A stretch of DNA of 64,000 nucleotides from Prevotella sp. E13-17 (GTDB lineage Bacteria; Bacteroidota; Bacteroidia; Bacteroidales; Bacteroidaceae): assembly GCF_022024035.1 (NCBI RefSeq), contig NZ_CP091787.1, positions 1,054,001 through 1,118,000 of the forward strand, given 5' to 3'. The translations under genes and the position numbers were made by a program. This document shows positions 1 through 64,000 of this stretch, in pieces. Below the pieces are notes generated by a model. The model was given only the letters and a program-made list of their open reading frames with translations. It was not told where the DNA came from and did no database searches. How positions within the stretch are numbered: position 1 is the first letter of the stretch; every line of letters starts with the position of its first letter.

Positions 1-90
1 CTCCCTGTTAAGATTAGGAAGTCGTTTGACAAGGATCGTTTTGTGGCAGACTTGAAGACCTTCTTCGATGGGTATTTGGAAAGTCGTTAA
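1..90 (+). CDS. C-terminal end of an unrecognised protein (partial)
   Basis: Frame 1 is open from the window edge to a TAA at 88-90 and encodes 29 residues rich in Lys, Asp and Phe. It could be the C-terminal tail of a glycosyltransferase or another cytoplasmic enzyme, since the next gene is a membrane acyltransferase of the kind found in polysaccharide loci. The fragment is too short to assign. The stop codon and the promoter that follows at 182-189 mark a real gene end. Confidence 0.5.
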   Translation, partial: LPVKIRKSFDKDRFVADLKTFFDGYLESR

Positions 91-181
91 AGTCGGGGAT
101 AGATAATACGGTTTTAAAATAATATAATTGGAAATGGAAGGCGACATTGGCAATAAATGTGTCGGTTTCAATAAAAATGAT

Positions 182-189
182 TATCTTTG
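182..189 (+). promoter_or_regulatory. -7 box (TATCTTTG) for the acyltransferase gene
   Basis: TATCTTTG matches the Bacteroidota -7 consensus TAnnTTTG and lies 42 bp before the ATG at 232. No good TTTG is seen at the -33 position, so the call rests on the -7 element and its placement. Confidence 0.5.
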
Positions 190-231
190 CAAGGACAATA
201 AGAACTCATGTTCATCTAACAGAATAATGAT

Positions 232-1221
232 ATGATAAAAAACTGGATAGATTGGATGAAAGTTATCGGGATGTTCACCATTATTTGGGGACACTGCTTT
301 CCTGTGCTTTTCTCTGATTTCCTATATGCTTTCAGTGTACCGCTGTTTTTCTTTATCTCGGGCTATTTGTCAAGATATGAACCAGACAAAGGCGTATTCT
401 GGAAAAAGATATTTCAAAGATTGCTGGTGCCTTATCTGATACTGAGTGTACTGAAGGCTGCTCCCCATCTTTTCAGCGAGGATGCCCCTTGGTCGTTGCT
501 CGCCATCATGACCGGATTCCATACGCTTCACGACGTGATGGGTTGCGGAAAACTTTGGTTTGTCTATACGCTGATCATCATCAAGGTGATAACGCAACTT
601 ACGAGGTATTCGCGCAATTCGAGGTACGTGCTGTTGGTGGTATCCTTGGTGGTGGGTATGGTGTGCCAGAGCTATTACCCTGATGGCATGTCGTGGGCTG
701 TTGCAAATACGTTCCTGTCGTTGCCGTGGTTCTTGCTTGGCTACGAATACAAGTGTTTGCAGTGGGACACGAAGCTGACAGACGCTCTTCAGGAAAAATC
801 CGTCTGGCTCAAAGGTATGCTTACCCTCTTATTGATGATATCGCTCTATGGCGTCAGCATGGTCAATGGCAGGGTACGCATGTATGAGGCAGGCTACGGC
901 GAGAATATCTTTTTGTTTCTGTTGGGCGGTGCCATTGGCATTTTGGCTATCCGCATCATTTCTGAGATGCTTGGCCGTTACAGAAGCACGGCATTAAGTC
1001 TGCTGTCCATCGGCACGATTGTCATCCTGGCCTATCATCAGGATATCAATCACTCTATACTGAAGTTGATACGCCAACAGGAGTGGACGCCTCTGCTCGA
1101 GGATGCGGCAACGTTTGCGTGCAGCTTGGTTACCCTGTTGGTGTTCATCCCTATTAATTATGTGGTGTCGCACTATCTCCCCTTTATAATCGGAAACAGA
1201 AAACAGACACTCAATCAATAA
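232..1221 (+). CDS. Membrane acyltransferase, acyltransferase_3 family
   Basis: This 329-residue protein is almost entirely hydrophobic segments (about nine or ten membrane spans). Its first span carries the family signature, an Asp-Trp-x-Lys start followed by a Trp-Gly-His at about residues 19-21; that His is the catalytic residue of the family. Members transfer acetyl or other acyl groups from the cytoplasmic side to sugars of surface polysaccharides, lipids or peptides. The length and the absence of a periplasmic SGNH domain suggest a simple O-acetyltransferase of the WecH/fucose-O-acetylase type. The substrate cannot be told: only the tail of the upstream gene is visible and the downstream gene is an unrelated lipoprotein. 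The family call is firm. Confidence 0.85.
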   Translation: MIKNWIDWMKVIGMFTIIWGHCFPVLFSDFLYAFSVPLFFFISGYLSRYEPDKGVFWKKIFQRLLVPYLILSVLKAAPHLFSEDAPWSLLAIMTGFHTLHDVMGCGKLWFVYTLIIIKVITQLTRYSRNSRYVLLVVSLVVGMVCQSYYPDGMSWAVANTFLSLPWFLLGYEYKCLQWDTKLTDALQEKSVWLKGMLTLLLMISLYGVSMVNGRVRMYEAGYGENIFLFLLGGAIGILAIRIISEMLGRYRSTALSLLSIGTIVILAYHQDINHSILKLIRQQEWTPLLEDAATFACSLVTLLVFIPINYVVSHYLPFIIGNRKQTLNQ

Positions 1222-1242
1222 CCCTCCGGCAAGTGGACGTTC

Positions 1243-1284
1243 ACCGTCAGGCTATGTACGATTATCATGGCATAGCCTGACGGT
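1243..1284 (+). terminator. Hairpin after the acyltransferase gene
   Basis: A perfect 14-bp inverted repeat (1243-1256 with 1271-1284, 14-nt loop) begins 21 bp after the stop codon. The downstream T run is poor, so it may act as an mRNA 3' end stabiliser as much as an intrinsic terminator. Confidence 0.5.
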
Positions 1285-1342
1285 TCTTGATGGTCATTTT
1301 CGTAGAAAAGTGGCGTGAATTGTTTTAAACAGTAACTTTTTC

Positions 1343-1373
1343 TTGTGAGTTTGATAGTTTATTTGTACTTTTG
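1343..1373 (+). promoter_or_regulatory. Promoter of the surface lipoprotein gene
   Basis: TACTTTTG at 1366-1373 fits TAnnTTTG, with a TTG at 1343-1345 giving about 20 bp spacing. It lies about 50 bp before the start codon. Confidence 0.55.
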
Positions 1374-1423
1374 CCGACGAATTAGGTAAAAAGATTCTAT
1401 CAAACAAATCAAAAAATTAAATG

Positions 1424-3202
1424 ATGAAACTAAAAGCTTTGATGGCAGCAGTGGTCGTATTGTGCACCACGCTTGCCGCTTGTTCGGATTCAGACGACAG
1501 TCGTGAACCCGAAGTGGTCGATATCACGGCCACGGAAGTAACAAACCTTACACCAGACTTCATTGGCACCATCAGTGGCATTGAGACGGGACAAAAGTTC
1601 GAGGGCGGCGAGACCGTCACCCTCACACTGACCCCTGGCGAGATACTGATGACGGGCTTTGCCGATTATCACATGGAGCATATCCATGTGCATGTGGGCG
1701 ACCAGGTTTACATCCCAGAGTTCCCGGATCAAGCTGAGGGCAACGCTGATGAGGTGAAAATAGAGGTGACGGTGCCTCGCAAACCCTTCTCAGTGGTGGT
1801 TGCCTATGCCGTACAACAACAGTTTGCAGACGACGGACATACGCTATCTCTCGAAGACAACAAGGACGGCATTGAGCTGTTCGGTGTCAGTCAGGAGAAA
1901 ACGTATAAGTATTTCGACTGCTACCTTCGTACACCTGAGGCCTACACCATCGACAAGGTGGAGTATAAGATGGGCGACGGCGAATGGCAAGACCTGACGA
2001 CCAGTGTGGGATGCAGCTTCCAGCGTACAGCCATCGGCCGTGTCTATCAGGTGACGGTGCGCCCCGACTATCAGAACGTGACGGCCGATGTGACACTGCG
2101 TGTCAACGGTACGCAGCACAAGCGCAGCAAGATTACGTGGAAGAATACCGACTTTATCAACACGGAAGTACCCGAGGGCTACGAGCCCAACGTGCTGCCA
2201 GAGAGTGCTATTGGAGGCGATCGGGTGGTGGCATCGTTCTATACCAAAGACAATTACTATCTGGCGGGAGCCACTGCCAGCATCGACAACGTGACCCCCG
2301 AGTGCTTGCATCGTGCCTATGTGGTCTTCACCATGCCCGAAGAGGATGTTGAAATAACACTCGACTTCAAGGAGAAAATTGACGTGGAGTATGTGCTGGG
2401 CACACATTTCAAGAATGCTCAGTTCTATAGTGACAAGGATATCTACTATGGCGTGCCCGTGACAAAGGCCATCCCTGGCGACTATGTCTATCTGTTTGCC
2501 AATGCCGATAATGGCTATAAGCCTGCCACAGTCGTCAATAACAAGGGTGAGAAGGCAGACTTTGTGATCTATGGCGAAGGACTCGACCGCTATGCTTACT
2601 ATGCCCAGGTGCATGTGCCCGACGATGCTACCAAGCTGACGGTCAATGCTGAGGCGGTGGCAGCCCACCAGGTGAGCGGCGACAATATCTCGTTTGACGG
2701 TGGTCACCTTTATGCCGCAGGCGAGACGGTCAACTTTACAGTGGTCGTTCCCTCGGGAAAGAAGATCAAGAGCATCAGTGCTGCCGATGCCAATGGTCAT
2801 GACGTGACACTGACGATGAACGGTGCCTATGGTTCTTTCGTGATGCCTAATGGCGATGTGACAGTGACTGTCACCTTCGAGAATGTGGGGCAGGAGGGCA
2901 ACGTCACCATTAAGGCGCTCTATGACGAGGATCAATACAGTGTGACATCGCAGAGCACCGCTTACTATGGTGCCATCGATGGCAATGGCATTCAGGTCGC
3001 AGCAGGCACCACACTCTATATCAGTGTGGTCGATAACTACGGTGAGGCTTTCTGGATAGGTGTGAAGATAGGCGACAGCGTGCAGTATTTCGAAGCTCAG
3101 GCGGACGAAGACACTGGTGAGTACACATTTGGTCGAAGCTTCGAGTTCAGTGCTGATGCCACCATCAAGGTCGGAGCCACCAAGACCACCGTGCTTTTCT
3201 AA
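1424..3202 (+). CDS. Surface-exposed lipoprotein with bacterial repeat domains
   Basis: The N-terminus is a lipoprotein signal peptide (two Lys, hydrophobic core, Leu-Ala-Ala-Cys with the lipid Cys at residue 20 from this start). The Cys is followed by Ser-Asp-Ser-Asp-Asp, which resembles the Bacteroidota lipoprotein export signal that sends lipoproteins to the cell surface. The remaining ~570 residues hold several beta-rich modules. At least two end in a short stretch (phenylalanine, then val/met-pro-x-glu/asp-asp-val) followed by an alternating Val/Thr strand, as in the InlB B-repeat-like bacterial repeat family (for example around residues 290-310 and 465-490). No catalytic motif was found. 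A role in adhesion or ligand binding is inference. An in-frame ATG one codon upstream (1421) is an equally possible start. A strong hairpin follows the gene. Confidence 0.75.
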   Translation: MKLKALMAAVVVLCTTLAACSDSDDSREPEVVDITATEVTNLTPDFIGTISGIETGQKFEGGETVTLTLTPGEILMTGFADYHMEHIHVHVGDQVYIPEFPDQAEGNADEVKIEVTVPRKPFSVVVAYAVQQQFADDGHTLSLEDNKDGIELFGVSQEKTYKYFDCYLRTPEAYTIDKVEYKMGDGEWQDLTTSVGCSFQRTAIGRVYQVTVRPDYQNVTADVTLRVNGTQHKRSKITWKNTDFINTEVPEGYEPNVLPESAIGGDRVVASFYTKDNYYLAGATASIDNVTPECLHRAYVVFTMPEEDVEITLDFKEKIDVEYVLGTHFKNAQFYSDKDIYYGVPVTKAIPGDYVYLFANADNGYKPATVVNNKGEKADFVIYGEGLDRYAYYAQVHVPDDATKLTVNAEAVAAHQVSGDNISFDGGHLYAAGETVNFTVVVPSGKKIKSISAADANGHDVTLTMNGAYGSFVMPNGDVTVTVTFENVGQEGNVTIKALYDEDQYSVTSQSTAYYGAIDGNGIQVAAGTTLYISVVDNYGEAFWIGVKIGDSVQYFEAQADEDTGEYTFGRSFEFSADATIKVGATKTTVLF

Positions 3203-3221
3203 ACATCACTATTCACATACT

Positions 3222-3260
3222 AAAGTGCCACTTTACGCTGCGTAAAGTGGCACTTTTCTA
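3222..3260 (+). terminator. Strong hairpin terminator
   Basis: 3222-3237 pairs perfectly with 3241-3256 (16 bp) around a 3-nt loop, starting 20 bp after the lipoprotein stop. A-rich and T-rich ends on both sides would allow it to work in either direction. Confidence 0.8.
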
Positions 3261-3381
3261 AGAGTAAAGCGGTGCTTTTCTGTGCTTTTTTTATAAATAT
3301 CTGTAAATGAATGTGTTGGCAGAATAGTTGCAAATTTTTGCAAACAAGGTTTTGAATTGCGAACTATTGCAAACGGAATTG

Positions 3382-3413
3382 TTTGGATAGTTCGCTTTTT
3401 TCGTGTACCTTTG
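3382..3413 (+). promoter_or_regulatory. Consensus promoter touching the start codon at 3418
   Basis: TTTG at 3382-3385, 20 bp, then TACCTTTG at 3406-3413. Only four bases separate the -7 box from the ATG at 3418, so the transcript is expected to begin at or next to the start codon. This rules out the longer reading frame opening at 3403. Confidence 0.75.
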
Positions 3414-3417
3414 CGAC

Positions 3418-4080
3418 ATGAATCAGATGATGACGATACTTCCACAGCGAGAACTGTTCCTGATAATAATAGGTGCAGTGACCTATGTAGCCCTGTTTGT
3501 GGTGACCTGGCAGAACAGCCGGCGCAAGGTGCTGATGCTGCAAGAGCGACTGAACAAGGTGCGTGCCATGCAGGAAGTGGCCGATGTAGAGGCCAACCGA
3601 CAGAAGATTGAAGAACTGGAAAAGCTGATATCGAAGTTGGGATCAGAGAACTCTATGTTGCGTCTGGAACTCGAAGAGAAAAAGGCAAAGCTTGACTATG
3701 TCAACACGATGGCACGCATTGAGAGCGAGAAACGCGAGCGTGCCGAGGGCGACATCTTTGGTTCGGCCATCTATCTGAAGATACAGCGACTGGCCAGCGA
3801 GGGTCGAACGATGGGCGAAGAAGACTGGCAACAGCTGGCTATGCTGGTGGATGGTGTATATACGGGATTCTCGGAGAAGTTGTATAGCCTATACAAGTTG
3901 TCGGTTTACGACTATCATGTGTGTCTGCTGGTGAAGGTTCATATCCTGCCCAAGGACATAGCCCTGCTGACATCACATTCCAAAGAGAGTGTTTCTACCA
4001 GTCGCAGCCGCCTCTATCAGAAGGTGTTTGGCAAGAAAGGTTCGGCCAAAGACTGGGACGACTTTTTGTTGTCGCTATAA
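3418..4080 (+). CDS. Membrane-anchored coiled-coil protein with C-terminal HTH-like region
   Basis: This protein has 220 residues from the ATG at 3418, chosen because the promoter -7 box covers the earlier start. One membrane span (about residues 13-30) is followed by a long Glu/Lys/Leu coiled coil (about 36-115). The C-terminal ~75 residues hold a segment of the form Leu-Pro-Lys-Asp-Ile-Ala-x-Leu, then Ser-x-x-Ser-Val-Ser-x-x-Arg-x-Arg. This looks like the LuxR-type helix-turn-helix at the end of Bacteroidota TPR regulators. The layout suggests a membrane-tethered transcription factor without the TPR sensor. Target genes are unknown; nfeD and the SPFH gene follow closely and may be co-transcribed. 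The DNA-binding role is inferred from pattern only. Confidence 0.6.
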   Translation: MNQMMTILPQRELFLIIIGAVTYVALFVVTWQNSRRKVLMLQERLNKVRAMQEVADVEANRQKIEELEKLISKLGSENSMLRLELEEKKAKLDYVNTMARIESEKRERAEGDIFGSAIYLKIQRLASEGRTMGEEDWQQLAMLVDGVYTGFSEKLYSLYKLSVYDYHVCLLVKVHILPKDIALLTSHSKESVSTSRSRLYQKVFGKKGSAKDWDDFLLSL

Positions 4081-4120
4081 TATATAAATAATGTATAACC
4101 ATCATTAAAAGTAGAAAGCT

Positions 4121-4567
4121 ATGATTGATTATCTGTTGGCCAATATGTGGCAATTATGGGCTGTACTAACAGTTGTAGGCCTGATACTGGAATTGACATC
4201 AGGCGACTTCTTCCTTATGTGTATTGCAATTGGTGCGGCAGGCGCAGCCATTGTAGCGCCCTTCGCTAATATCTATGTGCAGTTGGCCGTCTTTGGTGTG
4301 GTCACGCTGTTCAGTCTGTTTCAAGTGCGCCCCTTTGTGCTACGCTATCTGCATAGAAACGAGAAGCGGCGTGTAAGCAATGCCGATGCTTTGTTGGGAC
4401 GTGAGGGCCGTGTGACAGAGCCTATCAAGGCCGGTGGCTATGGCTATGTGGCAATCGATGGCGACCTGTGGAAAGCCGTCACGTCGGACGACATGGAGAT
4501 TGCCATTGACACCCGTGTGAAGGTAGTGGGGCGTGAGAGCACCATTATCACCGTAGAAAAACTATAA
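4121..4567 (+). CDS. NfeD family membrane protein
   Basis: The 148 residues form three closely packed hydrophobic segments (about 8-70), a basic linker, and an OB-fold-like C-terminal domain. That domain has the Gly-Arg-Glu-Gly-Arg-Val start and the repeating Gly/Val beta pattern of short NfeD (NfeD1b-type) proteins. NfeD partners an SPFH-domain protein, exactly the gene 35 bp downstream, and the pair is thought to organise membrane microdomains or assist membrane protein quality control. The serine protease domain of long NfeD proteins is absent. There is no clear promoter in the 40 bp upstream, so transcription probably continues from the HTH-like gene. Confidence 0.85.
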   Translation: MIDYLLANMWQLWAVLTVVGLILELTSGDFFLMCIAIGAAGAAIVAPFANIYVQLAVFGVVTLFSLFQVRPFVLRYLHRNEKRRVSNADALLGREGRVTEPIKAGGYGYVAIDGDLWKAVTSDDMEIAIDTRVKVVGRESTIITVEKL

Positions 4568-4602
4568 AAAAAACTATATTAACAACATTAACTTTATTAA
4601 TT

Positions 4603-5556
4603 ATGGACATTACGCTTTATTTTTTCCTCGCATTGGCTTTTGTAGCCATTTTGATTGTGAAGAAGGCTTTGGTGATTATTCCTCAGTCAGAGACTAAAAT
4701 CATTGAGCGACTGGGTCGCTATCATGCCACACTGGAGGCTGGTGTAAACTTCATCATCCCCTTCATTGACAGCGCGAAGAACATTGTGGTGCTGAATCAC
4801 GGACGCTACTCTTACTCTTCGACCATCGATCTGCGTGAACAGGTGTACGACTTCCCTTCACAGAACGTGATTACGAAGGATAATATCCAGATGGAGATTA
4901 ATGCACTGCTGTATTTCCAGATTGTGGATCCTTTCAAGGCTACCTACGAGATAACCAACCTGCCTAACGCTATCGAGAAGCTGACACAGACCACACTGCG
5001 TAACATTATAGGCGAACTGGAACTGGACGAGACACTGACCTCTCGCGATACGATTAACACAAAGCTGCGCCTGGTGCTGGACGATGCTACCGACAAGTGG
5101 GGCGTCAAGGTGAACCGCGTAGAGCTGCAGGATATCACACCTCCTGCTTCCGTACTGTCTGCCATGGAAAAGCAGATGCAGGCCGAGCGTAACAAGCGTG
5201 CACAGATCCTGACATCTGAGGGCGAAAAGGCTGCCGAGATTCTGGCATCAGAGGGCGAGAAGACGGCAATGATCAACCGTGCTGAGGCTGCCAAGCAGCA
5301 AGCTATCCTGACTGCCGAGGGTGAAGCTCAGGCTCGAATCCGCAAGGCTGAGGCCGAAGCGCAGGCTATCGAGCTGATTACTCAGGCCGTGGGCAAGAGC
5401 AGCAATCCTGCCAACTATCTGTTGGCGCAGAAATACATACAGATGTTGCAGGAACTGGCTACGGGCGACAAGACGAAGACGGTCTATCTGCCATACGAGG
5501 CTACCAACTTGATGGGCTCTATCGGTGGTATCAAGGACTTGTTCAAGAGCGAATAA
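4603..5556 (+). CDS. SPFH/Band 7 protein (paraslipin, QmcA-like)
   Basis: This 317-residue protein has one N-terminal membrane anchor (about 3-22) and a Band 7/SPFH domain (about 25-190) with the family sequences around Ile-Ile-Glu-Arg-Leu-Gly-Arg-Tyr and the Thr-x-Arg-Asp-x-Ile segment. A long helical region rich in Ala-Glu-Gly-Glu repeats (about 190-260) drives oligomerisation into ring-shaped membrane cages. It pairs with NfeD upstream, the classical two-gene arrangement. Length and architecture match QmcA/paraslipin (about 300-320 aa). A terminator follows, closing the unit. Confidence 0.9.
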   Translation: MDITLYFFLALAFVAILIVKKALVIIPQSETKIIERLGRYHATLEAGVNFIIPFIDSAKNIVVLNHGRYSYSSTIDLREQVYDFPSQNVITKDNIQMEINALLYFQIVDPFKATYEITNLPNAIEKLTQTTLRNIIGELELDETLTSRDTINTKLRLVLDDATDKWGVKVNRVELQDITPPASVLSAMEKQMQAERNKRAQILTSEGEKAAEILASEGEKTAMINRAEAAKQQAILTAEGEAQARIRKAEAEAQAIELITQAVGKSSNPANYLLAQKYIQMLQELATGDKTKTVYLPYEATNLMGSIGGIKDLFKSE

Positions 5557-5575
5557 GCATTCGTAATGATAAGCT

Positions 5576-5614
5576 AAAGGCATCACTGACAGGTGGTGCC
5601 TTTTCTTGTTTTTT
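5576..5614 (+). terminator. Rho-independent terminator after the SPFH gene
   Basis: An 11-bp stem with one G.U pair (5576-5586 with 5593-5603), a 6-nt loop, and a T-rich tail running to 5614. Confidence 0.85.
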
Positions 5615-5647
5615 AGGGTTTGGGTGCCATCTTTTTGGTCGTTTTCT

Positions 5648-5677
5648 TTTGCACAATAGAAAAAAGTTGTATATTTG
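5648..5677 (+). promoter_or_regulatory. Promoter of the ATPase/DUF4435 pair
   Basis: TTTG at 5648-5651, 18 bp, TATATTTG at 5670-5677. It overlaps the first codons of a longer reading frame opening at 5649, so the ATG at 5703, 25 bp after the -7 box, is the likely start. Confidence 0.7.
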
Positions 5678-5702
5678 CGTCATAAATAGAAATCTGAAAC
5701 TT

Positions 5703-6509
5703 ATGCCGAAATTTGCAGATTATATCCGACGCATAGAGATTGATGCTCTGTGGAGCGGTAAGAAACACATCGTGTGGGAGCTGGATCCGCACGTCAATGT
5801 GCTGAGTGGTATTAACGGCGTGGGCAAGAGCACCATCCTGAACAAGGTGTTTCGCAGCGTTAATACGAATGGCGACGTGGTGAACAACCTGTTGAAGGGC
5901 GTCCATATCGATGTGGAACCAAGTGATGCAACGCATGTGAGATTCGATATTATCAAGTCGCTGGACAGTCCGGTACTTGATATGGAAACCATGAATCTGG
6001 TGGACTCGCGCATCAGATCGGCACTCGATTTCCAGCTATATCATCTGCAGCGTAAGTTCCTGGACTACCAAGTGAACATCGGTAACCGTATTATCGTTGA
6101 GCTACAGCGGGGCAATGCCGATGCTGCGCAGCAGTTGTCGGAAGCAAAGAAACGCTTTCAGGATATTGTTGACGACCTGTTTGCCGAGACCGGAAAGAAG
6201 ATTATCCGGACGGAAAACGAAATAAGATTCTCGCAAATCGGTGAGACGCTGGTGCCCTATCAGTTGAGTAGTGGCGAGAAACAGATGCTGGCCATCTTGC
6301 TGACGGTACTCGTGGAAGACCAGCAACCCTATGTGTTGTTTATGGACGAGCCTGAGGTGAGTCTGCATATGGAATGGCAAAAAAGATTGATTGACCTGAT
6401 TATGGAACTGAATCCCAACGTACAGATACTGCTGACGACACACAGTCCGGCAGTGGTGATGAACGGATGGATGGACAAGGTGACGGAGGTCAGCGATATT
6501 ACGCTTTGA
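5703..6509 (+). CDS. AAA/ABC-type ATPase, possible AriA-like partner of a DUF4435 protein
   Basis: This 268-residue P-loop ATPase is of the RecF/OLD/SMC-like kind. It has a Walker A Gly-Ile-Asn-Gly-Val-Gly-Lys-Ser-Thr at 36-44, an ABC signature Leu-Ser-Ser-Gly-Glu-Lys-Gln near 187-193, Walker B ending Met-Asp-Glu-Pro near 213-217 followed by the D-loop-like Val-Ser-Leu-His, and a switch Thr-Thr-His-Ser-Pro-Ala near 244-249. All key ATPase residues are present. It is compact, with only a small insert between Walker A and the signature. The DUF4435 gene starts 17 bp downstream, so the two are translated together. The same combination (ATPase plus DUF4435 TOPRIM-like effector) makes up the PARIS anti-phage system, where the ATPase is clearly larger. 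A housekeeping role cannot be excluded. Confidence 0.75.
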   Translation: MPKFADYIRRIEIDALWSGKKHIVWELDPHVNVLSGINGVGKSTILNKVFRSVNTNGDVVNNLLKGVHIDVEPSDATHVRFDIIKSLDSPVLDMETMNLVDSRIRSALDFQLYHLQRKFLDYQVNIGNRIIVELQRGNADAAQQLSEAKKRFQDIVDDLFAETGKKIIRTENEIRFSQIGETLVPYQLSSGEKQMLAILLTVLVEDQQPYVLFMDEPEVSLHMEWQKRLIDLIMELNPNVQILLTTHSPAVVMNGWMDKVTEVSDITL

Positions 6510-6526
6510 ATGGATAGTTGAAGACC

Positions 6527-7522
6527 ATGGCTTATCGGCTAAAAGATAATCTCAGCAGTCAGTATTTCGAGGCAGCCAATGCGCTGACATCGAAGCGTGC
6601 GCGGCGTAGAATCGTAGCTTATGTGGAAAGTTATGACGATATCTACTTCTGGCGGACGGTGCTGACGAGGTTTGAAAATGACAAGCGTTACTTCGAGGTG
6701 ATGCTGCCATCGAAGGTAAATCTGATGCGAGGCAAGAAGTCGGTGCTGATGAATTTCATTGGCGAAAATGTAGGTCCAGACATGATTGCCTGCGTAGATG
6801 CCGACTATGACTATCTGTTGCAGGGCATCACGGAACAGTCGCGTAGGGTGCTGAACAGTCCTTACGTGTTTCATACCTATGTGTATGCCATCGAGAACTT
6901 CCAGTGCTATGCCCCGTCGCTGCACGATGTATGTGTGGCTGTGACGCTCAACGATCATCGCATCTTCGACTTCAACGAGTACTTCCGTCAGTACAGCGAA
7001 GCATGTTTCCCTTTGTTCGTATGGTCTGTATGGGCCTACAGGTCGGGACACTATCCTAAGTTCTCGCTCACGGAGTTCAACCGCGTGGTAGATCCGGGGG
7101 GCTTCGCAGTGCAATATCCAGAGAAGTCTATCGGCAATGTGCAGCGTAAAGTACGCCAGAAAGTGCGCGAACTGCAACGTCAGTACCCTAATAACAAAGA
7201 GGCTTATCTGAAGGTGAAGAACGATATCCTGCAACTGGGCGTGACACCGCAGACCACCTATCTCTATATGCAGGGGCACCACCTGTTTGACAATGTGGTG
7301 GCTCCCATCGTTAGTAAGGTGTGCAACCTGCTCCGACAGGAACGCCAGAATGAGATATACCATGCACAGGCTCACAGGACACAGAAGAGAAACGAAATGT
7401 CCTGCTACGAAAACTCGTTGCAGGACATTAAGGTAATGCTAAAGAAAAATACTGCTTATCAGCAGTGTGATCGTTTTCTGCAATTGCAGGAAAACGTGGA
7501 ACGCTTCCTCAATCAAACGTAG
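6527..7522 (+). CDS. DUF4435 domain protein (TOPRIM-like, AriB-like)
   Basis: This protein has 331 residues from the ATG at 6527; a TTG three codons earlier is possible but weaker. Near the N-terminus a hydrophobic strand ends in Val-Glu-Ser-x-Asp-Asp (Glu34), and a second strand ends in Val-Asp-Ala-Asp-Tyr-Asp (Asp91, Asp93). These are the acidic positions of the DUF4435 domain, a TOPRIM-fold relative and the effector (AriB) of PARIS, so metal-dependent nuclease activity is plausible. The C-terminal ~130 residues are helical and basic. The gene overlaps the 3' end of the convergent manA by 10 bp (7513-7522). The domain is clear; a defence role is inferred from the gene pair. Confidence 0.75.
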   Translation: MAYRLKDNLSSQYFEAANALTSKRARRRIVAYVESYDDIYFWRTVLTRFENDKRYFEVMLPSKVNLMRGKKSVLMNFIGENVGPDMIACVDADYDYLLQGITEQSRRVLNSPYVFHTYVYAIENFQCYAPSLHDVCVAVTLNDHRIFDFNEYFRQYSEACFPLFVWSVWAYRSGHYPKFSLTEFNRVVDPGGFAVQYPEKSIGNVQRKVRQKVRELQRQYPNNKEAYLKVKNDILQLGVTPQTTYLYMQGHHLFDNVVAPIVSKVCNLLRQERQNEIYHAQAHRTQKRNEMSCYENSLQDIKVMLKKNTAYQQCDRFLQLQENVERFLNQT

Positions 7523-8472
7523 GTTTCCAGGAATTTAACGGTACCCTCAACCTTTACTTCTTTTGCCGTGGCTGGAATCAGCACGGTTTCACCGGCATTC
7601 AGACTGACGGTCTTGCCGTCTGCAGTCAGCGTGCCTTCGCCCTTCAGACCAATAAGGATGACAAAAGAGTCGAGTTCGCTATAGTCAAGCATCATGGGTT
7701 CGTCGAGATCGTAGATGGCAGTGGTGAAGTAGGGACATTGTACTACCTGTTGGGGAACGTTCTTCTCCAGTTGATACTCTGTGCGATAGTTGGGCAACAC
7801 GGTGTAGTCAATGCTCTCTGCGGCCTCCTTGGTGTGCAGTTCGCGATAGTTGCCGTTTTTATCCTTGCGCTTGAAGTCGTAGATGCGGTAAGTGACATCA
7901 CTGGTTTGCTGTATCTCGGCAACGAAGCAACCTGCACCGATGGCATGAATGCGACCGGCGGGAATAAAGAATACGTCGCCTTCGCTCACTTCATAACGTG
8001 CCAAGGCATCGGTGATGGTGTCGTTCTCCACCATCTCTTTATACTGCTCGGGGGTGATTTGCTGCTTCAGTCCGTTGTAGAGTTGTGCACCCTTATCCGA
8101 CTCAAGGGCCACCCACATCTCTGTTTTTCCGCGAGACTTGCCCTGACGATGAGCAATCTCGTCGGTGGGATGCACCTGGATAGAGAGATCCTGACGGGCA
8201 TCGATAAACTTGATCAGCAGTGGGAATTCGTCGCCAAAGCGTTCGTAATTCTCTTGTCCAACCAGTGCTCCTTTCTGCTCGCGTACCAACTGATTCAGGC
8301 TTTTGCCTTTCTCTGTACCATTGGCCACGATGGTCTCGTTGTCCTTTACTCCTGAAATCTCCCAGCTCTCTCCAACATTCTCGAGGGTAGAGTCCAAATG
8401 TTTGAATGCTGTAATCTTTTCACCTCCCCAAAGTGTTTGCTTCAAAAGGGGTTCAAATTTAAATAATTCCAT
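7513..8472 (-). CDS. manA: Mannose-6-phosphate isomerase, class I
   Basis: This 319-residue cupin metalloenzyme converts mannose-6-phosphate and fructose-6-phosphate, feeding GDP-mannose/GDP-fucose synthesis or mannose use. Zinc ligand motifs are visible: Gln99-Val-His101-Pro in the first cupin strand, Glu118 in Gly-Lys-Thr-Glu-Met-Trp, and His176 in Pro-Ala-Gly-Arg-Ile-His. The start at 8472 gives the usual N-terminus ending in Leu-Trp-Gly-Gly. A longer frame reaching 8622 would run into trkH and is rejected. It is the last gene of dxs-trkA-trkH-manA (32 bp after trkH). The length fits the short bacterial form (~315 aa). Confidence 0.92.
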   Translation of the reverse strand: MELFKFEPLLKQTLWGGEKITAFKHLDSTLENVGESWEISGVKDNETIVANGTEKGKSLNQLVREQKGALVGQENYERFGDEFPLLIKFIDARQDLSIQVHPTDEIAHRQGKSRGKTEMWVALESDKGAQLYNGLKQQITPEQYKEMVENDTITDALARYEVSEGDVFFIPAGRIHAIGAGCFVAEIQQTSDVTYRIYDFKRKDKNGNYRELHTKEAAESIDYTVLPNYRTEYQLEKNVPQQVVQCPYFTTAIYDLDEPMMLDYSELDSFVILIGLKGEGTLTADGKTVSLNAGETVLIPATAKEVKVEGTVKFLETYV

Positions 8473-8504
8473 TGTTACTATACTATAAAGCTTTTTGTTA
8501 ATAA

Positions 8505-9962
8505 TTAGTTCTCTTTCCAAAAACTTCTGGTGAACAGCAGCAGTACTGTCATAATCTCCAGTCGTCCCATGAGCATCAGCGGACAGAGTATCCACTTGAT
8601 ATAGTCGGGAAGTGCTGACCATGACATCACAGGACCTATCTGGGTGTCCAGCGTAGGCCCTACATTACTTACACAACTTAGTGCTATAGTGATGGCATTG
8701 GTGTTGTCTATGCCTGAAACAATCATGATGGTGGCGGTGACTAACATCATGACTAAGGTTAGCGTAAAGAACGCAAACAGGGTCACCAGCTTGGATTGGG
8801 GAATGCTGGTGCCATTGACTTTAACCGGAAGAACAGCATTTGGGTGCAGACTCTGACGGAAATTGTTGCGTATCACCTTTAGCAACATCACACCTCGAAT
8901 ACACTTAAAGCCTCCGCTGGTGCTGCCAGCACATGCACCAAGATACATGACAACGCCAAGGATAACCCACGTAATGTGTGGCCATGCACCAGCATCATCG
9001 TTAAACATTCCAGTGGTTGTGATGAACGATACTACCTGAAACAATGCACTGCGGAATGCATGCTCTAAACCATAGCCCATGCGTGTCAGCAACAGATACA
9101 TAATCCACAGGGTGGCAACAACAACAACACTGATATATAACTTAAACTCTGAATTTGTAAACAGAGTCTTCAGTTTCATCTTGACAAGGCTGATATACAG
9201 CAGGGTGAAGTTGATACCCGACAGAAACTGGAAGGTGATTGAGATATAATCAATGGTGGGCGAGTGGAAATATTCCGTGCTGTCATTATGTATGGCAAAT
9301 CCACCAGTGGCGGTTGTCGTCATGGAGTAGTTGATAGCCTCAAACCAATTCATGCCGGCTGCCCAATAAGACAGAGCGCAACCGAAGGTGAGAATAAGAT
9401 AAATGCTCCATATCCACTTGGCAGAAGTGGTTAGTCGTGGGTGCATCTTGGCCTTGATAGGACCTGTGGCCTCGGCGGCAAACACTTTGACACTACCGCC
9501 AACCAGCGAAGGCAGAATGGCAATGGTGAAGAAAACGATTCCTAATCCGCCAATCCATTGTGTCAGCGAGCGCCAGAAAAGGATAGCATGTGGCAGCACT
9601 TCTACATCGTCTATGATGGAAGCACCGGTGGTCGTAAAACCTGATGTGGACTCAAAGAATGCGTCAGTAACATTGGGAATGCATCCGTGTATGAGAAATG
9701 GCAAAAGGCCAAAGATGGAAAAAACAACCCATGCAGCAGTGACAACGAGGTATGCATCTCTACGACTCAGGCTATTGTCGGCGTTGCTACCAAAAAAAAG
9801 AAAGACGAATCCGCTTGCAAAAGTAATCAGCAGTGAGAGTAGAAATGCCATCAAGTCGTCCTCATGATAGAAAAATGAGATGCCTACACAGAGCGACATG
9901 AACAGCGACTCTATGAACAGCAGTGAGCCAATAATCTTGCTGATGATACGGAAGTTTACCAT
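8505..9962 (-). CDS. trkH: Trk potassium uptake channel subunit TrkH
   Basis: This 485-residue membrane protein has four MPM repeats. The selectivity-filter loops are recognisable as Ser-Gly-Phe-Thr-Thr-Thr-Gly, Thr-Ala-Thr-Gly-Gly-Phe, Thr-Thr-Thr-Gly-Met and Ser-Asn-Val-Gly-Pro. TrkH conducts K+ across the inner membrane and is gated by the nucleotide-binding TrkA encoded immediately upstream. The two genes overlap by 7 bp (9956-9962), typical of translational coupling. Length matches E. coli TrkH (483 aa). Confidence 0.95.
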   Translation of the reverse strand: MVNFRIISKIIGSLLFIESLFMSLCVGISFFYHEDDLMAFLLSLLITFASGFVFLFFGSNADNSLSRRDAYLVVTAAWVVFSIFGLLPFLIHGCIPNVTDAFFESTSGFTTTGASIIDDVEVLPHAILFWRSLTQWIGGLGIVFFTIAILPSLVGGSVKVFAAEATGPIKAKMHPRLTTSAKWIWSIYLILTFGCALSYWAAGMNWFEAINYSMTTTATGGFAIHNDSTEYFHSPTIDYISITFQFLSGINFTLLYISLVKMKLKTLFTNSEFKLYISVVVVATLWIMYLLLTRMGYGLEHAFRSALFQVVSFITTTGMFNDDAGAWPHITWVILGVVMYLGACAGSTSGGFKCIRGVMLLKVIRNNFRQSLHPNAVLPVKVNGTSIPQSKLVTLFAFFTLTLVMMLVTATIMIVSGIDNTNAITIALSCVSNVGPTLDTQIGPVMSWSALPDYIKWILCPLMLMGRLEIMTVLLLFTRSFWKEN

Positions 9963-11314
9963 ATCGAGTTGTTCTTGAAGTACTTTTCTAATTTATTCAG
10001 CTTGTGTTCGTGGCAGAACACCATGACTGTGTCGCCAGCCATAATCTGTGTGTTACCATTTACCAACAAGCCTTTGCCGTCACGTACAAGGCCACCAATG
10101 GTGACACCGAATGGCAGACCGAGGTCTTTCACTGGGTGGCGTGTCACCTTTGACCCCTCTGAAGCAATGAACTCAGCCACGTCGGCTTCGACCATCATGA
10201 GCGAACGCATGTTCCTGACATCGGCTTTTAGCATCATCTGGAAAATATGGCTGGCAGCAACGGTCTTCTTATTGATAATGGTTCCGATATCTAAGCTCTC
10301 GGCCATGGAGACGTAGTCTAGATTCTCAACCATGGCAACGGTTTTGCGAACACCCCACTTCTTGGCTGCCAGACAAGCAAGGATGTTGGTCTCGGCATTA
10401 CCAGTCAGTGCGACAAAGGCTTGCGTGTGCTTGATACCTTCTTCATTGAGAAGGCCTGGGTCGCGACCATCGCCGTGGATAACCATGGCATCTGACTCGC
10501 TCAGAAGTGTGTTTAGTCGTTCGCAGCGTTCTGCAGAGTTTTCGATAATCTTGACGTTCATATGGTCTGGCATAGCCAAGGCTGCTCTTACGGCAGTCTT
10601 TCCGCCGCCCATAATAATGACATTATGAACATCTTCATAGTGCTCTTTGCCTACAATCTTTCTGATATAAGGAATATAGTCCTGTGTTGTCATGAAGTAG
10701 GCTAAGTCGTAAAGCTGGAGTTCATCAAAGCCTCCAGGGATGATGGTCTCGTCGCCTCGCTTGATGGCAACGATATGATAGGGGTCGTCAGGACCGCAAA
10801 GGTCTTTTAATGGCTGGTTTAAGATCTCGCAACCTTCGCGTAACTTGATGCCAAGCATCACCAATGCGCCATCGTGAACGTCCCATCGCTGACGTACCCA
10901 CGACATTTTCAGACCGGTAATAATGTCGCGTGCGGCCAGCACTTCGGGGTAAACCAGAGAGTCAATGCCATGATCGCGGAAGAATGGTTGGTTCTGTGGA
11001 TGCAGGTATTCGTAGTTGTCAATACGGGCTACCGTCTTCTTAGCTCCTAAAGCGTGAGCCAACATGCATGCGTTGATATTGCGACTCTCATAGCGTGTAA
11101 CGCCAACAAAGAGATCGGCGCTGCCCACACCAGCATCCTTCAGCGTCTTAATACTGGTCGGTGAGGCACAGACGGCCATGATGTCATAGGTGGAATCAAT
11201 ACCTCCCAGACGCTCCTCATCATCGTCAATGAGTACGCAGTCGTGATTCTCCGTAGAGAGTAATCGTGAGAGATGCTTGCCAACAGCACCTGCTCCTGCA
11301 ATGACTACTTTCAT
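9956..11314 (-). CDS. trkA: Trk system regulatory subunit TrkA
   Basis: This 452-residue cytoplasmic protein has two RCK modules. The first Rossmann fold starts at residue 1 with Gly-Ala-Gly-Ala-Val-Gly-Lys-His; the second begins near 230 with Ile-Met-Gly-Gly-Gly-Lys-Thr. Each is followed by a TrkA_C domain. It binds NAD(H)/ATP and gates TrkH, encoded next. Start and dxs stop overlap by 4 bp (11311-11314, ATGA). Length equals E. coli TrkA (458 aa) closely. Confidence 0.95.
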
Positions 11315-13182
11315 TTTAATATCTCTTTCTTAATACTTTCGTTGTCGATCCCCACAATCTCTCGCAATTGTTGGATGGTGCCATGCTCTACAAAAGCATC
11401 GGGAAGACCCATGCGGGTAATCTGTGGAGTGTAGCCGTGGTCGCTCATCCATTCCAGTACTGCGCTGCCTAACCCACCGTTTCGCACACCGTCTTCGATG
11501 GTGATGATGCGCTTAAACTTCTGTCCGACTTCGTGAAGCAGATTCTCATCAAGTGGCTTCAGGAAACGCATGTCGTAGTGTGCTACGGACTTTGTCGTAA
11601 TCGAGTCTATGACTTTTGCAACGTCATTACCGATGGGGCCGATGCTAAGCACTGCTACATCATTGCCATCACGCAGTTTGCGACCTGTTCCAACGGCAAT
11701 CTCTTCCAGTGGACACCGCCAGTCAACGATGACACCGCGACCGCGCGGGTAGCGGATGACAAAGGGACCTTTGCCTGGTAACTGTGCAGTGAACATCATT
11801 TTGCGCAGTTCGTGCTCGTTCATAGGCGAGCAAATCGTGAGGTTGGGGATAGGACGAAGGTAGGCCAAGTCGAAGGCACCGTGGTGTGTGGGACCGTCTT
11901 CTCCCACCAAACCGGCACGGTCAAGGCAGAGCACAACGGGCAACTTCAGAATGGCAACGTCATGAATGACATTGTCATAGGCACGCTGTGCAAAGGCACT
12001 GTAGATATTGCAGAAAGGCAATTTGCCCTCTTTTGCCATACCAGCGGAGAATGTAACGGCGTGTCCTTCGGCAATACCCACGTCGAACATGCGCTCGGGC
12101 AGCTCCTTCATGGCTATGTTCATCGAACAGCCTGTGGGCATAGCGGGGGTTACACCGACAATCTTATCGTTCTGTTTGGCCAACTCTAATAGTGTATGTC
12201 CAAAGACTTCCTGGAACTTTGGTGGCATGTTCTTTGTGTCACCGCTAATCAATTCGCCAGTTTCTGGGTCGAACTTGCCGGGCGCATGCCACACGGGCTT
12301 GTAGTTTTCGGCAGGGGCATAGCCGTGTCCCTTTTTGGTATGCAGATGAAGAAGCTTTGGCCCTTTCATGTCTTTCAGCTGGCGCAAGATACGTACCAGC
12401 TCTTTTACGTTGTGACCATCAAATGGACCAAAGTAGCGAATGTTCATGCCTTCGAAGATGTTCTGCTGTTCAGAGATAACGCTCTTCAATGCATTCGACA
12501 AGCGAATGAGCCCTTGTTTGCGGGCTTCGCTAAGCAATCCGTTGCTGGCAAGCCAACGGGCAGCTCTGAAACGTAATGCATTATAGGTCTCGTTGGTGCT
12601 GAGACTCAACAGGTATTCCTTCATGCCGCCCACCGAACGGTCGATAGACATGTCGTTGTCGTTGAGGATAATCAGTAGGTCGTTGGGGATTGAAGACACA
12701 TTGTTCAATCCTTCGAAAGCCAGACCTCCGCTCATGGCACCATCGCCAATCACCGCTACCACATGTCGGCTGTTCTGCGAAGCCACAGCCATACCAAGGG
12801 CTGCTGAGATAGAGTTGGAAGCATGACCACAGATAAACGAGTCGTATTCACTCTCCTCGGGCGAGGGAAATGGCTTGATGCCACCCAGTTTACGGTTGGT
12901 TGAGAACTTGTCGCGACGGCCAGTCAGGATCTTGTGTCCATAGGCTTGGTGGCCTACGTCCCAGACAATGCGGTCTTCGGGTGTATTGTACACATAATGG
13001 AGCGCAACGGTCAACTCAACAACTCCTAAACTTGAAGCCAAATGTCCTGGGTTTACTGATAGTTCGTTGACAATGTCTTGTCTTAGTTCAGAACAGAGTT
13101 GCTGCAATTTGTCCGTGCTAAGTGAACGCAGTTGACTTGGGTCGTCTATTGTGTTTAGTATTTCAAGTTTATTTTGTTCCAC
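11311..13182 (-). CDS. dxs: 1-deoxy-D-xylulose-5-phosphate synthase
   Basis: This 623-residue thiamine-diphosphate enzyme condenses pyruvate and glyceraldehyde-3-phosphate in the first step of the MEP isoprenoid pathway and also feeds thiamine and pyridoxal synthesis. The TPP/Mg motif begins Gly-Asp-Gly-Ala-Met-Ser-Gly-Gly (146-153) and ends Asn-Asp-Asn-Asp-Met-Ser near 174-179. His79 lies in Val-Gly-His-Gln-Ala-Tyr. The transketolase-like pyrimidine-binding domain follows from ~320, then the C-terminal domain. Length is standard (~620-640). It leads the operon dxs-trkA-trkH-manA, with its own promoter at 13209-13239. Confidence 0.96.
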
Positions 13183-13208
13183 GATTTAAGTGTAATCCTT
13201 TTATGCTG

Positions 13209-13239
13209 CAAAGTTACAAACATTCAGTCATATATCAAA
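13209..13239 (-). promoter_or_regulatory. Promoter of the dxs operon
   Basis: On the minus strand: TTTG (13236-13239), 19 bp, TAACTTTG (13209-13216), 27 bp before the dxs ATG. It is divergent from the lplA promoter. Confidence 0.75.
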
Positions 13240-13289
13240 ATGAAAGGTACTTTTTTTTCTCTTTGTCATAATAAAAGTAGTGGATATTC

Positions 13290-13320
13290 TTGGCGGGTTC
13301 GTAATATTTTTCTATATTTG
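13290..13320 (+). promoter_or_regulatory. Promoter of the glycine cleavage operon
   Basis: TTGG at 13290-13293, 19 bp, TATATTTG at 13313-13320, 31 bp before the ATG at 13352. No glycine-riboswitch-like structure fits in the short leader. Confidence 0.65.
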
Positions 13321-13351
13321 CAGACAGTTTAAGCTAGCCTGAAATTAATAT

Positions 13352-14065
13352 ATGAAGTACATTTCGCTACCAACCGATGATGAGGAAAGACGTTTGTCGT
13401 TCTATCTTGCAATGGAAGAGTATGTGGCTCGCCGTTTTAAGGAGGACGATCTGTTCTTTATGTGGCGGGTGGCGCCTAGTGTGATCTTTGGTAGGAATCA
13501 GGTGATGCAGAACGAGGTGAACCTGGATTATTGCCGTCAACACCATATTCATATATACAGACGCAAGAGTGGTGGAGGCTGTGTGTATGCGGACCGTGAT
13601 AATCTAATGTTGTCTTTCATAACTTCGGGCGACAACGTGGCTTTCAACTATAATCGTTTTATGGGGATGATCTTGTTGGTGCTCAGAAAACTTGGCATCC
13701 AAGCCACCAGTACCCAGCATAATGACGTGATGATTGGCGACAGAAAGGTGAGTGGAACAGCCTTCTATCAGTTGCCCGGACGTTGTGTTGCACATGCCAC
13801 TTTGCTCTATGATACCAACATGGAGCACATGCTTAATGCCATTACTCCCAGTGCTGATAAACTACAGAAGAAAGGCATTGAGAGCGTGCGACAGCGCATC
13901 ACGCTGCTGAAAGACTATACTATGCTGACAGCAGAGCAGCTGATTGCTTTTATTAAAGCGGCACTTTGCACCGAGGAAAGTAGCCTTTTGCCCGATGATA
14001 TCCGTGAGATAGAGAAAATAGAAGAAGGATATTTGCAAGAAGAGTTTATCAACCGAATACTTTAA
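13352..14065 (+). CDS. Lipoate-protein ligase (short LplA-like)
   Basis: The 237 residues form the biotin/lipoate ligase catalytic domain. The Arg-Arg-x-Ser-Gly-Gly-Gly-Cys-Val-Tyr lipoyl-AMP loop lies near 70-79 and the Asn-Asp-Val-Met segment with Lys-Val-Ser-Gly-Thr-Ala (the binding Lys) near 126-138. The C-terminal accessory domain of E. coli LplA (338 aa) is reduced to a short tail, so this is a minimal ligase. It would attach lipoate or octanoate to GcvH, encoded two genes downstream, which places lipoylation in the same operon as its substrate. The gap to gcvT is 34 bp with no promoter. Confidence 0.85.
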   Translation: MKYISLPTDDEERRLSFYLAMEEYVARRFKEDDLFFMWRVAPSVIFGRNQVMQNEVNLDYCRQHHIHIYRRKSGGGCVYADRDNLMLSFITSGDNVAFNYNRFMGMILLVLRKLGIQATSTQHNDVMIGDRKVSGTAFYQLPGRCVAHATLLYDTNMEHMLNAITPSADKLQKKGIESVRQRITLLKDYTMLTAEQLIAFIKAALCTEESSLLPDDIREIEKIEEGYLQEEFINRIL

Positions 14066-14099
14066 TAACATCATTTTAAATATACTAATACTAAAAACA

Positions 14100-15200
14100 A
14101 TGGCTATAAAACAAGAGAAAGAAGAACAGGAGAAAAGGACGTGCCTCTACGACCGCCATGTGGCTGAGGGTGCCTATATGACTCCTTTCGCAGGCTTTAT
14201 CATGCCTATTCATTACAAGGATATACAACTTGAACACAAAGCCGTACGGCATCAGTGCGGACTCTTTGACGTCAGTCATATGGGCGAGGTCACCGTCAAG
14301 GGATGCCAGGCAGAGGCTTTCGTGCAGCATCTCTTCACCAATGACATTGCCGGGGCCCCGATAGGAAAGGTTTTCTATGGCATGATGTGCTATGAGCATG
14401 GTGGGACGGTCGATGATTTGTTGGTGTATAAGATGGGTGAGAACAATTTCTTCCTTGTCATCAACGCTGCCAATATTGATAAAGACTGGGCATGGATTCA
14501 GCAACAAGCAGATGGCTACGATGTGGAGTTGGCCAATAAGTCTGACTACTACGGTCAGATTGCTCTGCAGGGGCCAGAGTCTGAGCATGTGATGGAAACG
14601 GTGTTGAACATTCCTTGTCGCGAACTGAGTTTCTATACTGCAAAGTCTATCGGTGATATAATCGTTTCGCGCACCGGTTATACAGGTGAGGATGGCTTTG
14701 AAATCTATGCCCCTCACGCCTATATTCAGGAGTGTTGGGACAAGCTGATTGCAGCAGGCGTTCAAGCTTGCGGACTAGGTTGTCGCGATACGTTGCGCTT
14801 CGAAGTGGGACTTCCTCTTTATGGTGATGAACTTTCGGAAGACATTTCGCCCGTGATGGCGGGGCTTACGATGTTCGTAAAGTTTGATAAGCCCGAGTTT
14901 ATCGGACGCAGTGCACTCTTAAAACAGAAGACAGAGGGCGTCGCTCGTAAACTGGTTGGTATCGAGCTAAAAGACAAAGCCATACCTCGTCATGGCTATG
15001 AGGTGCTGAAAGATGGTGAGACAATCGGCGAGGTGACGACAGGTTATCATGGCATTTCTGTGGATAAGAGCATCTGTATGGCCCTGATTGATAGTCGCTA
15101 TGCAGCGCTCGGAACCGAGGTTGAGATTCAGATTCGTAAGAAGACCTTCCCGGGTGTGATCGTTAAGAAACGTTTCTATGAGAAACATTATAAAAAGTAA
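14100..15200 (+). CDS. gcvT: Glycine cleavage system T protein (aminomethyltransferase)
   Basis: This 366-residue tetrahydrofolate-dependent enzyme releases ammonia from the aminomethyl group carried by GcvH and forms 5,10-methylene-THF. Family landmarks include Asp-Val-Ser-His-Met-Gly-Glu near 58-64, Gly-Tyr-Thr-Gly-Glu-Asp-Gly-Phe-Glu near 189-198, with the folate-site Asp/Glu, and Arg-x-Glu-x-Gly-x-Pro-Leu-Tyr-Gly near 229-239. The first ~20 residues are a charged extension compared with other GcvT proteins; an internal ATG (Met27) is a possible alternative start. Its 3' end runs closely into gcvH. Confidence 0.95.
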   Translation: MAIKQEKEEQEKRTCLYDRHVAEGAYMTPFAGFIMPIHYKDIQLEHKAVRHQCGLFDVSHMGEVTVKGCQAEAFVQHLFTNDIAGAPIGKVFYGMMCYEHGGTVDDLLVYKMGENNFFLVINAANIDKDWAWIQQQADGYDVELANKSDYYGQIALQGPESEHVMETVLNIPCRELSFYTAKSIGDIIVSRTGYTGEDGFEIYAPHAYIQECWDKLIAAGVQACGLGCRDTLRFEVGLPLYGDELSEDISPVMAGLTMFVKFDKPEFIGRSALLKQKTEGVARKLVGIELKDKAIPRHGYEVLKDGETIGEVTTGYHGISVDKSICMALIDSRYAALGTEVEIQIRKKTFPGVIVKKRFYEKHYKK

Positions 15201-15222
15201 AAACCTTAAAACTAAAAGAATT

Positions 15223-15603
15223 ATGGCAAAAGTTATTGAAGGACTCTATTATAGTGAGTCACATGAGTATGTAAAGATTGAAGGTGATTATGGCTATATA
15301 GGTATCAGCGACTATGCTCAGCATGCTCTGGGCAACGTGGTCTATGTTGATATGCCCGATGTGGATGATGAAGTGGAAGCCGGTTCTGAGTTCGGAGCCG
15401 TGGAAAGCGTCAAGGCCGCCAGCGATCTCATCGCTCCTGTTAGTGGCGTTGTCGTAGGGAAAAACGAGGCTCTCGACGATCAGCCAGAGCTTATCAATCA
15501 AGACCCCTATCAGAACTGGATTGTCAAGGTAGAGCTAACGGACAAGACAGAGCTCGATCATTTGATGGATGCTAAAGCCTATGCAGCATTCTGTGAGCAT
15601 TAA
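15223..15603 (+). CDS. gcvH: Glycine cleavage system H protein
   Basis: This 126-residue lipoyl carrier has the lipoylated Lys64 in Glu-Ser-Val-Lys-Ala-Ala, inside the usual beta-hairpin. It shuttles the aminomethyl and dihydrolipoyl intermediates between GcvP, GcvT and Lpd. The start at 15223 (22 bp after the gcvT stop) gives the standard length; an in-frame upstream ATG at 15178 lies inside gcvT and is rejected. The C-terminal Ala-Tyr-x-x-Phe-Cys-Glu is typical. Confidence 0.96.
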   Translation: MAKVIEGLYYSESHEYVKIEGDYGYIGISDYAQHALGNVVYVDMPDVDDEVEAGSEFGAVESVKAASDLIAPVSGVVVGKNEALDDQPELINQDPYQNWIVKVELTDKTELDHLMDAKAYAAFCEH

Positions 15604-15619
15604 CTCATAATTCAAGACT

Positions 15620-16930
15620 ATGCATAAGTATTTTCCCCATACGGAAAGCGACCTGAAAGACATGCTCGCCCAGGTGGGCGTGTCTTCTCTTGATGACCTC
15701 TATGCAGAGGTTCCTCAAGAGATTCGTTTCCAGGACGACTATCAGTTGCCATCGGAAATGAGTGAGTTAGAGGTCAGACAGTTGTTCGAACGCCTGGGTT
15801 CGCAAAACCAACAGTTGGTATGTTTTGCGGGGGCTGGCGTCTATGACCATTACACACCATCGGTTATTCCCAACTTGTTGCAGCGCTCAGAATTCCTCAC
15901 CAGCTACACGCCTTACCAGGCAGAGATATCGCAAGGCACGCTTCACTATATCTTTGAATATCAGTCTATGATGACAGAGCTGACAGGTATGGATATCTCT
16001 AATGCCTCGATGTATGATGGAACCACAGCAACTGCCGAAGCAGTGATGATGGCTGTGGCTGCCGGAAAAAAGCAAAACACAGTACTTGTCAGTGAAACTG
16101 TTGATCCCAAGACCCTTGATGTCGTGAAGACGTATGCCCATTTTCATCATATTGACATCGAGATGATTCCTGCCAAGGATGGCATCACAGACCTTTCAGC
16201 CCTCCGTTCTCAGTTGTCGGCAGGTAATGTGGCTGGCGTTGTGGTTCAGCAACCCAACTATTATGGCATCATAGAAGACTATGAAGGCTTTGCCGATGCT
16301 ATTCACGAGCAGAAGGCACTCTTCATTATGAATAGTATCATTGCCGACCTTGCCTTGCTGAAAACACCAGGAGAATGGGGCGCAGACATTGCTGTTGGCG
16401 ACGGACAGTCGCTGGGCATTCCCATGCAGTGGGGCGGTCCATACGTAGGGTATATGTGCTGTACAGAGAAGTTGATCCGCAAAATGCCGGGACGTATCGT
16501 CGGAAAAACACTAGACAACCGTGGGCAACGTGCCTTCGTCTTGACGTTGCAGGCACGCGAACAGCATATCCGTCGTCAGAAAGCAACATCGAATATCTGT
16601 TCCAATCAGTCGCTGATGGCGCTCTTTGTCACCATCTATTGTTCGCTCATGGGTAAACAGGGACTGAAGAAAGCGGCAGAGCTGAGCTATGCTGGTGCCC
16701 ATTATTTGTGTGATGAACTGTTGAAAACCAATCACTTTACTCTGGCTTATCAGCAACCATTCTTCAATGAATTTGTGGTGTGCTACGATGGTGATTTGGA
16801 CGCTTTGCAGCGCCGGATGTTGGAACATGGCATCTTTAGTGGCATCAAGGTGGCAGACCATCAATTGATGTTTGCCGTTACAGAGAAGAGAACAAAGGAA
16901 GAGATTGATAAACTGGTTGAACTATTATGA
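15620..16930 (+). CDS. gcvPA: Glycine dehydrogenase (decarboxylating) subunit 1
   Basis: This 436-residue protein is the N-terminal half of the split P-protein. It shows the family segments Ser-Asn-Ala-x-x-Tyr-Asp-Gly-Thr-Thr-Ala near 131-141 and the Gly-x-Pro-x-Gly-Gly region near 276-281. The PLP lysine is on the other subunit (GcvPB), with which it forms a heterotetramer that decarboxylates glycine. It starts 16 bp after gcvH and overlaps gcvPB by 4 bp (ATGA). Length is normal for gcvPA (~440). Confidence 0.95.
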   Translation: MHKYFPHTESDLKDMLAQVGVSSLDDLYAEVPQEIRFQDDYQLPSEMSELEVRQLFERLGSQNQQLVCFAGAGVYDHYTPSVIPNLLQRSEFLTSYTPYQAEISQGTLHYIFEYQSMMTELTGMDISNASMYDGTTATAEAVMMAVAAGKKQNTVLVSETVDPKTLDVVKTYAHFHHIDIEMIPAKDGITDLSALRSQLSAGNVAGVVVQQPNYYGIIEDYEGFADAIHEQKALFIMNSIIADLALLKTPGEWGADIAVGDGQSLGIPMQWGGPYVGYMCCTEKLIRKMPGRIVGKTLDNRGQRAFVLTLQAREQHIRRQKATSNICSNQSLMALFVTIYCSLMGKQGLKKAAELSYAGAHYLCDELLKTNHFTLAYQQPFFNEFVVCYDGDLDALQRRMLEHGIFSGIKVADHQLMFAVTEKRTKEEIDKLVELL

Positions 16931-18339
16931 ATAATCGATTATACGGAAACTTGATTTTCGAACTTTCACAAGAGGGACGTTGTGGCTATTCTCTTCCACA
17001 AAATCGTTTCGGCAACTACGAATTGCCTGTCTCGATGAGACGTGCAGAGGATGCTCAACTGCCAGAATGCGATGAGATGACGGTGGTGCGTCACTACACC
17101 AACTTGTCGGCCAACAACTTTGGTGTGGACAATGGCTTCTATCCACTCGGCTCTTGTACGATGAAGTACAACCCTAAGATTAACGAGGAAATGGCTGCTT
17201 TGCCTCAGTTCTCTGGTTTGCATCCTATGCAACCTGCAGAGACAACACGTGGCGCAGAGGCTGTTTGCACATTACTTTGTAAGTCGCTTTGCGAGCTTAC
17301 GGGCTTGCATGCTTTCACGCTGAAACCCTTTGCCGGTGCTCATGGTGAGTTGACGGGACTGATGGTCATCAAGAAATACCACGAAAGTCGTGGTGATGAG
17401 AACCGTCGATTGGTCATTGTACCCGACTCGGCCCATGGTACCAATCCCGCCAGTGCTGCTGTTTGTGGTATGGACATTATAGAGGTGAAGTCACTGCCTG
17501 ATGGTACCGTCGATGTAGAAGCCTTGAAGACCTTACTGGCAGAACATGGGATGCAAGTAGCAGCTATGATGATGACCAACCCTAATACGTTAGGACTGTT
17601 TGAACGTCAGATTCCTACCATTGAGAAAATGGTTCACGCTGCAGGTGGGCTAATGTACTATGATGGCGCCAATCTTAATCCAATGTTGGGGGTTGCCCGT
17701 CCTGGTGATATGGGTTTCGATGTGATGCATATCAATTTGCACAAGACATTCTCTACACCTCACGGCGGAGGCGGCCCTGGTGCGGGTCCTGTTGGTGTGC
17801 GCAAGGGGTTGGAATCGTTTTTCCCCAACGTGTCGCCCTATCATGGAAACTTTGCTGTTGCGATGCGTGCCTATGCCTATATCCTTTCACTGGGACGCGA
17901 AAATCTAAAAATGGTTGGCCCACTTGCTACGCTCAATGCTAACTATATCAAGGAATGTCTGAAGGATGTTTATGAGTTACCAATCGATGGCTTGTGCAAA
18001 CACGAGTTCGTATTTGATGGTCTGAAGGATAAATCAACCGGTGTCACGACAATGGATGTCGCCAAACGCTTGTTGGATTATGGCTATCATGCGCCTACCA
18101 TCTACTTCCCATTGCTCTTCCATGAAAGTTTGATGATAGAGCCAACAGAGAACGAGTCGAAGGAAACAATTGATGGCTTCATTCAAGTGATGCGACAAAT
18201 TGCTGAGGAGGCAAAGACAGATCCAGAACTTGTGAAGTCGGCACCTCATAACACGCCTATCGGACGTGTAGATGACGTCTTGGCAGCAAAGCATCCTGTT
18301 ACGACTTATCGCCAACTCCAGTCTGATTGCATTCAATGA
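16927..18339 (+). CDS. gcvPB: Glycine dehydrogenase (decarboxylating) subunit 2
   Basis: This 470-residue catalytic half of the P-protein has its PLP Schiff-base Lys in Asn-Leu-His-Lys-Thr-Phe, followed by the glycine-rich loop that starts Pro-His-Gly-Gly-Gly-Gly-Pro-Gly near residues 278-286. The Gly-Ser-Cys-Thr-Met-Lys-Tyr-Asn segment near 75-82 is also family-specific. It works with GcvPA on GcvH-bound lipoate. Lpd follows after 18 bp. Nothing unusual was seen. Confidence 0.96.
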   Translation: MNNRLYGNLIFELSQEGRCGYSLPQNRFGNYELPVSMRRAEDAQLPECDEMTVVRHYTNLSANNFGVDNGFYPLGSCTMKYNPKINEEMAALPQFSGLHPMQPAETTRGAEAVCTLLCKSLCELTGLHAFTLKPFAGAHGELTGLMVIKKYHESRGDENRRLVIVPDSAHGTNPASAAVCGMDIIEVKSLPDGTVDVEALKTLLAEHGMQVAAMMMTNPNTLGLFERQIPTIEKMVHAAGGLMYYDGANLNPMLGVARPGDMGFDVMHINLHKTFSTPHGGGGPGAGPVGVRKGLESFFPNVSPYHGNFAVAMRAYAYILSLGRENLKMVGPLATLNANYIKECLKDVYELPIDGLCKHEFVFDGLKDKSTGVTTMDVAKRLLDYGYHAPTIYFPLLFHESLMIEPTENESKETIDGFIQVMRQIAEEAKTDPELVKSAPHNTPIGRVDDVLAAKHPVTTYRQLQSDCIQ

Positions 18340-18357
18340 TCAAAAAGAATATGTTCC

Positions 18358-19593
18358 ATGAGTAAAACGGATTTGATTGTCATCGGTGCGGGGCCTGGTG
18401 GCTACCGCGCTGCTGAATATGCCGCAAAACAAGGACTGAAGGTGGTGGTCTTTGAAGGTGAAGAGGTGGGAGGAACCTGCCTTAATGTGGGGTGCATTCC
18501 AACGAAAGTTTATGTTCATAGTGCTTCTTTTGATGAGGCTCGCGAGCGTAAGTCACAGGTTGTGATGCAGTTGCGGAGTGGGGTAGAGAGCATCCTTGCA
18601 CATCCCAACATTACATTGGTTCGCGGAAAGGCCGCCTTCGTAGATGCACAAACAGTCAACAACTATACAGCAGATCATATTATCATAGCTACTGGTTCGG
18701 AAACGAAGTGGCTTCCTGTTAAAGGACTTGACGATCCACGTGTGGTCGATTCTACAGGACTTCTGAATCTTGAGACCTGTCCTAAGCGACTTGCTATTAT
18801 TGGTGCTGGCGTGATTGGCATGGAATTCGCCTCGGTTTTCAATCGTTTTGGCACAGAGGTCACAGTGATAGAGTATCTGAAAGAATGTCTGCCGGCACTT
18901 GATAGTGACATAGCCAAGCGCTTGCGCAAAACCTTAGAGAAGCAGGGCGTGACGTTCAAGATGAAGACTGCGGTAGAGCAGATTGCCGATATCGATGCTG
19001 ATGTCATCCTGATGGCTACGGGACGTAAGCCCCGTACTGCCGGTCTGAACCTCGAATCCATAGGTGTTCGCCTTGCCGCCAATGGCTCTATTCCTGTTGA
19101 TAGTGATTTTCGCATAACCAACCTTTCCTCTTTGGCTGCATGCTATGCTATTGGCGATGTGAATGGAAAACAGATGCTGGCCCATGCTGCAGAGATGCAG
19201 GCCGTTCACGTGGTAAACCAGATAGTGGGTATAAGCGATGGCATTCGTTTCGACATTATGCCCGCAGCCATCTTCACAACACCCGAGGCTGCTTGTGTCG
19301 GTCCCACAGAAGACCAGCTCAAAGAGCGGGGTATAGGCTACGAGTGTCGAAAGGCCTTCCACCGAGCCAATGGCAAAGCGCTTACGATGAACGAGCCTGA
19401 AGGAATGCTGAAACTGTTTTGTGAGCCTGATGGCGGTCGGATATTGGGCTGTCATGCCTTTGGTGCACATAGTTCAGACCTTATCCAGGAGGTGAGTGTG
19501 CTGATGTGTCGCGATACGACGGTGAAGCAGTTGCGTGACATGGTTCACGTGCATCCATCGCTCAGCGAAATACTTCTCTCTGCTGCAGAATGA
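18358..19593 (+). CDS. lpdA: Dihydrolipoyl dehydrogenase (compact, gcv-linked)
   Basis: This FAD/NAD enzyme has the FAD motif Gly-Ala-Gly-Pro-Gly-Gly at 10-15, redox-active Cys41/Cys46 in Cys-Leu-Asn-Val-Gly-Cys, the second nucleotide motif Gly-Ala-Gly-Val-Ile-Gly-Met-Glu near 150, and the C-terminal His399-Pro-x-x-x-Glu404 dyad. It reoxidises dihydrolipoyl-GcvH as the L protein. At 411 residues it is about 50 shorter than usual. The missing part lies between the disulfide helix and the Val-Arg-Gly-Lys strand (about residues 55-85), where the GxxV/LxxxK segment of typical Lpd is reduced. All catalytic residues are kept. A terminator follows the gene, ending the operon. Confidence 0.93.
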   Translation: MSKTDLIVIGAGPGGYRAAEYAAKQGLKVVVFEGEEVGGTCLNVGCIPTKVYVHSASFDEARERKSQVVMQLRSGVESILAHPNITLVRGKAAFVDAQTVNNYTADHIIIATGSETKWLPVKGLDDPRVVDSTGLLNLETCPKRLAIIGAGVIGMEFASVFNRFGTEVTVIEYLKECLPALDSDIAKRLRKTLEKQGVTFKMKTAVEQIADIDADVILMATGRKPRTAGLNLESIGVRLAANGSIPVDSDFRITNLSSLAACYAIGDVNGKQMLAHAAEMQAVHVVNQIVGISDGIRFDIMPAAIFTTPEAACVGPTEDQLKERGIGYECRKAFHRANGKALTMNEPEGMLKLFCEPDGGRILGCHAFGAHSSDLIQEVSVLMCRDTTVKQLRDMVHVHPSLSEILLSAAE

Positions 19594-19605
19594 CTTTTCA
19601 ACAAG

Positions 19606-19650
19606 AAGGATTCTGGCCATTATTTAATTAATTTTGGCCAGAATCCTTTT
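19606..19650 (+). terminator. Rho-independent terminator of the gcv operon
   Basis: A 14-bp perfect stem (19606-19619 with 19635-19648), a 15-nt AT loop and a T run. It sits 12 bp after the lpd stop. Confidence 0.85.
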
Positions 19651-19669
19651 AATTTTGGCCATTATTTTG

Positions 19670-19677
19670 TACCTTTG
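19670..19677 (+). promoter_or_regulatory. -7 box before the small membrane protein gene
   Basis: TACCTTTG, 19 bp before the ATG at 19697. The box makes the longer reading frame opening at 19634 unlikely. The -33 element is not clear. Confidence 0.55.
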
Positions 19678-19696
19678 CACTAAAATAGAAAGCAGA

Positions 19697-19837
19697 ATGT
19701 TTAAATCAGATAAGCTTATCAACCTTGTTTTGCTACTCATGGTAGCCGTTTTGTTAGGCTTGTGTGTGATGAGTATCGTAAACGAACAGCAGTCTGTGGA
19801 TAAAAGACAACATCTGACGGAACATGGTAGAGAATAA
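19697..19837 (+). CDS. Small single-span membrane protein
   Basis: This 46-residue protein has a short charged N-terminus (Phe-Lys-Ser-Asp-Lys), one hydrophobic segment (about residues 8-27) and a polar charged tail. It is preceded by a -7 box and overlaps the DUF3822 gene by 14 bp, which supports it being translated. The family is not recognised. It may be a conserved leader gene of the DUF3822-rsmD unit. Confidence 0.5.
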   Translation: MFKSDKLINLVLLLMVAVLLGLCVMSIVNEQQSVDKRQHLTEHGRE

Positions 19838-20552
19838 AAACAGCAAGCATGTCATTACCATGCGCATTGGACGCAATACACTTTCGTTTTCAAAACATCT
19901 TGAAGACGATAGCGTTGTCAATGAACCCTTCATTGTGAAGAGCGGTGTGTCGATGGCAGCCAATCTGCGTGAGGCCTTTAAATCGTCAGAATTGTTGGCC
20001 GAGAGTCAGGATAAGGTGCGTGTGCTGATAGACACCGATGTGCTGATGGTGCCCATTGAGTTGTTTGAAGAAGCTACTAAGGATGACATGTTCTATCAGG
20101 CATTTCCTTCCAGAACTCAGGAACTCGTTTACTTCAATGTGCTTCCCGACCTAAATGCCGTGGCAGTGTTCTCGATGAACCGTGACCTTCGCTTGGTCAT
20201 TGACGATCATTTCAGCGACGTAACGTTGTTGGTCGCCATGTTGCCCGTGTGGCGACAGCTTCACCAGCGCAGCTATACAGGACCTCGTCACAAGTTGTAT
20301 GGCTATTTCCATGAGAAGAGATTGGATGTTTTTAGCTTTCAGCAGAATCGGTTTAAATTCTGCAATGTGTTTGATGCTTCTCATCAGAACGGCTCGCTCT
20401 ATTTCCTGTTGTATGTGTGGAAACAGCTCCAGTTGGCTTCCGAAACCGACGAGTTGCACTTGTGTGGCAATGTGCCCGAGGCCGACAAGTTGGTTGTTGA
20501 ACTGAAGAAGTACGTAAAGAATGTTTATTTAGATGAGGATAATAACAGGTAA
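19824..20552 (+). CDS. DUF3822 family protein
   Basis: This 242-residue cytoplasmic protein matches DUF3822, a Bacteroidota family usually encoded directly before rsmD, as here. The N-terminal half (strands around Leu-Ile-Asp-Thr-Asp-Val-Leu-Met-Val-Pro) and the C-terminal half (helix plus Leu-His-Leu-Cys-Gly-Asn-Val) resemble an actin-like/ASKHA ATPase-type duplicated fold, but no full phosphate-binding loop was seen. Function is unknown; the overlap of 20 bp with rsmD suggests coupled expression and perhaps a role in ribosome maturation. Confidence 0.75.
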   Translation: MVENKNSKHVITMRIGRNTLSFSKHLEDDSVVNEPFIVKSGVSMAANLREAFKSSELLAESQDKVRVLIDTDVLMVPIELFEEATKDDMFYQAFPSRTQELVYFNVLPDLNAVAVFSMNRDLRLVIDDHFSDVTLLVAMLPVWRQLHQRSYTGPRHKLYGYFHEKRLDVFSFQQNRFKFCNVFDASHQNGSLYFLLYVWKQLQLASETDELHLCGNVPEADKLVVELKKYVKNVYLDEDNNR

Positions 20553-21075
20553 GTACAAGGGTCGCCACTTTGAGATACCACGCACATTTAAGGCTCGTCC
20601 GACGACCGATTTTGCCAAGGAGAATATCTTTAATGTGTTGGTCCAGTATGTGGACTTTGATGATGCTGTGGCTTTGGATCTCTTTTCGGGAACTGGCAGC
20701 ATCACATTAGAGCTCATCTCGCGCGGTTGCAGTCAAGTGGTCAGTGTTGAGATGGATCGTGACCATCATCGATTCATCACCGATTGCCTGAAGAAATTGG
20801 GAACTGACGCATGCATTCCTCTGCGTGGCGATGTGTTCCGTTTCCTGAAATCATGTCATCAGCAGTTTGATTTTATCTTTGCCGATCCTCCCTATGCCCT
20901 CAAGGAACTGGCTTCAATCCCCGACTTGGTCTTTGAGAAAGGCATCTTGAAGTCGGAGGGTGTTTTTGTCTTGGAGCACGGTAAAGACTACGATTTCTCG
21001 AGTCATCCTCATTTTGTTGAGCACCGAAGTTATGGAAGTGTGAATTTCTCGCTGTTCAGAGCAACGGTGAAATAA
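20533..21075 (+). CDS. rsmD: 16S rRNA (guanine(966)-N2)-methyltransferase
   Basis: This 180-residue SAM-dependent methyltransferase starts with Met-Arg-Ile-Ile-Thr-Gly-Lys-Tyr-Lys-Gly, typical of RsmD. Motif I (Ala-Leu-Asp-Leu-Phe-Ser-Gly-Thr-Gly) is at about residues 47-55 and motif IV (Ala-Asp-Pro-Pro-Tyr) at about 115-119. It methylates G966 of 16S rRNA. It overlaps DUF3822 upstream by 20 bp and the convergent cls gene downstream by 20 bp. Confidence 0.94.
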   Translation: MRIITGKYKGRHFEIPRTFKARPTTDFAKENIFNVLVQYVDFDDAVALDLFSGTGSITLELISRGCSQVVSVEMDRDHHRFITDCLKKLGTDACIPLRGDVFRFLKSCHQQFDFIFADPPYALKELASIPDLVFEKGILKSEGVFVLEHGKDYDFSSHPHFVEHRSYGSVNFSLFRATVK

Positions 21076-22477
21076 GTCTGCCGATAGATTCTCCTAAGCG
21101 TGCCAGGAAACTGGGGCGCATGCGCTTGGGAAGTGTTCGCAGTTCGGTGGTCAGTCTCTCGTCTTCCAGAAACACTTGTTTCATGCGATGAGCCACCTCC
21201 TTATTATATACAAACATATTAGCCTCGAAGTTATTTTCCAGACTGCGGAAATCTACGTTTGTTGAACCGCAGGTGGCTATGCGGTCGTCGCACACCATAA
21301 ACTTCGAGTGCAGAAACCCCTTTTCATAGAGTAAAACCTTGACACCAGCGTCAACCATATCCTTCAAGAAGGAGCGGCTTCCCCATTCAACCAGTCGCCC
21401 GTCGCTGTGTCTTGGTGTCATCAGCCTCACGTCAACACCAGCTGCTGCTGCCGTTTTCAGTGCAAAGAGAATGGCATCCGGGGGCAGGAAGTAGGGTGTT
21501 TCTATATAGAGATATTTGCGTGCAGACGAGATGATGTGCATGTAGCCCTGCATGATCTCGGGGTAAGCTGCCAGTGGTTCGCTGGTCACCGTCTGTACGA
21601 TGCAGTCCACAGACAAGCCCTTGTTGACCTCAGGGTAGTAGCGTCGGTCAGTCAGCACAGTTCTGTCCACGAAATACCAGTCGATGAGGAATGTGCGTTG
21701 CAGCGAATAGACACCGTTGCCCTCGATGCGCAGCATGGTGTCTCGCCAAGGTCGGTGCTTGCGTCCTTTCACATAGCGCAAGGCAATGTTCATGCCCCCG
21801 ATGTATCCAACCCTACCATCGACAACGAATATTTTGCGGTGGTTGCGGTAGTTCACTTTGTTGGCAAACGAGGGAATCTTCACAGGCATGAATGCTTCGG
21901 CCTCGATACCTTCCATTCGGAGTCGCTCGAAGAAGCTGGTCTTCACGCTCCAGCATCCCACATCGTCATATAATATTCTCACCTTCACCCCTTGTCTGGC
22001 CTTGTCTATCAAGGCATCGGTGAGCAGACGGCCTAATGCATCGTCTTCGAATATATAGACATCAATGTGAATGTGGTCTTTGGCTGCGGCAATGTCGTGC
22101 AGCAAGGACAGAAAGAAGGCATAGCCATCGGTCAGAATGTCTATTTTGTTGTGATTAAAAGGCAGCGAGAAACTTTGGTTTACGAACAGGTTGATGAGTG
22201 GTGTCTCAGACTCAGGCAACTGCAGGTGTTCTTGCTCAACAAACTCTATCATGCTGCGTTTGGTGAGTTGGTCCATGGTGTGGCGGCTGGCCATTCGCTC
22301 CTTACGGGTGTTGACGCCGAAGATGAAGTAGGCCAGCAATCCAGCCAGCGGGATGAAGTATATCACCAATGCCCATGCCATTGTTTTGGATGGCTGGCGA
22401 TTGTCCATCAACACATGGAGAATGGTGATAATGATGATGGTCTGGTATAGGAGGATGATAATACTGTAGATGGACAT
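21056..22477 (-). CDS. cls: Cardiolipin synthase (PLD family)
   Basis: The 473 residues contain two N-terminal membrane spans (about 3-22 and 33-53) and two phospholipase D domains. The HKD motifs are His213-x-Lys215-x4-Asp220 and a second one near 392-399 (His-Ser-Lys-Phe-Met-Val-Cys-Asp). It condenses two phosphatidylglycerols to cardiolipin at the inner membrane. Length matches ClsA (~485). The coding regions of cls and rsmD overlap tail to tail. Confidence 0.93.
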   Translation of the reverse strand: MSIYSIIILLYQTIIIITILHVLMDNRQPSKTMAWALVIYFIPLAGLLAYFIFGVNTRKERMASRHTMDQLTKRSMIEFVEQEHLQLPESETPLINLFVNQSFSLPFNHNKIDILTDGYAFFLSLLHDIAAAKDHIHIDVYIFEDDALGRLLTDALIDKARQGVKVRILYDDVGCWSVKTSFFERLRMEGIEAEAFMPVKIPSFANKVNYRNHRKIFVVDGRVGYIGGMNIALRYVKGRKHRPWRDTMLRIEGNGVYSLQRTFLIDWYFVDRTVLTDRRYYPEVNKGLSVDCIVQTVTSEPLAAYPEIMQGYMHIISSARKYLYIETPYFLPPDAILFALKTAAAAGVDVRLMTPRHSDGRLVEWGSRSFLKDMVDAGVKVLLYEKGFLHSKFMVCDDRIATCGSTNVDFRSLENNFEANMFVYNKEVAHRMKQVFLEDERLTTELRTLPKRMRPSFLARLGESIGRLISPLL

Positions 22478-22499
22478 AGGCTGCTTGTGTTTCTGACGG

Positions 22500-24443
22500 T
22501 TATTTCATGATCAGGTCGCTGCCCAGGTTCTTGGCCAGTGCGTCGCGCAACTCTTTTATCTTCACATGCTCCTTGAGTAGTTCCATGGTTCGCTCCATAT
22601 TGCCGTTCACCTGATTCAGTTGTTGATTGATTTCCTTCAACTTGTTCTCTATGATGTTCATGCGATAGTCCATGATGAGGTGCAGCACGCGTTGCCGCAG
22701 GTTCTGTTCGTCATCCTCGATAGAGAAACGGCCGCCCAGCTGATGTCGGTCGATGGCAAGCTGGGTGGCCAGCTTACTGATTTGCATGTCGGGATGACTG
22801 CAGAAGTAAATCTCCGATTTGAAGTTGGGATTCTCGCATTGTGCCACAGCTTCCTCCAAGATTTTGTTGTGGAGAGGTGACACAAAGGTGATGCCATCCT
22901 GACCAAGGTCGTACTGAATATACTGTGCGACAGTGAGCGATATGGTCTGTCCGTCTTCCGTCGCCACATCTTTATAAATAATGTCATTGCCGTGACGCAC
23001 AATCTCTCTTACCAGCATCAGTTCCACCTGGGTGGATTGTTCTGCGGCAGTATGCAGGGTGAGAGGCTGCAGTTCCTCGTTGGAACTTTGCTCTGCTTTT
23101 TGTTCTTCCCGCACCTGCTCCTTTTTTTTCTCCTCCACATTCTTGCTGATGCATTTGTTCATCTCGGCAATGAGCGTCTCCTCCTTGATGTTTAGGCGGT
23201 GAGACAGGTTGGTGGTGTACTCATTGCGCAGAATGTTGTCGGGAATCACCGAGATGCTTTTCAGTATGCCACCAATAGCTTCAGAGCGTTTGATGGGGTC
23301 CGACACGTTCTCGATGGTCAGGCGGCTCTTGAAGGTGATAAAGTCTGTCTGGTTCTCGTTGATGTATTTCTTCAGTTCTTCGGTGGAGTGTTTGCGGGCA
23401 AACGAGTCGGGGTCGTCGCCATCGGGCAATAGCAGCACGCGTATGTTCATGCCTTGTGCCAGCAGCATGTCGGTACCACGCATGGCAGCGTGGATGCCAG
23501 CCTCGTCACCATCGTAGAGCAATGTAATGTTGTTGGTGAAGCGGTGCAGCATGTGAATCTGGTGGGTAGAGAGTGCAGTGCCGCTGTTGGCCACCACGTT
23601 CTCAATGCCAGCTTGGTGCATGGCGATGACATCGGTATAGCCTTCCACCATGAAAACCATGTCTTCCTTCACAATGGCGCGCTTGGCTTGGTAGAGACCA
23701 TAGAGCTCTCGCTCCTTGTGATAGATGTCGGAATCGGGCGAGTTGACATATTTCTGCGCCACACCCTTGGTGCGTGAGTCCAGCACACGGCCACCAAAGG
23801 CCACCACTTTGCCGCTGATGTTGAACCAGGGAAAGATGGCACGTCCGCTATAGCGATCGTAGGCACCACGCTCGTTCTCAATACATAAGCCGGTTTTTAC
23901 GAGAAACTCCTGCTTGTAGCCTTTCTCTTTGGCTGCCAGAAAGAGGGCGTCGCGCTTTTGTGGCGAGTAGCCTAGTTGGAATTTCTCAATGATATCATCG
24001 CGGATGCCACGGCTGCGGAAGTACTGTTTGCCTATGGCCAGTCCGTCGGGGTCGTTCAAAAGAATGTTGTGGAAGTAGTCTTTGGCCCATTCGTTGACGA
24101 TGAACATCGATTCACGGTCATTCTGTTCCTGTCGCTCTTCGTCGGTCAGTTCTTTTTCAACGATTTCGATGTTGTACTTCTTGGCCAGCCAGCGCAGGGC
24201 TTCGGGGTAGGTGATTTGTTCGTGCTCCATCAAGAAGTTGGCGGGTGTGCCACCCTTGCCACACACGAAACAGTGACAGATATTTTTCGATGGCGACACC
24301 ATGAACGATGGGTTGCGGTCGTCGTGGAACGGGCAAAGGCCTTTATAGTTCACACCGCTCTTCTTCAGCGTTACGAACTCTCCAACCACATCAACGATTC
24401 TTGCTGCGTCAACAATCTTCTCAACAGTCGCTCTGTCAATCAT
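22500..24443 (-). CDS. dnaG: DNA primase
   Basis: This 647-residue primase makes RNA primers for DnaB-driven replication. The CHC2 zinc finger uses Cys37, His40, Cys58 and Cys61. The Toprim domain (about 255-340) carries Met-Val-Glu-Gly-Tyr-Thr-Asp-Val and Leu-Tyr-Asp-Gly-Asp-Glu-Ala-Gly. The C-terminal region (from ~430) is a divergent, helical DnaB-binding domain with a low-complexity Glu/Gln/Lys linker near 440-465. The start at 24443 is set by a promoter -7 box only four bases upstream; the longer frame to 24512 would include the promoter. Confidence 0.95.
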   Translation of the reverse strand: MIDRATVEKIVDAARIVDVVGEFVTLKKSGVNYKGLCPFHDDRNPSFMVSPSKNICHCFVCGKGGTPANFLMEHEQITYPEALRWLAKKYNIEIVEKELTDEERQEQNDRESMFIVNEWAKDYFHNILLNDPDGLAIGKQYFRSRGIRDDIIEKFQLGYSPQKRDALFLAAKEKGYKQEFLVKTGLCIENERGAYDRYSGRAIFPWFNISGKVVAFGGRVLDSRTKGVAQKYVNSPDSDIYHKERELYGLYQAKRAIVKEDMVFMVEGYTDVIAMHQAGIENVVANSGTALSTHQIHMLHRFTNNITLLYDGDEAGIHAAMRGTDMLLAQGMNIRVLLLPDGDDPDSFARKHSTEELKKYINENQTDFITFKSRLTIENVSDPIKRSEAIGGILKSISVIPDNILRNEYTTNLSHRLNIKEETLIAEMNKCISKNVEEKKKEQVREEQKAEQSSNEELQPLTLHTAAEQSTQVELMLVREIVRHGNDIIYKDVATEDGQTISLTVAQYIQYDLGQDGITFVSPLHNKILEEAVAQCENPNFKSEIYFCSHPDMQISKLATQLAIDRHQLGGRFSIEDDEQNLRQRVLHLIMDYRMNIIENKLKEINQQLNQVNGNMERTMELLKEHVKIKELRDALAKNLGSDLIMK

Positions 24444-24447
24444 GCTG

Positions 24448-24479
24448 CAAAGATAATAATAAGTGGGGAAAAAACCAAA
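24448..24479 (-). promoter_or_regulatory. dnaG promoter, abutting the start codon
   Basis: Minus strand: TTTG (24476-24479), 20 bp, TATCTTTG (24448-24455), then four bases to the ATG. The -33 element sits in the loop of the adjacent hairpin (24462-24503). Confidence 0.75.
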
Positions 24480-24503
24480 AGTATTCTTTGTTTTTTCCCC
24501 ACT
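24462..24503 (-). terminator. Hairpin between the esterase and dnaG genes
   Basis: A perfect 14-bp inverted repeat (24462-24475 with 24490-24503) around a 14-nt loop, with A6/T6 runs inside the stem. It most likely ends the upstream esterase transcript and overlaps the dnaG promoter. The ~115 bp between it and the esterase stop contain another imperfect palindrome (about 24550-24580) centred on CCATGG. Confidence 0.6.
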
Positions 24504-24620
24504 CGGTATCAAGCGTTTGGCGTGTCACCGTCAGCCCTTCACTTCCCCGTAGCGAAACCCATGGTTTGGCGTTACGAAACGAGTTGTTTCTCCTTCAGGA
24601 ACTGACAGTTTGCCGTCACC

Positions 24621-26315
24621 TTACTTTTTCTTTAGATATTTGGCCAACTCCGAAGCGTTGGCGCGAAGTCCCTTGGCCATCGACTGGGCGTTCATCTGTG
24701 CACCTAGTTTCGAGGCATGTGTGTGATCCTTCTTGAAGTATTTGGCGCCAGCCTTCTCTTTGATCTGAGCCATCTTGGCCTGAGCTTTAGCTTTGTCGGC
24801 AGGCAACTTCTTCACGGCGAACTTCTTGTCGAGGAAGTCGGCCGAGATGTTATGCATATCTACAAACTCTACGCCTGTCTCTGCTACCACCTCGCGATAC
24901 CACCTGCCATAGGAGTCATCGCGGCGCTCCACCTTTCCGCCTGGCCACTCATTGCGTGGCGTCAGCGATACGAGGATGGGGGTGGCGCCCTTTTCGCGTA
25001 CGTCGTCGATCATCTTTTTCAGATACCAGCCAAACGAATAAACCACCTCATAGGTATCGTTGTCCAGATGATAGACGTGCAGTGTATCTTTGGTGCCGGG
25101 TATCACACCGCGTGCTTTGGCATCGGTGATGGGGCAGATGTCGTTGTGACCAAACTGGATGGTCACAAAGTCACCGGGCTGCAGCGAGTTGTAAACCTTG
25201 TCCCACAGTCCTTCGCGTATGAACGAACGGGTGGATCGACCGGCACGTGCAGCGTTGACAAGGGTGATCTTTGACTCGTCAAACACGGTGCTTGCCTGCG
25301 CTGCCCATCCCCACATGCCGTCTTCTTCCTTGTCGGCATTCTTCACGGTCGAGTCGCCTGTGAAGAAGACTGCGGGCTTGCCGCTGCTGCGATCCACACG
25401 ATAGACCTCGGGTTCTACGTTCTTCATCATGGCTTGCAGTGGCTTTAATTGTGGGTTCTGGCTCTCCCAAAGTCCCTCGGCTGCCGAGCGTGCGTTCATC
25501 TCGGCACCAAATTTAGACGTGTGTATCTTGTCGCCCAAGAAGTGATACTGTTCTTTCCAGTGACTATAGCTGTCCAGTTTTTGGCCGCTTCGCTCGTTCA
25601 AGTCAACGTATGGCACACCTTCAACCGCAGCCATGTAGGCAGCCCACATGGAGTGTGGCTTACGAACGATTTTGCCTTTGTCATCGTAAGCGTCGCGCGG
25701 TGTCAGCGACATCAGGATAGGGTTGGCACCTTTAGCTCTGATTTCCGAGATGTAGCGATGCAGATAGGCACCGTAGGAATAAACCGTATCCGTTTTTTGT
25801 GTGCGCTGATTGAAACCGACATAGAGCGTGTCGGGGTCAACACCGGGTATCACAGCGCGTGCGCGCTTTTGGTCAAAGAACTCGCCATTGTCGTTGTGAC
25901 CAATCGATACGATGACCCAGTCGCCTGGTTTCAGCGCATCGCGGACGGCGGGCCACAGGTCTGTATAGAACGTACGTGTTGACATGCCGCCCAAAGCCTG
26001 GTTCTCTACCGTGATCTTTGATTCGTCAAAGTATTTGTTGGCAAAATAGCCCCAGCCCCATTGTCCGTTAGAACCATTGCCTTTTGTGCCGTTGCGCATC
26101 GTAGAATTGCCGATGAGATACAGCACGGGGTGATTGCCTTTGCGGCTGCTTCCGGGCGCTGGGCGCGACATGAGAGCCTTGGCAATAGAGTCGGGGGTGT
26201 TGTCCACCACCTTGTTAACGTCTTCGATAGGGTCGGGCAGATTGTCGAAACCTTGAGCCGAAGCCGTGAGACCCAGCATCAAGACCGTCATTGTAGAAAG
26301 TAGTTTCCTTGTCAT
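24621..26315 (-). CDS. Secreted tandem SGNH esterase, rhamnogalacturonan acetylesterase-like
   Basis: The 564 residues form a type I signal peptide (from the ATG at 26315, ending Ala-Ser-Ala-Gln) and two homologous SGNH/CE12-type domains (about 60-300 and 320-560). The second domain has the full Gly-Asp-Ser-Thr, Gly-His-Asn-Asp and Asp-His-Thr-His blocks. The first has Gly-Asn-Ser-Thr in place of Gly-Asp-Ser-Thr but keeps the nucleophilic Ser, Gly-His-Asn-Asp and an Asp-x-x-His. CE12 enzymes remove acetyl groups from rhamnogalacturonan in pectin, which fits a plant-fibre degrading gut or rumen organism. A longer frame to 26429 runs over the promoter and is rejected. No SusC/D genes lie nearby. 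Confidence 0.82.
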   Translation of the reverse strand: MTRKLLSTMTVLMLGLTASAQGFDNLPDPIEDVNKVVDNTPDSIAKALMSRPAPGSSRKGNHPVLYLIGNSTMRNGTKGNGSNGQWGWGYFANKYFDESKITVENQALGGMSTRTFYTDLWPAVRDALKPGDWVIVSIGHNDNGEFFDQKRARAVIPGVDPDTLYVGFNQRTQKTDTVYSYGAYLHRYISEIRAKGANPILMSLTPRDAYDDKGKIVRKPHSMWAAYMAAVEGVPYVDLNERSGQKLDSYSHWKEQYHFLGDKIHTSKFGAEMNARSAAEGLWESQNPQLKPLQAMMKNVEPEVYRVDRSSGKPAVFFTGDSTVKNADKEEDGMWGWAAQASTVFDESKITLVNAARAGRSTRSFIREGLWDKVYNSLQPGDFVTIQFGHNDICPITDAKARGVIPGTKDTLHVYHLDNDTYEVVYSFGWYLKKMIDDVREKGATPILVSLTPRNEWPGGKVERRDDSYGRWYREVVAETGVEFVDMHNISADFLDKKFAVKKLPADKAKAQAKMAQIKEKAGAKYFKKDHTHASKLGAQMNAQSMAKGLRANASELAKYLKKK

Positions 26316-26348
26316 TGTAGTTTGTAATAAGATTGGTTGTGTAGGTTG

Positions 26349-26356
26349 CAAAGTTA
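26349..26356 (-). promoter_or_regulatory. -7 box of the esterase gene
   Basis: TAACTTTG on the minus strand, 33 bp before the signal-peptide ATG at 26315. It is divergent from the guanine deaminase promoter; the -33 element is weak. Confidence 0.5.
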
Positions 26357-26399
26357 CTACTTTTTTTCGACTATCCATGTTCTTATTCCTTTTTTTTCG

Positions 26400-26407
26400 T
26401 ATCTTTG
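26400..26407 (+). promoter_or_regulatory. -7 box of the guanine deaminase gene
   Basis: TATCTTTG, 36 bp before the ATG at 26444. The -33 region lies in a T-rich stretch shared with the divergent esterase promoter. Confidence 0.5.
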
Positions 26408-26443
26408 CAATCGAGAACCAATGAATCATCTCATCATTCTGCT

Positions 26444-27718
26444 ATGAAAAAAGTATATAAGGCACATATTCTCTTTACGAAGGAAAAAGATCACTTCGAG
26501 GTCTTTGAAAACGGATATATTGCTGTCGAAGACGGCATTGTGAAAGGTGTGGCTTCCAACCTGTCGGAATTGGATGCTGCTGATGCTGAAATCGTGGACT
26601 TTGGTAATCGCTTGCTGATACCAGCCATGAACGACATGCATGTCCATGCACCGCAAGTTCACAATCAAGGCGTTGCAATGGACTTGGAACTGTTGCCGTG
26701 GTTGCAGAACTATACCTTCCCCGAAGAGGCAAAATATGCTGATGTGGCGTATGCCGAACGTATGTATCGACGCTTCCTCCACACCCAGTGGCTTTTCGGT
26801 ACCATGCGCAGTGTGGTCTTTGGAACCGTTCATACCGATAGTACTCGCTGCCTGATGCGACTCTATCAAGAGGCTGGCATGGGCGCTATGGTCGGTAAGG
26901 TGGCAATGAACCGCAACTGTCCCGACAATCTCTCTGAGGATGTCGATGCCTATATCAAAGGCACTGAGCAGCTCATCAGGGAATTCTCTCACCTCTCATC
27001 CCTTGTCCGCCCCATCATCACACCACGCTTTGTGCCCTCATGTACGCCCGAGTTGCTTCGCGCTTGTGGCAAACTGGCCGAGAAGTATCAGCTGCCTGTG
27101 CAGTCGCATCTGTCCGAGAATACTTCTGAGATAGAGTGGGTGCAGGAACTGGAACCCGATAGTGAGAGCTATGGTGATGCCTACAACCGCTATGGTCTCT
27201 TCGGACAGACGCCTACCATCATGGCACATTGTGTGTGGACGCATGGCAAAGAGTTGGAACTGATGAAGCGGAATAAGGTGATGGTGGCCCACTGTCCAAC
27301 GTCCAATTTCAACCTTTCTTCAGGACTGGCCCCTATTCGTTCGTTGCTCGACGAGGGACTTCGCATTGGCTTGGGTAGCGATATTAGTGGCGGACACGAT
27401 CTCAACATGTTCCGCATGTTGGTCTATGCCATCCAGGTCAGCAAGATGCACTACCAACAGGATCACAGCAAGGCTTTCCTCACACTGCCCGAAGTGTTCT
27501 GGATAGCCACCAAGTCGGCAGGCTCATTCTTTGGCAAAGTGGGTAGTTTTGAACCAGGCTATGAGTTCGATGCCCTGGTCATCGACGATGGTGTGTTGTA
27601 TCCAGACGAATATTCGCTACAGCATCGCCTCGAGCGTTTCATCTATGTTGGCGACGATCGTCAAATCCTACATCGCTTCTGTCGCGGTCAAGAGATTACT
27701 GAGCCAAAGGTGTTTTAG
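26444..27718 (+). CDS. guaD: Guanine deaminase (amidohydrolase)
   Basis: This 424-residue metal-dependent hydrolase converts guanine to xanthine and ammonia. Metal and substrate motifs are present: Asn-Asp-Met-His-Val-His-Ala-Pro-Gln near 65-73, the deaminase-typical His-Leu-Ser-Glu-Asn near 226-230 with Glu-Ile-Glu-Trp-Val, Ala-His-Cys near 265, and Gly-Ser-Asp-Ile-Ser-Gly-Gly near 314-320. These separate it from chlorohydrolases. The ATG at 26444 removes an 13-residue extension that overlaps the promoter region. It stands alone and a weak terminator follows. Confidence 0.88.
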   Translation: MKKVYKAHILFTKEKDHFEVFENGYIAVEDGIVKGVASNLSELDAADAEIVDFGNRLLIPAMNDMHVHAPQVHNQGVAMDLELLPWLQNYTFPEEAKYADVAYAERMYRRFLHTQWLFGTMRSVVFGTVHTDSTRCLMRLYQEAGMGAMVGKVAMNRNCPDNLSEDVDAYIKGTEQLIREFSHLSSLVRPIITPRFVPSCTPELLRACGKLAEKYQLPVQSHLSENTSEIEWVQELEPDSESYGDAYNRYGLFGQTPTIMAHCVWTHGKELELMKRNKVMVAHCPTSNFNLSSGLAPIRSLLDEGLRIGLGSDISGGHDLNMFRMLVYAIQVSKMHYQQDHSKAFLTLPEVFWIATKSAGSFFGKVGSFEPGYEFDALVIDDGVLYPDEYSLQHRLERFIYVGDDRQILHRFCRGQEITEPKVF

Positions 27719-27739
27719 CATGGAGTGAAGGGCGAAAGA

Positions 27740-27769
27740 TGAAAGACGCTCGACTTTCACTTTTTCTTT
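27740..27769 (+). terminator. Weak terminator after guaD
   Basis: A 6-bp stem (27740-27745 with 27754-27759) followed by CTTTTTCTTT. Confidence 0.4.
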
Positions 27770-27806
27770 ATGAATAGACAAGAATAGGCAACAACCTGTA
27801 ATATGA

Positions 27807-27841
27807 AAGAGGAGCATGCTCAAATTGGGCATGCTCCTCTT
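27807..27841 (-). terminator. Terminator of the etf/acyl-CoA dehydrogenase operon
   Basis: A perfect 13-bp stem (27807-27819 with 27829-27841), 9-nt loop, 46 bp downstream of the acyl-CoA dehydrogenase stop on the minus strand. The U tract that follows is short and broken. Confidence 0.65.
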
Positions 27842-27886
27842 GGTGTATTGATGGTTTATCCGCGTGATTCGGATAAGCTGCTGTCG

Positions 27887-29614
27887 TTACTCGGCCTCTT
27901 TCTCTACAGCACGGAAATTGTCGAGGTCTTCTACCTGGAAGTTCTTGATGTATGCAGCCTTACCGCAAACATCTTCCTCGGTCATGCGAACATATACGTT
28001 GGCACTCTTCTCGAAAAGCTCTGGTGCCTTGGTGGCATCGCGGAGGATGAGCAGACTCATCACGATCTCGGCAGTCATGTCGTACAGACGGCGAGCCAAG
28101 AAGTCGTGAGCATCCTGATTGTCGAGAGCTTTCACAGTGTTCAGAGCCTCCTCGTAAACAGGAACGAGCTTTTCTACGCGAGCCTTCAGGTTCTTCAGAC
28201 TGTCGCTCACCTCAAGACCTGCCAGCATCTCCTTGATGTTGTTCAGCATGGTGCCGTTAGTGATGTAACGGATAGCAGCTACAACCTGCAACTGAGTGGT
28301 ACCCTCGTAGATAGAGAAGATGCGTGCATCGCGGAACAAGCGCTGGCTCTTGTATTCCATGATGAAACCAGAACCACCGTGGATGCTGATGGCATCATAT
28401 GCGTTCTGGTTGGCATACTCAGAGTTCATACCCTTGGCCAGTGGCGTGAAAGCGTCAGCCAAACGCTGATATTTCTTCAACTCCTGCTTCTCCTCGGGCG
28501 TAAGTTTGCGGTCGCGCTCGATATCCTCAAGACACTTGTAGATATCTACATAAGCGGCTGTCTCATAGAGCAATGCACGACCGGCATCGAGCTTGGCCTT
28601 CATGCGAGAGAGCATGTCATAGACAGCGGGGAAGTTGATAATCTTGTCACCAAACTGCTGACGCTCCTTGGCGTAAGCCAGTCCCTCGTTGTAAGCCTCC
28701 TGCTCTACACCTACGCTCTGTGCGGCGATACCCAGACGGGCACCGTTCATCAGAGCCATCACATACTTGATCAGACCGAGACGAGTGCTACCGCAAAGCT
28801 CTGCCTTAGCGTTCTTATAAGTCAGCTCACAGGTAGGTGAACCGTGGATACCCAGCTTGTGCTCGATGTGACGAACGTCAACACCGCCTTGGCGCTTGTC
28901 GTAGATGAACATTGACAGACCACGTCCGTCCTTGGTGCCTTCCTCAGAACGAGCCAGCACGAGGTGGATGTCGCTATCACCATTGGTGATGAAACGCTTC
29001 ACACCGTTCAGTCGCCAGCAGTTCTCCTTCTCGTCGAAGGTCGCCTTCAGCATCACGCGCTGCAGGTCAGAACCAGCATCAGGCTCAGTCAGGTCCATAC
29101 TCATACCCTCACCAGCGCAAACGCGGGGGATATACTTCTGGCGCTGCTCCTCGCTGCCGAACTCATACAGAGTGTCGATACAGCTCTGCAAGCTCCAGAT
29201 GTTCTGGAAACCAGCATCAGCAGCCGAAATCATCTCAGAGAGCATAGAGAACACAGCATTAGGCAGGTTCAGACCGCCGTAACGGCGAGGCATGCTTACA
29301 CCCCACAGACCGGCCTTGCGGGTGGCGTCGAGGTTCTCATAAGTCTTAGAGGCATAGATCATACGACCGTTCTCGAGGTGCGGACCTTCCAGGTCAACGC
29401 TCTCAGAGTTAGGCTCAATGATGTTTGCAGCCACGTCGCCGGTGATGTCGAGAATCTGCTTGTAGTTCTCGATGGCATCGCCCAGGTCAACGGGGGCATA
29501 GTCATATTCTTTCGCATCAGCGAAACCCTTTTCTTTCAGCTCAACGATACGAGCCATCAGGGGGTGGTTCAAGTAGAACCCGATCTCAGGATGATCGCTA
29601 TAATAGTTTGCCAT
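27887..29614 (-). CDS. Acyl-CoA dehydrogenase
   Basis: This 575-residue flavoenzyme is of the long acyl-CoA dehydrogenase group with an extra C-terminal domain. It has the FAD/substrate segments Met-Asp-Leu-Thr-Glu-Pro-Asp-Ala-Gly-Ser-Asp near 173-183 and Arg-Phe-Ile-Thr-Asn-Gly, and the catalytic Glu near 435 in Ile-Tyr-Glu-Gly-Thr-Thr-Gln. It oxidises an acyl-CoA (or works as a reductase) and passes electrons to EtfAB, encoded upstream in the same direction. The substrate chain length is not readable. Only six bases of original leader separate its ATG from the end of the DUF559 cassette, so its ribosome-binding region is now supplied by that repeat. Confidence 0.92.
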   Translation of the reverse strand: MANYYSDHPEIGFYLNHPLMARIVELKEKGFADAKEYDYAPVDLGDAIENYKQILDITGDVAANIIEPNSESVDLEGPHLENGRMIYASKTYENLDATRKAGLWGVSMPRRYGGLNLPNAVFSMLSEMISAADAGFQNIWSLQSCIDTLYEFGSEEQRQKYIPRVCAGEGMSMDLTEPDAGSDLQRVMLKATFDEKENCWRLNGVKRFITNGDSDIHLVLARSEEGTKDGRGLSMFIYDKRQGGVDVRHIEHKLGIHGSPTCELTYKNAKAELCGSTRLGLIKYVMALMNGARLGIAAQSVGVEQEAYNEGLAYAKERQQFGDKIINFPAVYDMLSRMKAKLDAGRALLYETAAYVDIYKCLEDIERDRKLTPEEKQELKKYQRLADAFTPLAKGMNSEYANQNAYDAISIHGGSGFIMEYKSQRLFRDARIFSIYEGTTQLQVVAAIRYITNGTMLNNIKEMLAGLEVSDSLKNLKARVEKLVPVYEEALNTVKALDNQDAHDFLARRLYDMTAEIVMSLLILRDATKAPELFEKSANVYVRMTEEDVCGKAAYIKNFQVEDLDNFRAVEKEAE

Positions 29615-29619
29615 AATTA

Positions 29620-30137
29620 AAGCCTCACCCCCGACCCCTCTCCCAAGGAGAGGGGAGTAAAATGTTTTTTCCCTTGAAAGGGTGAAGGGTCGGGAGTTTC
29701 ATTTTTATTCGTTAAACAATAATTCTTTAATTCTTATAATGACCGTTTTCAGGTCGTTGCCTATTTCTTCGTTTTTGAAACGGATAACAGTAAATCCTTT
29801 ACTCTCCAAGAATTCTGTGCGGTTCAGGTCGTCCTGCAGCTGTCTCGGCTCGTTGTGGTAACCACCATCAACTTCAATCACTAACATCTTCTTGATGCAT
29901 ATGAAATCTGCAATGTAATCACCTATAGGGTGTTGCCTTCTGAAGTGATAGCCACAGTTAAGTTTCCTTAGTGCTTCCCACAATACTCGCTCGCTTTCAG
30001 TCATTTCCCCGCGATTCTTCTTTGCGAAATCTTTCAGCAGTTCATACCTATCAGGAGCCGCAGTTTCATAGTGATAGCCCATCGCACAGATACTATTTAC
30101 TCCCCTCTCTCTGGGAGAGGGGCTGGGGGTGAGGCTT
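29620..30137 (-). mobile_element. Putative mobile DUF559 cassette bracketed by inverted repeats
   Basis: 29620-29663 and 30095-30137 are inverted copies of one another over about 42 bp, differing at only a few positions. Each copy is itself a hairpin (CCCCTCTCC / GAGAGGGG) next to a C-rich CCTCACCCCC box. A diverged second copy of the C-rich motif lies inside the left end (about 29667-29697). Between the repeats sits one gene (DUF559). The unit fills the gap between etfA and acyl-CoA dehydrogenase almost to the base. No transposase is present, and no clear target duplication was seen at the edges. Confidence 0.65.
29705..30082 (-). CDS. DUF559 endonuclease-like protein (Vsr/PD-(D/E)XK fold)
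   Basis: This 125-residue protein carries the DUF559 pattern in order: Met-Thr-x-x-Glu-x-x-Leu-Trp near 37-45, Phe-Arg-Arg-Gln-His-Pro-Ile near 57-63, Ile-Ala-Asp-Phe-Ile-Cys near 68-73, and Val-Ile-Glu-Val-Asp-Gly-Gly-Tyr-His near 81-89. The acidic residues of the last two blocks form the likely nuclease site, as in very-short-patch repair endonucleases. The substrate is unknown. It lies inside the inverted-repeat cassette, on the same strand as the flanking etf genes, so it is probably transcribed with them. Its unrelated function and its position between etfA and its partner dehydrogenase point to insertion. Confidence 0.85.
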   Translation of the reverse strand: MGYHYETAAPDRYELLKDFAKKNRGEMTESERVLWEALRKLNCGYHFRRQHPIGDYIADFICIKKMLVIEVDGGYHNEPRQLQDDLNRTEFLESKGFTVIRFKNEEIGNDLKTVIIRIKELLFNE

Positions 30138-30138
30138 C

Positions 30139-31161
30139 TTACTTACTGTTCTGCTTATAATACTTAATAAGTTTGGGTACAACCTCTTCGACGGTGCCGT
30201 TGATGACGTAGTCGGCGATGCGGTTGATAGGTGCATCGGGGTCGCTGTTCACAGAGATGATGATACCAGAATCCTGCATACCAGCGATGTGCTGAATCTG
30301 TCCAGAGATACCGCAGGCGATATACACTTTGGGGTGAACGGTCACACCCGTTTGACCAATCTGACGGTCGTGGTCCAACCAGCCGGCATCAACAGCAGCA
30401 CGGCTACCACCTACTTCACCATGAAGCACCTTGGCCAGCTCGAACAGCATGTCGAAGTTCTCCTTAGAGCCTACGCCATAACCACCGGCAACAACGATAG
30501 GAGCACCCTTCAGGTTGTGCTTGGCAGCCTCCACGTGGTGGTCAAGCACTTTCACTACGAAAGCCTCGGGGCTCACATACTTGCTTACCTCTGGGTAAAC
30601 AACCTCCCCCTTAGCCTTACCCTCGTAGAGAGCTTTCTGCATGACGCCTGAGCGCACCGTAGCCATCTGAGGACGGTGGTCGGGGTTCACGATGGTAGCC
30701 ACGATGTTACCACCGAAAGCAGGACGAATCTGATAAAGCAGATTCTCATATACCTTATTATTCTTCTTATCCTCAAAAGGACCAATCTCCAGTTCGGTGC
30801 AGTCGGCAGTCAGACCAGAGGTCAGTGAAGACGATACACGTGGACCGAGGTCGCGACCGATAACGGTAGCACCCATCAGACAGATCTGTGGTTGCTCCTC
30901 CTTGAAGAGGTTCACGAGGATATCGGTGTGGGGTGCAGAGGTGTAAGGGAACAGGTCCTTAGCGTCGAAAACAAACAGCTTGTCAACACCGTAAGGCAGA
31001 ATCTGATCCTCAACCTTACCCTTGATGCCTGTACCGGCAACAATGGCATGGAGCTCTACGTTCAGTTCATTGGCGAGTTTGCGACCCTTGGTCAGCAGCT
31101 CCTGAGATACTTCCTGTACCTGAGTACCTTCTATTTCGCAATATACAAATACGTTGTTCAT
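30139..31161 (-). CDS. etfA: Electron transfer flavoprotein, alpha subunit
   Basis: This 340-residue protein has the N-terminal ETF fold (starting Met-Asn-Asn-Val-Phe-Val-Tyr) and the C-terminal FAD-binding domain with Gly-Gly-Ser-Arg-Ala-Ala-Val-Asp-Ala-Gly-Trp (near 235-245), Gly-Gln-Thr-Gly near 254 and the Ser-Gly-x-Ile-Gln-His region near 275. With EtfB it accepts electrons from the acyl-CoA dehydrogenase encoded downstream. The start at 31161 is chosen because upstream codons lie in a repeat element. The stop codon is two bases from the DUF559 cassette. Confidence 0.94.
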   Translation of the reverse strand: MNNVFVYCEIEGTQVQEVSQELLTKGRKLANELNVELHAIVAGTGIKGKVEDQILPYGVDKLFVFDAKDLFPYTSAPHTDILVNLFKEEQPQICLMGATVIGRDLGPRVSSSLTSGLTADCTELEIGPFEDKKNNKVYENLLYQIRPAFGGNIVATIVNPDHRPQMATVRSGVMQKALYEGKAKGEVVYPEVSKYVSPEAFVVKVLDHHVEAAKHNLKGAPIVVAGGYGVGSKENFDMLFELAKVLHGEVGGSRAAVDAGWLDHDRQIGQTGVTVHPKVYIACGISGQIQHIAGMQDSGIIISVNSDPDAPINRIADYVINGTVEEVVPKLIKYYKQNSK

Positions 31162-31168
31162 AACTTTT

Positions 31169-31355
31169 GAATGAAGAATGAAGAATGGAGAATGAAGAAT
31201 TTCTTGCGTCCCGCTGGTAGCAAGCGTCACCCTACGGGATGCCGAGCGGCTACCGCTCTTCTGACGTTCTGTCCTTTTGTTGAACCTGCATTACCTGTTT
31301 GCCCGTTTTGTTGGGCGGCAGCAAATTCTTCATTCTTCATTCTTAATTCTTAATT
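31169..31355. repeat. ~187-bp inverted-repeat element between etfB and etfA
   Basis: The gap begins with a run built on GAATGAAGAAT units (31169-31203) and ends with its inverted counterpart (31323-31355). Inside are a perfect 6-bp hairpin (31244-31258) and a second one (about 31209-31239). No gene-length protein is encoded; a 60-codon frame on the plus strand is only the translated repeat. The structure resembles a miniature inverted-repeat element. Confidence 0.6.
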
Positions 31356-32227
31356 TATCCAATGATTTTCTCGTCCAACAATTCTTTGATCATTCCCTCG
31401 ATGTCAGCATCAGAAGCCGTCAAAGTCTTCGACTCCTTAGCCTGGAACACAATGTTCTTGATGGCCTTCACCTTGGTGGGCGAACCACTCAGACCACACT
31501 GGTTCACGTCGCCATCCACATCAGCTACGCTCCACTGGTTGAGGTTCAATTCGGGGCGCTGCTCATACAGATAGTCGTATGGTGTACCCTCGGCAGGGCG
31601 CTCCATAGGACAGGTAGCGCGCTTGTATTTCATCACCAGTTTAGCGTTCTGTGGGCGACAGGGAGCTGCACTACCATTCACGGTAATCACTACAGGCAGT
31701 GGAGCCTCTACGGTCTCTACACCACCGTCGATGACACGCTTGATAGTAGCCTTGCCATCCTTGACAGAGAGAACCTCCTCGGCGTATGTCACCTGATTGA
31801 GACCCAGTTTCTGAGCCACCTGAGGGCCTACCTGAGCGGTATCACCGTCGATAGCTTGGCGACCACCAATGACAATGTCAACATCGCCAATCTTCTTAAT
31901 AGCGGTAGCCAGTGCATATGATGTAGCAAGGGTGTCAGCTCCAGCAAACAGACGGTCGGTCAACAGCCAACCGGTGTCAGCGCCGCGATAAAGTCCCTGA
32001 CGGATAATCTCGCCAGCGCGTGGAGGACCCATGGTGAGGATTCCTACTGTTGAGCCAGGATTCTGCTCTTTCAGACGAAGAGCTTGCTCCAGGGCATTTA
32101 AATCTTCTGGATTGAAGATGGCGGGCAAGGCTGCACGGTTTACGGTGCCTTCTGCGGTCATTGCATCCTTACCCACATTTCGGGTGTCTGGCACTTGTTT
32201 GGCCAGTACAACAATCTTTAAAGCCAT
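31355..32227 (-). CDS. etfB: Electron transfer flavoprotein, beta subunit
   Basis: This 290-residue ETF beta subunit has the Lys-Gln-Val-Pro-Asp start (near 10-14), Asn-Pro-Glu-Asp-Leu-Asn-Ala-Leu-Glu near 39-47, Gly-Arg-Gln-Ala-Ile-Asp-Gly-Asp-Thr-Ala-Gln-Val-Gly-Pro (near 120-133) for nucleotide binding, and a C-terminal alpha-subunit-embracing tail. It is the first gene of the etfB-etfA-(DUF559)-acyl-CoA dehydrogenase operon. Its stop codon ends in the first bases of the repeat element that follows. Confidence 0.94.
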   Translation of the reverse strand: MALKIVVLAKQVPDTRNVGKDAMTAEGTVNRAALPAIFNPEDLNALEQALRLKEQNPGSTVGILTMGPPRAGEIIRQGLYRGADTGWLLTDRLFAGADTLATSYALATAIKKIGDVDIVIGGRQAIDGDTAQVGPQVAQKLGLNQVTYAEEVLSVKDGKATIKRVIDGGVETVEAPLPVVITVNGSAAPCRPQNAKLVMKYKRATCPMERPAEGTPYDYLYEQRPELNLNQWSVADVDGDVNQCGLSGSPTKVKAIKNIVFQAKESKTLTASDADIEGMIKELLDEKIIG

Positions 32228-32273
32228 AATATATTAATGTATATAAAACTATTTGTTCAAAATTTTGCGGGTG

Positions 32274-32304
32274 CAAAGATACGTTTTTTCTATCATTTAA
32301 CAAA
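32274..32304 (-). promoter_or_regulatory. Promoter of the etf operon
   Basis: Minus strand: TTTG (32301-32304), 19 bp, TATCTTTG (32274-32281), about 47 bp before the etfB start. Confidence 0.75.
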
Positions 32305-32364
32305 GTAAAAAGTATAAAAATTGCACAAACGGGCCTTAAACGTGCACATTTCCCTATTTTTGTG

Positions 32365-32397
32365 CAATAAAAAAGAGATGTATTGCTACACCTCTTT
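32365..32397 (-). terminator. Terminator of ddh
   Basis: An 11-bp stem with one G.U pair (32372-32382 with 32387-32397), a 4-nt loop, and a T run on the minus strand. It lies 30 bp after the ddh stop. Confidence 0.8.
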
Positions 32398-32426
32398 CCT
32401 GTATAAAATAATATAAGTGATGTTCG

Positions 32427-33326
32427 TTAAACCAGATGTGCAATCAGGTCTTCGCGGTCTCCGGGCAGCATATCGATGACTGGAATCTCAATCATCGTGT
32501 AGCAACCGGGTTCCTGTTTCATGGATGCACGAGCCACGTTGACCAGAACCTGACCGGTCAGTGCGGGGTTGTTGATGCTCATGTTGAACTCCAGACGCTG
32601 GTTCTGCGTCTTTCCGCTCACACCTTTGCGCACTAAGTTCACACCGTGACCCATGTCGCGGACGTCATCTACACTCTCTACCTGGAAAACGTGGGTCTCG
32701 TCACTGGCAAAGTAGGGGTCTGCCTTGATGGCGGCTGTCACCTCGTCCAGATTGGCACCATCTTCTAACTCCACATATACCATGCGGCGATGAATGCCCT
32801 CACCCAATGGAATGGTCATTGAAAGAGCGTTCTTGACGCCAGCCTTTGAGCGCACGCACACGCTGTGACCCATAGACATGCCTGGGCCAAAGTTCGTATA
32901 GCTCAGTCCCTTGGGAGCCAAGCTCTGCATCAGTGTGCGGACGATAGAGTCAGAACCTGGGTCCCATCCGGCAGCGATGACGCTCACGGTGCCCGTCTTC
33001 TTGTTCAGCTCCATCAGGTTGCGACGATAGTCGCGAATCATGGTGTGTATGTCAAATGAGTCCACTGTGTTGATGCCCAGTGGCAATATCTGTTTGGCAT
33101 ATTCTTCGCACGAACGGGTAGGAGTGGCCAGAATGGCTACATCTACGTCTTTCAGTTCTTTGATGTCTTTGACGACTTCATACTTTGCCAGTTCGGCTGG
33201 CTTGTCTTGTGCACCGTTTCTGCGCACGATACCTGCTACTTCAAAATCGGGGGCGGCTTCGAGTGCCTCCAAGGCGTAGCGACCAATGTTGCCGTAACCA
33301 ACTACGGCTGCTCTGATTTTTTTCAT
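32427..33326 (-). CDS. ddh: meso-Diaminopimelate D-dehydrogenase
   Basis: This 299-residue NADPH enzyme interconverts tetrahydrodipicolinate and meso-diaminopimelate, giving a one-step route to the peptidoglycan/lysine precursor. The N-terminal Rossmann motif is Gly-Tyr-Gly-Asn-Ile-Gly (about 9-14); family segments include Thr-Pro-Thr-Arg-Ser near 72 and Gly-Trp-Asp-Pro-Gly-Ser-Asp near 120-126. The start at 33326 (MKKIRAAV) places the Rossmann loop as usual; upstream codons overlap the -7 box. Length is standard (~300). The gene stands alone. Confidence 0.93.
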   Translation of the reverse strand: MKKIRAAVVGYGNIGRYALEALEAAPDFEVAGIVRRNGAQDKPAELAKYEVVKDIKELKDVDVAILATPTRSCEEYAKQILPLGINTVDSFDIHTMIRDYRRNLMELNKKTGTVSVIAAGWDPGSDSIVRTLMQSLAPKGLSYTNFGPGMSMGHSVCVRSKAGVKNALSMTIPLGEGIHRRMVYVELEDGANLDEVTAAIKADPYFASDETHVFQVESVDDVRDMGHGVNLVRKGVSGKTQNQRLEFNMSINNPALTGQVLVNVARASMKQEPGCYTMIEIPVIDMLPGDREDLIAHLV

Positions 33327-33359
33327 TGTTTTTTTGTGTTGTGAGTTTAAAACTGGATG

Positions 33360-33367
33360 CAAAAGTA
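33360..33367 (-). promoter_or_regulatory. -7 box of ddh
   Basis: TACTTTTG on the minus strand, 33 bp before the ddh ATG. The -33 element is not clear. Confidence 0.5.
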
Positions 33368-33529
33368 CTACTTTTTTCTTGAAAAGCGTGAGTTGATAAT
33401 AAAAAAAATATTAAAAAGTGGCTGTTAGCCCTTGTCGGAAAGTGCTTTTTCGTGTTTTGTTGGCTAAAGAAATTAATACATTATTATAAAAATTATTTTA
33501 AAATATTTTTCTGTTTAAAGTAAAAGTTG

Positions 33530-33537
33530 TAACTTTG
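33530..33537 (+). promoter_or_regulatory. -7 box of the LruC-domain lipoprotein gene
   Basis: TAACTTTG, 53 bp before the ATG at 33591, preceded by a very AT-rich tract (33395-33510) with no other visible feature. Confidence 0.55.
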
Positions 33538-33590
33538 CATCCGAATATTCGTAAACCAAACCTATTGATTATTAATTGATTTGATTATAT

Positions 33591-34949
33591 ATGAAAAAGT
33601 TAGTTGTTTCATGTGCAGCAATCCTCTCATTAGTGGCTTGCTCCAACGAGAAAGACCTATTTGATTCCTCAGCCATTGAACAAAAGCAAAAGGCCGAGTA
33701 TTCCATGCAATTTGAGAAGCAGTATGGAAAAATCAGTTCAAACAAGACTTGGGACTTTACCGATTTCTCTGCATCAATGACTCGTGCCGCTTCTGCTGAG
33801 ACTCGTGCCGTGTTGGTTGACGGCTTAAACTTTGACTTGAACTATTCTGTTACAAATGGCAGGTTGTTTAGTTCTATGGCTGCCCGCTCTCAGAACAAAG
33901 CACTCTATGATGCTATTAAGACATCTCTTCCCGATGGTCGTCAGCACACTGGTGTTCCTGTTGTGTTGACAGCTCCCAGCAATTCGTTTACGATCTATCC
34001 TGTGAGTGTTCAGGGTGCTTGGACCCACGATCTCTATGTGAAGGTAGGTAACGGCACTCCTATCAAGGTCTATTCAAAGACATGGACCGACTATTCTCAT
34101 GGCTTCGTCAACGGAGAGGGTCTGAAGGGTGTTTATACGTTAGTTGGATTCTACCTCACTCAATACACAGATATGCCTGGCTTGCACGTTGAAGCTCCAG
34201 CTGGTACCCCCATTGAGATTTATTTGGCCAATGTGAAGGACGGCAGAACTTCTAAACCTTCTGTAGGTACTTTCAATGGTCAGGCCATCTATGTAGAAAC
34301 AGAGGCAAAGCCCCAGGGCATTGAGATGCATGAGAATGCCATTGTTAAGTATGTTGGTATCGAGGATAATAATGGCTATGGTACAGATAATGACTACAAC
34401 GATGTGGTTCTGGCCATCGTGGGCAATCCCGAGGTACCTGAGGAAATCAAGGTGACCGACGATCAGTACGATGTCACTTCCAGCGTCACCAAGCGTTATA
34501 TGATTGAAGACCTGGGTAGCATTGGCGACTTCGACTTCAACGACATCGTTGTCGATGTGACCGAAACTACCACATCTACCTATAAGAGAACGATGACCAA
34601 CGGTGTGGTGACTGCCAACGAACTGATTGGTACAGAGAAGAAGCAGAAGGCCGTTCTTCGTCACCTGGGTGGCGTGCTGCCTTTCCAACTGACGATTGGA
34701 TCCACCGAACTGCCCGAGCGACAGGGCATTCTGGATAAGGACTTGGAAGAAGAATACGATATTGAAGGCTGGGATCCCTATGCTAACAATATTTCTGTGA
34801 AGGTTAAGCAGAAGGACAACGAGTCTGTTTTTGTCATCCCATTCCCCAAGGCAGGCGAGGCTCCAATGATTATTGCAACATCGGAGACATGGCAGTGGAT
34901 GCCCGAGAAGCAGAGCGTGCCCAAGGATTGGTTCTACACAGATTTCTAA
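33591..34949 (+). CDS. LruC-domain lipoprotein
   Basis: This 452-residue lipoprotein has lipid Cys17 after Leu-Ser-Leu-Val-Ala; Ser-Asn-Glu-Lys-Asp follows, so surface export is possible. The middle holds Asp-Asn-Asp-Tyr-Asn-Asp-Val-Val (near 264-271) and a second, similar Phe-Asp-Phe-Asn-Asp-Ile-Val-Val-Asp-Val (near 311-320). These acidic repeats are the hallmark of the LruC (DUF4842) domain and probably bind calcium. The C-terminal part is beta-rich. The function of LruC proteins in Bacteroidota is not established. It is monocistronic, with its own promoter and a strong terminator. Confidence 0.8.
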   Translation: MKKLVVSCAAILSLVACSNEKDLFDSSAIEQKQKAEYSMQFEKQYGKISSNKTWDFTDFSASMTRAASAETRAVLVDGLNFDLNYSVTNGRLFSSMAARSQNKALYDAIKTSLPDGRQHTGVPVVLTAPSNSFTIYPVSVQGAWTHDLYVKVGNGTPIKVYSKTWTDYSHGFVNGEGLKGVYTLVGFYLTQYTDMPGLHVEAPAGTPIEIYLANVKDGRTSKPSVGTFNGQAIYVETEAKPQGIEMHENAIVKYVGIEDNNGYGTDNDYNDVVLAIVGNPEVPEEIKVTDDQYDVTSSVTKRYMIEDLGSIGDFDFNDIVVDVTETTTSTYKRTMTNGVVTANELIGTEKKQKAVLRHLGGVLPFQLTIGSTELPERQGILDKDLEEEYDIEGWDPYANNISVKVKQKDNESVFVIPFPKAGEAPMIIATSETWQWMPEKQSVPKDWFYTDF

Positions 34950-34986
34950 TTTGCGAGTTTAAGCACTTTTGCGTGCCAAACACAAT

Positions 34987-35015
34987 AAACGGGCGGAAAC
35001 GCCCGTTTTATTTTT
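34987..35015 (+). terminator. Rho-independent terminator after the LruC gene
   Basis: A 9-bp GC-rich stem closed by a GAAA tetraloop (34987-34995 with 35000-35008), then a T-rich tract. Confidence 0.9.
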
Positions 35016-35039
35016 GTTATAGTGTAAATAATCTGTTTT

Positions 35040-35642
35040 ATGATTGAGTATATAAAAGGAGAGTTGACCGACCTCACACCGGCTCTAGCCACCATTGAGG
35101 CAGCAGGCGTGGGCTACGGCATGAATATATCGCTAAACACATTTAGTGCCATCCAGGGAAAGAAAGAGGTAAAGCTCTATGTCTATGAAGCCATTCGCGA
35201 AGATGCCTATGTGCTTTACGGCTTTGCCACCAAGAAAGAGCGCGAGATGTTCCAGCTCCTCATCACCGTCAGTGGCGTTGGTGCCAACACCGCACGCATG
35301 ATGCTCTCAGGCATGAGCGTTAGCGAGTTGTGCTCAGCCATCTCTACGGGCAATGCCAAGCTCATCCAGAGTATCAAGGGCATAGGCAAGATGACAGCCC
35401 AGCGCATCATCGTAGATTTGCGTGATAAGATTGTAGCTCTGGGTATCACCAGCGAGATTCCTGCTGGCGGACAGATTGCCGCTCCCGTCAACAATGAAGT
35501 TCGCGACGAGGCCGTCTCTGCGCTCACCATGCTTGGCTTCGCACCTGCTCCCACCCAGAAGGTGGTGGTTCAGATTCTGCAGGAACAGCCCTCACTACCC
35601 GTAGAGCAGGTCGTGAAGTTGGCATTAAAGCAGATTAAGTAA
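35040..35642 (+). CDS. ruvA: Holliday junction branch migration protein RuvA
   Basis: This 200-residue protein has an N-terminal OB domain (Met-Ile-Glu-Tyr-Ile-Lys-Gly), two helix-hairpin-helix motifs (Val-Ser-Gly-Val-Gly-x-x-x-Ala near 79-87 and Ile-Lys-Gly-Ile-Gly-x-x-x-Ala near 113-121), and the C-terminal RuvB-binding domain (about 150-200). It binds Holliday junctions and loads RuvB. No promoter is evident in the 25 bp after the LruC terminator. Downstream synteny with sprA is broken by the restriction island. Confidence 0.95.
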
Positions 35643-35669
35643 TAACGTAAAGACGAATTTCGTCAGTCC

Positions 35670-35759
35670 ATGCTCAACACCATCACCAACACCCTTCTCC
35701 GCTTCATGCCCAAGGGAATGATGGAAGAACACATCGTTAAATACGGCATTAAGTTGTAA
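35670..35759 (+). pseudogene. 29-codon reading frame, possible gene remnant
   Basis: It continues in the ruvA frame after two stop codons and encodes a short basic peptide (Met-Leu-Asn-Thr-Ile-Thr-Asn-Thr-Leu-Leu, then Met-Pro-Lys-Gly-Met-Met). The composition looks like a protein C-terminus, but no family is recognised. It lies exactly at the left edge of the restriction island and ends 12 bp before the hsdR stop, so it may be the scar of a displaced gene. Confidence 0.3.
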
Positions 35760-35771
35760 GACTGAAGCAAA

Positions 35772-38700
35772 TCATCCTGTCATTGAGAAACGGAATACTT
35801 CAGTTTCTTGCAGTTCAGGCCGTGCTGTCACCATTCTTACGTAGTCACGAATCAGGTGACGCCAGTCGTTACCACCCATGCTGAAATACTTCTCTTGGAA
35901 CTCGCGCTGACACTCAACTACTATATTCATAATGGTAGTGCCCTCATACTGTTCCATCATGTTGTGTACCAGGCGACGTACGTCATCGTCCTTCTCCACA
36001 TCATCAAGCATAGAGCCAGCAGGAATCAGTTTAATCTCTTCTGACCTTTTTCTTTGAGAAGTGCCTATTTCGCTATTGCGATAATTCAGATACATAGCCT
36101 TAGCCATTTCACCCATCACACGCTTATAGAACTGTTCATCTTCAAACAACTTTGAGAATGCATCCATCTGCTCCATATAGCACGACTGGGCTATCTTGTC
36201 AAACTCCTTGGGGAAGATGCTGGTCTCAAACATCTGGGCGTCATTGTTCTTAGCCTGCTTTTTCAGCGTCTTGCTCGATTTCAGCATCTTATCGTAGATA
36301 GTCTCTACTATCACCCTATCGGCCTCGGTAAACTTACCAGCATACATGATATTGATTTTATCAATGATGTTGGCCAGCAGGTCGGTCTTTATTTCAGGTT
36401 TCTTGCCCTGAGTTCCCTTTTCTGGGTTCACAGTCTTATCCTTAGCCGTAGGATTCAGTTCGATTGAGCCAGAGAACGTCTCAGTCAGTTTGTTGTTAAT
36501 CAACGCCAGCTTATTGCTCAGGTCAACCTTCTGATGGGCTTTCTTTGGGATGATTCTGTAGAAGTACTCTGCAAAGATATAGGTTTTGTACAGCTCTCTG
36601 TCGAACGTGCGAACCACCTGGGCCATATAGGCATAGAAACGGATAAAGTTCTTAAGCAGCGACCTGATTTTAAATTGCTCTTCCTCAACAAACGCCTCAT
36701 AAGCGTTCAATGCAGGTTTTAGTGCCGATGCCAACTTACCCATATCATTGTCACCCTGCTTGCGCTTGGCAAACAGTTGATATACCTTTTCCTCATCATC
36801 AGTATTCCACAGGTGATATTTCTTCAGCTCAGTATCATACTCGTAAACCACGTTCACATCTACCGCATCGCTCAGCAGCGTTTCTTCATAGAACGGCTGG
36901 AACGAAGCCTTGATGCCATCCACAGTATTAATGAAGTCGAGGATATAAGTATCCGTCTTTCCTTTGCAACTACGGTTCAGGCGCGAAAGTGTCTGTACAG
37001 CCTTTACGCCACGCAGTTTCTTATCTACAAACATGGTGTGCAGCAACGGCTCGTCGAAACCAGTCTGATACTTATCCGCTACAATCAGCACGTTGTACAT
37101 ATCGCTATTAAAGAACAGCGGCAACTGCTTTTCCGATATCTTCTGATCGTCTGTACTGTTCAGCTTGCTCTCAGTATATTCCTCGCCCAGATACTTTACT
37201 GTACCCGAGAAGGCCACCAATGCATTCACATCCGTATAGCCCATCTTCTTGCAATATTCTCTGAGCAGGAACAGATATCTCACAGCATGTGCTCTCGATG
37301 GCGACACAATCATGGCCTTGGCCTGTCCATCCATCTTCGAAAGCGTAATCTCGCGCAGTTTCTCTACCATCACCTCCACCTTCTGTTGCAATACGAATCC
37401 ATGCGTATCGTGATAGTGCTTGATGGCAAGTGTTGCCGGAATCTCTTCAAACTCAGGATTATCCTGTACAGCCTTAGCTATCTCGTAGCTGGTTTCTATG
37501 GTGGTATAGTATTTCAACACATCCAGAATAAATCCCTCGTCGATAGCCTGACGCATAGAGTAATGGTGGAAGGCATCGTAGGTACCGTCAGCCTTCATCA
37601 CACCAAACGTCTGTAGCGTTTTGGGCTTAGGAGTAGCCGTAAAAGCATAGAAGTACAGGTTCTTATGTTTGCCCTGTGCCAACAGAGTTTCTGTCATCAG
37701 GTCCATGCTGTCCTTCAGTTCCTCTTCCGTCTTCTCTTCCCATGCAGCCATCTCCTTCAGCGCCTCATCTGTATCAGCCAACGCCTCTTTCAGTTTCTCG
37801 GCACTCTTTCCACTCTGACTGCTATGAGCCTCATCTATCACGATAGCAAAGTTCTTTTGAGCATGCCCATCCAACTCTTTATAAATCAACGGGAATCGAT
37901 GGATAGTGGTAATGATAATGCGCTTTTTATCATTGATAGCATCCTTTAGTTTCGATGAGTTATCGCTATCCGTAATTGTCTCTATCTGCCCCTGTTTGTG
38001 GTCGAAGCCAAGAATGGTGTCCTGCAACTGGTTGTTCAGTATTCTACGGTCGGTCACCACAAATACCGATTGGAACATCTCCTTGTCCTCATCATTATGC
38101 AGCGACGACAGACGGTAAGTCAGCCATGCAATAGAGTTCGACTTTCCACTACCAGCACTATGCTGCAGCAGATAGCTCTTGCCCTCCTTGCTGGCCTTGG
38201 TGTCGGCCACCAGCTTTTCCACCACATCCAACTGATGATAACGAGGGAAGATAATCTTCTCCGACTTACTCGTAACCTTCTTGCCATTCACCAGTTTCAC
38301 CTTGGTTTCCACCTGCAAACTGATGTAACGCTGAAGCAGCGACAGCAGCATATCCCTACGCAGCACCTTCTCCCACAGATACGAAGTAGGATAACCATCA
38401 GGATTCTCAGGATTTCCTCCATCACCAATGTTTCCTGCCCCATTACTGCCTTGGTTAAATGGCAGGAAGAAAGTTTTTTCGCCCTGCAAGCGCGTGGTCA
38501 TCACCACCTCTTCCAAATCCACACCAAAGTAAGCCAGTATACGATTGTTGAATTGGAACAGTGGTTCCTTGGGGTCGCGATCGTACATATACTGGTGCTT
38601 CGAGTTTTCCACCGTCTGACCCGTAAACTGGTTTTTCAGTTCCAGCGCCACCACGGGTATTCCGTTCACTGACAGCACCATATCTACAGAGTTTTTGTTC

Positions 38701-39092
38701 TCTGTAGAATAGAAGAACTGGCGTGTCTCTGTCAGTATGTTGGCTTGATATTTCTCCACAAGTTCCTCGTTCAATCCAGATGCTGGTTCAAAATAAACAA
38801 ACTTCAGTCCGATGCCACGATCCTTGATACCATTTCGCAGTACATAGATGAGTCCACTCTGGGCCACGTTATTTTGGAACATCTTATAGAGCTGATGTTC
38901 GGCCTGCTCGCCATACACATTCTTATATTTAGCCCATTGCTTGGGTTGAGTAGCCTCTATAAACTTGATGAGTACAGGCATGTCAATGGCGCGTTTCTTG
39001 TCGTACGTAGCCATTGTACCCTTTACGTAGCCGCCTTCATTCAGCAGCCAACTCTCAATATCTTGTTCCAGGTTTTTCTCTTTGGTTTCCAT
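35772..39092 (-). CDS. hsdR: Type I restriction enzyme, R (HsdR) subunit
   Basis: This 1106-residue ATP-dependent DNA translocase/nuclease begins with a nuclease domain having Asp137, Glu151 and Lys153 (Asp-Met-Val-Leu ... Leu-Glu-Leu-Lys). The motor has Walker A His-Ser-Ala-Gly-Ser-Gly-Lys-Ser (311-318), DEAH box 420-423, Ala-Phe-Thr-Ala-Thr-Pro motif III and Asp-Lys-Tyr-Gln-Thr-Gly-Phe-Asp-Glu-Pro near 670-680. A long helical C-terminal domain (about 760-1106) binds the HsdM/HsdS core. It is the last gene of the island, 14 bp after the DUF4143 ATPase, and all catalytic residues are intact. Confidence 0.95.
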   Translation of the reverse strand: METKEKNLEQDIESWLLNEGGYVKGTMATYDKKRAIDMPVLIKFIEATQPKQWAKYKNVYGEQAEHQLYKMFQNNVAQSGLIYVLRNGIKDRGIGLKFVYFEPASGLNEELVEKYQANILTETRQFFYSTENKNSVDMVLSVNGIPVVALELKNQFTGQTVENSKHQYMYDRDPKEPLFQFNNRILAYFGVDLEEVVMTTRLQGEKTFFLPFNQGSNGAGNIGDGGNPENPDGYPTSYLWEKVLRRDMLLSLLQRYISLQVETKVKLVNGKKVTSKSEKIIFPRYHQLDVVEKLVADTKASKEGKSYLLQHSAGSGKSNSIAWLTYRLSSLHNDEDKEMFQSVFVVTDRRILNNQLQDTILGFDHKQGQIETITDSDNSSKLKDAINDKKRIIITTIHRFPLIYKELDGHAQKNFAIVIDEAHSSQSGKSAEKLKEALADTDEALKEMAAWEEKTEEELKDSMDLMTETLLAQGKHKNLYFYAFTATPKPKTLQTFGVMKADGTYDAFHHYSMRQAIDEGFILDVLKYYTTIETSYEIAKAVQDNPEFEEIPATLAIKHYHDTHGFVLQQKVEVMVEKLREITLSKMDGQAKAMIVSPSRAHAVRYLFLLREYCKKMGYTDVNALVAFSGTVKYLGEEYTESKLNSTDDQKISEKQLPLFFNSDMYNVLIVADKYQTGFDEPLLHTMFVDKKLRGVKAVQTLSRLNRSCKGKTDTYILDFINTVDGIKASFQPFYEETLLSDAVDVNVVYEYDTELKKYHLWNTDDEEKVYQLFAKRKQGDNDMGKLASALKPALNAYEAFVEEEQFKIRSLLKNFIRFYAYMAQVVRTFDRELYKTYIFAEYFYRIIPKKAHQKVDLSNKLALINNKLTETFSGSIELNPTAKDKTVNPEKGTQGKKPEIKTDLLANIIDKINIMYAGKFTEADRVIVETIYDKMLKSSKTLKKQAKNNDAQMFETSIFPKEFDKIAQSCYMEQMDAFSKLFEDEQFYKRVMGEMAKAMYLNYRNSEIGTSQRKRSEEIKLIPAGSMLDDVEKDDDVRRLVHNMMEQYEGTTIMNIVVECQREFQEKYFSMGGNDWRHLIRDYVRMVTARPELQETEVFRFSMTG

Positions 39093-39106
39093 AGGTCAGT
39101 TATTCT

Positions 39107-40384
39107 TTATTTTAACAACCATTCCAATGCCGAAATGATATGTATTGTTTTTCCGTCAATCTCCACGTCGCGCGTTTGCGAGAATGCTATTAGGGTGAGA
39201 TTGTCACATGAGAGAGCGCCAGATGCCTTTATGAGTGCTGATGTTTCACGATCGTAAGCACGCTGGCTGTCAATCTCATAAGCCACCTGTATCAACTCCA
39301 TTACTTTATTCTTGTCGCATATCACAAAATCAATCTCTTTAGCTCTGTTGTCTGGCTTATAGTAGTATACATCATAAAAATCATAAGCACAACGCCTAAG
39401 TAATTCTATATATACTACGTTCTCCAATCTCCATCCCAGATTTTCAGGAGCCAGCACGTTGTTTCTATTTCCCTGCATTCCTGTATCTATGACATATGAT
39501 TTAGGATTGCGTATTCTCTCCTTGCTCTTAAAAGAGTGACGTGTAAGGAGCTGTATCATAAAAGCCTTGGCAAGATAGTCAACATAATTTTTAACCGTCT
39601 TGTCGCTCATGCCCAATTCTTTGGTCAACTCTTCATAATTCACCTCTTGGCATGCATTATTGATGAGATGATGAGCCAGCTTTCGCAAAGCATCCACGTC
39701 ACGAATTCTGAAACGATTCTTTATGTCTTTCAGCAGAATAGCTTCTATCAGGCTTTGAACGTAAGCTCGCTTGTTGCGAAGACCCTGCATCTCAGGAAAG
39801 CCTCCGTCGTGTATATAATCCATAAAAGCACGCTTACGGTCGGCTTCGGCTTTGGTAGTTATGCTCTGAGTATCAATCTGATGATAGTCGCAATACTCTG
39901 AGAATGAGAATGGATAAAGATGTATCTCGTTGTAACGGCCTGTAAGATGTGTGGCCAGTTCGCCGCTAAGCAGTTTGGCATTACTACCCGTTACAAATAT
40001 ATGCATATCAGTACGTAGCAGTCGGTTCACAAACAGATACCACCCATCTACGTTCTGTATCTCGTCGAGCACCAGATAAGGCACATCGGTACCATACAGC
40101 TGATATACACACGAGAGCACTGTATTCAGGTCTTCGGTCGTCATCTTGGCCAGTCGGTCATCATCCAGGTTCACATAACCATAACGGATGCCACGTTCCA
40201 GCAGCACCTTGTGGCAAATTGTTGATTTACCACTTCTACGTACACCGATTACTACCTGAGCCATCTTGGTGTCGAACTCGAAGAGCGACTCCTCTTTGCG
40301 GGCCACCCACTTCTGTGGCTTGTAGCCCTTTATCTCCTCCTGTTGCTCAGCCAGTACCTGCAAAATTATCTTCTCGTCGATCAT
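39107..40384 (-). CDS. AAA_14/DUF4143 ATP-binding protein
   Basis: This 425-residue ATPase has Walker A Gly-Val-Arg-Arg-Ser-Gly-Lys-Ser-Thr at 47-55, Walker B Leu-Val-Leu-Asp-Glu (Asp107, Glu108), sensor Thr-Gly-Ser-Asn near 133-136, an HTH-like segment (about 250-285), and a C-terminal DUF4143 domain with Glu-Ile-Asp-Phe-Val and a second Gln-Val-Ala-Tyr strand typical of a PD-(D/E)XK-like nuclease fold. Such proteins are common and often variable in Bacteroidota; their role is unclear. The start at 40384 follows a -7 box at 40424-40431. It separates hsdR from the hsdM-hsdS part and may control or assist restriction. Confidence 0.85.
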   Translation of the reverse strand: MIDEKIILQVLAEQQEEIKGYKPQKWVARKEESLFEFDTKMAQVVIGVRRSGKSTICHKVLLERGIRYGYVNLDDDRLAKMTTEDLNTVLSCVYQLYGTDVPYLVLDEIQNVDGWYLFVNRLLRTDMHIFVTGSNAKLLSGELATHLTGRYNEIHLYPFSFSEYCDYHQIDTQSITTKAEADRKRAFMDYIHDGGFPEMQGLRNKRAYVQSLIEAILLKDIKNRFRIRDVDALRKLAHHLINNACQEVNYEELTKELGMSDKTVKNYVDYLAKAFMIQLLTRHSFKSKERIRNPKSYVIDTGMQGNRNNVLAPENLGWRLENVVYIELLRRCAYDFYDVYYYKPDNRAKEIDFVICDKNKVMELIQVAYEIDSQRAYDRETSALIKASGALSCDNLTLIAFSQTRDVEIDGKTIHIISALEWLLK

Positions 40385-40423
40385 AACTTTATAGTTTTGC
40401 GATTTTCTCGCGGTTTTCGTCGG

Positions 40424-40431
40424 CAAATATA
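40424..40431 (-). promoter_or_regulatory. -7 box for the DUF4143 ATPase and hsdR
   Basis: TATATTTG on the minus strand, 39 bp before the ATG at 40384. The position expected for a -33 TTTG falls in the first repeat of the 32-bp array and does not match, so expression may depend on a regulator bound to the array. Confidence 0.6.
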
Positions 40432-40446
40432 TAAATTATATTTTAA

Positions 40447-40560
40447 AACTCCGCTAAAATGCAAAAAAAATGTGTCTAAACTCCGCTAAAATGCAATCTT
40501 TAAACCTCTAAACTCCGCTAAAATGCAAAAACTGTCACTCTTAATTCCGCTAAAATGCAA
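40447..40560. repeat. Four 18-bp direct repeats with an exact 32-bp period
   Basis: AACTCCGCTAAAATGCAA occurs at 40447-40464, 40479-40496, 40511-40528 and, with one change (AATTCC...), at 40543-40560. The 14-bp spacers differ in sequence, but the period is exactly 32 bp each time, three helical turns. The array lies directly upstream of the -7 box of the ATPase gene, in the 199-bp gap after the unknown gene. It reads like a multi-site operator or iteron array. Confidence 0.85.
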
Positions 40561-40582
40561 CATTATAACCGGCAATCTCAAT

Positions 40583-41497
40583 TCATTTAATTGAAAATTT
40601 TCGGTTCCACTCTTCTACTGATGGACGATGTTCGTCATCATAACACGACAAAATCTTATCACGCATTTCAGGAAATAATAATCCCCTTAATATATAGAGA
40701 TTCTCTTCTTCAAAATAGTTAAGAACATATTGGTTCATTCTATCAAGCAGTCCCAATGCTTCTCCAATTATTCCATCGCAGTTTTGTTCGTCCAATTGAA
40801 CAACAAGGTTACTCATACTCAATCCATGGGCATATTGTGATAAATACGAGATTAGGTCATAATCTCCAGAATAATCTATCTGCTCATATAAGTCTCTCCA
40901 TTGATATTGATTCTTATTTTTGTAGGACTTAAATTCCTTGAATTTCCAATTTCTATTCTTAACAATGCAATTAAAAGCTTCTTCATCCACTTTTCTAAGC
41001 GGAGATTTGTCCAATATCTCCTGAGCCTCACGCATCATTCGTTTTCTATGCTCTCTGTTAATCTTTATCAAATCATTGGCGTGATTCTTTTCCTCTTCTG
41101 GAAGTCCCAATTTTATGCTGTTTTCTGGTAAAACAACCAAGTTCCTTTCGCATCCATCAAGCACATAAAGACAATGTCTTAGCAAACGTAGATTCATGTT
41201 AGGCTCCATATATACCAAATGGAAAACAGACACACAATCACCCAACATTCTCAAGATACAATTTGCTGTAACATAATCCCTATGTTCCGTTATCACTTTA
41301 TAGAATGTGCTGAATGACTTTAATCGTATATAACAAAAATGAGCAACATACCCCTTTAGGTCATTGACAGATGCATAGCGATAAAGATTGCATACCCGTT
41401 GCACAGTATTCATATAGATATAAAAAGAGAATCGGTACCTATCAAAAATAGAATACCCGAATTTCTCTGTTCCTTCTATATGAAATCTTGGCTTCAT
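40583..41497 (-). CDS. Unrecognised protein in the restriction island
   Basis: This 304-residue soluble protein has no signal peptide or membrane span. It is rich in aromatic and charged residues and predicted helices. One segment (about 95-120) reads as a Leu-Arg-x-x-x-Tyr-Val-Leu-Asp-Gly helix, and there is a basic patch Arg-Glu-His-Arg-Lys-Arg near 149-154. No catalytic motif of a known defence enzyme was seen; a helical toxin or HEPN-like protein cannot be excluded. It begins two bases after the hsdS stop, so it is translated with the restriction genes. Its DNA is more AT-rich than the core genes, which suggests separate acquisition. Confidence 0.7.
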   Translation of the reverse strand: MKPRFHIEGTEKFGYSIFDRYRFSFYIYMNTVQRVCNLYRYASVNDLKGYVAHFCYIRLKSFSTFYKVITEHRDYVTANCILRMLGDCVSVFHLVYMEPNMNLRLLRHCLYVLDGCERNLVVLPENSIKLGLPEEEKNHANDLIKINREHRKRMMREAQEILDKSPLRKVDEEAFNCIVKNRNWKFKEFKSYKNKNQYQWRDLYEQIDYSGDYDLISYLSQYAHGLSMSNLVVQLDEQNCDGIIGEALGLLDRMNQYVLNYFEEENLYILRGLLFPEMRDKILSCYDDEHRPSVEEWNRKFSIK

Positions 41498-41499
41498 CC

Positions 41500-42783
41500 T
41501 TATACAACTTCTTTTTTACCAGTTACATATTCGTATATTACAGACTTCTTATATTCCTTCAACTCCTCTATCTTCGCTTGCTTCAAAGCTATCAACGAGT
41601 CGATTTCGGAGCATTTTTGCTGAATATACAGAGCTATTTCCTTTTGTCCTTCAATTGGTGGAACAGGTATGTCCAGCCTACCGAAGTCATTATAGGCAAC
41701 CTTAAGGCGACATGTATTCACCCTGCCTTCACCTCTTTCTATAGCATATATTCCTTTACCTAAGCTATAATACACCCCTCTGATAGTTGGGATATTAAGT
41801 AGATAAGAATAATACAATGGATTAATATCCTGCCTTACGGGATATATGACATAATAGACAGGACTTACACAGCCCATATAGTTAGAAAGACCTACAGCAC
41901 CAACGATCATATTCATACAATTAAGCACAATATCGTTGGGATATGCCAACTGATACTGAGTAAAATCATCCTTGAATCTATCAAGATTCGTTGTTTTCTC
42001 TGCATAAAGGGTTACACCTTTGTCAATAGACAATGATAACCTCTCTTCCGTTTTGACAGGATTGTTTTTCTCAGAACGCCTACCGAAACAATACTTCAAG
42101 GGTTCAAGTTTCCAATGCTCTGGTATCTCTCCAATCCAATCAATACCACTATCGTGCATAGGGACGTTTGGATTAAGGCCTTGAGTGACGGCTTCGGTGA
42201 TGACGGATTGCTTATAGGCTTTTAGTTCCTCTATCATCGTTTCTTGCAGAGTTACCATTTCGTCCACTTCACCACACACCTTATCCAAATAATCCGCTAT
42301 CTTTTGCTGCTCAGATAATGATGGAGAAACGATAGAAATATTCTTCATCTCTTGCCATCTTGTAGTCCACAAGTCATCAACAATACCGTGTCCCCATCTA
42401 TAAAATTCATCAGCAAATAACTCTGTATGAAATAGCCAATTATAATACTGGGGATTCATCGAACCTCTTGGCTTCAAAATCGTATTAATCAGAGAAACGG
42501 AACCATTGTATTGAGAAACACCACATGAACCTCTTCTATCAGAGCGACTATTGATAGCAAAGTCTCCTTTACATACCAATTTTCTATCGTCACCATTATT
42601 CGTTTTTGCAGCAGTTTCCAGTTGTGGTACAATTCCGTTCATGGTAACAGACAAAGGAGGATAATCCTTATCACTTACCTTTTCATTACGAACCTGATAA
42701 AGATTTCCAATCTTATTAACCTCCCACTCCTTCGGAATCTGGCCAATCCATTCTATGCCGCTATCTTTAAATTCTCTTGCCAT
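41500..42783 (-). CDS. hsdS: Type I restriction enzyme, specificity (HsdS) subunit
   Basis: This 427-residue protein is organised as two tandem half-subunits. Each starts with Asp-Ser-Gly-Ile-(Glu/Asp)-Trp-Ile-Gly-(Gln/Glu)-Ile-Pro (about 6-16 and 215-225), continues with a target-recognition domain of different sequence, and ends with a conserved helix (Ile-Glu-Glu-Leu-Lys-x-Tyr-Lys; about 185-192 and 405-412). The two domains would read the two halves of a bipartite DNA site. The conserved helices set the spacing. It starts 4 bp after the YhcG-like gene. No second or partial hsdS copy is present in the window, so switching by inversion is not evident. Confidence 0.93.
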   Translation of the reverse strand: MAREFKDSGIEWIGQIPKEWEVNKIGNLYQVRNEKVSDKDYPPLSVTMNGIVPQLETAAKTNNGDDRKLVCKGDFAINSRSDRRGSCGVSQYNGSVSLINTILKPRGSMNPQYYNWLFHTELFADEFYRWGHGIVDDLWTTRWQEMKNISIVSPSLSEQQKIADYLDKVCGEVDEMVTLQETMIEELKAYKQSVITEAVTQGLNPNVPMHDSGIDWIGEIPEHWKLEPLKYCFGRRSEKNNPVKTEERLSLSIDKGVTLYAEKTTNLDRFKDDFTQYQLAYPNDIVLNCMNMIVGAVGLSNYMGCVSPVYYVIYPVRQDINPLYYSYLLNIPTIRGVYYSLGKGIYAIERGEGRVNTCRLKVAYNDFGRLDIPVPPIEGQKEIALYIQQKCSEIDSLIALKQAKIEELKEYKKSVIYEYVTGKKEVV

Positions 42784-42786
42784 GGG

Positions 42787-43857
42787 CTAGTCCTCCTCTG
42801 CATAGTTGTTAAAACGGTCTTTGGCAGCCTCCAATGACTTTTGAATCTGCTGCATCAGCACATGGCGTGGAGGCAATTCTGTAAGATACTTCGCTACCTT
42901 AATGCCTGCCTTGTCGAGCTGCAGCAGTTCTATTTGTTCATCGCTGCCCTCTGTGCATAGCAATAGGCCCAATGGTGTTTCTTCCCCAGGTTCCATCTCG
43001 TGGGCTTCAAGCCAGCGCAGATAGAGCTCCATCTGGCCCTTGTATTGTGCTTTGAAACTACCCAACTTTAGATCAATCGCAATCAATCGATGCAGACGAC
43101 GGTGGTAGAACAACAAATCAAGATAAAAGTCTTGCCCGTCGATGATCATTCGTTTTTGACGTGCCACAAAACTGAATCCATTGCCCAACTCAATGATGAA
43201 TTGCTCAAGGTGGGCAATCAAACTGTCTTCAAGGTTCTTTTCGCTGTACATTCCTTTTAATCCTGTAAACTCCAGGAAATAAGGGCTCTTGAAAACCAAG
43301 TCAGGCGACATCACATTGTCATCGCGCAGAGTGGATAGTTCTTTCTTGATGAATTCGTCAGGCTTGCCACTGATGGCTGTACGCTCAAAGAGCATGCCGT
43401 CGATCTTTGCCTGAAGGGTTCTTTTGCTCCATCTTTCAGATGCGGCCATCGTCAGATAAAACTCACGTTGCAGTTCGTCCTTTAGTGGCATAACTTCCAC
43501 AAAATGAGACCACCACAATTGTCGCGCCAGTGGTGCGACAATTTGAGAATCAGGAAAGAGTGTGGCAAATTGCATCATTCTACGGATACTTTTCTCATCA
43601 AATCCTTTCCTACCAAACTCTTCTTGCAATTGTCGCGCCACTGTCGCGACAATTTGTTTTCCGTACTCAGCACGCTGATTATCAAGTACTTCTCGATTGA
43701 TGCGCTCACCTATATGCCAATACATCATGGTGAGCTCGTAATTGGCAGTAGCAGCTACACGACCACGTGCCTGCTCTATGATCTGACGCAAGTCTTGTAT
43801 CAGAGATTGTGACACCGATGGTGACACAATTTGATTGTTCTGCTCTATCTCGTTCAT
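42787..43857 (-). CDS. PDDEXK nuclease, DUF1016/YhcG family
   Basis: This 356-residue protein has an N-terminal helical DUF1016_N domain (about 15-150) and a C-terminal nuclease domain with Leu-Asp-Leu-Leu-Phe-Tyr-His near 243-249 and Ile-Asp-Leu-Lys near 261-264. The second acidic residue is Asp where most relatives have Glu. YhcG-type genes often sit inside type I restriction operons; their job there is not settled. The start at 43857 is favoured by a Shine-Dalgarno-like AGGAG five bases upstream, rare in this window; the ATG at 43872 is possible. It lies between hsdM and hsdS. Confidence 0.88.
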   Translation of the reverse strand: MNEIEQNNQIVSPSVSQSLIQDLRQIIEQARGRVAATANYELTMMYWHIGERINREVLDNQRAEYGKQIVATVARQLQEEFGRKGFDEKSIRRMMQFATLFPDSQIVAPLARQLWWSHFVEVMPLKDELQREFYLTMAASERWSKRTLQAKIDGMLFERTAISGKPDEFIKKELSTLRDDNVMSPDLVFKSPYFLEFTGLKGMYSEKNLEDSLIAHLEQFIIELGNGFSFVARQKRMIIDGQDFYLDLLFYHRRLHRLIAIDLKLGSFKAQYKGQMELYLRWLEAHEMEPGEETPLGLLLCTEGSDEQIELLQLDKAGIKVAKYLTELPPRHVLMQQIQKSLEAAKDRFNNYAEED

Positions 43858-43875
43858 TTCTGCTCCTCCCATTCT

Positions 43876-45588
43876 TTAACGTCCCATGATTTTAGCCATC
43901 AACGCAGTTTCCTGTTTCTCCAGTTCCTGCAGGTGGGCAAAGATTTCGTCGCTCTTGCGAGGAGCCACATACTTGTAGAACTCGCGGGTGAAAGGTATTT
44001 CATAACCAATCTTGCTGGCTTTTATATCTACCTTAGCCTCTGGCGCATAAGGATAGACATTCTTCTGCATATAAGCCTCGATATCCTCCTTGAAGGGCAC
44101 ATTCTCTGTATCCTTCTTCTTCTCAGGAAGTTTAATAGCTACCTTGGTAAACTTAAAGTCGTCGCAATCCTTAATCTTGCTCTCAACCACCAGTTCGCCA
44201 TCCTCATACGTACCATTCTCGAAGGCCATATAAGCCTTGCTTATCAGGTCAATGCAACGATCGGTAAACTCATTGCGCTTGTTGCCCAGCGACTTGCGAC
44301 GCTTTTCGCAGCACTTGCTGGCGTCAATCAGTTGCACCTTGCCCACTCGCTCTGGTGCTTTGTCTTTTGTAACCACCCAGATATAAGTGGCAATACCTGT
44401 ATTGTAGAACATATCGTTAGGAATCTGCACAATAGCTTCGAGCCAGTCGTTATCCAGCAGATAGCCTCGGATATTACTCTCGCCACTACCTGCATCGCCC
44501 TTAAACAATGGTGAACCATTCTGAATAATGGCCATACGGCCTGTATCTTTCAGCTTGGCAATGCCATTCAGCATAAACAACTGCTGGCTGTCGCCAATGG
44601 CTGGCAAACCTGGTGCAAAGCGACCCATATCGCCACGCTTATGTTCTTCCTCTACGGTCTTTTTCTCGTTCTTCCATTCGATACCGAAAGGAGGATTTGA
44701 GATGATGTAGTCGAAGGTATAGCCCTCAAACTTATCGTCGCTCAGGGTGTTGCCATGGCGCATATTCTCTGCATCACCACCCTTGATGAGCACGTTGGCC
44801 TTGGCAATGGCAAATGTCTGTTCGTTCAGCTCCTGACCAAACTCAGTAATCTGTGCATCAGGGTCAATCGCCAATAGCTTCTCTGAGAGGCAGTCAAGCA
44901 TCTGGCTTGTTCCCATCGCCATATCATAGACGGTAGCCGTTACGCCTTCTTGTTCCAACTGCTCGCGCTGTGGTGCCACCAAGAGTTCGGCCATCATATA
45001 GATGATGTCACGAGCCGTGAAGTGGGCTCCTGCCTGCTCGTCGTAACTCTCAGAGAACTTGCGTACCAACTCTTCGAAGATGTATCCCATATCTACTGCG
45101 CTAATCTCGTCGGCACCCATATAGGCTTTCTTGCTGCAGAACTCCTGGATAACATTATAGAGGATGCCATTGTGGTCGAGCTTGGTGATTTCCTTGTCGA
45201 AGTCGAACTTCTCGATGATATCCACTACATTCTCTGAAAAGTGGTTCAGATAACTACGGAAGTTGTCTGCAATGTTATCTGCATCAGAAAGCAAGCCCTC
45301 GAATGTAAATGGCGACACGTTATAGAAATCATAGCCTGAGGCTGTAGTCAGGAAGCCTTTCCTTACTGCCAAGCCTCGCTGTTCGCAAAGGGCATTAGCA
45401 TCGAGCACCGCTTGTTTGGTAGGTGCCAGTGTATCAGAGAAGCGCTTAATCACACACATGGGCAGGATGACATTGCCATACTCGTGGGGCTTATAGGTAC
45501 CCACCAGTTTATCGGCAATGGCCCAAATAAGGTTGGCTTTCTCCTGTATATTGACGGTTGTTCGTTTCTGTAATTCTTCTGTACTCAT
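43876..45588 (-). CDS. hsdM: Type I restriction enzyme, methyltransferase (HsdM) subunit
   Basis: This 570-residue N6-adenine methyltransferase has the HsdM N-terminal helical domain (about 15-150) and an N6_Mtase domain. Catalytic motif IV is Asn-Pro-Pro-Phe near 296-299, as expected. SAM motif I reads Asp-Met-Ala-Met-Gly-Thr-Ser near 220-226, unlike the common Asp-Pro-x-x-Gly-(Ser/Thr)-Gly. The start at 45588 avoids the -7 box at 45625-45632, which overlaps a longer frame. It is the first gene of the island and is followed by the YhcG-type nuclease and hsdS. Confidence 0.93.
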   Translation of the reverse strand: MSTEELQKRTTVNIQEKANLIWAIADKLVGTYKPHEYGNVILPMCVIKRFSDTLAPTKQAVLDANALCEQRGLAVRKGFLTTASGYDFYNVSPFTFEGLLSDADNIADNFRSYLNHFSENVVDIIEKFDFDKEITKLDHNGILYNVIQEFCSKKAYMGADEISAVDMGYIFEELVRKFSESYDEQAGAHFTARDIIYMMAELLVAPQREQLEQEGVTATVYDMAMGTSQMLDCLSEKLLAIDPDAQITEFGQELNEQTFAIAKANVLIKGGDAENMRHGNTLSDDKFEGYTFDYIISNPPFGIEWKNEKKTVEEEHKRGDMGRFAPGLPAIGDSQQLFMLNGIAKLKDTGRMAIIQNGSPLFKGDAGSGESNIRGYLLDNDWLEAIVQIPNDMFYNTGIATYIWVVTKDKAPERVGKVQLIDASKCCEKRRKSLGNKRNEFTDRCIDLISKAYMAFENGTYEDGELVVESKIKDCDDFKFTKVAIKLPEKKKDTENVPFKEDIEAYMQKNVYPYAPEAKVDIKASKIGYEIPFTREFYKYVAPRKSDEIFAHLQELEKQETALMAKIMGR

Positions 45589-45624
45589 ATATAGTTCTAT
45601 TTGCTTCCTTAGATAATATGTGTA

Positions 45625-45632
45625 CAAAGTTA
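45625..45632 (-). promoter_or_regulatory. -7 box of the hsdM operon
   Basis: TAACTTTG on the minus strand, 36 bp before the hsdM ATG at 45588. There is no clear -33 TTTG. Confidence 0.55.
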
Positions 45633-46251
45633 GTAAATAAAATCGAGATTATAGAAAATTATTTGAATTGTTTTACAAAAAATCATCCCCAAGCATGACA
45701 GTCCATTGTCAGCCGATCTCTTCGTTTTCTTGAAAGTGTTAGGAATCTGGTACATGACATATAGTGACTAATCATATCTGATTCATCTGATTGACAAGAA
45801 GGTGTATGAAGTGAACGTAGAATTTCAATATCATTGGAAAAATATTTTTTGCCACGGGCTGTGAGATTCTTGGTGTGCGCAAGTGGCATTGCCAAACTGG
45901 TCGCGGAGTGTGGCAAAACTGGTGCTTTGGACTGACAGAATGATAGGTCTGAAGGCGCAAAAGTATAGCTTTTGACTTGCAATAGTTAAGGTTTTGGTGT
46001 CATTCTAGGGGCTAGAATTGGGTAATCCAGGGGCTAGAATTGGGTAATCCAAGGGCTAGAATTGAGCTTTCTAGGGGCTGGATTCGAATCAAAAGCGTTA
46101 CTATTGCATCACAATACTTATGCTATTGCCTTGTAATAGTACGCATTTCACGAGTCAAAACCATTACTTTTTGATGTAAAAAAGCGTTCTATTTATAATA
46201 AGTAGGTGTGTTTTACGTTATCATTATTGTAATACGACAACATAGAACACA
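45633..46251. other. Gene-poor spacer between the restriction island and sprA
   Basis: About 620 bp without a convincing gene. A 99-codon minus-strand frame (45683-45982) has no homology pattern and overlaps a promoter-like TACTTTTG. The spacer holds a 22-bp tandem repeat (46008-46090), three copies of a TCAAAA-x-C-xx-TACTxTTG-like motif (45955-45976 inverted, 46089-46110, 46155-46176) and a 9-bp inverted repeat flanking the tandem array (45978-45986 with 46100-46108). Confidence 0.5.
46008..46090. repeat. 22-bp tandem repeat, four copies
   Basis: The unit GGGGCTAGAATTGGGTAATC begins at 46008, 46030, 46052 (AGGGCTAG) and 46074 (GGGGCTGG), always 22 bp apart. The first two copies are identical, the last two drift at the 3' side. 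Confidence 0.8.
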
Positions 46252-49200
46252 TTGAAACGAATCATATATATGATGTTGCTCGTCTTGATGGTTGGACTGG
46301 CTTCGGCACAGGTTCTGCAACAGGACGACAACAAAAAAGACAATAAAACAGCGCCCAAGGCACAACCCAAGGCAAGGGTCGAGGATGAGAGCATTCCCGA
46401 CTCTTTGTTGCATGCCCGCTGGCGTATCCAGCACACGGCTCCCATAGTAGTAGAGGATCTGGACTCCAGCGCATTGGATCTGAGGATGCCAGATAATATC
46501 AAACAGCAGGTGGAGTACGATGATTCGCTGAATGTTTACCGCATTGGTTCTAAGATAGGCGACAGCTACCTGAATGCTCCGGTGGTGATGACACCAGAAG
46601 AGTATATGCGATGGAGCGAACGTAAGGCACGTGGACAGTATTTCAGGAAAAAAGATGCTGAGACCGCCAAGGCTGCCGGGAAGGACAAGTTTGACTTCTC
46701 AGACATGCATTTCGACCTGGGACCGGCCGAGAAAATCTTTGGTCCTGGTGGCGTTCGCGTGAAGACGCAGGGTACGGCAGAGCTGAAGATTGGTGCCACG
46801 CACAAGAACATCGAGAACCCCTCGCTGCCTATACGCAACCGTAAGACCACGGCTTTCGACTTCGACGAGAAGATCAACCTGAACGTGAACGGTAAGGTGG
46901 GCGACAAGTTGAACATGAACCTGAACTACAACACCGATGCCACGTTCGACTTCGATACCAAGAACCTGAAGCTGAAGTACGACGGTAAGGAAGACGAAAT
47001 CATCAAGCTGGTGGAGGCTGGTAATGTGTCGTTCCCTTCAAACAACTCATTGGTGCACGGCGCCTCGTCGCTGTTTGGCATCAGAACAGACATGCAGTTT
47101 GGCAAACTGAAACTGCAGACGGTGTTGTCGCAGAAGAAATCAACCTCAAAAAGTGTCAGCTCGAAAGGCGGCACGCAGACGACTCCCTACGAGATAGACG
47201 TGGCAGACTATGAGGAAAACCGCCACTTCTTCCTCTCACACTATTTCCAACAGAACTATGACCGCTCGATGCAGTCGTTGCCCAACATGACAACGGGCAT
47301 CAAGATCAACCGCATTGAGGTGTGGGTGACCAATAAGAGCGGTACTACATCTAACTCGCGCAACATTGTGGCATTCAGCGATTTGGGCGAGAATGCCGTG
47401 ATCAACAACCCCATGTGGAACGCTACGGGATATCAGGTGCCCAGCAATCTGGCTAACACGGAGTATGCGCAGCTCATCAGCCAGATAGACTCGGAATCGC
47501 GCACGATGGACCGTGTGACGGCTATCTTGGAGGGTGACCAGCGCCTTGTGGGTGGTGCAGACTACGAGAAACTGTCAAGTGCCCGCTTGTTGAACGCCAG
47601 CGAATATACCGTTAACACAGCGCTGGGCTTCATTTCGCTGAAGACAGGTCTGCAAACCGACCAAGTGCTGGCCGTGGCCTATGAATATACCTATGGTGGA
47701 CAGACCTACCAAGTGGGCGAATTCTCGACAGATATCACCCAGACCAACCGCTGCCTGTTTGTGAAGGCGCTGAAGAATACCTCAAACAACCCGTCGCAAG
47801 GCAACTGGCGACTGATGATGAAGAACGTCTATTATCTGGCCTCGTCGGTAGAGAAGGAGAAGTTCCGCATGGACATCAAGTACCAGAGCGACACCACAGG
47901 CACCTACCTGAACTATCTGCCTGAGGAGAGCTTGAAGTCGGTGCCCTTGCTGCGCGTGATGGGGCTGGACCGTCTGGATGCCAACATGAAACCAAACTCC
48001 AACGGCCAGTTTGACTTCGTACAGGGCTATACCGTGGTCAACGGCCGTGTGTTCCTGCCTGCTGCCGAGCCTTTTGGCAGCTATCTGCGCAAATACCTGA
48101 CGCAGAAGGGAATGGGCAACGTGGCAGAAAAATACTGTTTTGACCAACTCTATGATTCGACCAAGACGGTGGCAAAACAGAATGCTGAGAAGGACAAGTT
48201 CGTGCTGTCGGGGCAGTATAAGGGCACCAGTGCCAATGTCATCTCGCTGGGCGCAGCCTATGTGCCTCAGGGCTCAGTAGTGGTGACGGCTGGTGGCGTG
48301 ACCTTGCAGGAGGGCAGCGACTACTCGGTTGACTATTCGGCAGGCGAGGTGACCATCCTGAACCAGAGCATTATCGATGCCGGCACCAATGTCAATGTGT
48401 CGTTGGAAGACAATACCAGCTACGGCATGCAGCGCAAGACCATGTTGGGCATGAACTGGGAGTATGACTTCAGTAAGAATTTCTCACTGGGCGGCACGTT
48501 GTTGCACCTGAAGGAACAGGCGCTGACCTCGAAGGTGTCGATGGGCGAGGAACCGCTGAACAACACCTTGTGGGGACTGAACGTCAACTGGAAACAAGAG
48601 TCGCAGTGGTTGACCAATGTGCTTGACCGTCTGCCCCTGTTGCACTGCACGCAACCATCGCAGATCACCTTCACAGGCGAATTTGCACAACTCATAGCCC
48701 ATACGCCTACGGGCACACAGGATAACGCTTCGTATCTGGATGACTTCGAGAACACCAAGAACCTGCTCGACGTGAGTGACCCCAAGGCATGGGTGCTGTC
48801 GAGTGTGCCCAGCATGTTCCCCGATGCCAACGATAAGACGTCTGTCAAGAGTGGCTACAACCGTGCCTTGCTGGCTTGGTATAACGTCGATCCCATTTTT
48901 ACGCGGCGTTCGTCGTCGTTGACGCCTGCTCATATCAAGAGCGACCTGGAACAGTTGTCCAACCACTATGTGCGCGAGGTCTATGTGAAGGAACTCTATC
49001 CCAACCGCGACCAGTCGTCGTACAACGGTGCTGTCTCTACACTGCCCGTGCTGAATCTGGCCTACTACCCTCAGGAGCGTGGCCCCTACAACCTGACCAC
49101 TCAACTGAATGCCGACGGCACGCTGAAGAACCCCAGCCGGATGTTTGGCGGTATGATGCGCCGACTGGAAACCACCGACTTCGAACAGGCTAATATAGAA

Positions 49201-52200
49201 TATGTGGAGTTCTGGCTGCTCGATCCCTATATCTACACACGTAAGGAAGGCACGGCAGACAAACATAAAGGTGAACTGTACCTGAACCTGGGCGAGGTGT
49301 CTGAGGATGTGCTTCGTGATGGAAAGAAATTCTATGAGAGTGGCATGGCTGTTGACGGCACATCCTCGTACGAAACCACCCAGTGGGGCAAGATACCCAT
49401 GCAGGCTACACAGACCTATGCCTTTGCAACCACGGCAGGTTCGCGTCGAATGCAGGATGTGGGCTTGAACGGTCTGACCAACGAAGAGGAACAACAGTAT
49501 GGTGCCTATATGGATTGGTTGAATGCGATTGGTGGTGTGGTGACCAACGATAGTGTGCTGCAGGCTTGGCACAACGACCCGGCTGGCGATGACTACCACT
49601 ACTATCGTGGTGCTGATCTCGATGCTGCACGCACCAGTATCATGGACCGCTATAAGCATATCAACAACCCACAGGGCAACTCGCCTGCCAACGACAACCA
49701 GTCTGAGGGCTACGACACTTCGTATAAGACAGGGCCAGACGTGGAAGACATCAATCAGGACTATACGCTGAATGAGTATGAACGCTACTATCAGTACCGC
49801 ATAGCCATCAGCGACGAGGAGTTGCAGGCCTACAATCGCGGCATGAAGTCAGACGATAGCTATATTGTGGACCATCGTGACTATAATGCAAAGTTGCGTA
49901 ACGGCGACTCGCTCACTGTGCGTTGGTATCAGTATCGAATACCTTTGGCCGAATTCGACAGTAAGGTGGGTGCCATCAACGACTTCACCAGCATTCGCTT
50001 CATGCGTATGTTCCTCACAGGTTTTGAGGAGCCTGTCGTGCTGCGCTTCGGCTCACTGGACTTGGTGCGTGGAGAATGGCGCCAGTATAAACAGAACCTG
50101 CAAACGTCGGCAGGTGCAGAGACGGGCGTGCTGGAGATGAGTGCTGTGAACATTGAGGAGAACACGGACCGCAAACCGGTGGCCTATGTGTTGCCTCCAG
50201 GCATCTCGCGTGCAACCGATCCTGCCCAGCCTCAGCTCACCGAGAACAATGAGCAATCGCTCTGTCTGACGGTGAAGAACCTGTCGCAGAATGAGTCGAA
50301 GGCGGTCTATAAGAATACCAACCTGGATCTGCGTCAGTATAAACGACTGCAGATGTTCGTGCATGCCAACGCTTTGATTCCTAACAACACACAGTTGGAA
50401 GACAATCAGCTGGCTGTGTTCATTCGCTTGGGATCTGACTATAAGAGCAACTACTATGAGTATCTGATTCCGTTGAAGCTCACTCCCGAGGGTATCTACC
50501 GCTGGAACGTGCCAAGCGACCGTCCGTTGGTGTGGCCGCAGGACAATATGCTCGACATCAACATGTCTGTCTTCACACAGTTGAAGAAGGCACGCAACAA
50601 GGCTCGTGCACAGGGACTGGCATCCTATACGCAGCTGTTTACCGACTATGACCCCGAGAAACCTAACAATAAGATAAGCATTGTGGGTAATCCGTCGTTG
50701 GGCGAGGTGAAGACCATGATTATTGGTGTGCGCAACCTGAGCAGCACCATGAAGTCGGGCGAGGTGTGGGTGAACGAGCTTCGTCTGCGCGAAACCAACA
50801 ATGAGGGCGGTTGGGCAGCATCGGGAGCCATGAATGTCCAGTTGTCTGACTTCGGTACGGTGAACCTCTCAGGACGCTATGTCAGCGATGGCTTCGGTGG
50901 TTTGGAGGAGACCGTGATGCAGCGTTCTACAGACACGCAGAAGTCATACGCTGTGACTGCCAACCTGGAATTGGGCAAGCTGTTCCCAGATAAGGCAAAG
51001 GTGACGGCTCCGCTCTACTATTCCTATACCAAGGAGATTGTCAGCCCTAAATATAATCCGCTGGATACGGACATGGAACTCGACGATGCCTTGGAGTCGG
51101 CTGCCAATCAGCATGAAAGGGATTCTATCGAATCGATAGCCGTGACCAAGAATGTGATGCGCAACTTCTCGTTGTCGAATGCCCGCGTCGGCATCAAGAA
51201 CAAACGTCACCCGATGCCATACGATCCTGCCAACTTCTCGTTCACATACAGTCACTCACACCGGCGTACGACTGGTGAGACCACCGTCTGGGAAACCGAC
51301 GATCAGTGGCGTGGTTCACTGAACTATAGCTATACGCCAGTCTATAAGACTTGGGAGCCATTTAAGTCATCGAAGAGCAAGTCGAAATGGATGCAGTTCC
51401 CGAAGGCGCTGGGACTGAACTATCTGCCACAGACTATCTCGTTTAACTCTGAGTGGACTCGTAGCTATTACGAACTGCAAGAGCGAGATCTGGAGAATAC
51501 GGTCAATCCGAACCTGCCTCTGACATTTAGTGAGCAGTTCTTGTGGAACCGTGACTTCCAGCTGCGATGGGATCTGACCAAGAATCTTCACATGAACTTC
51601 CAGAGCGCAACGCATGCCGAGATTGAAGAACCATATACGCCCATCAATAAAGATCTCTATGCAGACCGCTATACAGCATGGAAAGACTCCGTATGGCAGA
51701 GCCTCAAGCACTGGGGCACACCGCTCGACTATCAGCAGAACTTTACTGCCAGCTACCAGGTGCCACTCGACAAGTTGCCCATCTTCGACTGGCTGAAGAC
51801 GGATGCCAGCTATTCGGCTACCTATTCTTGGTTGCGTGGTACGGAGTTGGATGACGGCACATCATTGGGTAATACCATCTCTAACAACCGAAATCTGAAC
51901 GTCAATGGCACCTTCAATATGGAGACGCTCTATAATCACATACCTTTCCTGAAGAAAACCAACGACCGGTTCAAGAAGCAGAGTAGTGCATTGAAGAGCG
52001 CTGCAAACAAAGCCAAAAAGTCTTCATTGAGCAGAGTGGCTAAGCGGGCTGGACTTGATGGAAAGAGTGAAGAGAACAACGAGGAGAAAGCGCTGCCAAA
52101 GAATAAGAACACTTTCCAAAAAGAACTGGCACTGAGGAGCGATACAACCATTGAGGTGCAGCATGGCAAGAAGTCTAAACGACTGATCGTAAGTGCAAAG

Positions 52201-53796
52201 AATGCAAAAGGTAAGGCTGTCAATGTGAAATGGAAGACGGTGGACGATAATAAGATAAAGGTGTGGCTGCCGAAGGGCACTGCTGCCGACACGCTGAAGT
52301 TGAGCGTGATGGCCAAAGAGCCTCTTGATAAACAATGGTGGTATAACCCCGCCCAGCAGGTATCGCGATTGTTGATGATGGTGCGCACGATCAATCTGAG
52401 CTACCGCAACCAGTATTCGATGACGTTGCCGGGATTTATACCTAACGTTGGCGATGCTTTCGGACAGAACACGGGTGGCGTGATGGCTCCTGGACTGGAT
52501 TTCGCTTTCGGCCTGACGGGTGATAGTTATGTGGATAAAGCAATGGAGCGCGGATGGCTGTTGTGTGCTGACAGTGTGGCTACGCCCTCAACGAGCAGTG
52601 CCACTGAAGACCTGCAGCTACGTGCAACACTGGAACCCATACGTGACTTGAAGATCGACCTCACCGCCACGCGTACGGTGAATAAGTCGAAGAGCGTGCA
52701 GTTTATGTATGAGGGCAGTCCTACCACTTACAGTGGCTCGTTCACGATGACCACTATCTCATTGCGTAGTGCATTGGAGGGAATGGGCAATGCTAACAAT
52801 GGTTACCAGTCGGCTTCGTTTGATAGGTTCTGCAAGCGTCTGGGAACTTTCCGCGAACGTGTTCAGGCTCAGTATCCTGCTGGTTCGGTTGGTGGCGGTA
52901 CCACTACGGTTAATCCTGTTGACCCTTACAGTGCTGACGTGATGATTCCAGCCTTCCTCTCTTCGTACACGATGGGGGCAGGCAACTCGTTGGACATCTT
53001 CCCTGCACTGACCAGATTGTTGCCCAACTGGACCATCAAGTATGGCGGACTGTCGAAGTTGCCATGGTTGCGTGACCACCTGAAGAGCGTCAACCTGAAC
53101 CATTCGTATAAGAGTATCTATAGCGTAGGCTCGTATGCTTCGTATAGCAGTTGGTTGGAATACATGGGCGACCTCGGCTATGTGCAGGCTGCCGATGGTT
53201 CTTACACACCGTCTTCTCGCTATAACATCTCGTCGGTGAGCATCAATGAGGCCTTCTCGCCGCTGCTGGGTGTTGATGTGACGTTCCCCAACAACCTGAC
53301 TTGTAAGGTGGAATACAAAACCTCGCGTGTGCTGAACCTTTCGATGACAAGTGTGCAGATTAATGAGTCGCGCTCAAACGACTGGGTGATTGGCCTTGCA
53401 TATAAGATATCAAACTTCAAACTCTTTGGCGGTAGTAGCCATCGAAAGGTGAAAGGCTCGAAGAGAAACCAGACGAACGATGACAGCAAGAACAAAAGGC
53501 AACAGTCGTCGAACAATAGCAAGGGTGGCGTGAATCATGACCTGAACACACGTTTCGATATCTCGTTCCGCGACCAGGCAGCCATCACGCGTGATATCGC
53601 CAGTGGCGTTAGTTCGGCATCGAGCGGTAATTCGGCACTGAAGATTTCTTTTGCAGCTGACTATACGTTGTCGAGGATGCTTACGATTACGGCTTATTAC
53701 GACCGACAGACCAATAAGCCTCTGTTGTCTTCGAGCAGCTATCCCACTACGACACATGATTTTGGCGTATCACTAAAATTCTCGTTGACACGATGA
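46252..53796 (+). CDS. sprA: SprA, type 9 secretion system translocon
   Basis: This 2514-residue outer-membrane protein has a signal peptide and the repeated SprA architecture of a giant beta-barrel: N-terminal Gly-Pro-Gly-Gly-Val-Arg-Val-Lys-Thr-Gln-Gly near 164-174, and the Gly-Glu-Val-Trp-Val-Asn-Glu-Leu-Arg-Leu segment typical of SprA/Sov near 1503-1512. It forms the outer-membrane channel through which type 9 cargo leaves the cell. The start is a TTG: the codon before it in frame is closed by a TAG (46243-46245), and the next ATG (46270) would drop the Lys-Arg needed for the signal peptide. Length is close to F. johnsoniae SprA (~2400). It overlaps mutY by 4 bp. Confidence 0.93.
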   Translation: MKRIIYMMLLVLMVGLASAQVLQQDDNKKDNKTAPKAQPKARVEDESIPDSLLHARWRIQHTAPIVVEDLDSSALDLRMPDNIKQQVEYDDSLNVYRIGSKIGDSYLNAPVVMTPEEYMRWSERKARGQYFRKKDAETAKAAGKDKFDFSDMHFDLGPAEKIFGPGGVRVKTQGTAELKIGATHKNIENPSLPIRNRKTTAFDFDEKINLNVNGKVGDKLNMNLNYNTDATFDFDTKNLKLKYDGKEDEIIKLVEAGNVSFPSNNSLVHGASSLFGIRTDMQFGKLKLQTVLSQKKSTSKSVSSKGGTQTTPYEIDVADYEENRHFFLSHYFQQNYDRSMQSLPNMTTGIKINRIEVWVTNKSGTTSNSRNIVAFSDLGENAVINNPMWNATGYQVPSNLANTEYAQLISQIDSESRTMDRVTAILEGDQRLVGGADYEKLSSARLLNASEYTVNTALGFISLKTGLQTDQVLAVAYEYTYGGQTYQVGEFSTDITQTNRCLFVKALKNTSNNPSQGNWRLMMKNVYYLASSVEKEKFRMDIKYQSDTTGTYLNYLPEESLKSVPLLRVMGLDRLDANMKPNSNGQFDFVQGYTVVNGRVFLPAAEPFGSYLRKYLTQKGMGNVAEKYCFDQLYDSTKTVAKQNAEKDKFVLSGQYKGTSANVISLGAAYVPQGSVVVTAGGVTLQEGSDYSVDYSAGEVTILNQSIIDAGTNVNVSLEDNTSYGMQRKTMLGMNWEYDFSKNFSLGGTLLHLKEQALTSKVSMGEEPLNNTLWGLNVNWKQESQWLTNVLDRLPLLHCTQPSQITFTGEFAQLIAHTPTGTQDNASYLDDFENTKNLLDVSDPKAWVLSSVPSMFPDANDKTSVKSGYNRALLAWYNVDPIFTRRSSSLTPAHIKSDLEQLSNHYVREVYVKELYPNRDQSSYNGAVSTLPVLNLAYYPQERGPYNLTTQLNADGTLKNPSRMFGGMMRRLETTDFEQANIEYVEFWLLDPYIYTRKEGTADKHKGELYLNLGEVSEDVLRDGKKFYESGMAVDGTSSYETTQWGKIPMQATQTYAFATTAGSRRMQDVGLNGLTNEEEQQYGAYMDWLNAIGGVVTNDSVLQAWHNDPAGDDYHYYRGADLDAARTSIMDRYKHINNPQGNSPANDNQSEGYDTSYKTGPDVEDINQDYTLNEYERYYQYRIAISDEELQAYNRGMKSDDSYIVDHRDYNAKLRNGDSLTVRWYQYRIPLAEFDSKVGAINDFTSIRFMRMFLTGFEEPVVLRFGSLDLVRGEWRQYKQNLQTSAGAETGVLEMSAVNIEENTDRKPVAYVLPPGISRATDPAQPQLTENNEQSLCLTVKNLSQNESKAVYKNTNLDLRQYKRLQMFVHANALIPNNTQLEDNQLAVFIRLGSDYKSNYYEYLIPLKLTPEGIYRWNVPSDRPLVWPQDNMLDINMSVFTQLKKARNKARAQGLASYTQLFTDYDPEKPNNKISIVGNPSLGEVKTMIIGVRNLSSTMKSGEVWVNELRLRETNNEGGWAASGAMNVQLSDFGTVNLSGRYVSDGFGGLEETVMQRSTDTQKSYAVTANLELGKLFPDKAKVTAPLYYSYTKEIVSPKYNPLDTDMELDDALESAANQHERDSIESIAVTKNVMRNFSLSNARVGIKNKRHPMPYDPANFSFTYSHSHRRTTGETTVWETDDQWRGSLNYSYTPVYKTWEPFKSSKSKSKWMQFPKALGLNYLPQTISFNSEWTRSYYELQERDLENTVNPNLPLTFSEQFLWNRDFQLRWDLTKNLHMNFQSATHAEIEEPYTPINKDLYADRYTAWKDSVWQSLKHWGTPLDYQQNFTASYQVPLDKLPIFDWLKTDASYSATYSWLRGTELDDGTSLGNTISNNRNLNVNGTFNMETLYNHIPFLKKTNDRFKKQSSALKSAANKAKKSSLSRVAKRAGLDGKSEENNEEKALPKNKNTFQKELALRSDTTIEVQHGKKSKRLIVSAKNAKGKAVNVKWKTVDDNKIKVWLPKGTAADTLKLSVMAKEPLDKQWWYNPAQQVSRLLMMVRTINLSYRNQYSMTLPGFIPNVGDAFGQNTGGVMAPGLDFAFGLTGDSYVDKAMERGWLLCADSVATPSTSSATEDLQLRATLEPIRDLKIDLTATRTVNKSKSVQFMYEGSPTTYSGSFTMTTISLRSALEGMGNANNGYQSASFDRFCKRLGTFRERVQAQYPAGSVGGGTTTVNPVDPYSADVMIPAFLSSYTMGAGNSLDIFPALTRLLPNWTIKYGGLSKLPWLRDHLKSVNLNHSYKSIYSVGSYASYSSWLEYMGDLGYVQAADGSYTPSSRYNISSVSINEAFSPLLGVDVTFPNNLTCKVEYKTSRVLNLSMTSVQINESRSNDWVIGLAYKISNFKLFGGSSHRKVKGSKRNQTNDDSKNKRQQSSNNSKGGVNHDLNTRFDISFRDQAAITRDIASGVSSASSGNSALKISFAADYTLSRMLTITAYYDRQTNKPLLSSSSYPTTTHDFGVSLKFSLTR

Positions 53797-54809
53797 CTTC
53801 TTTTGCAAATATCCTACTGAAATGGTTCCGCGATAACGGAAGGGAACTGCCTTGGCGCGAGACCCACGATCCTTATGCCATCTGGCTCTCGGAAATCATC
53901 CTGCAGCAGACACAAGTAAAGCAGGGATGGAGCTACTGGGAACGCTTCATGCGTCGGTGGCCTACGGTGGAATCGCTGGCGGCAGCTTCTGAAGATGATG
54001 TGCTGCGCGAATGGCAGGGACTGGGATATTACAGCCGTGCTCGCAATCTTCACTTTGCTGCAAAACAGATTGTGGCAATGGGGGAATTCCCACAGACACT
54101 CGATGAGATTAAGTCGCTGAAGGGCGTGGGCGACTATACCGCTGCTGCTATAGGAAGCATCGCCTTTGGATTGCCTGCTGCTGTGGTGGATGGTAATGTG
54201 TATAGGGTGCTGAGTCGCTATTTTGGTGTGGAGACTCCCATCAACACGACCGAGGGGAAAAAGACATTTACGGCTTTGGCTCAGTCGTTGCTTCCGGTCA
54301 AAGAGGCATCGGCATACAATCAGGCACTGATGGATTTTGGGGCTATACAGTGCACGCCACAGTCGCCGCAATGCGTGACTTGTCCGCTTCAGGAATCGTG
54401 TGTGGCGCTTCGCGAGAATAGGGTGGGGATGCTGCCGGTGAAGCAGAAAACACTGAAGGTGAAAGAAAGGCATCTCTCTTATGTATATATAAGGTGTAAA
54501 GACTATGTGGCCATCCATCGACGTGGGGCTGGAGATATCTGGCAAGGACTCTACGAGCCGTATCTCGTGGGGGAAGACAACAACGGGGTTGACCTGCAAC
54601 AGTGCTTATTGTTGAAGAAGAACGTGCGCCACGTGTTGACACATCGCATCTTGATAGCCGATTTCTATTTCTTGGAAACAGAGGCTCGTCTGGAGTTGGG
54701 CGAAGGCTATATTTGGGTACATGAAAGTGACCTGGAAAGGTATGCCGTACCTCGTTTAGTGGAATTGCTCTATGAGGAAGTTCATGCTGTGCTCGGAAAC
54801 AGAAAATAA
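53793..54809 (+). CDS. mutY: A/G-specific adenine glycosylase
   Basis: This 338-residue DNA repair glycosylase removes adenine opposite 8-oxoguanine. Catalytic Glu34 is in Leu-Ser-Glu-Ile-Ile-Leu-Gln-Gln-Thr; the helix-hairpin-helix Gly-Val-Gly-Asp-Tyr-Thr (111-116) leads to Asp133. Cysteines 187, 194, 197 and 203 (C-x6-C-x2-C-x5-C) hold the 4Fe-4S cluster. The C-terminal NUDIX-like domain (about 225-338) recognises 8-oxoG. The ATG overlaps the sprA stop (ATGA). Confidence 0.95.
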   Translation: MTSFANILLKWFRDNGRELPWRETHDPYAIWLSEIILQQTQVKQGWSYWERFMRRWPTVESLAAASEDDVLREWQGLGYYSRARNLHFAAKQIVAMGEFPQTLDEIKSLKGVGDYTAAAIGSIAFGLPAAVVDGNVYRVLSRYFGVETPINTTEGKKTFTALAQSLLPVKEASAYNQALMDFGAIQCTPQSPQCVTCPLQESCVALRENRVGMLPVKQKTLKVKERHLSYVYIRCKDYVAIHRRGAGDIWQGLYEPYLVGEDNNGVDLQQCLLLKKNVRHVLTHRILIADFYFLETEARLELGEGYIWVHESDLERYAVPRLVELLYEEVHAVLGNRK

Positions 54810-54843
54810 TTCTGGAGTTTTCTAAAAAAAAGTTGCAGAATAT

Positions 54844-54874
54844 TTTGGGGGAAACTAAAAAAAGACTATCTTTG
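54844..54874 (+). promoter_or_regulatory. Near-perfect promoter of a short non-coding transcript
   Basis: TTTG (54844-54847), 19 bp, TATCTTTG (54867-54874). No reading frame follows before the terminator at 54938-54990. Confidence 0.75.
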
Positions 54875-54879
54875 CAACA

Positions 54880-54990
54880 TAACGAATAGAGATAACCCCA
54901 ATCTTATCCTTAAATTAATTGCTAACTAGAAACACATAAGAAGATGTGCCCCCAACTGATTGGTTTGAGTGCGCATCTTCTTTTTATTTT
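54880..54990 (+). ncRNA. Candidate small RNA of about 110 nt
   Basis: The stretch from the predicted start of the 54844-54874 promoter to the terminator T run carries no gene and no in-frame start with a usable signal. A consensus promoter at one end and a strong hairpin terminator at the other define a short transcript. It could be an independent small RNA or a transcribed leader that ends before the helicase gene. The first half is AT-rich and unstructured by eye. Confidence 0.5.
54938..54990 (+). terminator. Terminator of the small transcript
   Basis: A 12-bp stem with one wobble (54938-54949 with 54971-54982), a 21-nt loop, then TTTATTTTG. Confidence 0.8.
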
Positions 54991-55280
54991 GTTCTTTGCT
55001 CACTTATTCGTACCTCTGACTTCGTCTAAGGTACTGTCGTTCGAAAGAAAAAATCAAAAGATGGGATCTTTTATTTTGTTCTTTGCTCACTTATTTCGTA
55101 CCTCTGACTTCGTCTAAGGTACTGTCGTTCGAAAGAAAAAATCAAAAGATGGGATCTTTTATTTTGTTCTTTGCTCACTTATTCGTACCTCTGACTTCGT
55201 CTAAGTTACTGTCGTTCGAAAGAAAAAATCAAAAGATGGGATCTTTTATTTTGTTCTTTGCTCACTTATTCGTACCTTTG
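54988..55280. repeat. 87/88-bp tandem repeat carrying promoter and hairpin modules
   Basis: Three almost identical units start at 54988, 55075 and 55163, with a partial fourth from 55250. Each unit has TTTG, 19-20 bp, TACCTCTG (a promoter with one mismatch in the -7 box), a palindrome GTACCT...AGGTAC, and a terminator-like hairpin AAAAGATgggATCTTTT. In the fourth, partial unit the -7 box is the perfect TACCTTTG that drives the helicase gene. Confidence 0.85.
55250..55280 (+). promoter_or_regulatory. Promoter of the RecD-like helicase gene
   Basis: TTTG (55250-55253), 19 bp, TACCTTTG (55273-55280). The -7 box ends five bases before the ATG at 55286, so a leaderless transcript is likely. Confidence 0.75.
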
Positions 55281-55285
55281 CACGG

Positions 55286-56680
55286 ATGTTGAGCGATGAG
55301 CTAAAGTTAAAGATAGAACAGCACATGGGGTTCGCACCTACCAGTCAGCAGCGACAGGCAATAAACGTCTTTGCTGATTTTCTTTTTGATAGGGCCTCAG
55401 AGTGCGTGATGATTCTGCGTGGAGCTGCTGGCACGGGTAAAACAACGTTGGCAGCAGCCATTGTTCGTGGCCTGTTGGACATGAAGCAGAAGCTGGTGCT
55501 GATGGCTCCTACGGGAAGAGCGGCAAAGGTCTTCTCGGCTTATGCTCATCATCCAGCTTTCACTGTTCACAGACGTATCTACCGACAGAAGACTGCTGCC
55601 GATTTGTCGGCATTCAGTCTGAATGCTAATCTCAGTAGTGATACACTCTATTTAGTCGATGAGGCCTCGATGATCAGTAATGCCGGTTTGGGCGATACCT
55701 TTGGCTCGGGGCATTTGCTTGACGACCTGATGCAGTTTGTCTATAATGGGCGGAACTGCAGACTGATGCTGATTGGCGACAGGGCACAGTTGCCGCCAGT
55801 GGGCGAAGAGGAAAGTCCGGCGCTGATGTCTGACGTGCTCCGTGGCTATGGCATGAAGGTCTATGAGATGGAATTGGACGAGGTGCTGCGTCAGAGTCAG
55901 GAGTCGGGCATCTTGTTTAACGCTACAGAGATTCGACGAAGTGTGGATGTGTGGGCTCTGCCTAAGCTGCGTGTCATAGGTTTCCCAGACATACAGGTTG
56001 TGCCTGGCGACGAATTGATAGAGTCGTTGGCCACAAGCTATAGTCGGGTGGGGCTCGATGAGACCATGGTAGTGACGCGTAGTAACAAGCGCGCAAACAT
56101 CTATAATCAGGGAATCCGCAACACTGTTCTTGATCGCGAAGAGGAACTGTGCCGGGGTGATCAGCTGATGATTGTGAAGAACCACTATGGAGAGAATGGG
56201 TTGTTCTTGGCCAACGGAGACCGATGTGTGGTGCAGCGAGTGAGAAATACACGCGAAGAATATGGCTTCCGCTTTGCCGACGTAACGTTGCAGTTCCCCG
56301 ACTTCGATCCAGTGTTGGAACTGACCTCAACCGTCGTGCTCGACACGCTGACATCTGACGCACCCGCTTTAACGCGTGAACAGCACGAACAATTATATAA
56401 TCAGGTGATGGAGGATTATGCAGACATCCCATTAAAGTCGGACAGACTGAAGAAACTGAAGACGGATGTTTACTATAATGCGCTCCAAGTGAAATATGGC
56501 TATGCCGTCACCTGCCATAAGGCACAGGGCGGACAGTGGTCACACATATATATAGACCAAGGGTATATGACGGACGATATGCTGACGCCAGACTATGTGC
56601 ACTGGCTCTATACGGCCTTGACGCGTGCTACGGAAAAGGTATTCTTGGTAAATTGGCCTAAAATACAAATAGAAGAATGA
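55286..56680 (+). CDS. RecD/Pif1-like ATP-dependent DNA helicase
   Basis: This 464-residue SF1 helicase has Walker A Gly-Ala-Ala-Gly-Thr-Gly-Lys-Thr (46-53), motif Ia Ala-Pro-Thr-Gly-Arg-Ala-Ala (74-80), Walker B Val-Asp-Glu-Ala-Ser-Met (124-129), motif III Gly-Asp-x-x-Gln-Leu-Pro-Pro-Val, and near the C-terminus the UvrD_C_2 segment Tyr-Ala-Val-Thr-Cys-His-Lys-Ala-Gln-Gly and Tyr-Thr-Ala-Leu-Thr-Arg-Ala. It is shorter than RecD2 (~720 aa) and lacks its N-terminal domain. Role in DNA repair or replication is inferred. It overlaps the transporter gene by 4 bp. Confidence 0.88.
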   Translation: MLSDELKLKIEQHMGFAPTSQQRQAINVFADFLFDRASECVMILRGAAGTGKTTLAAAIVRGLLDMKQKLVLMAPTGRAAKVFSAYAHHPAFTVHRRIYRQKTAADLSAFSLNANLSSDTLYLVDEASMISNAGLGDTFGSGHLLDDLMQFVYNGRNCRLMLIGDRAQLPPVGEEESPALMSDVLRGYGMKVYEMELDEVLRQSQESGILFNATEIRRSVDVWALPKLRVIGFPDIQVVPGDELIESLATSYSRVGLDETMVVTRSNKRANIYNQGIRNTVLDREEELCRGDQLMIVKNHYGENGLFLANGDRCVVQRVRNTREEYGFRFADVTLQFPDFDPVLELTSTVVLDTLTSDAPALTREQHEQLYNQVMEDYADIPLKSDRLKKLKTDVYYNALQVKYGYAVTCHKAQGGQWSHIYIDQGYMTDDMLTPDYVHWLYTALTRATEKVFLVNWPKIQIEE

Positions 56681-57639
56681 ATATCATCAAGTTTCTAAAG
56701 GATTGGACACTTCCTGTATCAATGGGAATGGGAACCGTTGTCTATTTGATATTTGCGTTTGTTCCTGCATTAGAAGGTGCTGCAACGGTGATGGAGCCCG
56801 TGTTTAATGCCATCCTGCCCCTGTTCATGTTTCTGATTCTCTTTGTGACCTTTTGTAAGGTTGACTTCCATAAGATGCTTCCTGTGGGCTGGCATTTGTG
56901 GGTTAGTGTTTTCAATTTGCTGTTTGTGGGCATCGTGATGGCCGTTGTTTTGTTCTTTCATTTCACTGGCGATAAACTGGTTTTGATGGAGGCGTTGCTG
57001 ATGTGCATCATTGCTCCGACTGCCACTGCAGCTGCTGTGGTGACACAAAAGCTGGGCGGGTCGCTTGAAGAGATGACGACTTATACGTTTCTGTCAAACT
57101 TCTTGACGGTTATGCTGGTACCCGTTTGCTTCCCGCTGATAGAGAAATCAGCCGATATCTCATTTATGTCGGCTTTCACAAAAATATTCTATCAGGTGGT
57201 GACGCTGCTGGTTGTGCCGATGTTGTTGGCCTATCTGGTGAAACATTACTGGCGCCGTCTGCACAGCAAGGTGGTCTCTGTGCGTGATTTGTCTTTCTAT
57301 CTGTGGGGCTGTTCGCTCATGATTGTGACGGGAACGACGGTCAAGAACATCGTTCATGCCCAGGCAACATTGCTGCTGCTGGGATCTATAGCTATTCTGG
57401 GATTGTTGTTGTGCGTCATACAGTTTGCCGTAGGACGCTTTATCGGTCATTTTTTTGGTCGTGCACAAGAGGCAGGACAGGGCTTGGGACAGAAGAATAC
57501 GGCCTTTGCCATTTGGATGGCATATACATATCTGACACCTTTGGCCAGTGTAGGTCCAGGCTGTTATATCCTGTGGCAGAACATTATCAATTCTGTCGAG
57601 ATATGGCAGGAGCGTCGCCGTTTAGCAGCTGAATCATAG
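56677..57639 (+). CDS. SBF/BASS-type transporter
   Basis: This 320-residue membrane protein has about ten spans. It fits the bile acid:sodium symporter (SBF) superfamily, with a conserved Pro-Thr-Ala-Thr-Ala-Ala segment (about 108-113) and a second half with Gly-Gln-Lys-Asn-Thr-Ala near 270-275, the inverted-repeat crossover positions. The substrate is unknown. The ATG overlaps the helicase stop; the last 53 bp (57587-57639) overlap the end of convergent lpxB. Confidence 0.75.
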   Translation: MNIIKFLKDWTLPVSMGMGTVVYLIFAFVPALEGAATVMEPVFNAILPLFMFLILFVTFCKVDFHKMLPVGWHLWVSVFNLLFVGIVMAVVLFFHFTGDKLVLMEALLMCIIAPTATAAAVVTQKLGGSLEEMTTYTFLSNFLTVMLVPVCFPLIEKSADISFMSAFTKIFYQVVTLLVVPMLLAYLVKHYWRRLHSKVVSVRDLSFYLWGCSLMIVTGTTVKNIVHAQATLLLLGSIAILGLLLCVIQFAVGRFIGHFFGRAQEAGQGLGQKNTAFAIWMAYTYLTPLASVGPGCYILWQNIINSVEIWQERRRLAAES

Positions 57640-58738
57640 TTTTGGCAGCATTGGCGGGCGCATGCTCTTTGCCCAGTCTGCCCCAAACCTCCCGATAGCC
57701 TTCCAGCATTTTCTTGCGGGCAGGTCCGTCAAGGATGATCTCCAGTTCGTGTTGTATGTTGTCAAACGTAAATGAGTCGGCTACAAGTTCACGAACGACC
57801 TCGCGATCGGCCACCAGGTTGACCAGTGAGATATACTTCACCTTTAAGATCTTCTTTCGGAGCCAGCCGATAAGTTGAGGCATGGGCGTCTCGTAGCACA
57901 CCACTTGAGGCACGTTGAAAAGGGCGGTCTCGAGCGTAGCAGTTCCGCTGGTCACCAAAGCCGCATGCGATTCCGAGAGCAAAGCATAGGTTTTCTCCTT
58001 TAAAAGCGTTACTTTACTCCCCGTAAGGTACTGCTTATAATAGTCTTCCTCGATGCTTGGTGCACCGGCAAGTACGATGTCGTAGTCGTTTTCAAATTTC
58101 TTGGTGGCCCGAATCATCATTGGCAGGTTGTCTTTGATTTCTTGTTTTCTAGAGCCAGCCAGCAGGGCGATGATGGGCTTGTTGCCTTTTATCTCGTTGC
58201 GAAGTTCGCCTTTTTGTTTTGTTGCCAGAAACTCCTTCACCTCGTCGGCAGTGGGGTTGCCAACATAGTGAATGGGGTAGTGGTGCTTGTTCTCAAAGAA
58301 GTCAACCTCAAACGGAAGGATGGAGAACAACTCGTCAACGTCGCGTTTGATGTTCTTGATGCGGTATTCTTTCCATGCCCATATCTTTGGCGATATGTAA
58401 TAGAAGACTTTGAAGCCCAGACGATGGGCAAACTTGGCGATGTCGAGATTGAAACCAGGATAGTCAACGAGTATCACTACATCGGGATGCCATTGCAGAA
58501 TGTCTTGTTTGCAGCGCTTCATGTTCTTCAGAATGGTGCGCAGGTGCAGCAAGACGGGAATGAATCCCATGTATGCCAGCTCACGATAGTGTTTCACCAT
58601 CTCGCCTCCAACCTGCGCCATCAGGTCGCCACCGATGAAGCGGAAAGAAGCATTGACATCGTTTCTCTTCAGTTCTTGCATCAGTCTTGATGCATGCAGG
58701 TCGCCGCTGGCTTCTCCAGCAATCAGGTAATACTTCAT
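57587..58738 (-). CDS. lpxB: Lipid-A-disaccharide synthase
   Basis: This 383-residue GT-B glycosyltransferase joins UDP-2,3-diacylglucosamine and lipid X into the lipid A disaccharide at the inner membrane. The N-terminus reads Tyr-Leu-Ile-Ala-Gly-Glu-Ala-Ser-Gly-Asp-Leu-His; later Leu-Leu-Ala-Gly-Ser-Arg-Lys-Gln-Glu near 210-218 and Ser-Gly-Thr-Ala-Thr-Leu-Glu near 285-291 are the UDP-sugar site. Length is standard. It starts 13 bp after the surE stop. The C-terminus overlaps the transporter gene on the other strand. Confidence 0.95.
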   Translation of the reverse strand: MKYYLIAGEASGDLHASRLMQELKRNDVNASFRFIGGDLMAQVGGEMVKHYRELAYMGFIPVLLHLRTILKNMKRCKQDILQWHPDVVILVDYPGFNLDIAKFAHRLGFKVFYYISPKIWAWKEYRIKNIKRDVDELFSILPFEVDFFENKHHYPIHYVGNPTADEVKEFLATKQKGELRNEIKGNKPIIALLAGSRKQEIKDNLPMMIRATKKFENDYDIVLAGAPSIEEDYYKQYLTGSKVTLLKEKTYALLSESHAALVTSGTATLETALFNVPQVVCYETPMPQLIGWLRKKILKVKYISLVNLVADREVVRELVADSFTFDNIQHELEIILDGPARKKMLEGYREVWGRLGKEHAPANAAKTMIQLLNGDAPAISRQN

Positions 58739-58751
58739 AATGAGTAGAAAA

Positions 58752-59519
58752 TTATTCTTCCCAATCTTTCTTCTGGTTCATAAACTCATAGGCAGTGACG
58801 TCTATCTGGGTGGGGGTGATGGCCACATAGCCATGGTCCAGAGCCCAGCGGTCTGTGTCTTGCATGCTGGGTTCGTCATTCTGATAGTGCCCCACCATCC
58901 AGAAATAGTCGTAGCCACGAGGATGATGACAGCGTGTCACCTCCTGACCCCAGGTGCCTTGTGACATGCGGCACACCTTGACACCGTTGAACGTTGCTGC
59001 ACGTGGGAAGTTGACATTCAGACAGACTCCCTTTGGAAGACCTTTGGTCAGCACTTTCTCTGTCATCGAGACAACATAGGGGCGCAGTGGCTCGAAGTCT
59101 GCGTCGTCGCGATTGTCGCACAGTGAGAAAGCAATAGACGGAATGTATTTCATACATCCTTCCAGGGTAACCCCCATCGTACCGCTATAGTGTGTGTTGA
59201 CAGACGCGTTGTCGCCATGGTTGATGCCGCCAATAACAATATCTGGACGACGTCCAACAATCTGAGAAAGAGCCAGCTTGACGCAGTCAACGGGTGTGCC
59301 GTTGCTCGACCATATCTGCAGTCCTTCCTCCTCATGACGCAAGTCGAGACGCAGGGGAGTGGTTGCAGAAAAAGCACATGAGAAACCAGAGCGTGCCGAA
59401 TCGGGTGCACATACGATGATGTCGCCAAGGTGTCTCAGCATATCGGTCAGACTATTGATGCCCTTGGCTTGATAGCCATCGTCGTTAGAAATAAGGATGA
59501 GCGGTTTTTTACTTGTCAT
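58752..59519 (-). CDS. surE: 5'/3'-nucleotidase SurE
   Basis: This 255-residue metal-dependent phosphatase removes phosphate from nucleoside monophosphates. The metal site begins with Ser-Asn-Asp13-Asp14-Gly, and Gly-Ile-Asn-His-Gly-Asp-Asn near 97-103 is also family-specific. It is followed by lpxB, a common Bacteroidota pairing. Its promoter faces that of parA. Confidence 0.95.
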   Translation of the reverse strand: MTSKKPLILISNDDGYQAKGINSLTDMLRHLGDIIVCAPDSARSGFSCAFSATTPLRLDLRHEEEGLQIWSSNGTPVDCVKLALSQIVGRRPDIVIGGINHGDNASVNTHYSGTMGVTLEGCMKYIPSIAFSLCDNRDDADFEPLRPYVVSMTEKVLTKGLPKGVCLNVNFPRAATFNGVKVCRMSQGTWGQEVTRCHHPRGYDYFWMVGHYQNDEPSMQDTDRWALDHGYVAITPTQIDVTAYEFMNQKKDWEE

Positions 59520-59539
59520 TATTTAAAATTAATTTCTTG

Positions 59540-59547
59540 CAAAGGTA
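59540..59547 (-). promoter_or_regulatory. -7 box of surE-lpxB
   Basis: TACCTTTG on the minus strand, 20 bp before the surE ATG. Confidence 0.6.
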
Positions 59548-59613
59548 ACTATTCTTTTTGAGAAAAGTAAAGTCGGGCGGAGAATAATTCTAAAAATAAT
59601 TGAAATAATATAA

Positions 59614-59634
59614 GTGAAACATTCATTGTTTCAC
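59614..59634. promoter_or_regulatory. Everted pair of parS half-sites upstream of parA
   Basis: GTGAAACA (59614-59621), 5 bp, TGTTTCAC (59627-59634). Each 8-mer is exactly one half of the canonical ParB-binding site TGTTTCACGTGAAACA, but their order is reversed so the pair forms a hairpin. It overlaps the -33 region of the parA promoter. It could be a ParB operator for autoregulation; binding is inference. Confidence 0.5.
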
Positions 59635-59644
59635 AGAAAAGTTG

Positions 59645-59652
59645 TATCTTTG
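59645..59652 (+). promoter_or_regulatory. -7 box of the parAB operon
   Basis: TATCTTTG, 32 bp before the parA ATG. The -33 zone coincides with the everted repeat. Confidence 0.65.
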
Positions 59653-59684
59653 CAGTTCAAAACTATAAAGGAGAAAAGATTGAA

Positions 59685-60449
59685 ATGGGAAAGATAATCG
59701 CATTAGCTAACCAAAAGGGTGGTGTAGGTAAGACCACCACAACAATCAATCTGGCAGCTTCGCTGGCTACCCTTGAGAAGACGGTTCTCGTAGTCGATGC
59801 AGACCCACAGGCCAATGCTTCAAGTGGACTGGGCGTGGATATCAAGCAGGTGGACTGCTCTATCTACGAATGTATCATCGATAAGGCCGATGTGCGCGAG
59901 GCTATCTATACCACAGATATAGAGGGACTCGACATCATTCCTAGCCATATCGACCTGGTCGGTGCAGAGATTGAAATGCTGAACCTGGACAATCGAGAGA
60001 AGGTGATCAAGAAATTGCTGGATCCTATCCGTGCTGAATATGACTATATCCTCATCGACTGCTCGCCTTCATTGGGTCTTATCACTGTGAATTCGCTGAC
60101 GGCGGCCGACTCGGTAATCATCCCCGTGCAGTGTGAATACTTCGCATTGGAGGGTATCTCGAAACTGCTGAACACCATTAAGATTATTAAGAGCAAACTG
60201 AACCCAAAACTTGAGATAGAGGGTTTCTTGCTGACGATGTACGACTCGCGCCTGCGTCTGGCCAACCAAATCTATGACGAAGTGAAACGCCACTTCCAGG
60301 AACTGGTGTTCAAAACGGTAATTCAGCGTAACGTAAAACTTTCGGAGAGCCCCTCTCACGGTCTGCCTGTCATCCTCTACGACGCAGATTCTACTGGAAG
60401 TAAAAACCATCTGACATTGGCAAAAGAAATTATTAGTAAGAATAAATAG
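59685..60449 (+). CDS. parA: Chromosome partitioning ATPase ParA (Soj)
   Basis: This 254-residue deviant Walker ATPase has the motif Lys-Gly-Gly-Val-Gly-Lys-Thr-Thr at 11-18, Asp-Ala-Asp-Pro-Gln-Ala-Asn near 40-46 and Ile-Asp-Cys-Ser-Pro-Ser near 124-129. It binds DNA non-specifically in the ATP state and drives segregation of ParB-parS complexes. It has no N-terminal HTH, so it is the chromosomal Soj type. parB follows after 2 bp. Confidence 0.96.
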   Translation: MGKIIALANQKGGVGKTTTTINLAASLATLEKTVLVVDADPQANASSGLGVDIKQVDCSIYECIIDKADVREAIYTTDIEGLDIIPSHIDLVGAEIEMLNLDNREKVIKKLLDPIRAEYDYILIDCSPSLGLITVNSLTAADSVIIPVQCEYFALEGISKLLNTIKIIKSKLNPKLEIEGFLLTMYDSRLRLANQIYDEVKRHFQELVFKTVIQRNVKLSESPSHGLPVILYDADSTGSKNHLTLAKEIISKNK

Positions 60450-60451
60450 CA

Positions 60452-61372
60452 ATGGCTGTAAGAAAGAAATATGACCGAAGTGTGCTTGGTCGCGGACTTG
60501 ATGATATAGGTAATGGTCGCGGACTCGATGCACTCATTGATACAAGTGAGGTGAAAACTCAAGGTTCGTCAAACTTGAACGAGATTCCCATCGAACAAAT
60601 CGAACCAAATCCTGATCAACCTCGACGTGAGTTTGATGAGACGGCTATGCAAGAACTGGCTTCAAGTATTGCAACCATGGGTATCATTGCGCCTATCACG
60701 TTGCGTCAGGTAGCCCCCGATCGCTACCAGATCATTGCCGGCGAACGCAGATGGAGGGCTTCGCAGCAGGCTGGACTTACTACGATACCTGCCTATATCC
60801 GCACGGCTAATGATGAAAGCGTGATGGAACTGGCACTCGTAGAGAATATACAGCGCGAGGATCTGAATGCCATTGAAATAGCCCTGGCTTATGAACACCT
60901 GGCAGAAACCAGCGGAATGACGCAAGAAAGGATTTCTGAGCGCGTGGGCAAGAGCCGTACGGCTGTGACTAACTATATGCGATTGCTGAAGTTGCCTGCC
61001 CAGATTCAAATGGCACTGAAGAACCGTGAAATCGACATGGGACATGCACGTGCTCTGTTGTCGCTCGATTCTCCTTCAATGCAGTTGAAGTTGTTTAAGG
61101 AAGTGCTGAAGAACCAATACTCGGTGAGAAAGGTAGAGGAGATGGTTCAGATGCTGAAGAATGGCGAAGATGTGCAGGGTGCCAACAGAAAGATTGCTGC
61201 CAAGGCTAAGCTGCCGGCAGAATATGATGCTGTGAAGAAACGTCTGACAACCTTCTTCCAGACAAAGATCCAAATGACATGTTCCCCCACGGGCAAAGGA
61301 AAGATCTGTATTCCTTTTGACAACGAGCGGGATCTTGAACGAATATTAAAAGTGCTGAATGCTGGACATTGA
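60452..61372 (+). CDS. parB: Chromosome partitioning protein ParB (Spo0J)
   Basis: This 306-residue CTPase clamp has an N-terminal Leu-Gly-Arg-Gly-Leu ParA-binding peptide (12-16), a ParB N-domain (about 45-130) with Gly-Glu-Arg-Arg-Trp-Arg-Ala at 97-103 (CTP site), an HTH (about 155-185) that reads parS, and a C-terminal dimer domain. It is co-transcribed with parA. Confidence 0.95.
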   Translation: MAVRKKYDRSVLGRGLDDIGNGRGLDALIDTSEVKTQGSSNLNEIPIEQIEPNPDQPRREFDETAMQELASSIATMGIIAPITLRQVAPDRYQIIAGERRWRASQQAGLTTIPAYIRTANDESVMELALVENIQREDLNAIEIALAYEHLAETSGMTQERISERVGKSRTAVTNYMRLLKLPAQIQMALKNREIDMGHARALLSLDSPSMQLKLFKEVLKNQYSVRKVEEMVQMLKNGEDVQGANRKIAAKAKLPAEYDAVKKRLTTFFQTKIQMTCSPTGKGKICIPFDNERDLERILKVLNAGH

Positions 61373-61376
61373 GCAA

Positions 61377-62129
61377 ATGAGAAAATGGTGTGTTGACATG
61401 ACACAGAGATTCGGAAAGGCTATAGTGCTGACAGCGCTGTCGCTGTGTCTGCCGTTGACCACAATGAATGCCCAAACAGTGGTGACTGATTCTATCATGC
61501 AGGCTATAGACTCGATGTATGCAGCCCTGCCAGTAGATACAGCTGCTGTTATTGATACGGCGGTAGTGCAGACAGTGGCCAGTCAGGCGGTAAAGATGTC
61601 AAAACCCAAAAAGGACTGGAGCACTTGGCGGCCTGACCCCCAGCGGGCACTTTGGATGGCAATGGTCATCCCTGGTGGCGGACAAATCTATAACCGCAAA
61701 TACTGGAAACTGCCCATTGTGTATGGCGGTTTCGTGGGATGTGTCTATGCACTCATGTGGAACAACATGATGTATAAGGACTATCAGCAGGCTTATCTGG
61801 ACATTATGGACGATGATCCCACGACGGCAAGCTATAATAAGTTTCTGCATCTGGGACGCACCATCACACCAGAGAACGAGGAACGCTATAAGTCGGTGTT
61901 TAAAAGTCGCAAGGATCGCTATCGTCGTTGGCGCGATTTAAGTTTCTTCTGTATGGTTGGTGTCTATGTCGTTTCGGTCATCGATGCCTATGTAGATGCA
62001 GAATTGTCTGAATTCGACATCTCGAAAGACTTGAGCATGAAGGTGCGCCCAACTGTCATGGGCAACGGCTTGAATAGCAGGTCGCTTTCAGCAGCGTCGA
62101 TAGGCGTGAACTGTAGCATTAATTTCTAA
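61377..62129 (+). CDS. DUF5683 domain protein
   Basis: This 250-residue exported protein (start at 61377; 61398 equally possible, 61359 would overlap parB) has a signal peptide ending near Asn-Ala-Gln. The DUF5683 core begins with Pro-Asp-Pro-x-x-Ala then Pro-Gly-Gly-Gly-Gln-Ile-Tyr-Asn-Arg-Lys-Tyr-Trp-Lys, typical of the family, followed by one or two hydrophobic segments (Gly-Gly-Phe-Val-Gly-Cys-Val-Tyr and Phe-Phe-Cys-Met-Val-Gly). It is conserved after parB in Bacteroidota. Function is not known; a role in envelope assembly is suggested by its neighbour, a lytic transglycosylase. Confidence 0.8.
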   Translation: MRKWCVDMTQRFGKAIVLTALSLCLPLTTMNAQTVVTDSIMQAIDSMYAALPVDTAAVIDTAVVQTVASQAVKMSKPKKDWSTWRPDPQRALWMAMVIPGGGQIYNRKYWKLPIVYGGFVGCVYALMWNNMMYKDYQQAYLDIMDDDPTTASYNKFLHLGRTITPENEERYKSVFKSRKDRYRRWRDLSFFCMVGVYVVSVIDAYVDAELSEFDISKDLSMKVRPTVMGNGLNSRSLSAASIGVNCSINF

Positions 62130-62139
62130 AGATGATTGT

Positions 62140-63444
62140 ATGAAAAGAAAACTGATAATACTTTCCGCAATGCTTTTGACTTGTGTGGTCTGCACACAGG
62201 CGCAAATAGAGGTGGAGGCGGAAGATGAGGAAATTATAGTAACTGATGAGTATGGCGATATGGAGGAAATTGACTTCCCTGAGGCTATGGCCGACAATAT
62301 GATGGATAGTTTGATGAACCTCTATGAGTCGAAAAGTTATCTGACGGTAGATGACGATTGCAGAACCACTGGCGAGAACCCGCTCTATACTAAAGAGGAA
62401 TACATTGAACGCCTGATGCGGATGCCTACTGTTATGGAGATGTCGTACAACGAAGTGGTGCGCTCTTGTATCGATCGCTATGCCGGACGCTTGCGTCGTC
62501 AGGTGGGATTTATGCTTGGTGCCTCTAACTTCTATATGCCTATCTTTGAGGAAGCACTCGAAGCTTATCAGGTTCCTTTGGAGTTGAAATATCTGCCCAT
62601 CATTGAATCGGCGCTGAATCCCACTGCAGTCTCTCGTGTAGGAGCAACTGGGCTTTGGCAGTTCATGGTCAGCACGGGTAAGATGTATAACCTTGAAATC
62701 AATAGTCTGATTGATGAACGTCGCGATCCGGTGAAGGCCAGTTATGCTGCAGCTCACCTGTTGAGCGACTTATACAAGGTTTATGGTGACTGGAATCTGG
62801 TTATTGCTGCCTACAATTGTGGTCCTGGTAATATCAATAAGGCAATAGCTCGCGCTGGTGGCGAACGTGATTATTGGAAGATATATCCTTATCTGCCCAA
62901 GGAGACACGCGGCTACGTGCCAGCCTTTATTGCAGCCAACTACGTGATGACCTATTACTGCGAACATGGTATATGCCCAATGAGAACGCAGTTGCCCTCT
63001 CAAACGGATACGGTGATGGTAAACCGTGACCTGACATTATCTCAGATTGCCTCTGTGTGCAACCTGGATATTCAGATGTTGCGCGCTCTGAACCCTGTCT
63101 ATCGTCGCGACATTGTGCCAGGTGCTTCAAAACCAATGCCTATTCGTCTGCCGTTGAACGACGTCAATACGTTTATTGCAATGCAGGACTCTGTTTATGC
63201 TTCTTCTGCGCCACTCAAGCGTTCTGAGGTAGAAATCGATAATACATTCGTGCCTTCAAAAACGGCATCGAGCAAGCGGGCAGGACGTAGGAACGCGCGT
63301 GGTGGACGTAGGGTGACAGTGAGAAAGGGTGAATCTCTTTCTACCATAGCTCGACGAAACGGCACAACGGTGCAAAAGCTGAAGAGACTGAATGGTATTC
63401 GCGGCACTAATATTCGTGCAGGCCAGAAGTTGAGGGTGAAATAA
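62140..63444 (+). CDS. Membrane-bound lytic murein transglycosylase (MltD-like) with LysM
   Basis: This 434-residue protein has a signal peptide (Met-Lys-Arg-Lys start, cut after Thr-Gln-Ala). The SLT/GH23 domain (about 145-290) has catalytic Glu156 in Ile-Ile-Glu-Ser-Ala-Leu-Asn-Pro, Gly-Leu-Trp-Gln-Phe-Met near 172-177 and Ala-Ala-Tyr-Asn-Cys-Gly-Pro-Gly near 224-231. A C-terminal LysM (about 388-434) binds peptidoglycan, and a weaker LysM-like repeat precedes it (about 295-345). It cleaves glycan strands to leave 1,6-anhydro-muramic ends. There is no lipobox, so it is periplasmic. Confidence 0.92.
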   Translation: MKRKLIILSAMLLTCVVCTQAQIEVEAEDEEIIVTDEYGDMEEIDFPEAMADNMMDSLMNLYESKSYLTVDDDCRTTGENPLYTKEEYIERLMRMPTVMEMSYNEVVRSCIDRYAGRLRRQVGFMLGASNFYMPIFEEALEAYQVPLELKYLPIIESALNPTAVSRVGATGLWQFMVSTGKMYNLEINSLIDERRDPVKASYAAAHLLSDLYKVYGDWNLVIAAYNCGPGNINKAIARAGGERDYWKIYPYLPKETRGYVPAFIAANYVMTYYCEHGICPMRTQLPSQTDTVMVNRDLTLSQIASVCNLDIQMLRALNPVYRRDIVPGASKPMPIRLPLNDVNTFIAMQDSVYASSAPLKRSEVEIDNTFVPSKTASSKRAGRRNARGGRRVTVRKGESLSTIARRNGTTVQKLKRLNGIRGTNIRAGQKLRVK

Positions 63445-63489
63445 TAATCCGATTAAAATATATAAGGTATAAGGTTAAGGAGGAATTTT

Positions 63490-64000
63490 ATGGACGATGA
63501 AGAGTTGATGCGACGTGAACAGGCTGATGATCTGATGATAAATGAGGCCTATGACCGCCTGATAAATAATTATTTGAATTCACGCCATCGTAAGAAGGTT
63601 GACCTGATTGCAAAAGCATTCAACTTTGCACGTCAGGCTCATAAGGGCGTACGCCGTTTGTCGGGCGAACCCTATATTATGCATCCTATTGCCGTTGCAC
63701 AGATTGTGTGTTCGGAGATAGGATTGGGTTCTACCAGTATCTGTGCTGCTCTTTTGCACGATGTGGTAGAGGATACAGACTATACCGTAGAGGATATATC
63801 CAATATGTTCGGTCCGAAGATAGCCCAGATTGTTGATGGACTGACCAAAATCAGTGGTGGCATCTTTGGCGAGAAGGCATCGGCACAGGCGGAGAACTTT
63901 AAGAAGTTGCTGCTCACCATGAGTGAGGATATACGTGTCATCCTCATTAAGATTGCAGACCGTCTTCATAATATGCGAACATTGGATTCGCAGCCAGCCA
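63490..64000 (+). CDS. RelA/SpoT family (p)ppGpp synthetase/hydrolase (partial)
   Basis: The first 170 codons run off the window. They contain the HD hydrolase domain: His51 in Gln-Ala-His-Lys-Gly, His65 in Tyr-Ile-Met-His-Pro, His90-Asp91 in Leu-Leu-His-Asp-Val-Val-Glu-Asp and the Asp-Arg-Leu-His-Asn-Met segment near 160-165. All are intact, so it is likely bifunctional or hydrolase-active; the synthetase part is beyond the edge. A consensus Shine-Dalgarno AAGGAGG (63477-63483), six bases before the ATG, is exceptional in this window and fixes the start. Confidence 0.93.
   Translation, partial: MDDEELMRREQADDLMINEAYDRLINNYLNSRHRKKVDLIAKAFNFARQAHKGVRRLSGEPYIMHPIAVAQIVCSEIGLGSTSICAALLHDVVEDTDYTVEDISNMFGPKIAQIVDGLTKISGGIFGEKASAQAENFKKLLLTMSEDIRVILIKIADRLHNMRTLDSQPA

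Follow-up and report, generated by a model that had tools for sequence, protein, structure and literature searches.

GTAG and CGTC REPs have been defined, and REPs within genes reported, by Di Nocera et al. (2013, PMC3733652), who describe CGTC REPs as having no dedicated transposase and state for them the open question of palindromic repeat families without a known transposase. A review describes the structure of the EDxHD catalytic domain of I-Bth0305I (PMC3943268), a DNA damage response of Caulobacter cells without ScmA depends on VsrA (PMC12907096), and recurrent recombination has been reported for a Legionella segment carrying a transposase and a DUF559 gene. A search by title and abstract opening found no literature linking DUF559 to palindromic repeats; the subscription literature lay largely outside this search, and the negative result falls short of proving novelty. 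Here we examine a DUF559 gene set between hairpin repeats, which we consider probably to belong to a mobile family of REP-like elements. In the autonomous form of this family, a DUF559 nuclease gene would lie between inverted C-rich hairpin repeats, with the nuclease replacing the RAYT.

The window analyzed, a stretch of 64,000 nt, covers positions 1054001-1118000 of contig C1 of the 3.45-Mb source genome (G000). In it, the genes for an acyl-CoA dehydrogenase (acd, 27887..29614, minus strand) and the alpha subunit of an electron transfer flavoprotein (etfA, 30139..31230, minus strand), both assigned by ORF call and domain match, are separated by a gap of 524 nt (29615..30138), compared with 2 nt (TT) in the relative G031. 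The etfA start is called as GTG at 31230, and an ATG further downstream is likelier. Within the gap, a predicted DUF559 nuclease gene of 125 aa (29705..30082, minus strand; ORF call, Pfam, and an alignment of 24 sequences) lies between terminal inverted repeats identified by repeat search, one on the acd side, downstream of the gene (29620..29661), and one on the etfA side, upstream of it (30096..30137). The two arms are 42 nt long, 90% complementary, and 434 nt apart, and the class to which the acd-side repeat belongs is also found at the genome's four remaining DUF559 genes. Pattern search and folding as single-stranded DNA located a hairpin in each arm: CCCCTCTCC-CAA-GGAGAGGGG at 29635..29655 (9-bp stem, -10 kcal/mol, z -3.8) and CCCCTCTC-TCTGG-GAGAGGGG at 30102..30122 (8-bp stem, -8.7 kcal/mol, z -2.2). 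The window holds a single match to the pattern of the acd-side hairpin, vs. 0 in 100 shuffles, and the flanking inverted-repeat score of the DUF559 locus is 30, compared with 14 for the best of 194 random window places. A decayed inner hairpin, CCCTTGAAAGGG then GGGTCGGGAG, was read by eye at 29671..29696 and is perhaps a remnant of the second repeat of a doublet; a vestige resembling it is seen at the same place in locus L046.

This arrangement confirms the earlier note, which had described a single DUF559 gene between hairpin-bearing inverted repeats of about 42 bp, nearly filling the etfA-acd gap and lacking a transposase. The note mentions neither the decayed inner hairpin nor the spread of this repeat class across the genome. 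Between the etfA stop (30139) and the acd start (29614), the repeats leave only 1 nt uncovered next to etfA and 5 nt next to acd, and DUF559 is the sole frame of at least 80 aa inside the insert. An Rfam scan of 8 loci gave no match above the gathering score. On the other side of etfA, the gap at 31170-31355 contains an AT-rich inverted repeat of 43 nt, 84% complementary, with arms 100 nt apart (GAATGAAGAATGAAGAAT ... ATTCTTCATTCTTCATTC), possibly a mini-element of another kind.

An acd protein search gave 30 loci including the source genome, 29 of them with a readable gap (the contig of L044 lacks etfA). Twelve gaps measure 1-23 nt and 12 hold other sequence. DUF559 with repeats is present in four (the source genome, G023, G026, and G016), each with its own matching repeat pair, and in G029 a single long palindrome of the same type stands without DUF559; a doublet without DUF559 was found in 0 of the 29. 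In G031, whose acd is the most similar (97%), the gap is TT only, and the sisters G003 and G026, with flanks 98% identical, have gaps of 5 and 611 nt, respectively. Because of the 2-bp gap in G031 and the contrast between the two sisters, the DUF559-plus-repeat unit at etfA-acd is, as judged from these comparisons, a mobile insert. A clean empty site in relatives had been named beforehand as a check on mobility; the empty sites in G031 and G003, together with the presence of the repeat class elsewhere in the genome, support the description of the element as mobile.

The same data bear on the proposal that DUF559 is a vertically kept Vsr-type mismatch-repair enzyme of the host and that the hairpins act as terminators or arose by chance. 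A role in VSP repair has been proposed for the DUF559 protein VsrA of Caulobacter (PMC12907096). However, the empty sites speak against such a role, as do the patchy presence of the gene (37 of 60 genus genomes, 0-7 matches each), the in-frame insertions within other genes described below, and a quick acd tree, on which the four etfA-acd carriers need 4 changes, no fewer than with shuffled labels. We consider a host repair gene very improbable.

The junction reads TAA-G-[AAGCCTC...GAGGCTT]-TAATT-ATG in the source genome vs. TAA-TT-ATG at the empty site. No target duplication longer than 2-3 nt (TA/TAA) was found among the few etfA-acd junctions compared. In G026, the five bases of the empty gap are replaced at the occupied site, flank bases are likewise replaced at a second G003/G026 difference that carries a doublet, and no clear target duplication appeared at the breaks between aligned blocks of these two genomes (~122 kb of blocks). 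A classical transposon or MITE, in which an unseen transposase cuts the terminal repeats in trans and DUF559 is helper or cargo, would account for the terminal inverted repeats and short derivatives, which are MITE-like, but it fits poorly with the lack of a constant target duplication, with a repeat variant that follows DUF559 (see below), and with DUF559 being the only sizeable frame in the insert, where the screen of transposases against hairpins covered Y1 only. We judge it improbable.

Other repeat-bounded inserts were encountered in these comparisons. The etfA-acd gaps of G027 (L047:1019-1485) and G004 (L064:3240-3760) hold a different small-gene cassette, unrelated to the DUF559 unit, in which AT-rich inverted repeats (GAAGTTAAG / GGAGTTAAC types) enclose a 23S_rRNA_IVP (PF05635) gene; both kinds of cassette use this landing place. 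Yet another repeat family, with GTAGGGACAGACGCCCTCGTCTGTCC in inverted copies, forms a polymorphic insert that distinguishes G026:C9 near 26164-26367 from G003:C18.

The source genome has five DUF559 genes, all of them bounded on both sides by C-rich hairpin repeats, with a different variant at each. Among 60 genomes of the genus, 37 have a DUF559 match, with 83 matches in total, 69 of them full length; the 14 fragments were left out, and the fragment loci L121-L125 lie outside the analysis. The 69 loci form 40 site groups, one four-locus group having been split by hand into two sites because its cross-links were weak. Using one scoring scheme throughout and calling an inverted repeat at a score above 14, we found such repeats at 51 of the 69 genus loci and at 60 of 73 other Bacteroidota loci (a named set of 80, less 7 that share sequence with a genus locus), vs. 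0 of 118 shifted places (named loci only) and 0 of 194 random window places. The named loci above the threshold include Flavobacterium, a Sphingobacteriaceae, a Cytophagales, and a Paludibacter locus. No scoring inverted repeat was present at the other 18 genus and 13 other Bacteroidota loci, the latter including both Psychroflexus loci, one locus each from a Cyclobacteriaceae and a Daejeonella, and a further Bacteroidetes locus (FLAVO1).

From the outside inwards, the repeat consists of a C-rich tract, two mostly purine bases, a hairpin with a C/T-rich 5′ arm, and often AG (129 of 243). The 243 hairpins, all located near DUF559 genes, were drawn from the genus and named Bacteroidota sets only and chosen as C/T-rich, and only the spacing and the two-base gap of this layout are informative, since the selection rule favours upstream C.

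Outside Bacteroidota, 16 of the 43 plasmid-collection records with a DUF559 match were examined (chromosome-sized records included; four phage records with a match were outside the sample), and 7 of these 16 loci scored above 14, compared with 1 of 32 shifted controls. They comprise two Deinococcus loci, of which one lies between paaD and paaZ, a Pseudanabaena locus, three loci on separate replicons of a single Sphingomonas strain, one of them between sufB and sufC, and Sinorhizobium meliloti, where a 114-nt doublet, with a possible link to RIME elements, lies on either side of DUF559. Hairpins can be made out by eye at the Synechocystis, Picosynechococcus, Azospirillum, and Neisseria loci, which do not reach the inverted-pair score; no score above 14 was obtained for the Sinorhizobium sp. 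K101, Shinella, Methylobacterium, Photobacterium, and E. coli loci. On a plasmid of Synechocystis sp. B12 (L206), the BREX gene pglX is immediately preceded, or perhaps entered, by a DUF559 gene that has C-rich hairpins.

The repeat varies together with the nuclease. Among 51 loci, in the 1189 pairs whose members differ in both genome and site, the similarity of the repeats correlates with the identity of the DUF559 proteins (rho 0.35, with 0 of 2000 permutations as high), and mean repeat similarity rises from 0.33 at identity below 35% (18 pairs) to 0.76 at identity of at least 65% (17 pairs). For 25 of 37 copies, the repeat is nearer to that of the closest DUF559 relative, at another site in another genome, than to any repeat of the genome that carries the copy; the remaining 12 show the opposite or a tie, with a repeat that is not closest to that of the nearest DUF559 relative. 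On this co-variation, we regard nuclease and repeat as a cognate pair.

A search for the repeat elsewhere in the genome, with and without DUF559, had also been named beforehand, and the class was found in the source genome in both settings, dispersed, which supports the term REP-like. The genome contains 86 C-rich hairpins vs. 3 for the reversed control pattern. Among the 80 listed hairpins used for typing and spacing, 33 are of the exact L002 type, 7 of L001, 7 of L005, 2 of L003, and 31 of other types, and 37 of the 49 typed hairpins are over 2 kb away from the DUF559 gene of their type. Twenty of the 79 successive spacings fall within 60-140 nt (actual 72-129) vs. a random mean of 0.18, and 7 of these 20 doublet pairs are exact reverse complements. 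With short hairpins, doublets, and dispersed copies, the repeats are REPs/REPINs in the structural sense.

Across the 60 genus genomes, hairpin count correlates with DUF559 count (rho 0.65), with a median of 43 hairpins in genomes with DUF559 vs. 2 in those without. At least 10 hairpins are present in 27 of the 37 DUF559 genomes (which include those with fragments only) vs. 5 of the 23 DUF559-free genomes; the latter five have 13-28, the maximum without DUF559, vs. up to 214 with it. Four DUF559 genomes have 0 hairpins of the searched pattern. In a phylum sample of 118 genomes searched with a looser pattern (source genome excluded from the test; strong match, E below 1e-15), a hairpin excess of at least 10 over the reversed control was found in 23 of 48 genomes with strong DUF559 matches, 0 of 12 with weak matches only, and 8 of 57 with none (Fisher p 2e-4 for strong vs. 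none, the genomes being related). With relatedness removed, 6 independent pairs are left, too few for significance, of which 3.5 go the same way, 0.2 the opposite way, and 2.3 show no difference. Some weak PF04480 matches in this sample lie in frames of ~1500 aa (e.g., G131:C34, G154:C15), as a DUF559-like segment in long proteins.

We also considered that a RAYT (Y1 tyrosine transposase) mobilizes the REPs, with DUF559 as cargo, given that the source genome has three Y1_Tnp matches and that the doublets resemble REPINs. However, the C-rich hairpin pattern occurs in 0 of the 3 Y1 loci (~3.3 kb each), one of which has four copies of another repeat, and GTAG stands directly 5′ of the stem in 0 of the 243 hairpins. 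Hairpin count shows no correlation with Y1_Tnp count among the genus genomes (rho 0.11); the 16 genomes with DUF559 and no Y1 have a median of 29 hairpins vs. 1.5 in the 14 with Y1 and no DUF559. A RAYT as the motor was rejected on the Y1 loci and the counts, and we give this reading almost no weight. The other repeat is a palindrome, GATCATGGGGACAGG / CCTGTCCCCATGATC, with matches at 1026, 1076, 1958, and 2008 on both sides of the Y1 gene (L009:1026-2022).

A DUF559 homing endonuclease might instead enter pre-existing REP-like doublets that spread by other means. IS elements are reported to target REPs (PMC1525189), and the co-variation would also fit a nuclease adapted to its target repeat. 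Against this, the 29 etfA-acd gaps include no empty doublet, a single palindrome, and 12 gaps of 1-23 nt; in L002, L004, and L277, DUF559 lies between two doublets and outside any single one; and the 23 DUF559-free genus genomes have at most 28 hairpins vs. up to 214. We consider homing into existing repeats unlikely and favor a family in which gene and repeats would move as a unit.

Insertions are also found inside reading frames. DUF559 domains lie within stop-to-stop open frames longer than 200 aa at 29 of the 69 genus loci, and part of the host frames could be identified. By Pfam, DUF559 splits DegT aminotransferases (L004, L118), an ABC ATPase (L017), and a leucyl-tRNA synthetase (L031), lies within AAA_11/12 helicases (L020, L040), follows the main portion of an epimerase (L028), and precedes RNase H (L036), guanylate kinase (L039), YgbB/IspF (L025), and an amino acid kinase (L023). 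The two helicases carry different elements at the same place, shortly behind GPPGTGKT. Other elements occupy junctions, such as that between YicC and guanylate kinase (L001) and that between argininosuccinate synthase and an ArgC-type semialdehyde dehydrogenase (L005). Flanking frames are co-directional with DUF559 on the left at 52 and on the right at 55 of 66 loci (3 short loci of the 69 left out), which fits expression of DUF559 by read-through. The insert consists of DUF559 and repeats only, eleven scanned host frames that bear DUF559 contain no splicing domain, and with the 8 loci lacking an Rfam match, we found no sign of carriage by an intron or intein in this material.

Repeats without the gene behave like whole elements in entering conserved genes in frame. 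The CTP synthase gene pyrG contains in-frame C-rich doublets in the source genome (L244) and at one of two pyrG places in G034 (L245, other repeat type). The distance between anchor motifs is 51-69 nt in 23 of 30 pyrG loci, 135 and 162 nt in L244 and L245, and 81-126 nt in five others with other sequence, in frame in all 30. In the source genome, one open frame at gltB (L079, glutamate synthase by Pfam) spans four listed hairpins (265639, 265768, 266450, 267499). Seven listed C-rich hairpins lie within ~6 kb at gltB (G000:C1:264248-270436; L006, L075-L081). The pyrG linkers of G033, G001, and G035 (L246, L249, L250) hold other in-frame repeats (CTCACC and TTGAAGAATGG types), making this linker a hot spot for in-frame inserts.

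The earlier note had called the element homing-type, a description that holds in part. Same-site copies cluster on the DUF559 tree (12 groups, 12 changes vs. a shuffled mean of 29.5), which fits homing or vertical descent with loss; taken singly, the argG-argC and helicase groups show no clear clustering relative to shuffled labels (65 and 500 of 500 shuffles as low). However, the etfA-acd, argG-argC, and yicC-gmk junctions were each reached by more than one clade, the etfA-acd carriers are scattered on the acd tree, and classical homing is insufficient because mini-elements sit at many unrelated sites. The separate clades at these three junctions and the dispersed doublets fit a transposition-like spread filtered by selection. 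We favor one system that would account for both same-site occupation and transposition-like spread.

The DUF559 protein of the locus belongs to PF04480 (116.6 bits against a gathering score of 20.6, E 6e-34). Among 24 aligned sequences, E55, D57, H61, D70, and R73 (numbering of the first sequence) are invariant, in the pattern E-x-D-G..H and D..R. Profile comparison matched 3hrl_A, an endonuclease-like protein of solved structure (E 4e-31), and 3r3p_A, deposited as a mobile intron protein (E 5e-7), which we take to be I-Bth0305I; PvuRts1I is a weak match of the DUF559 profile. We regard the protein as a putative EDxHD/Vsr-related PD-(D/E)XK nuclease. In the 4 of 15 DUF559 pairs that allowed computation, dN/dS is 0.05-0.14 (dS was not computable in the other 11). 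A defence-system identity was considered and set aside; PADLOC gave weak matches only: homing endonuclease (HEase, 9e-6), DpdF (3e-5), and a type II enzyme (3e-3).

The mechanism that we propose is as follows. The DUF559 gene would be transcribed by read-through from the operon or gene in which the element has landed. The nuclease, which most likely recognizes its own hairpin type, would nick or cut the element ends or the target, and repair synthesis would copy the element into the new break, with neither a transposase nor a long target duplication. Repeat-only doublets, with hairpins 72-129 nt apart, would be non-autonomous derivatives mobilized in trans, and insertions would survive where they are least harmful: at operon stop-start junctions, at N-termini, and in in-frame loops. 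The nuclease is here the presumed driver of movement. The earlier note had stated that the element moves through its own Vsr-like endonuclease; the co-variation, the copy numbers that track DUF559 and not Y1, and the 3r3p match support this only indirectly.

More broadly, and here we see the chances as evenly balanced, DUF559 nucleases may be dedicated mobilizers of a third, bacteria-wide, HUH-independent superfamily of palindromic repeats (C-rich tract, two bases, hairpin, AG), each nuclease with its own repeat specificity, whose elements and derivatives spread into operon junctions and into the frames coding for essential proteins, to which they add peptide segments. The sequence evidence suggests a little-noticed kind of mobile DNA, in which, across many lineages, repeats are accompanied by a candidate motor of unrelated nuclease fold, and the question of transposase-less repeats thereby becomes testable with one small protein and one hairpin. 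Such elements would explain odd inserts in conserved proteins, e.g., CTP synthase and glutamate synthase, and would offer a simple model of selfish DNA coexisting with dense bacterial operons. If the mobilizing role is true, a domain listed as of unknown function would gain a function. In-frame inserts also mislead the annotation of host genes.

Several known systems share features with this element. VsrA belongs to the same protein family, DUF559, but is discussed as a host repair enzyme (PMC12907096), whereas the gene here is a patchy, repeat-bounded insert. MITEs have terminal inverted repeats and short gene-less copies; the insert here is without a transposase or a clear target duplication. 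EDxHD homing endonucleases such as I-Bth0305I (PMC3943268; PDB 3r3p) have a related nuclease domain (E 5e-7), insert into conserved genes, and recurrently occupy the same site. They differ from the present element, in which no intron or intein is seen and one compact domain of ~105 residues is combined with hairpin termini and many unrelated sites. CGTC REPs and Rickettsia palindromic elements resemble it in their in-frame palindromes in coding genes, in dimers encoding 20-30 aa, and in having no known dedicated transposase (PMC3733652), but CGTC or TGTC stands directly at the stem in 0 of the 243 hairpins (3 of 243 allowing CCTC). DUF559 as the missing enzyme of the CGTC REPs was considered and rejected: besides this count, which concerns hairpins chosen as C/T-rich from the genus and named Bacteroidota, no CGTC repeat was found beside six proteobacterial DUF559 genes (Neisseria, Sphingomonas twice, Sinorhizobium, Methylobacterium, and Photobacterium), with one AATGACG match far upstream in one of the six loci. 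GTAG REPs differ in having GTAG directly 5′ of the stem, a placement seen in 0 of the 243 hairpins here (GTAG or CTAC lies within 1 nt on either side in 19 of 243), and none of the three Y1 transposases of the source genome is flanked by the C-rich repeats. REPtrons (REP/REPIN with RAYT) likewise combine short palindromic repeats, inverted doublets, a flanked autonomous gene copy, and many gene-less copies, and they employ an HUH tyrosine transposase where the present element has a PD-(D/E)XK/EDxHD-like DUF559 protein.
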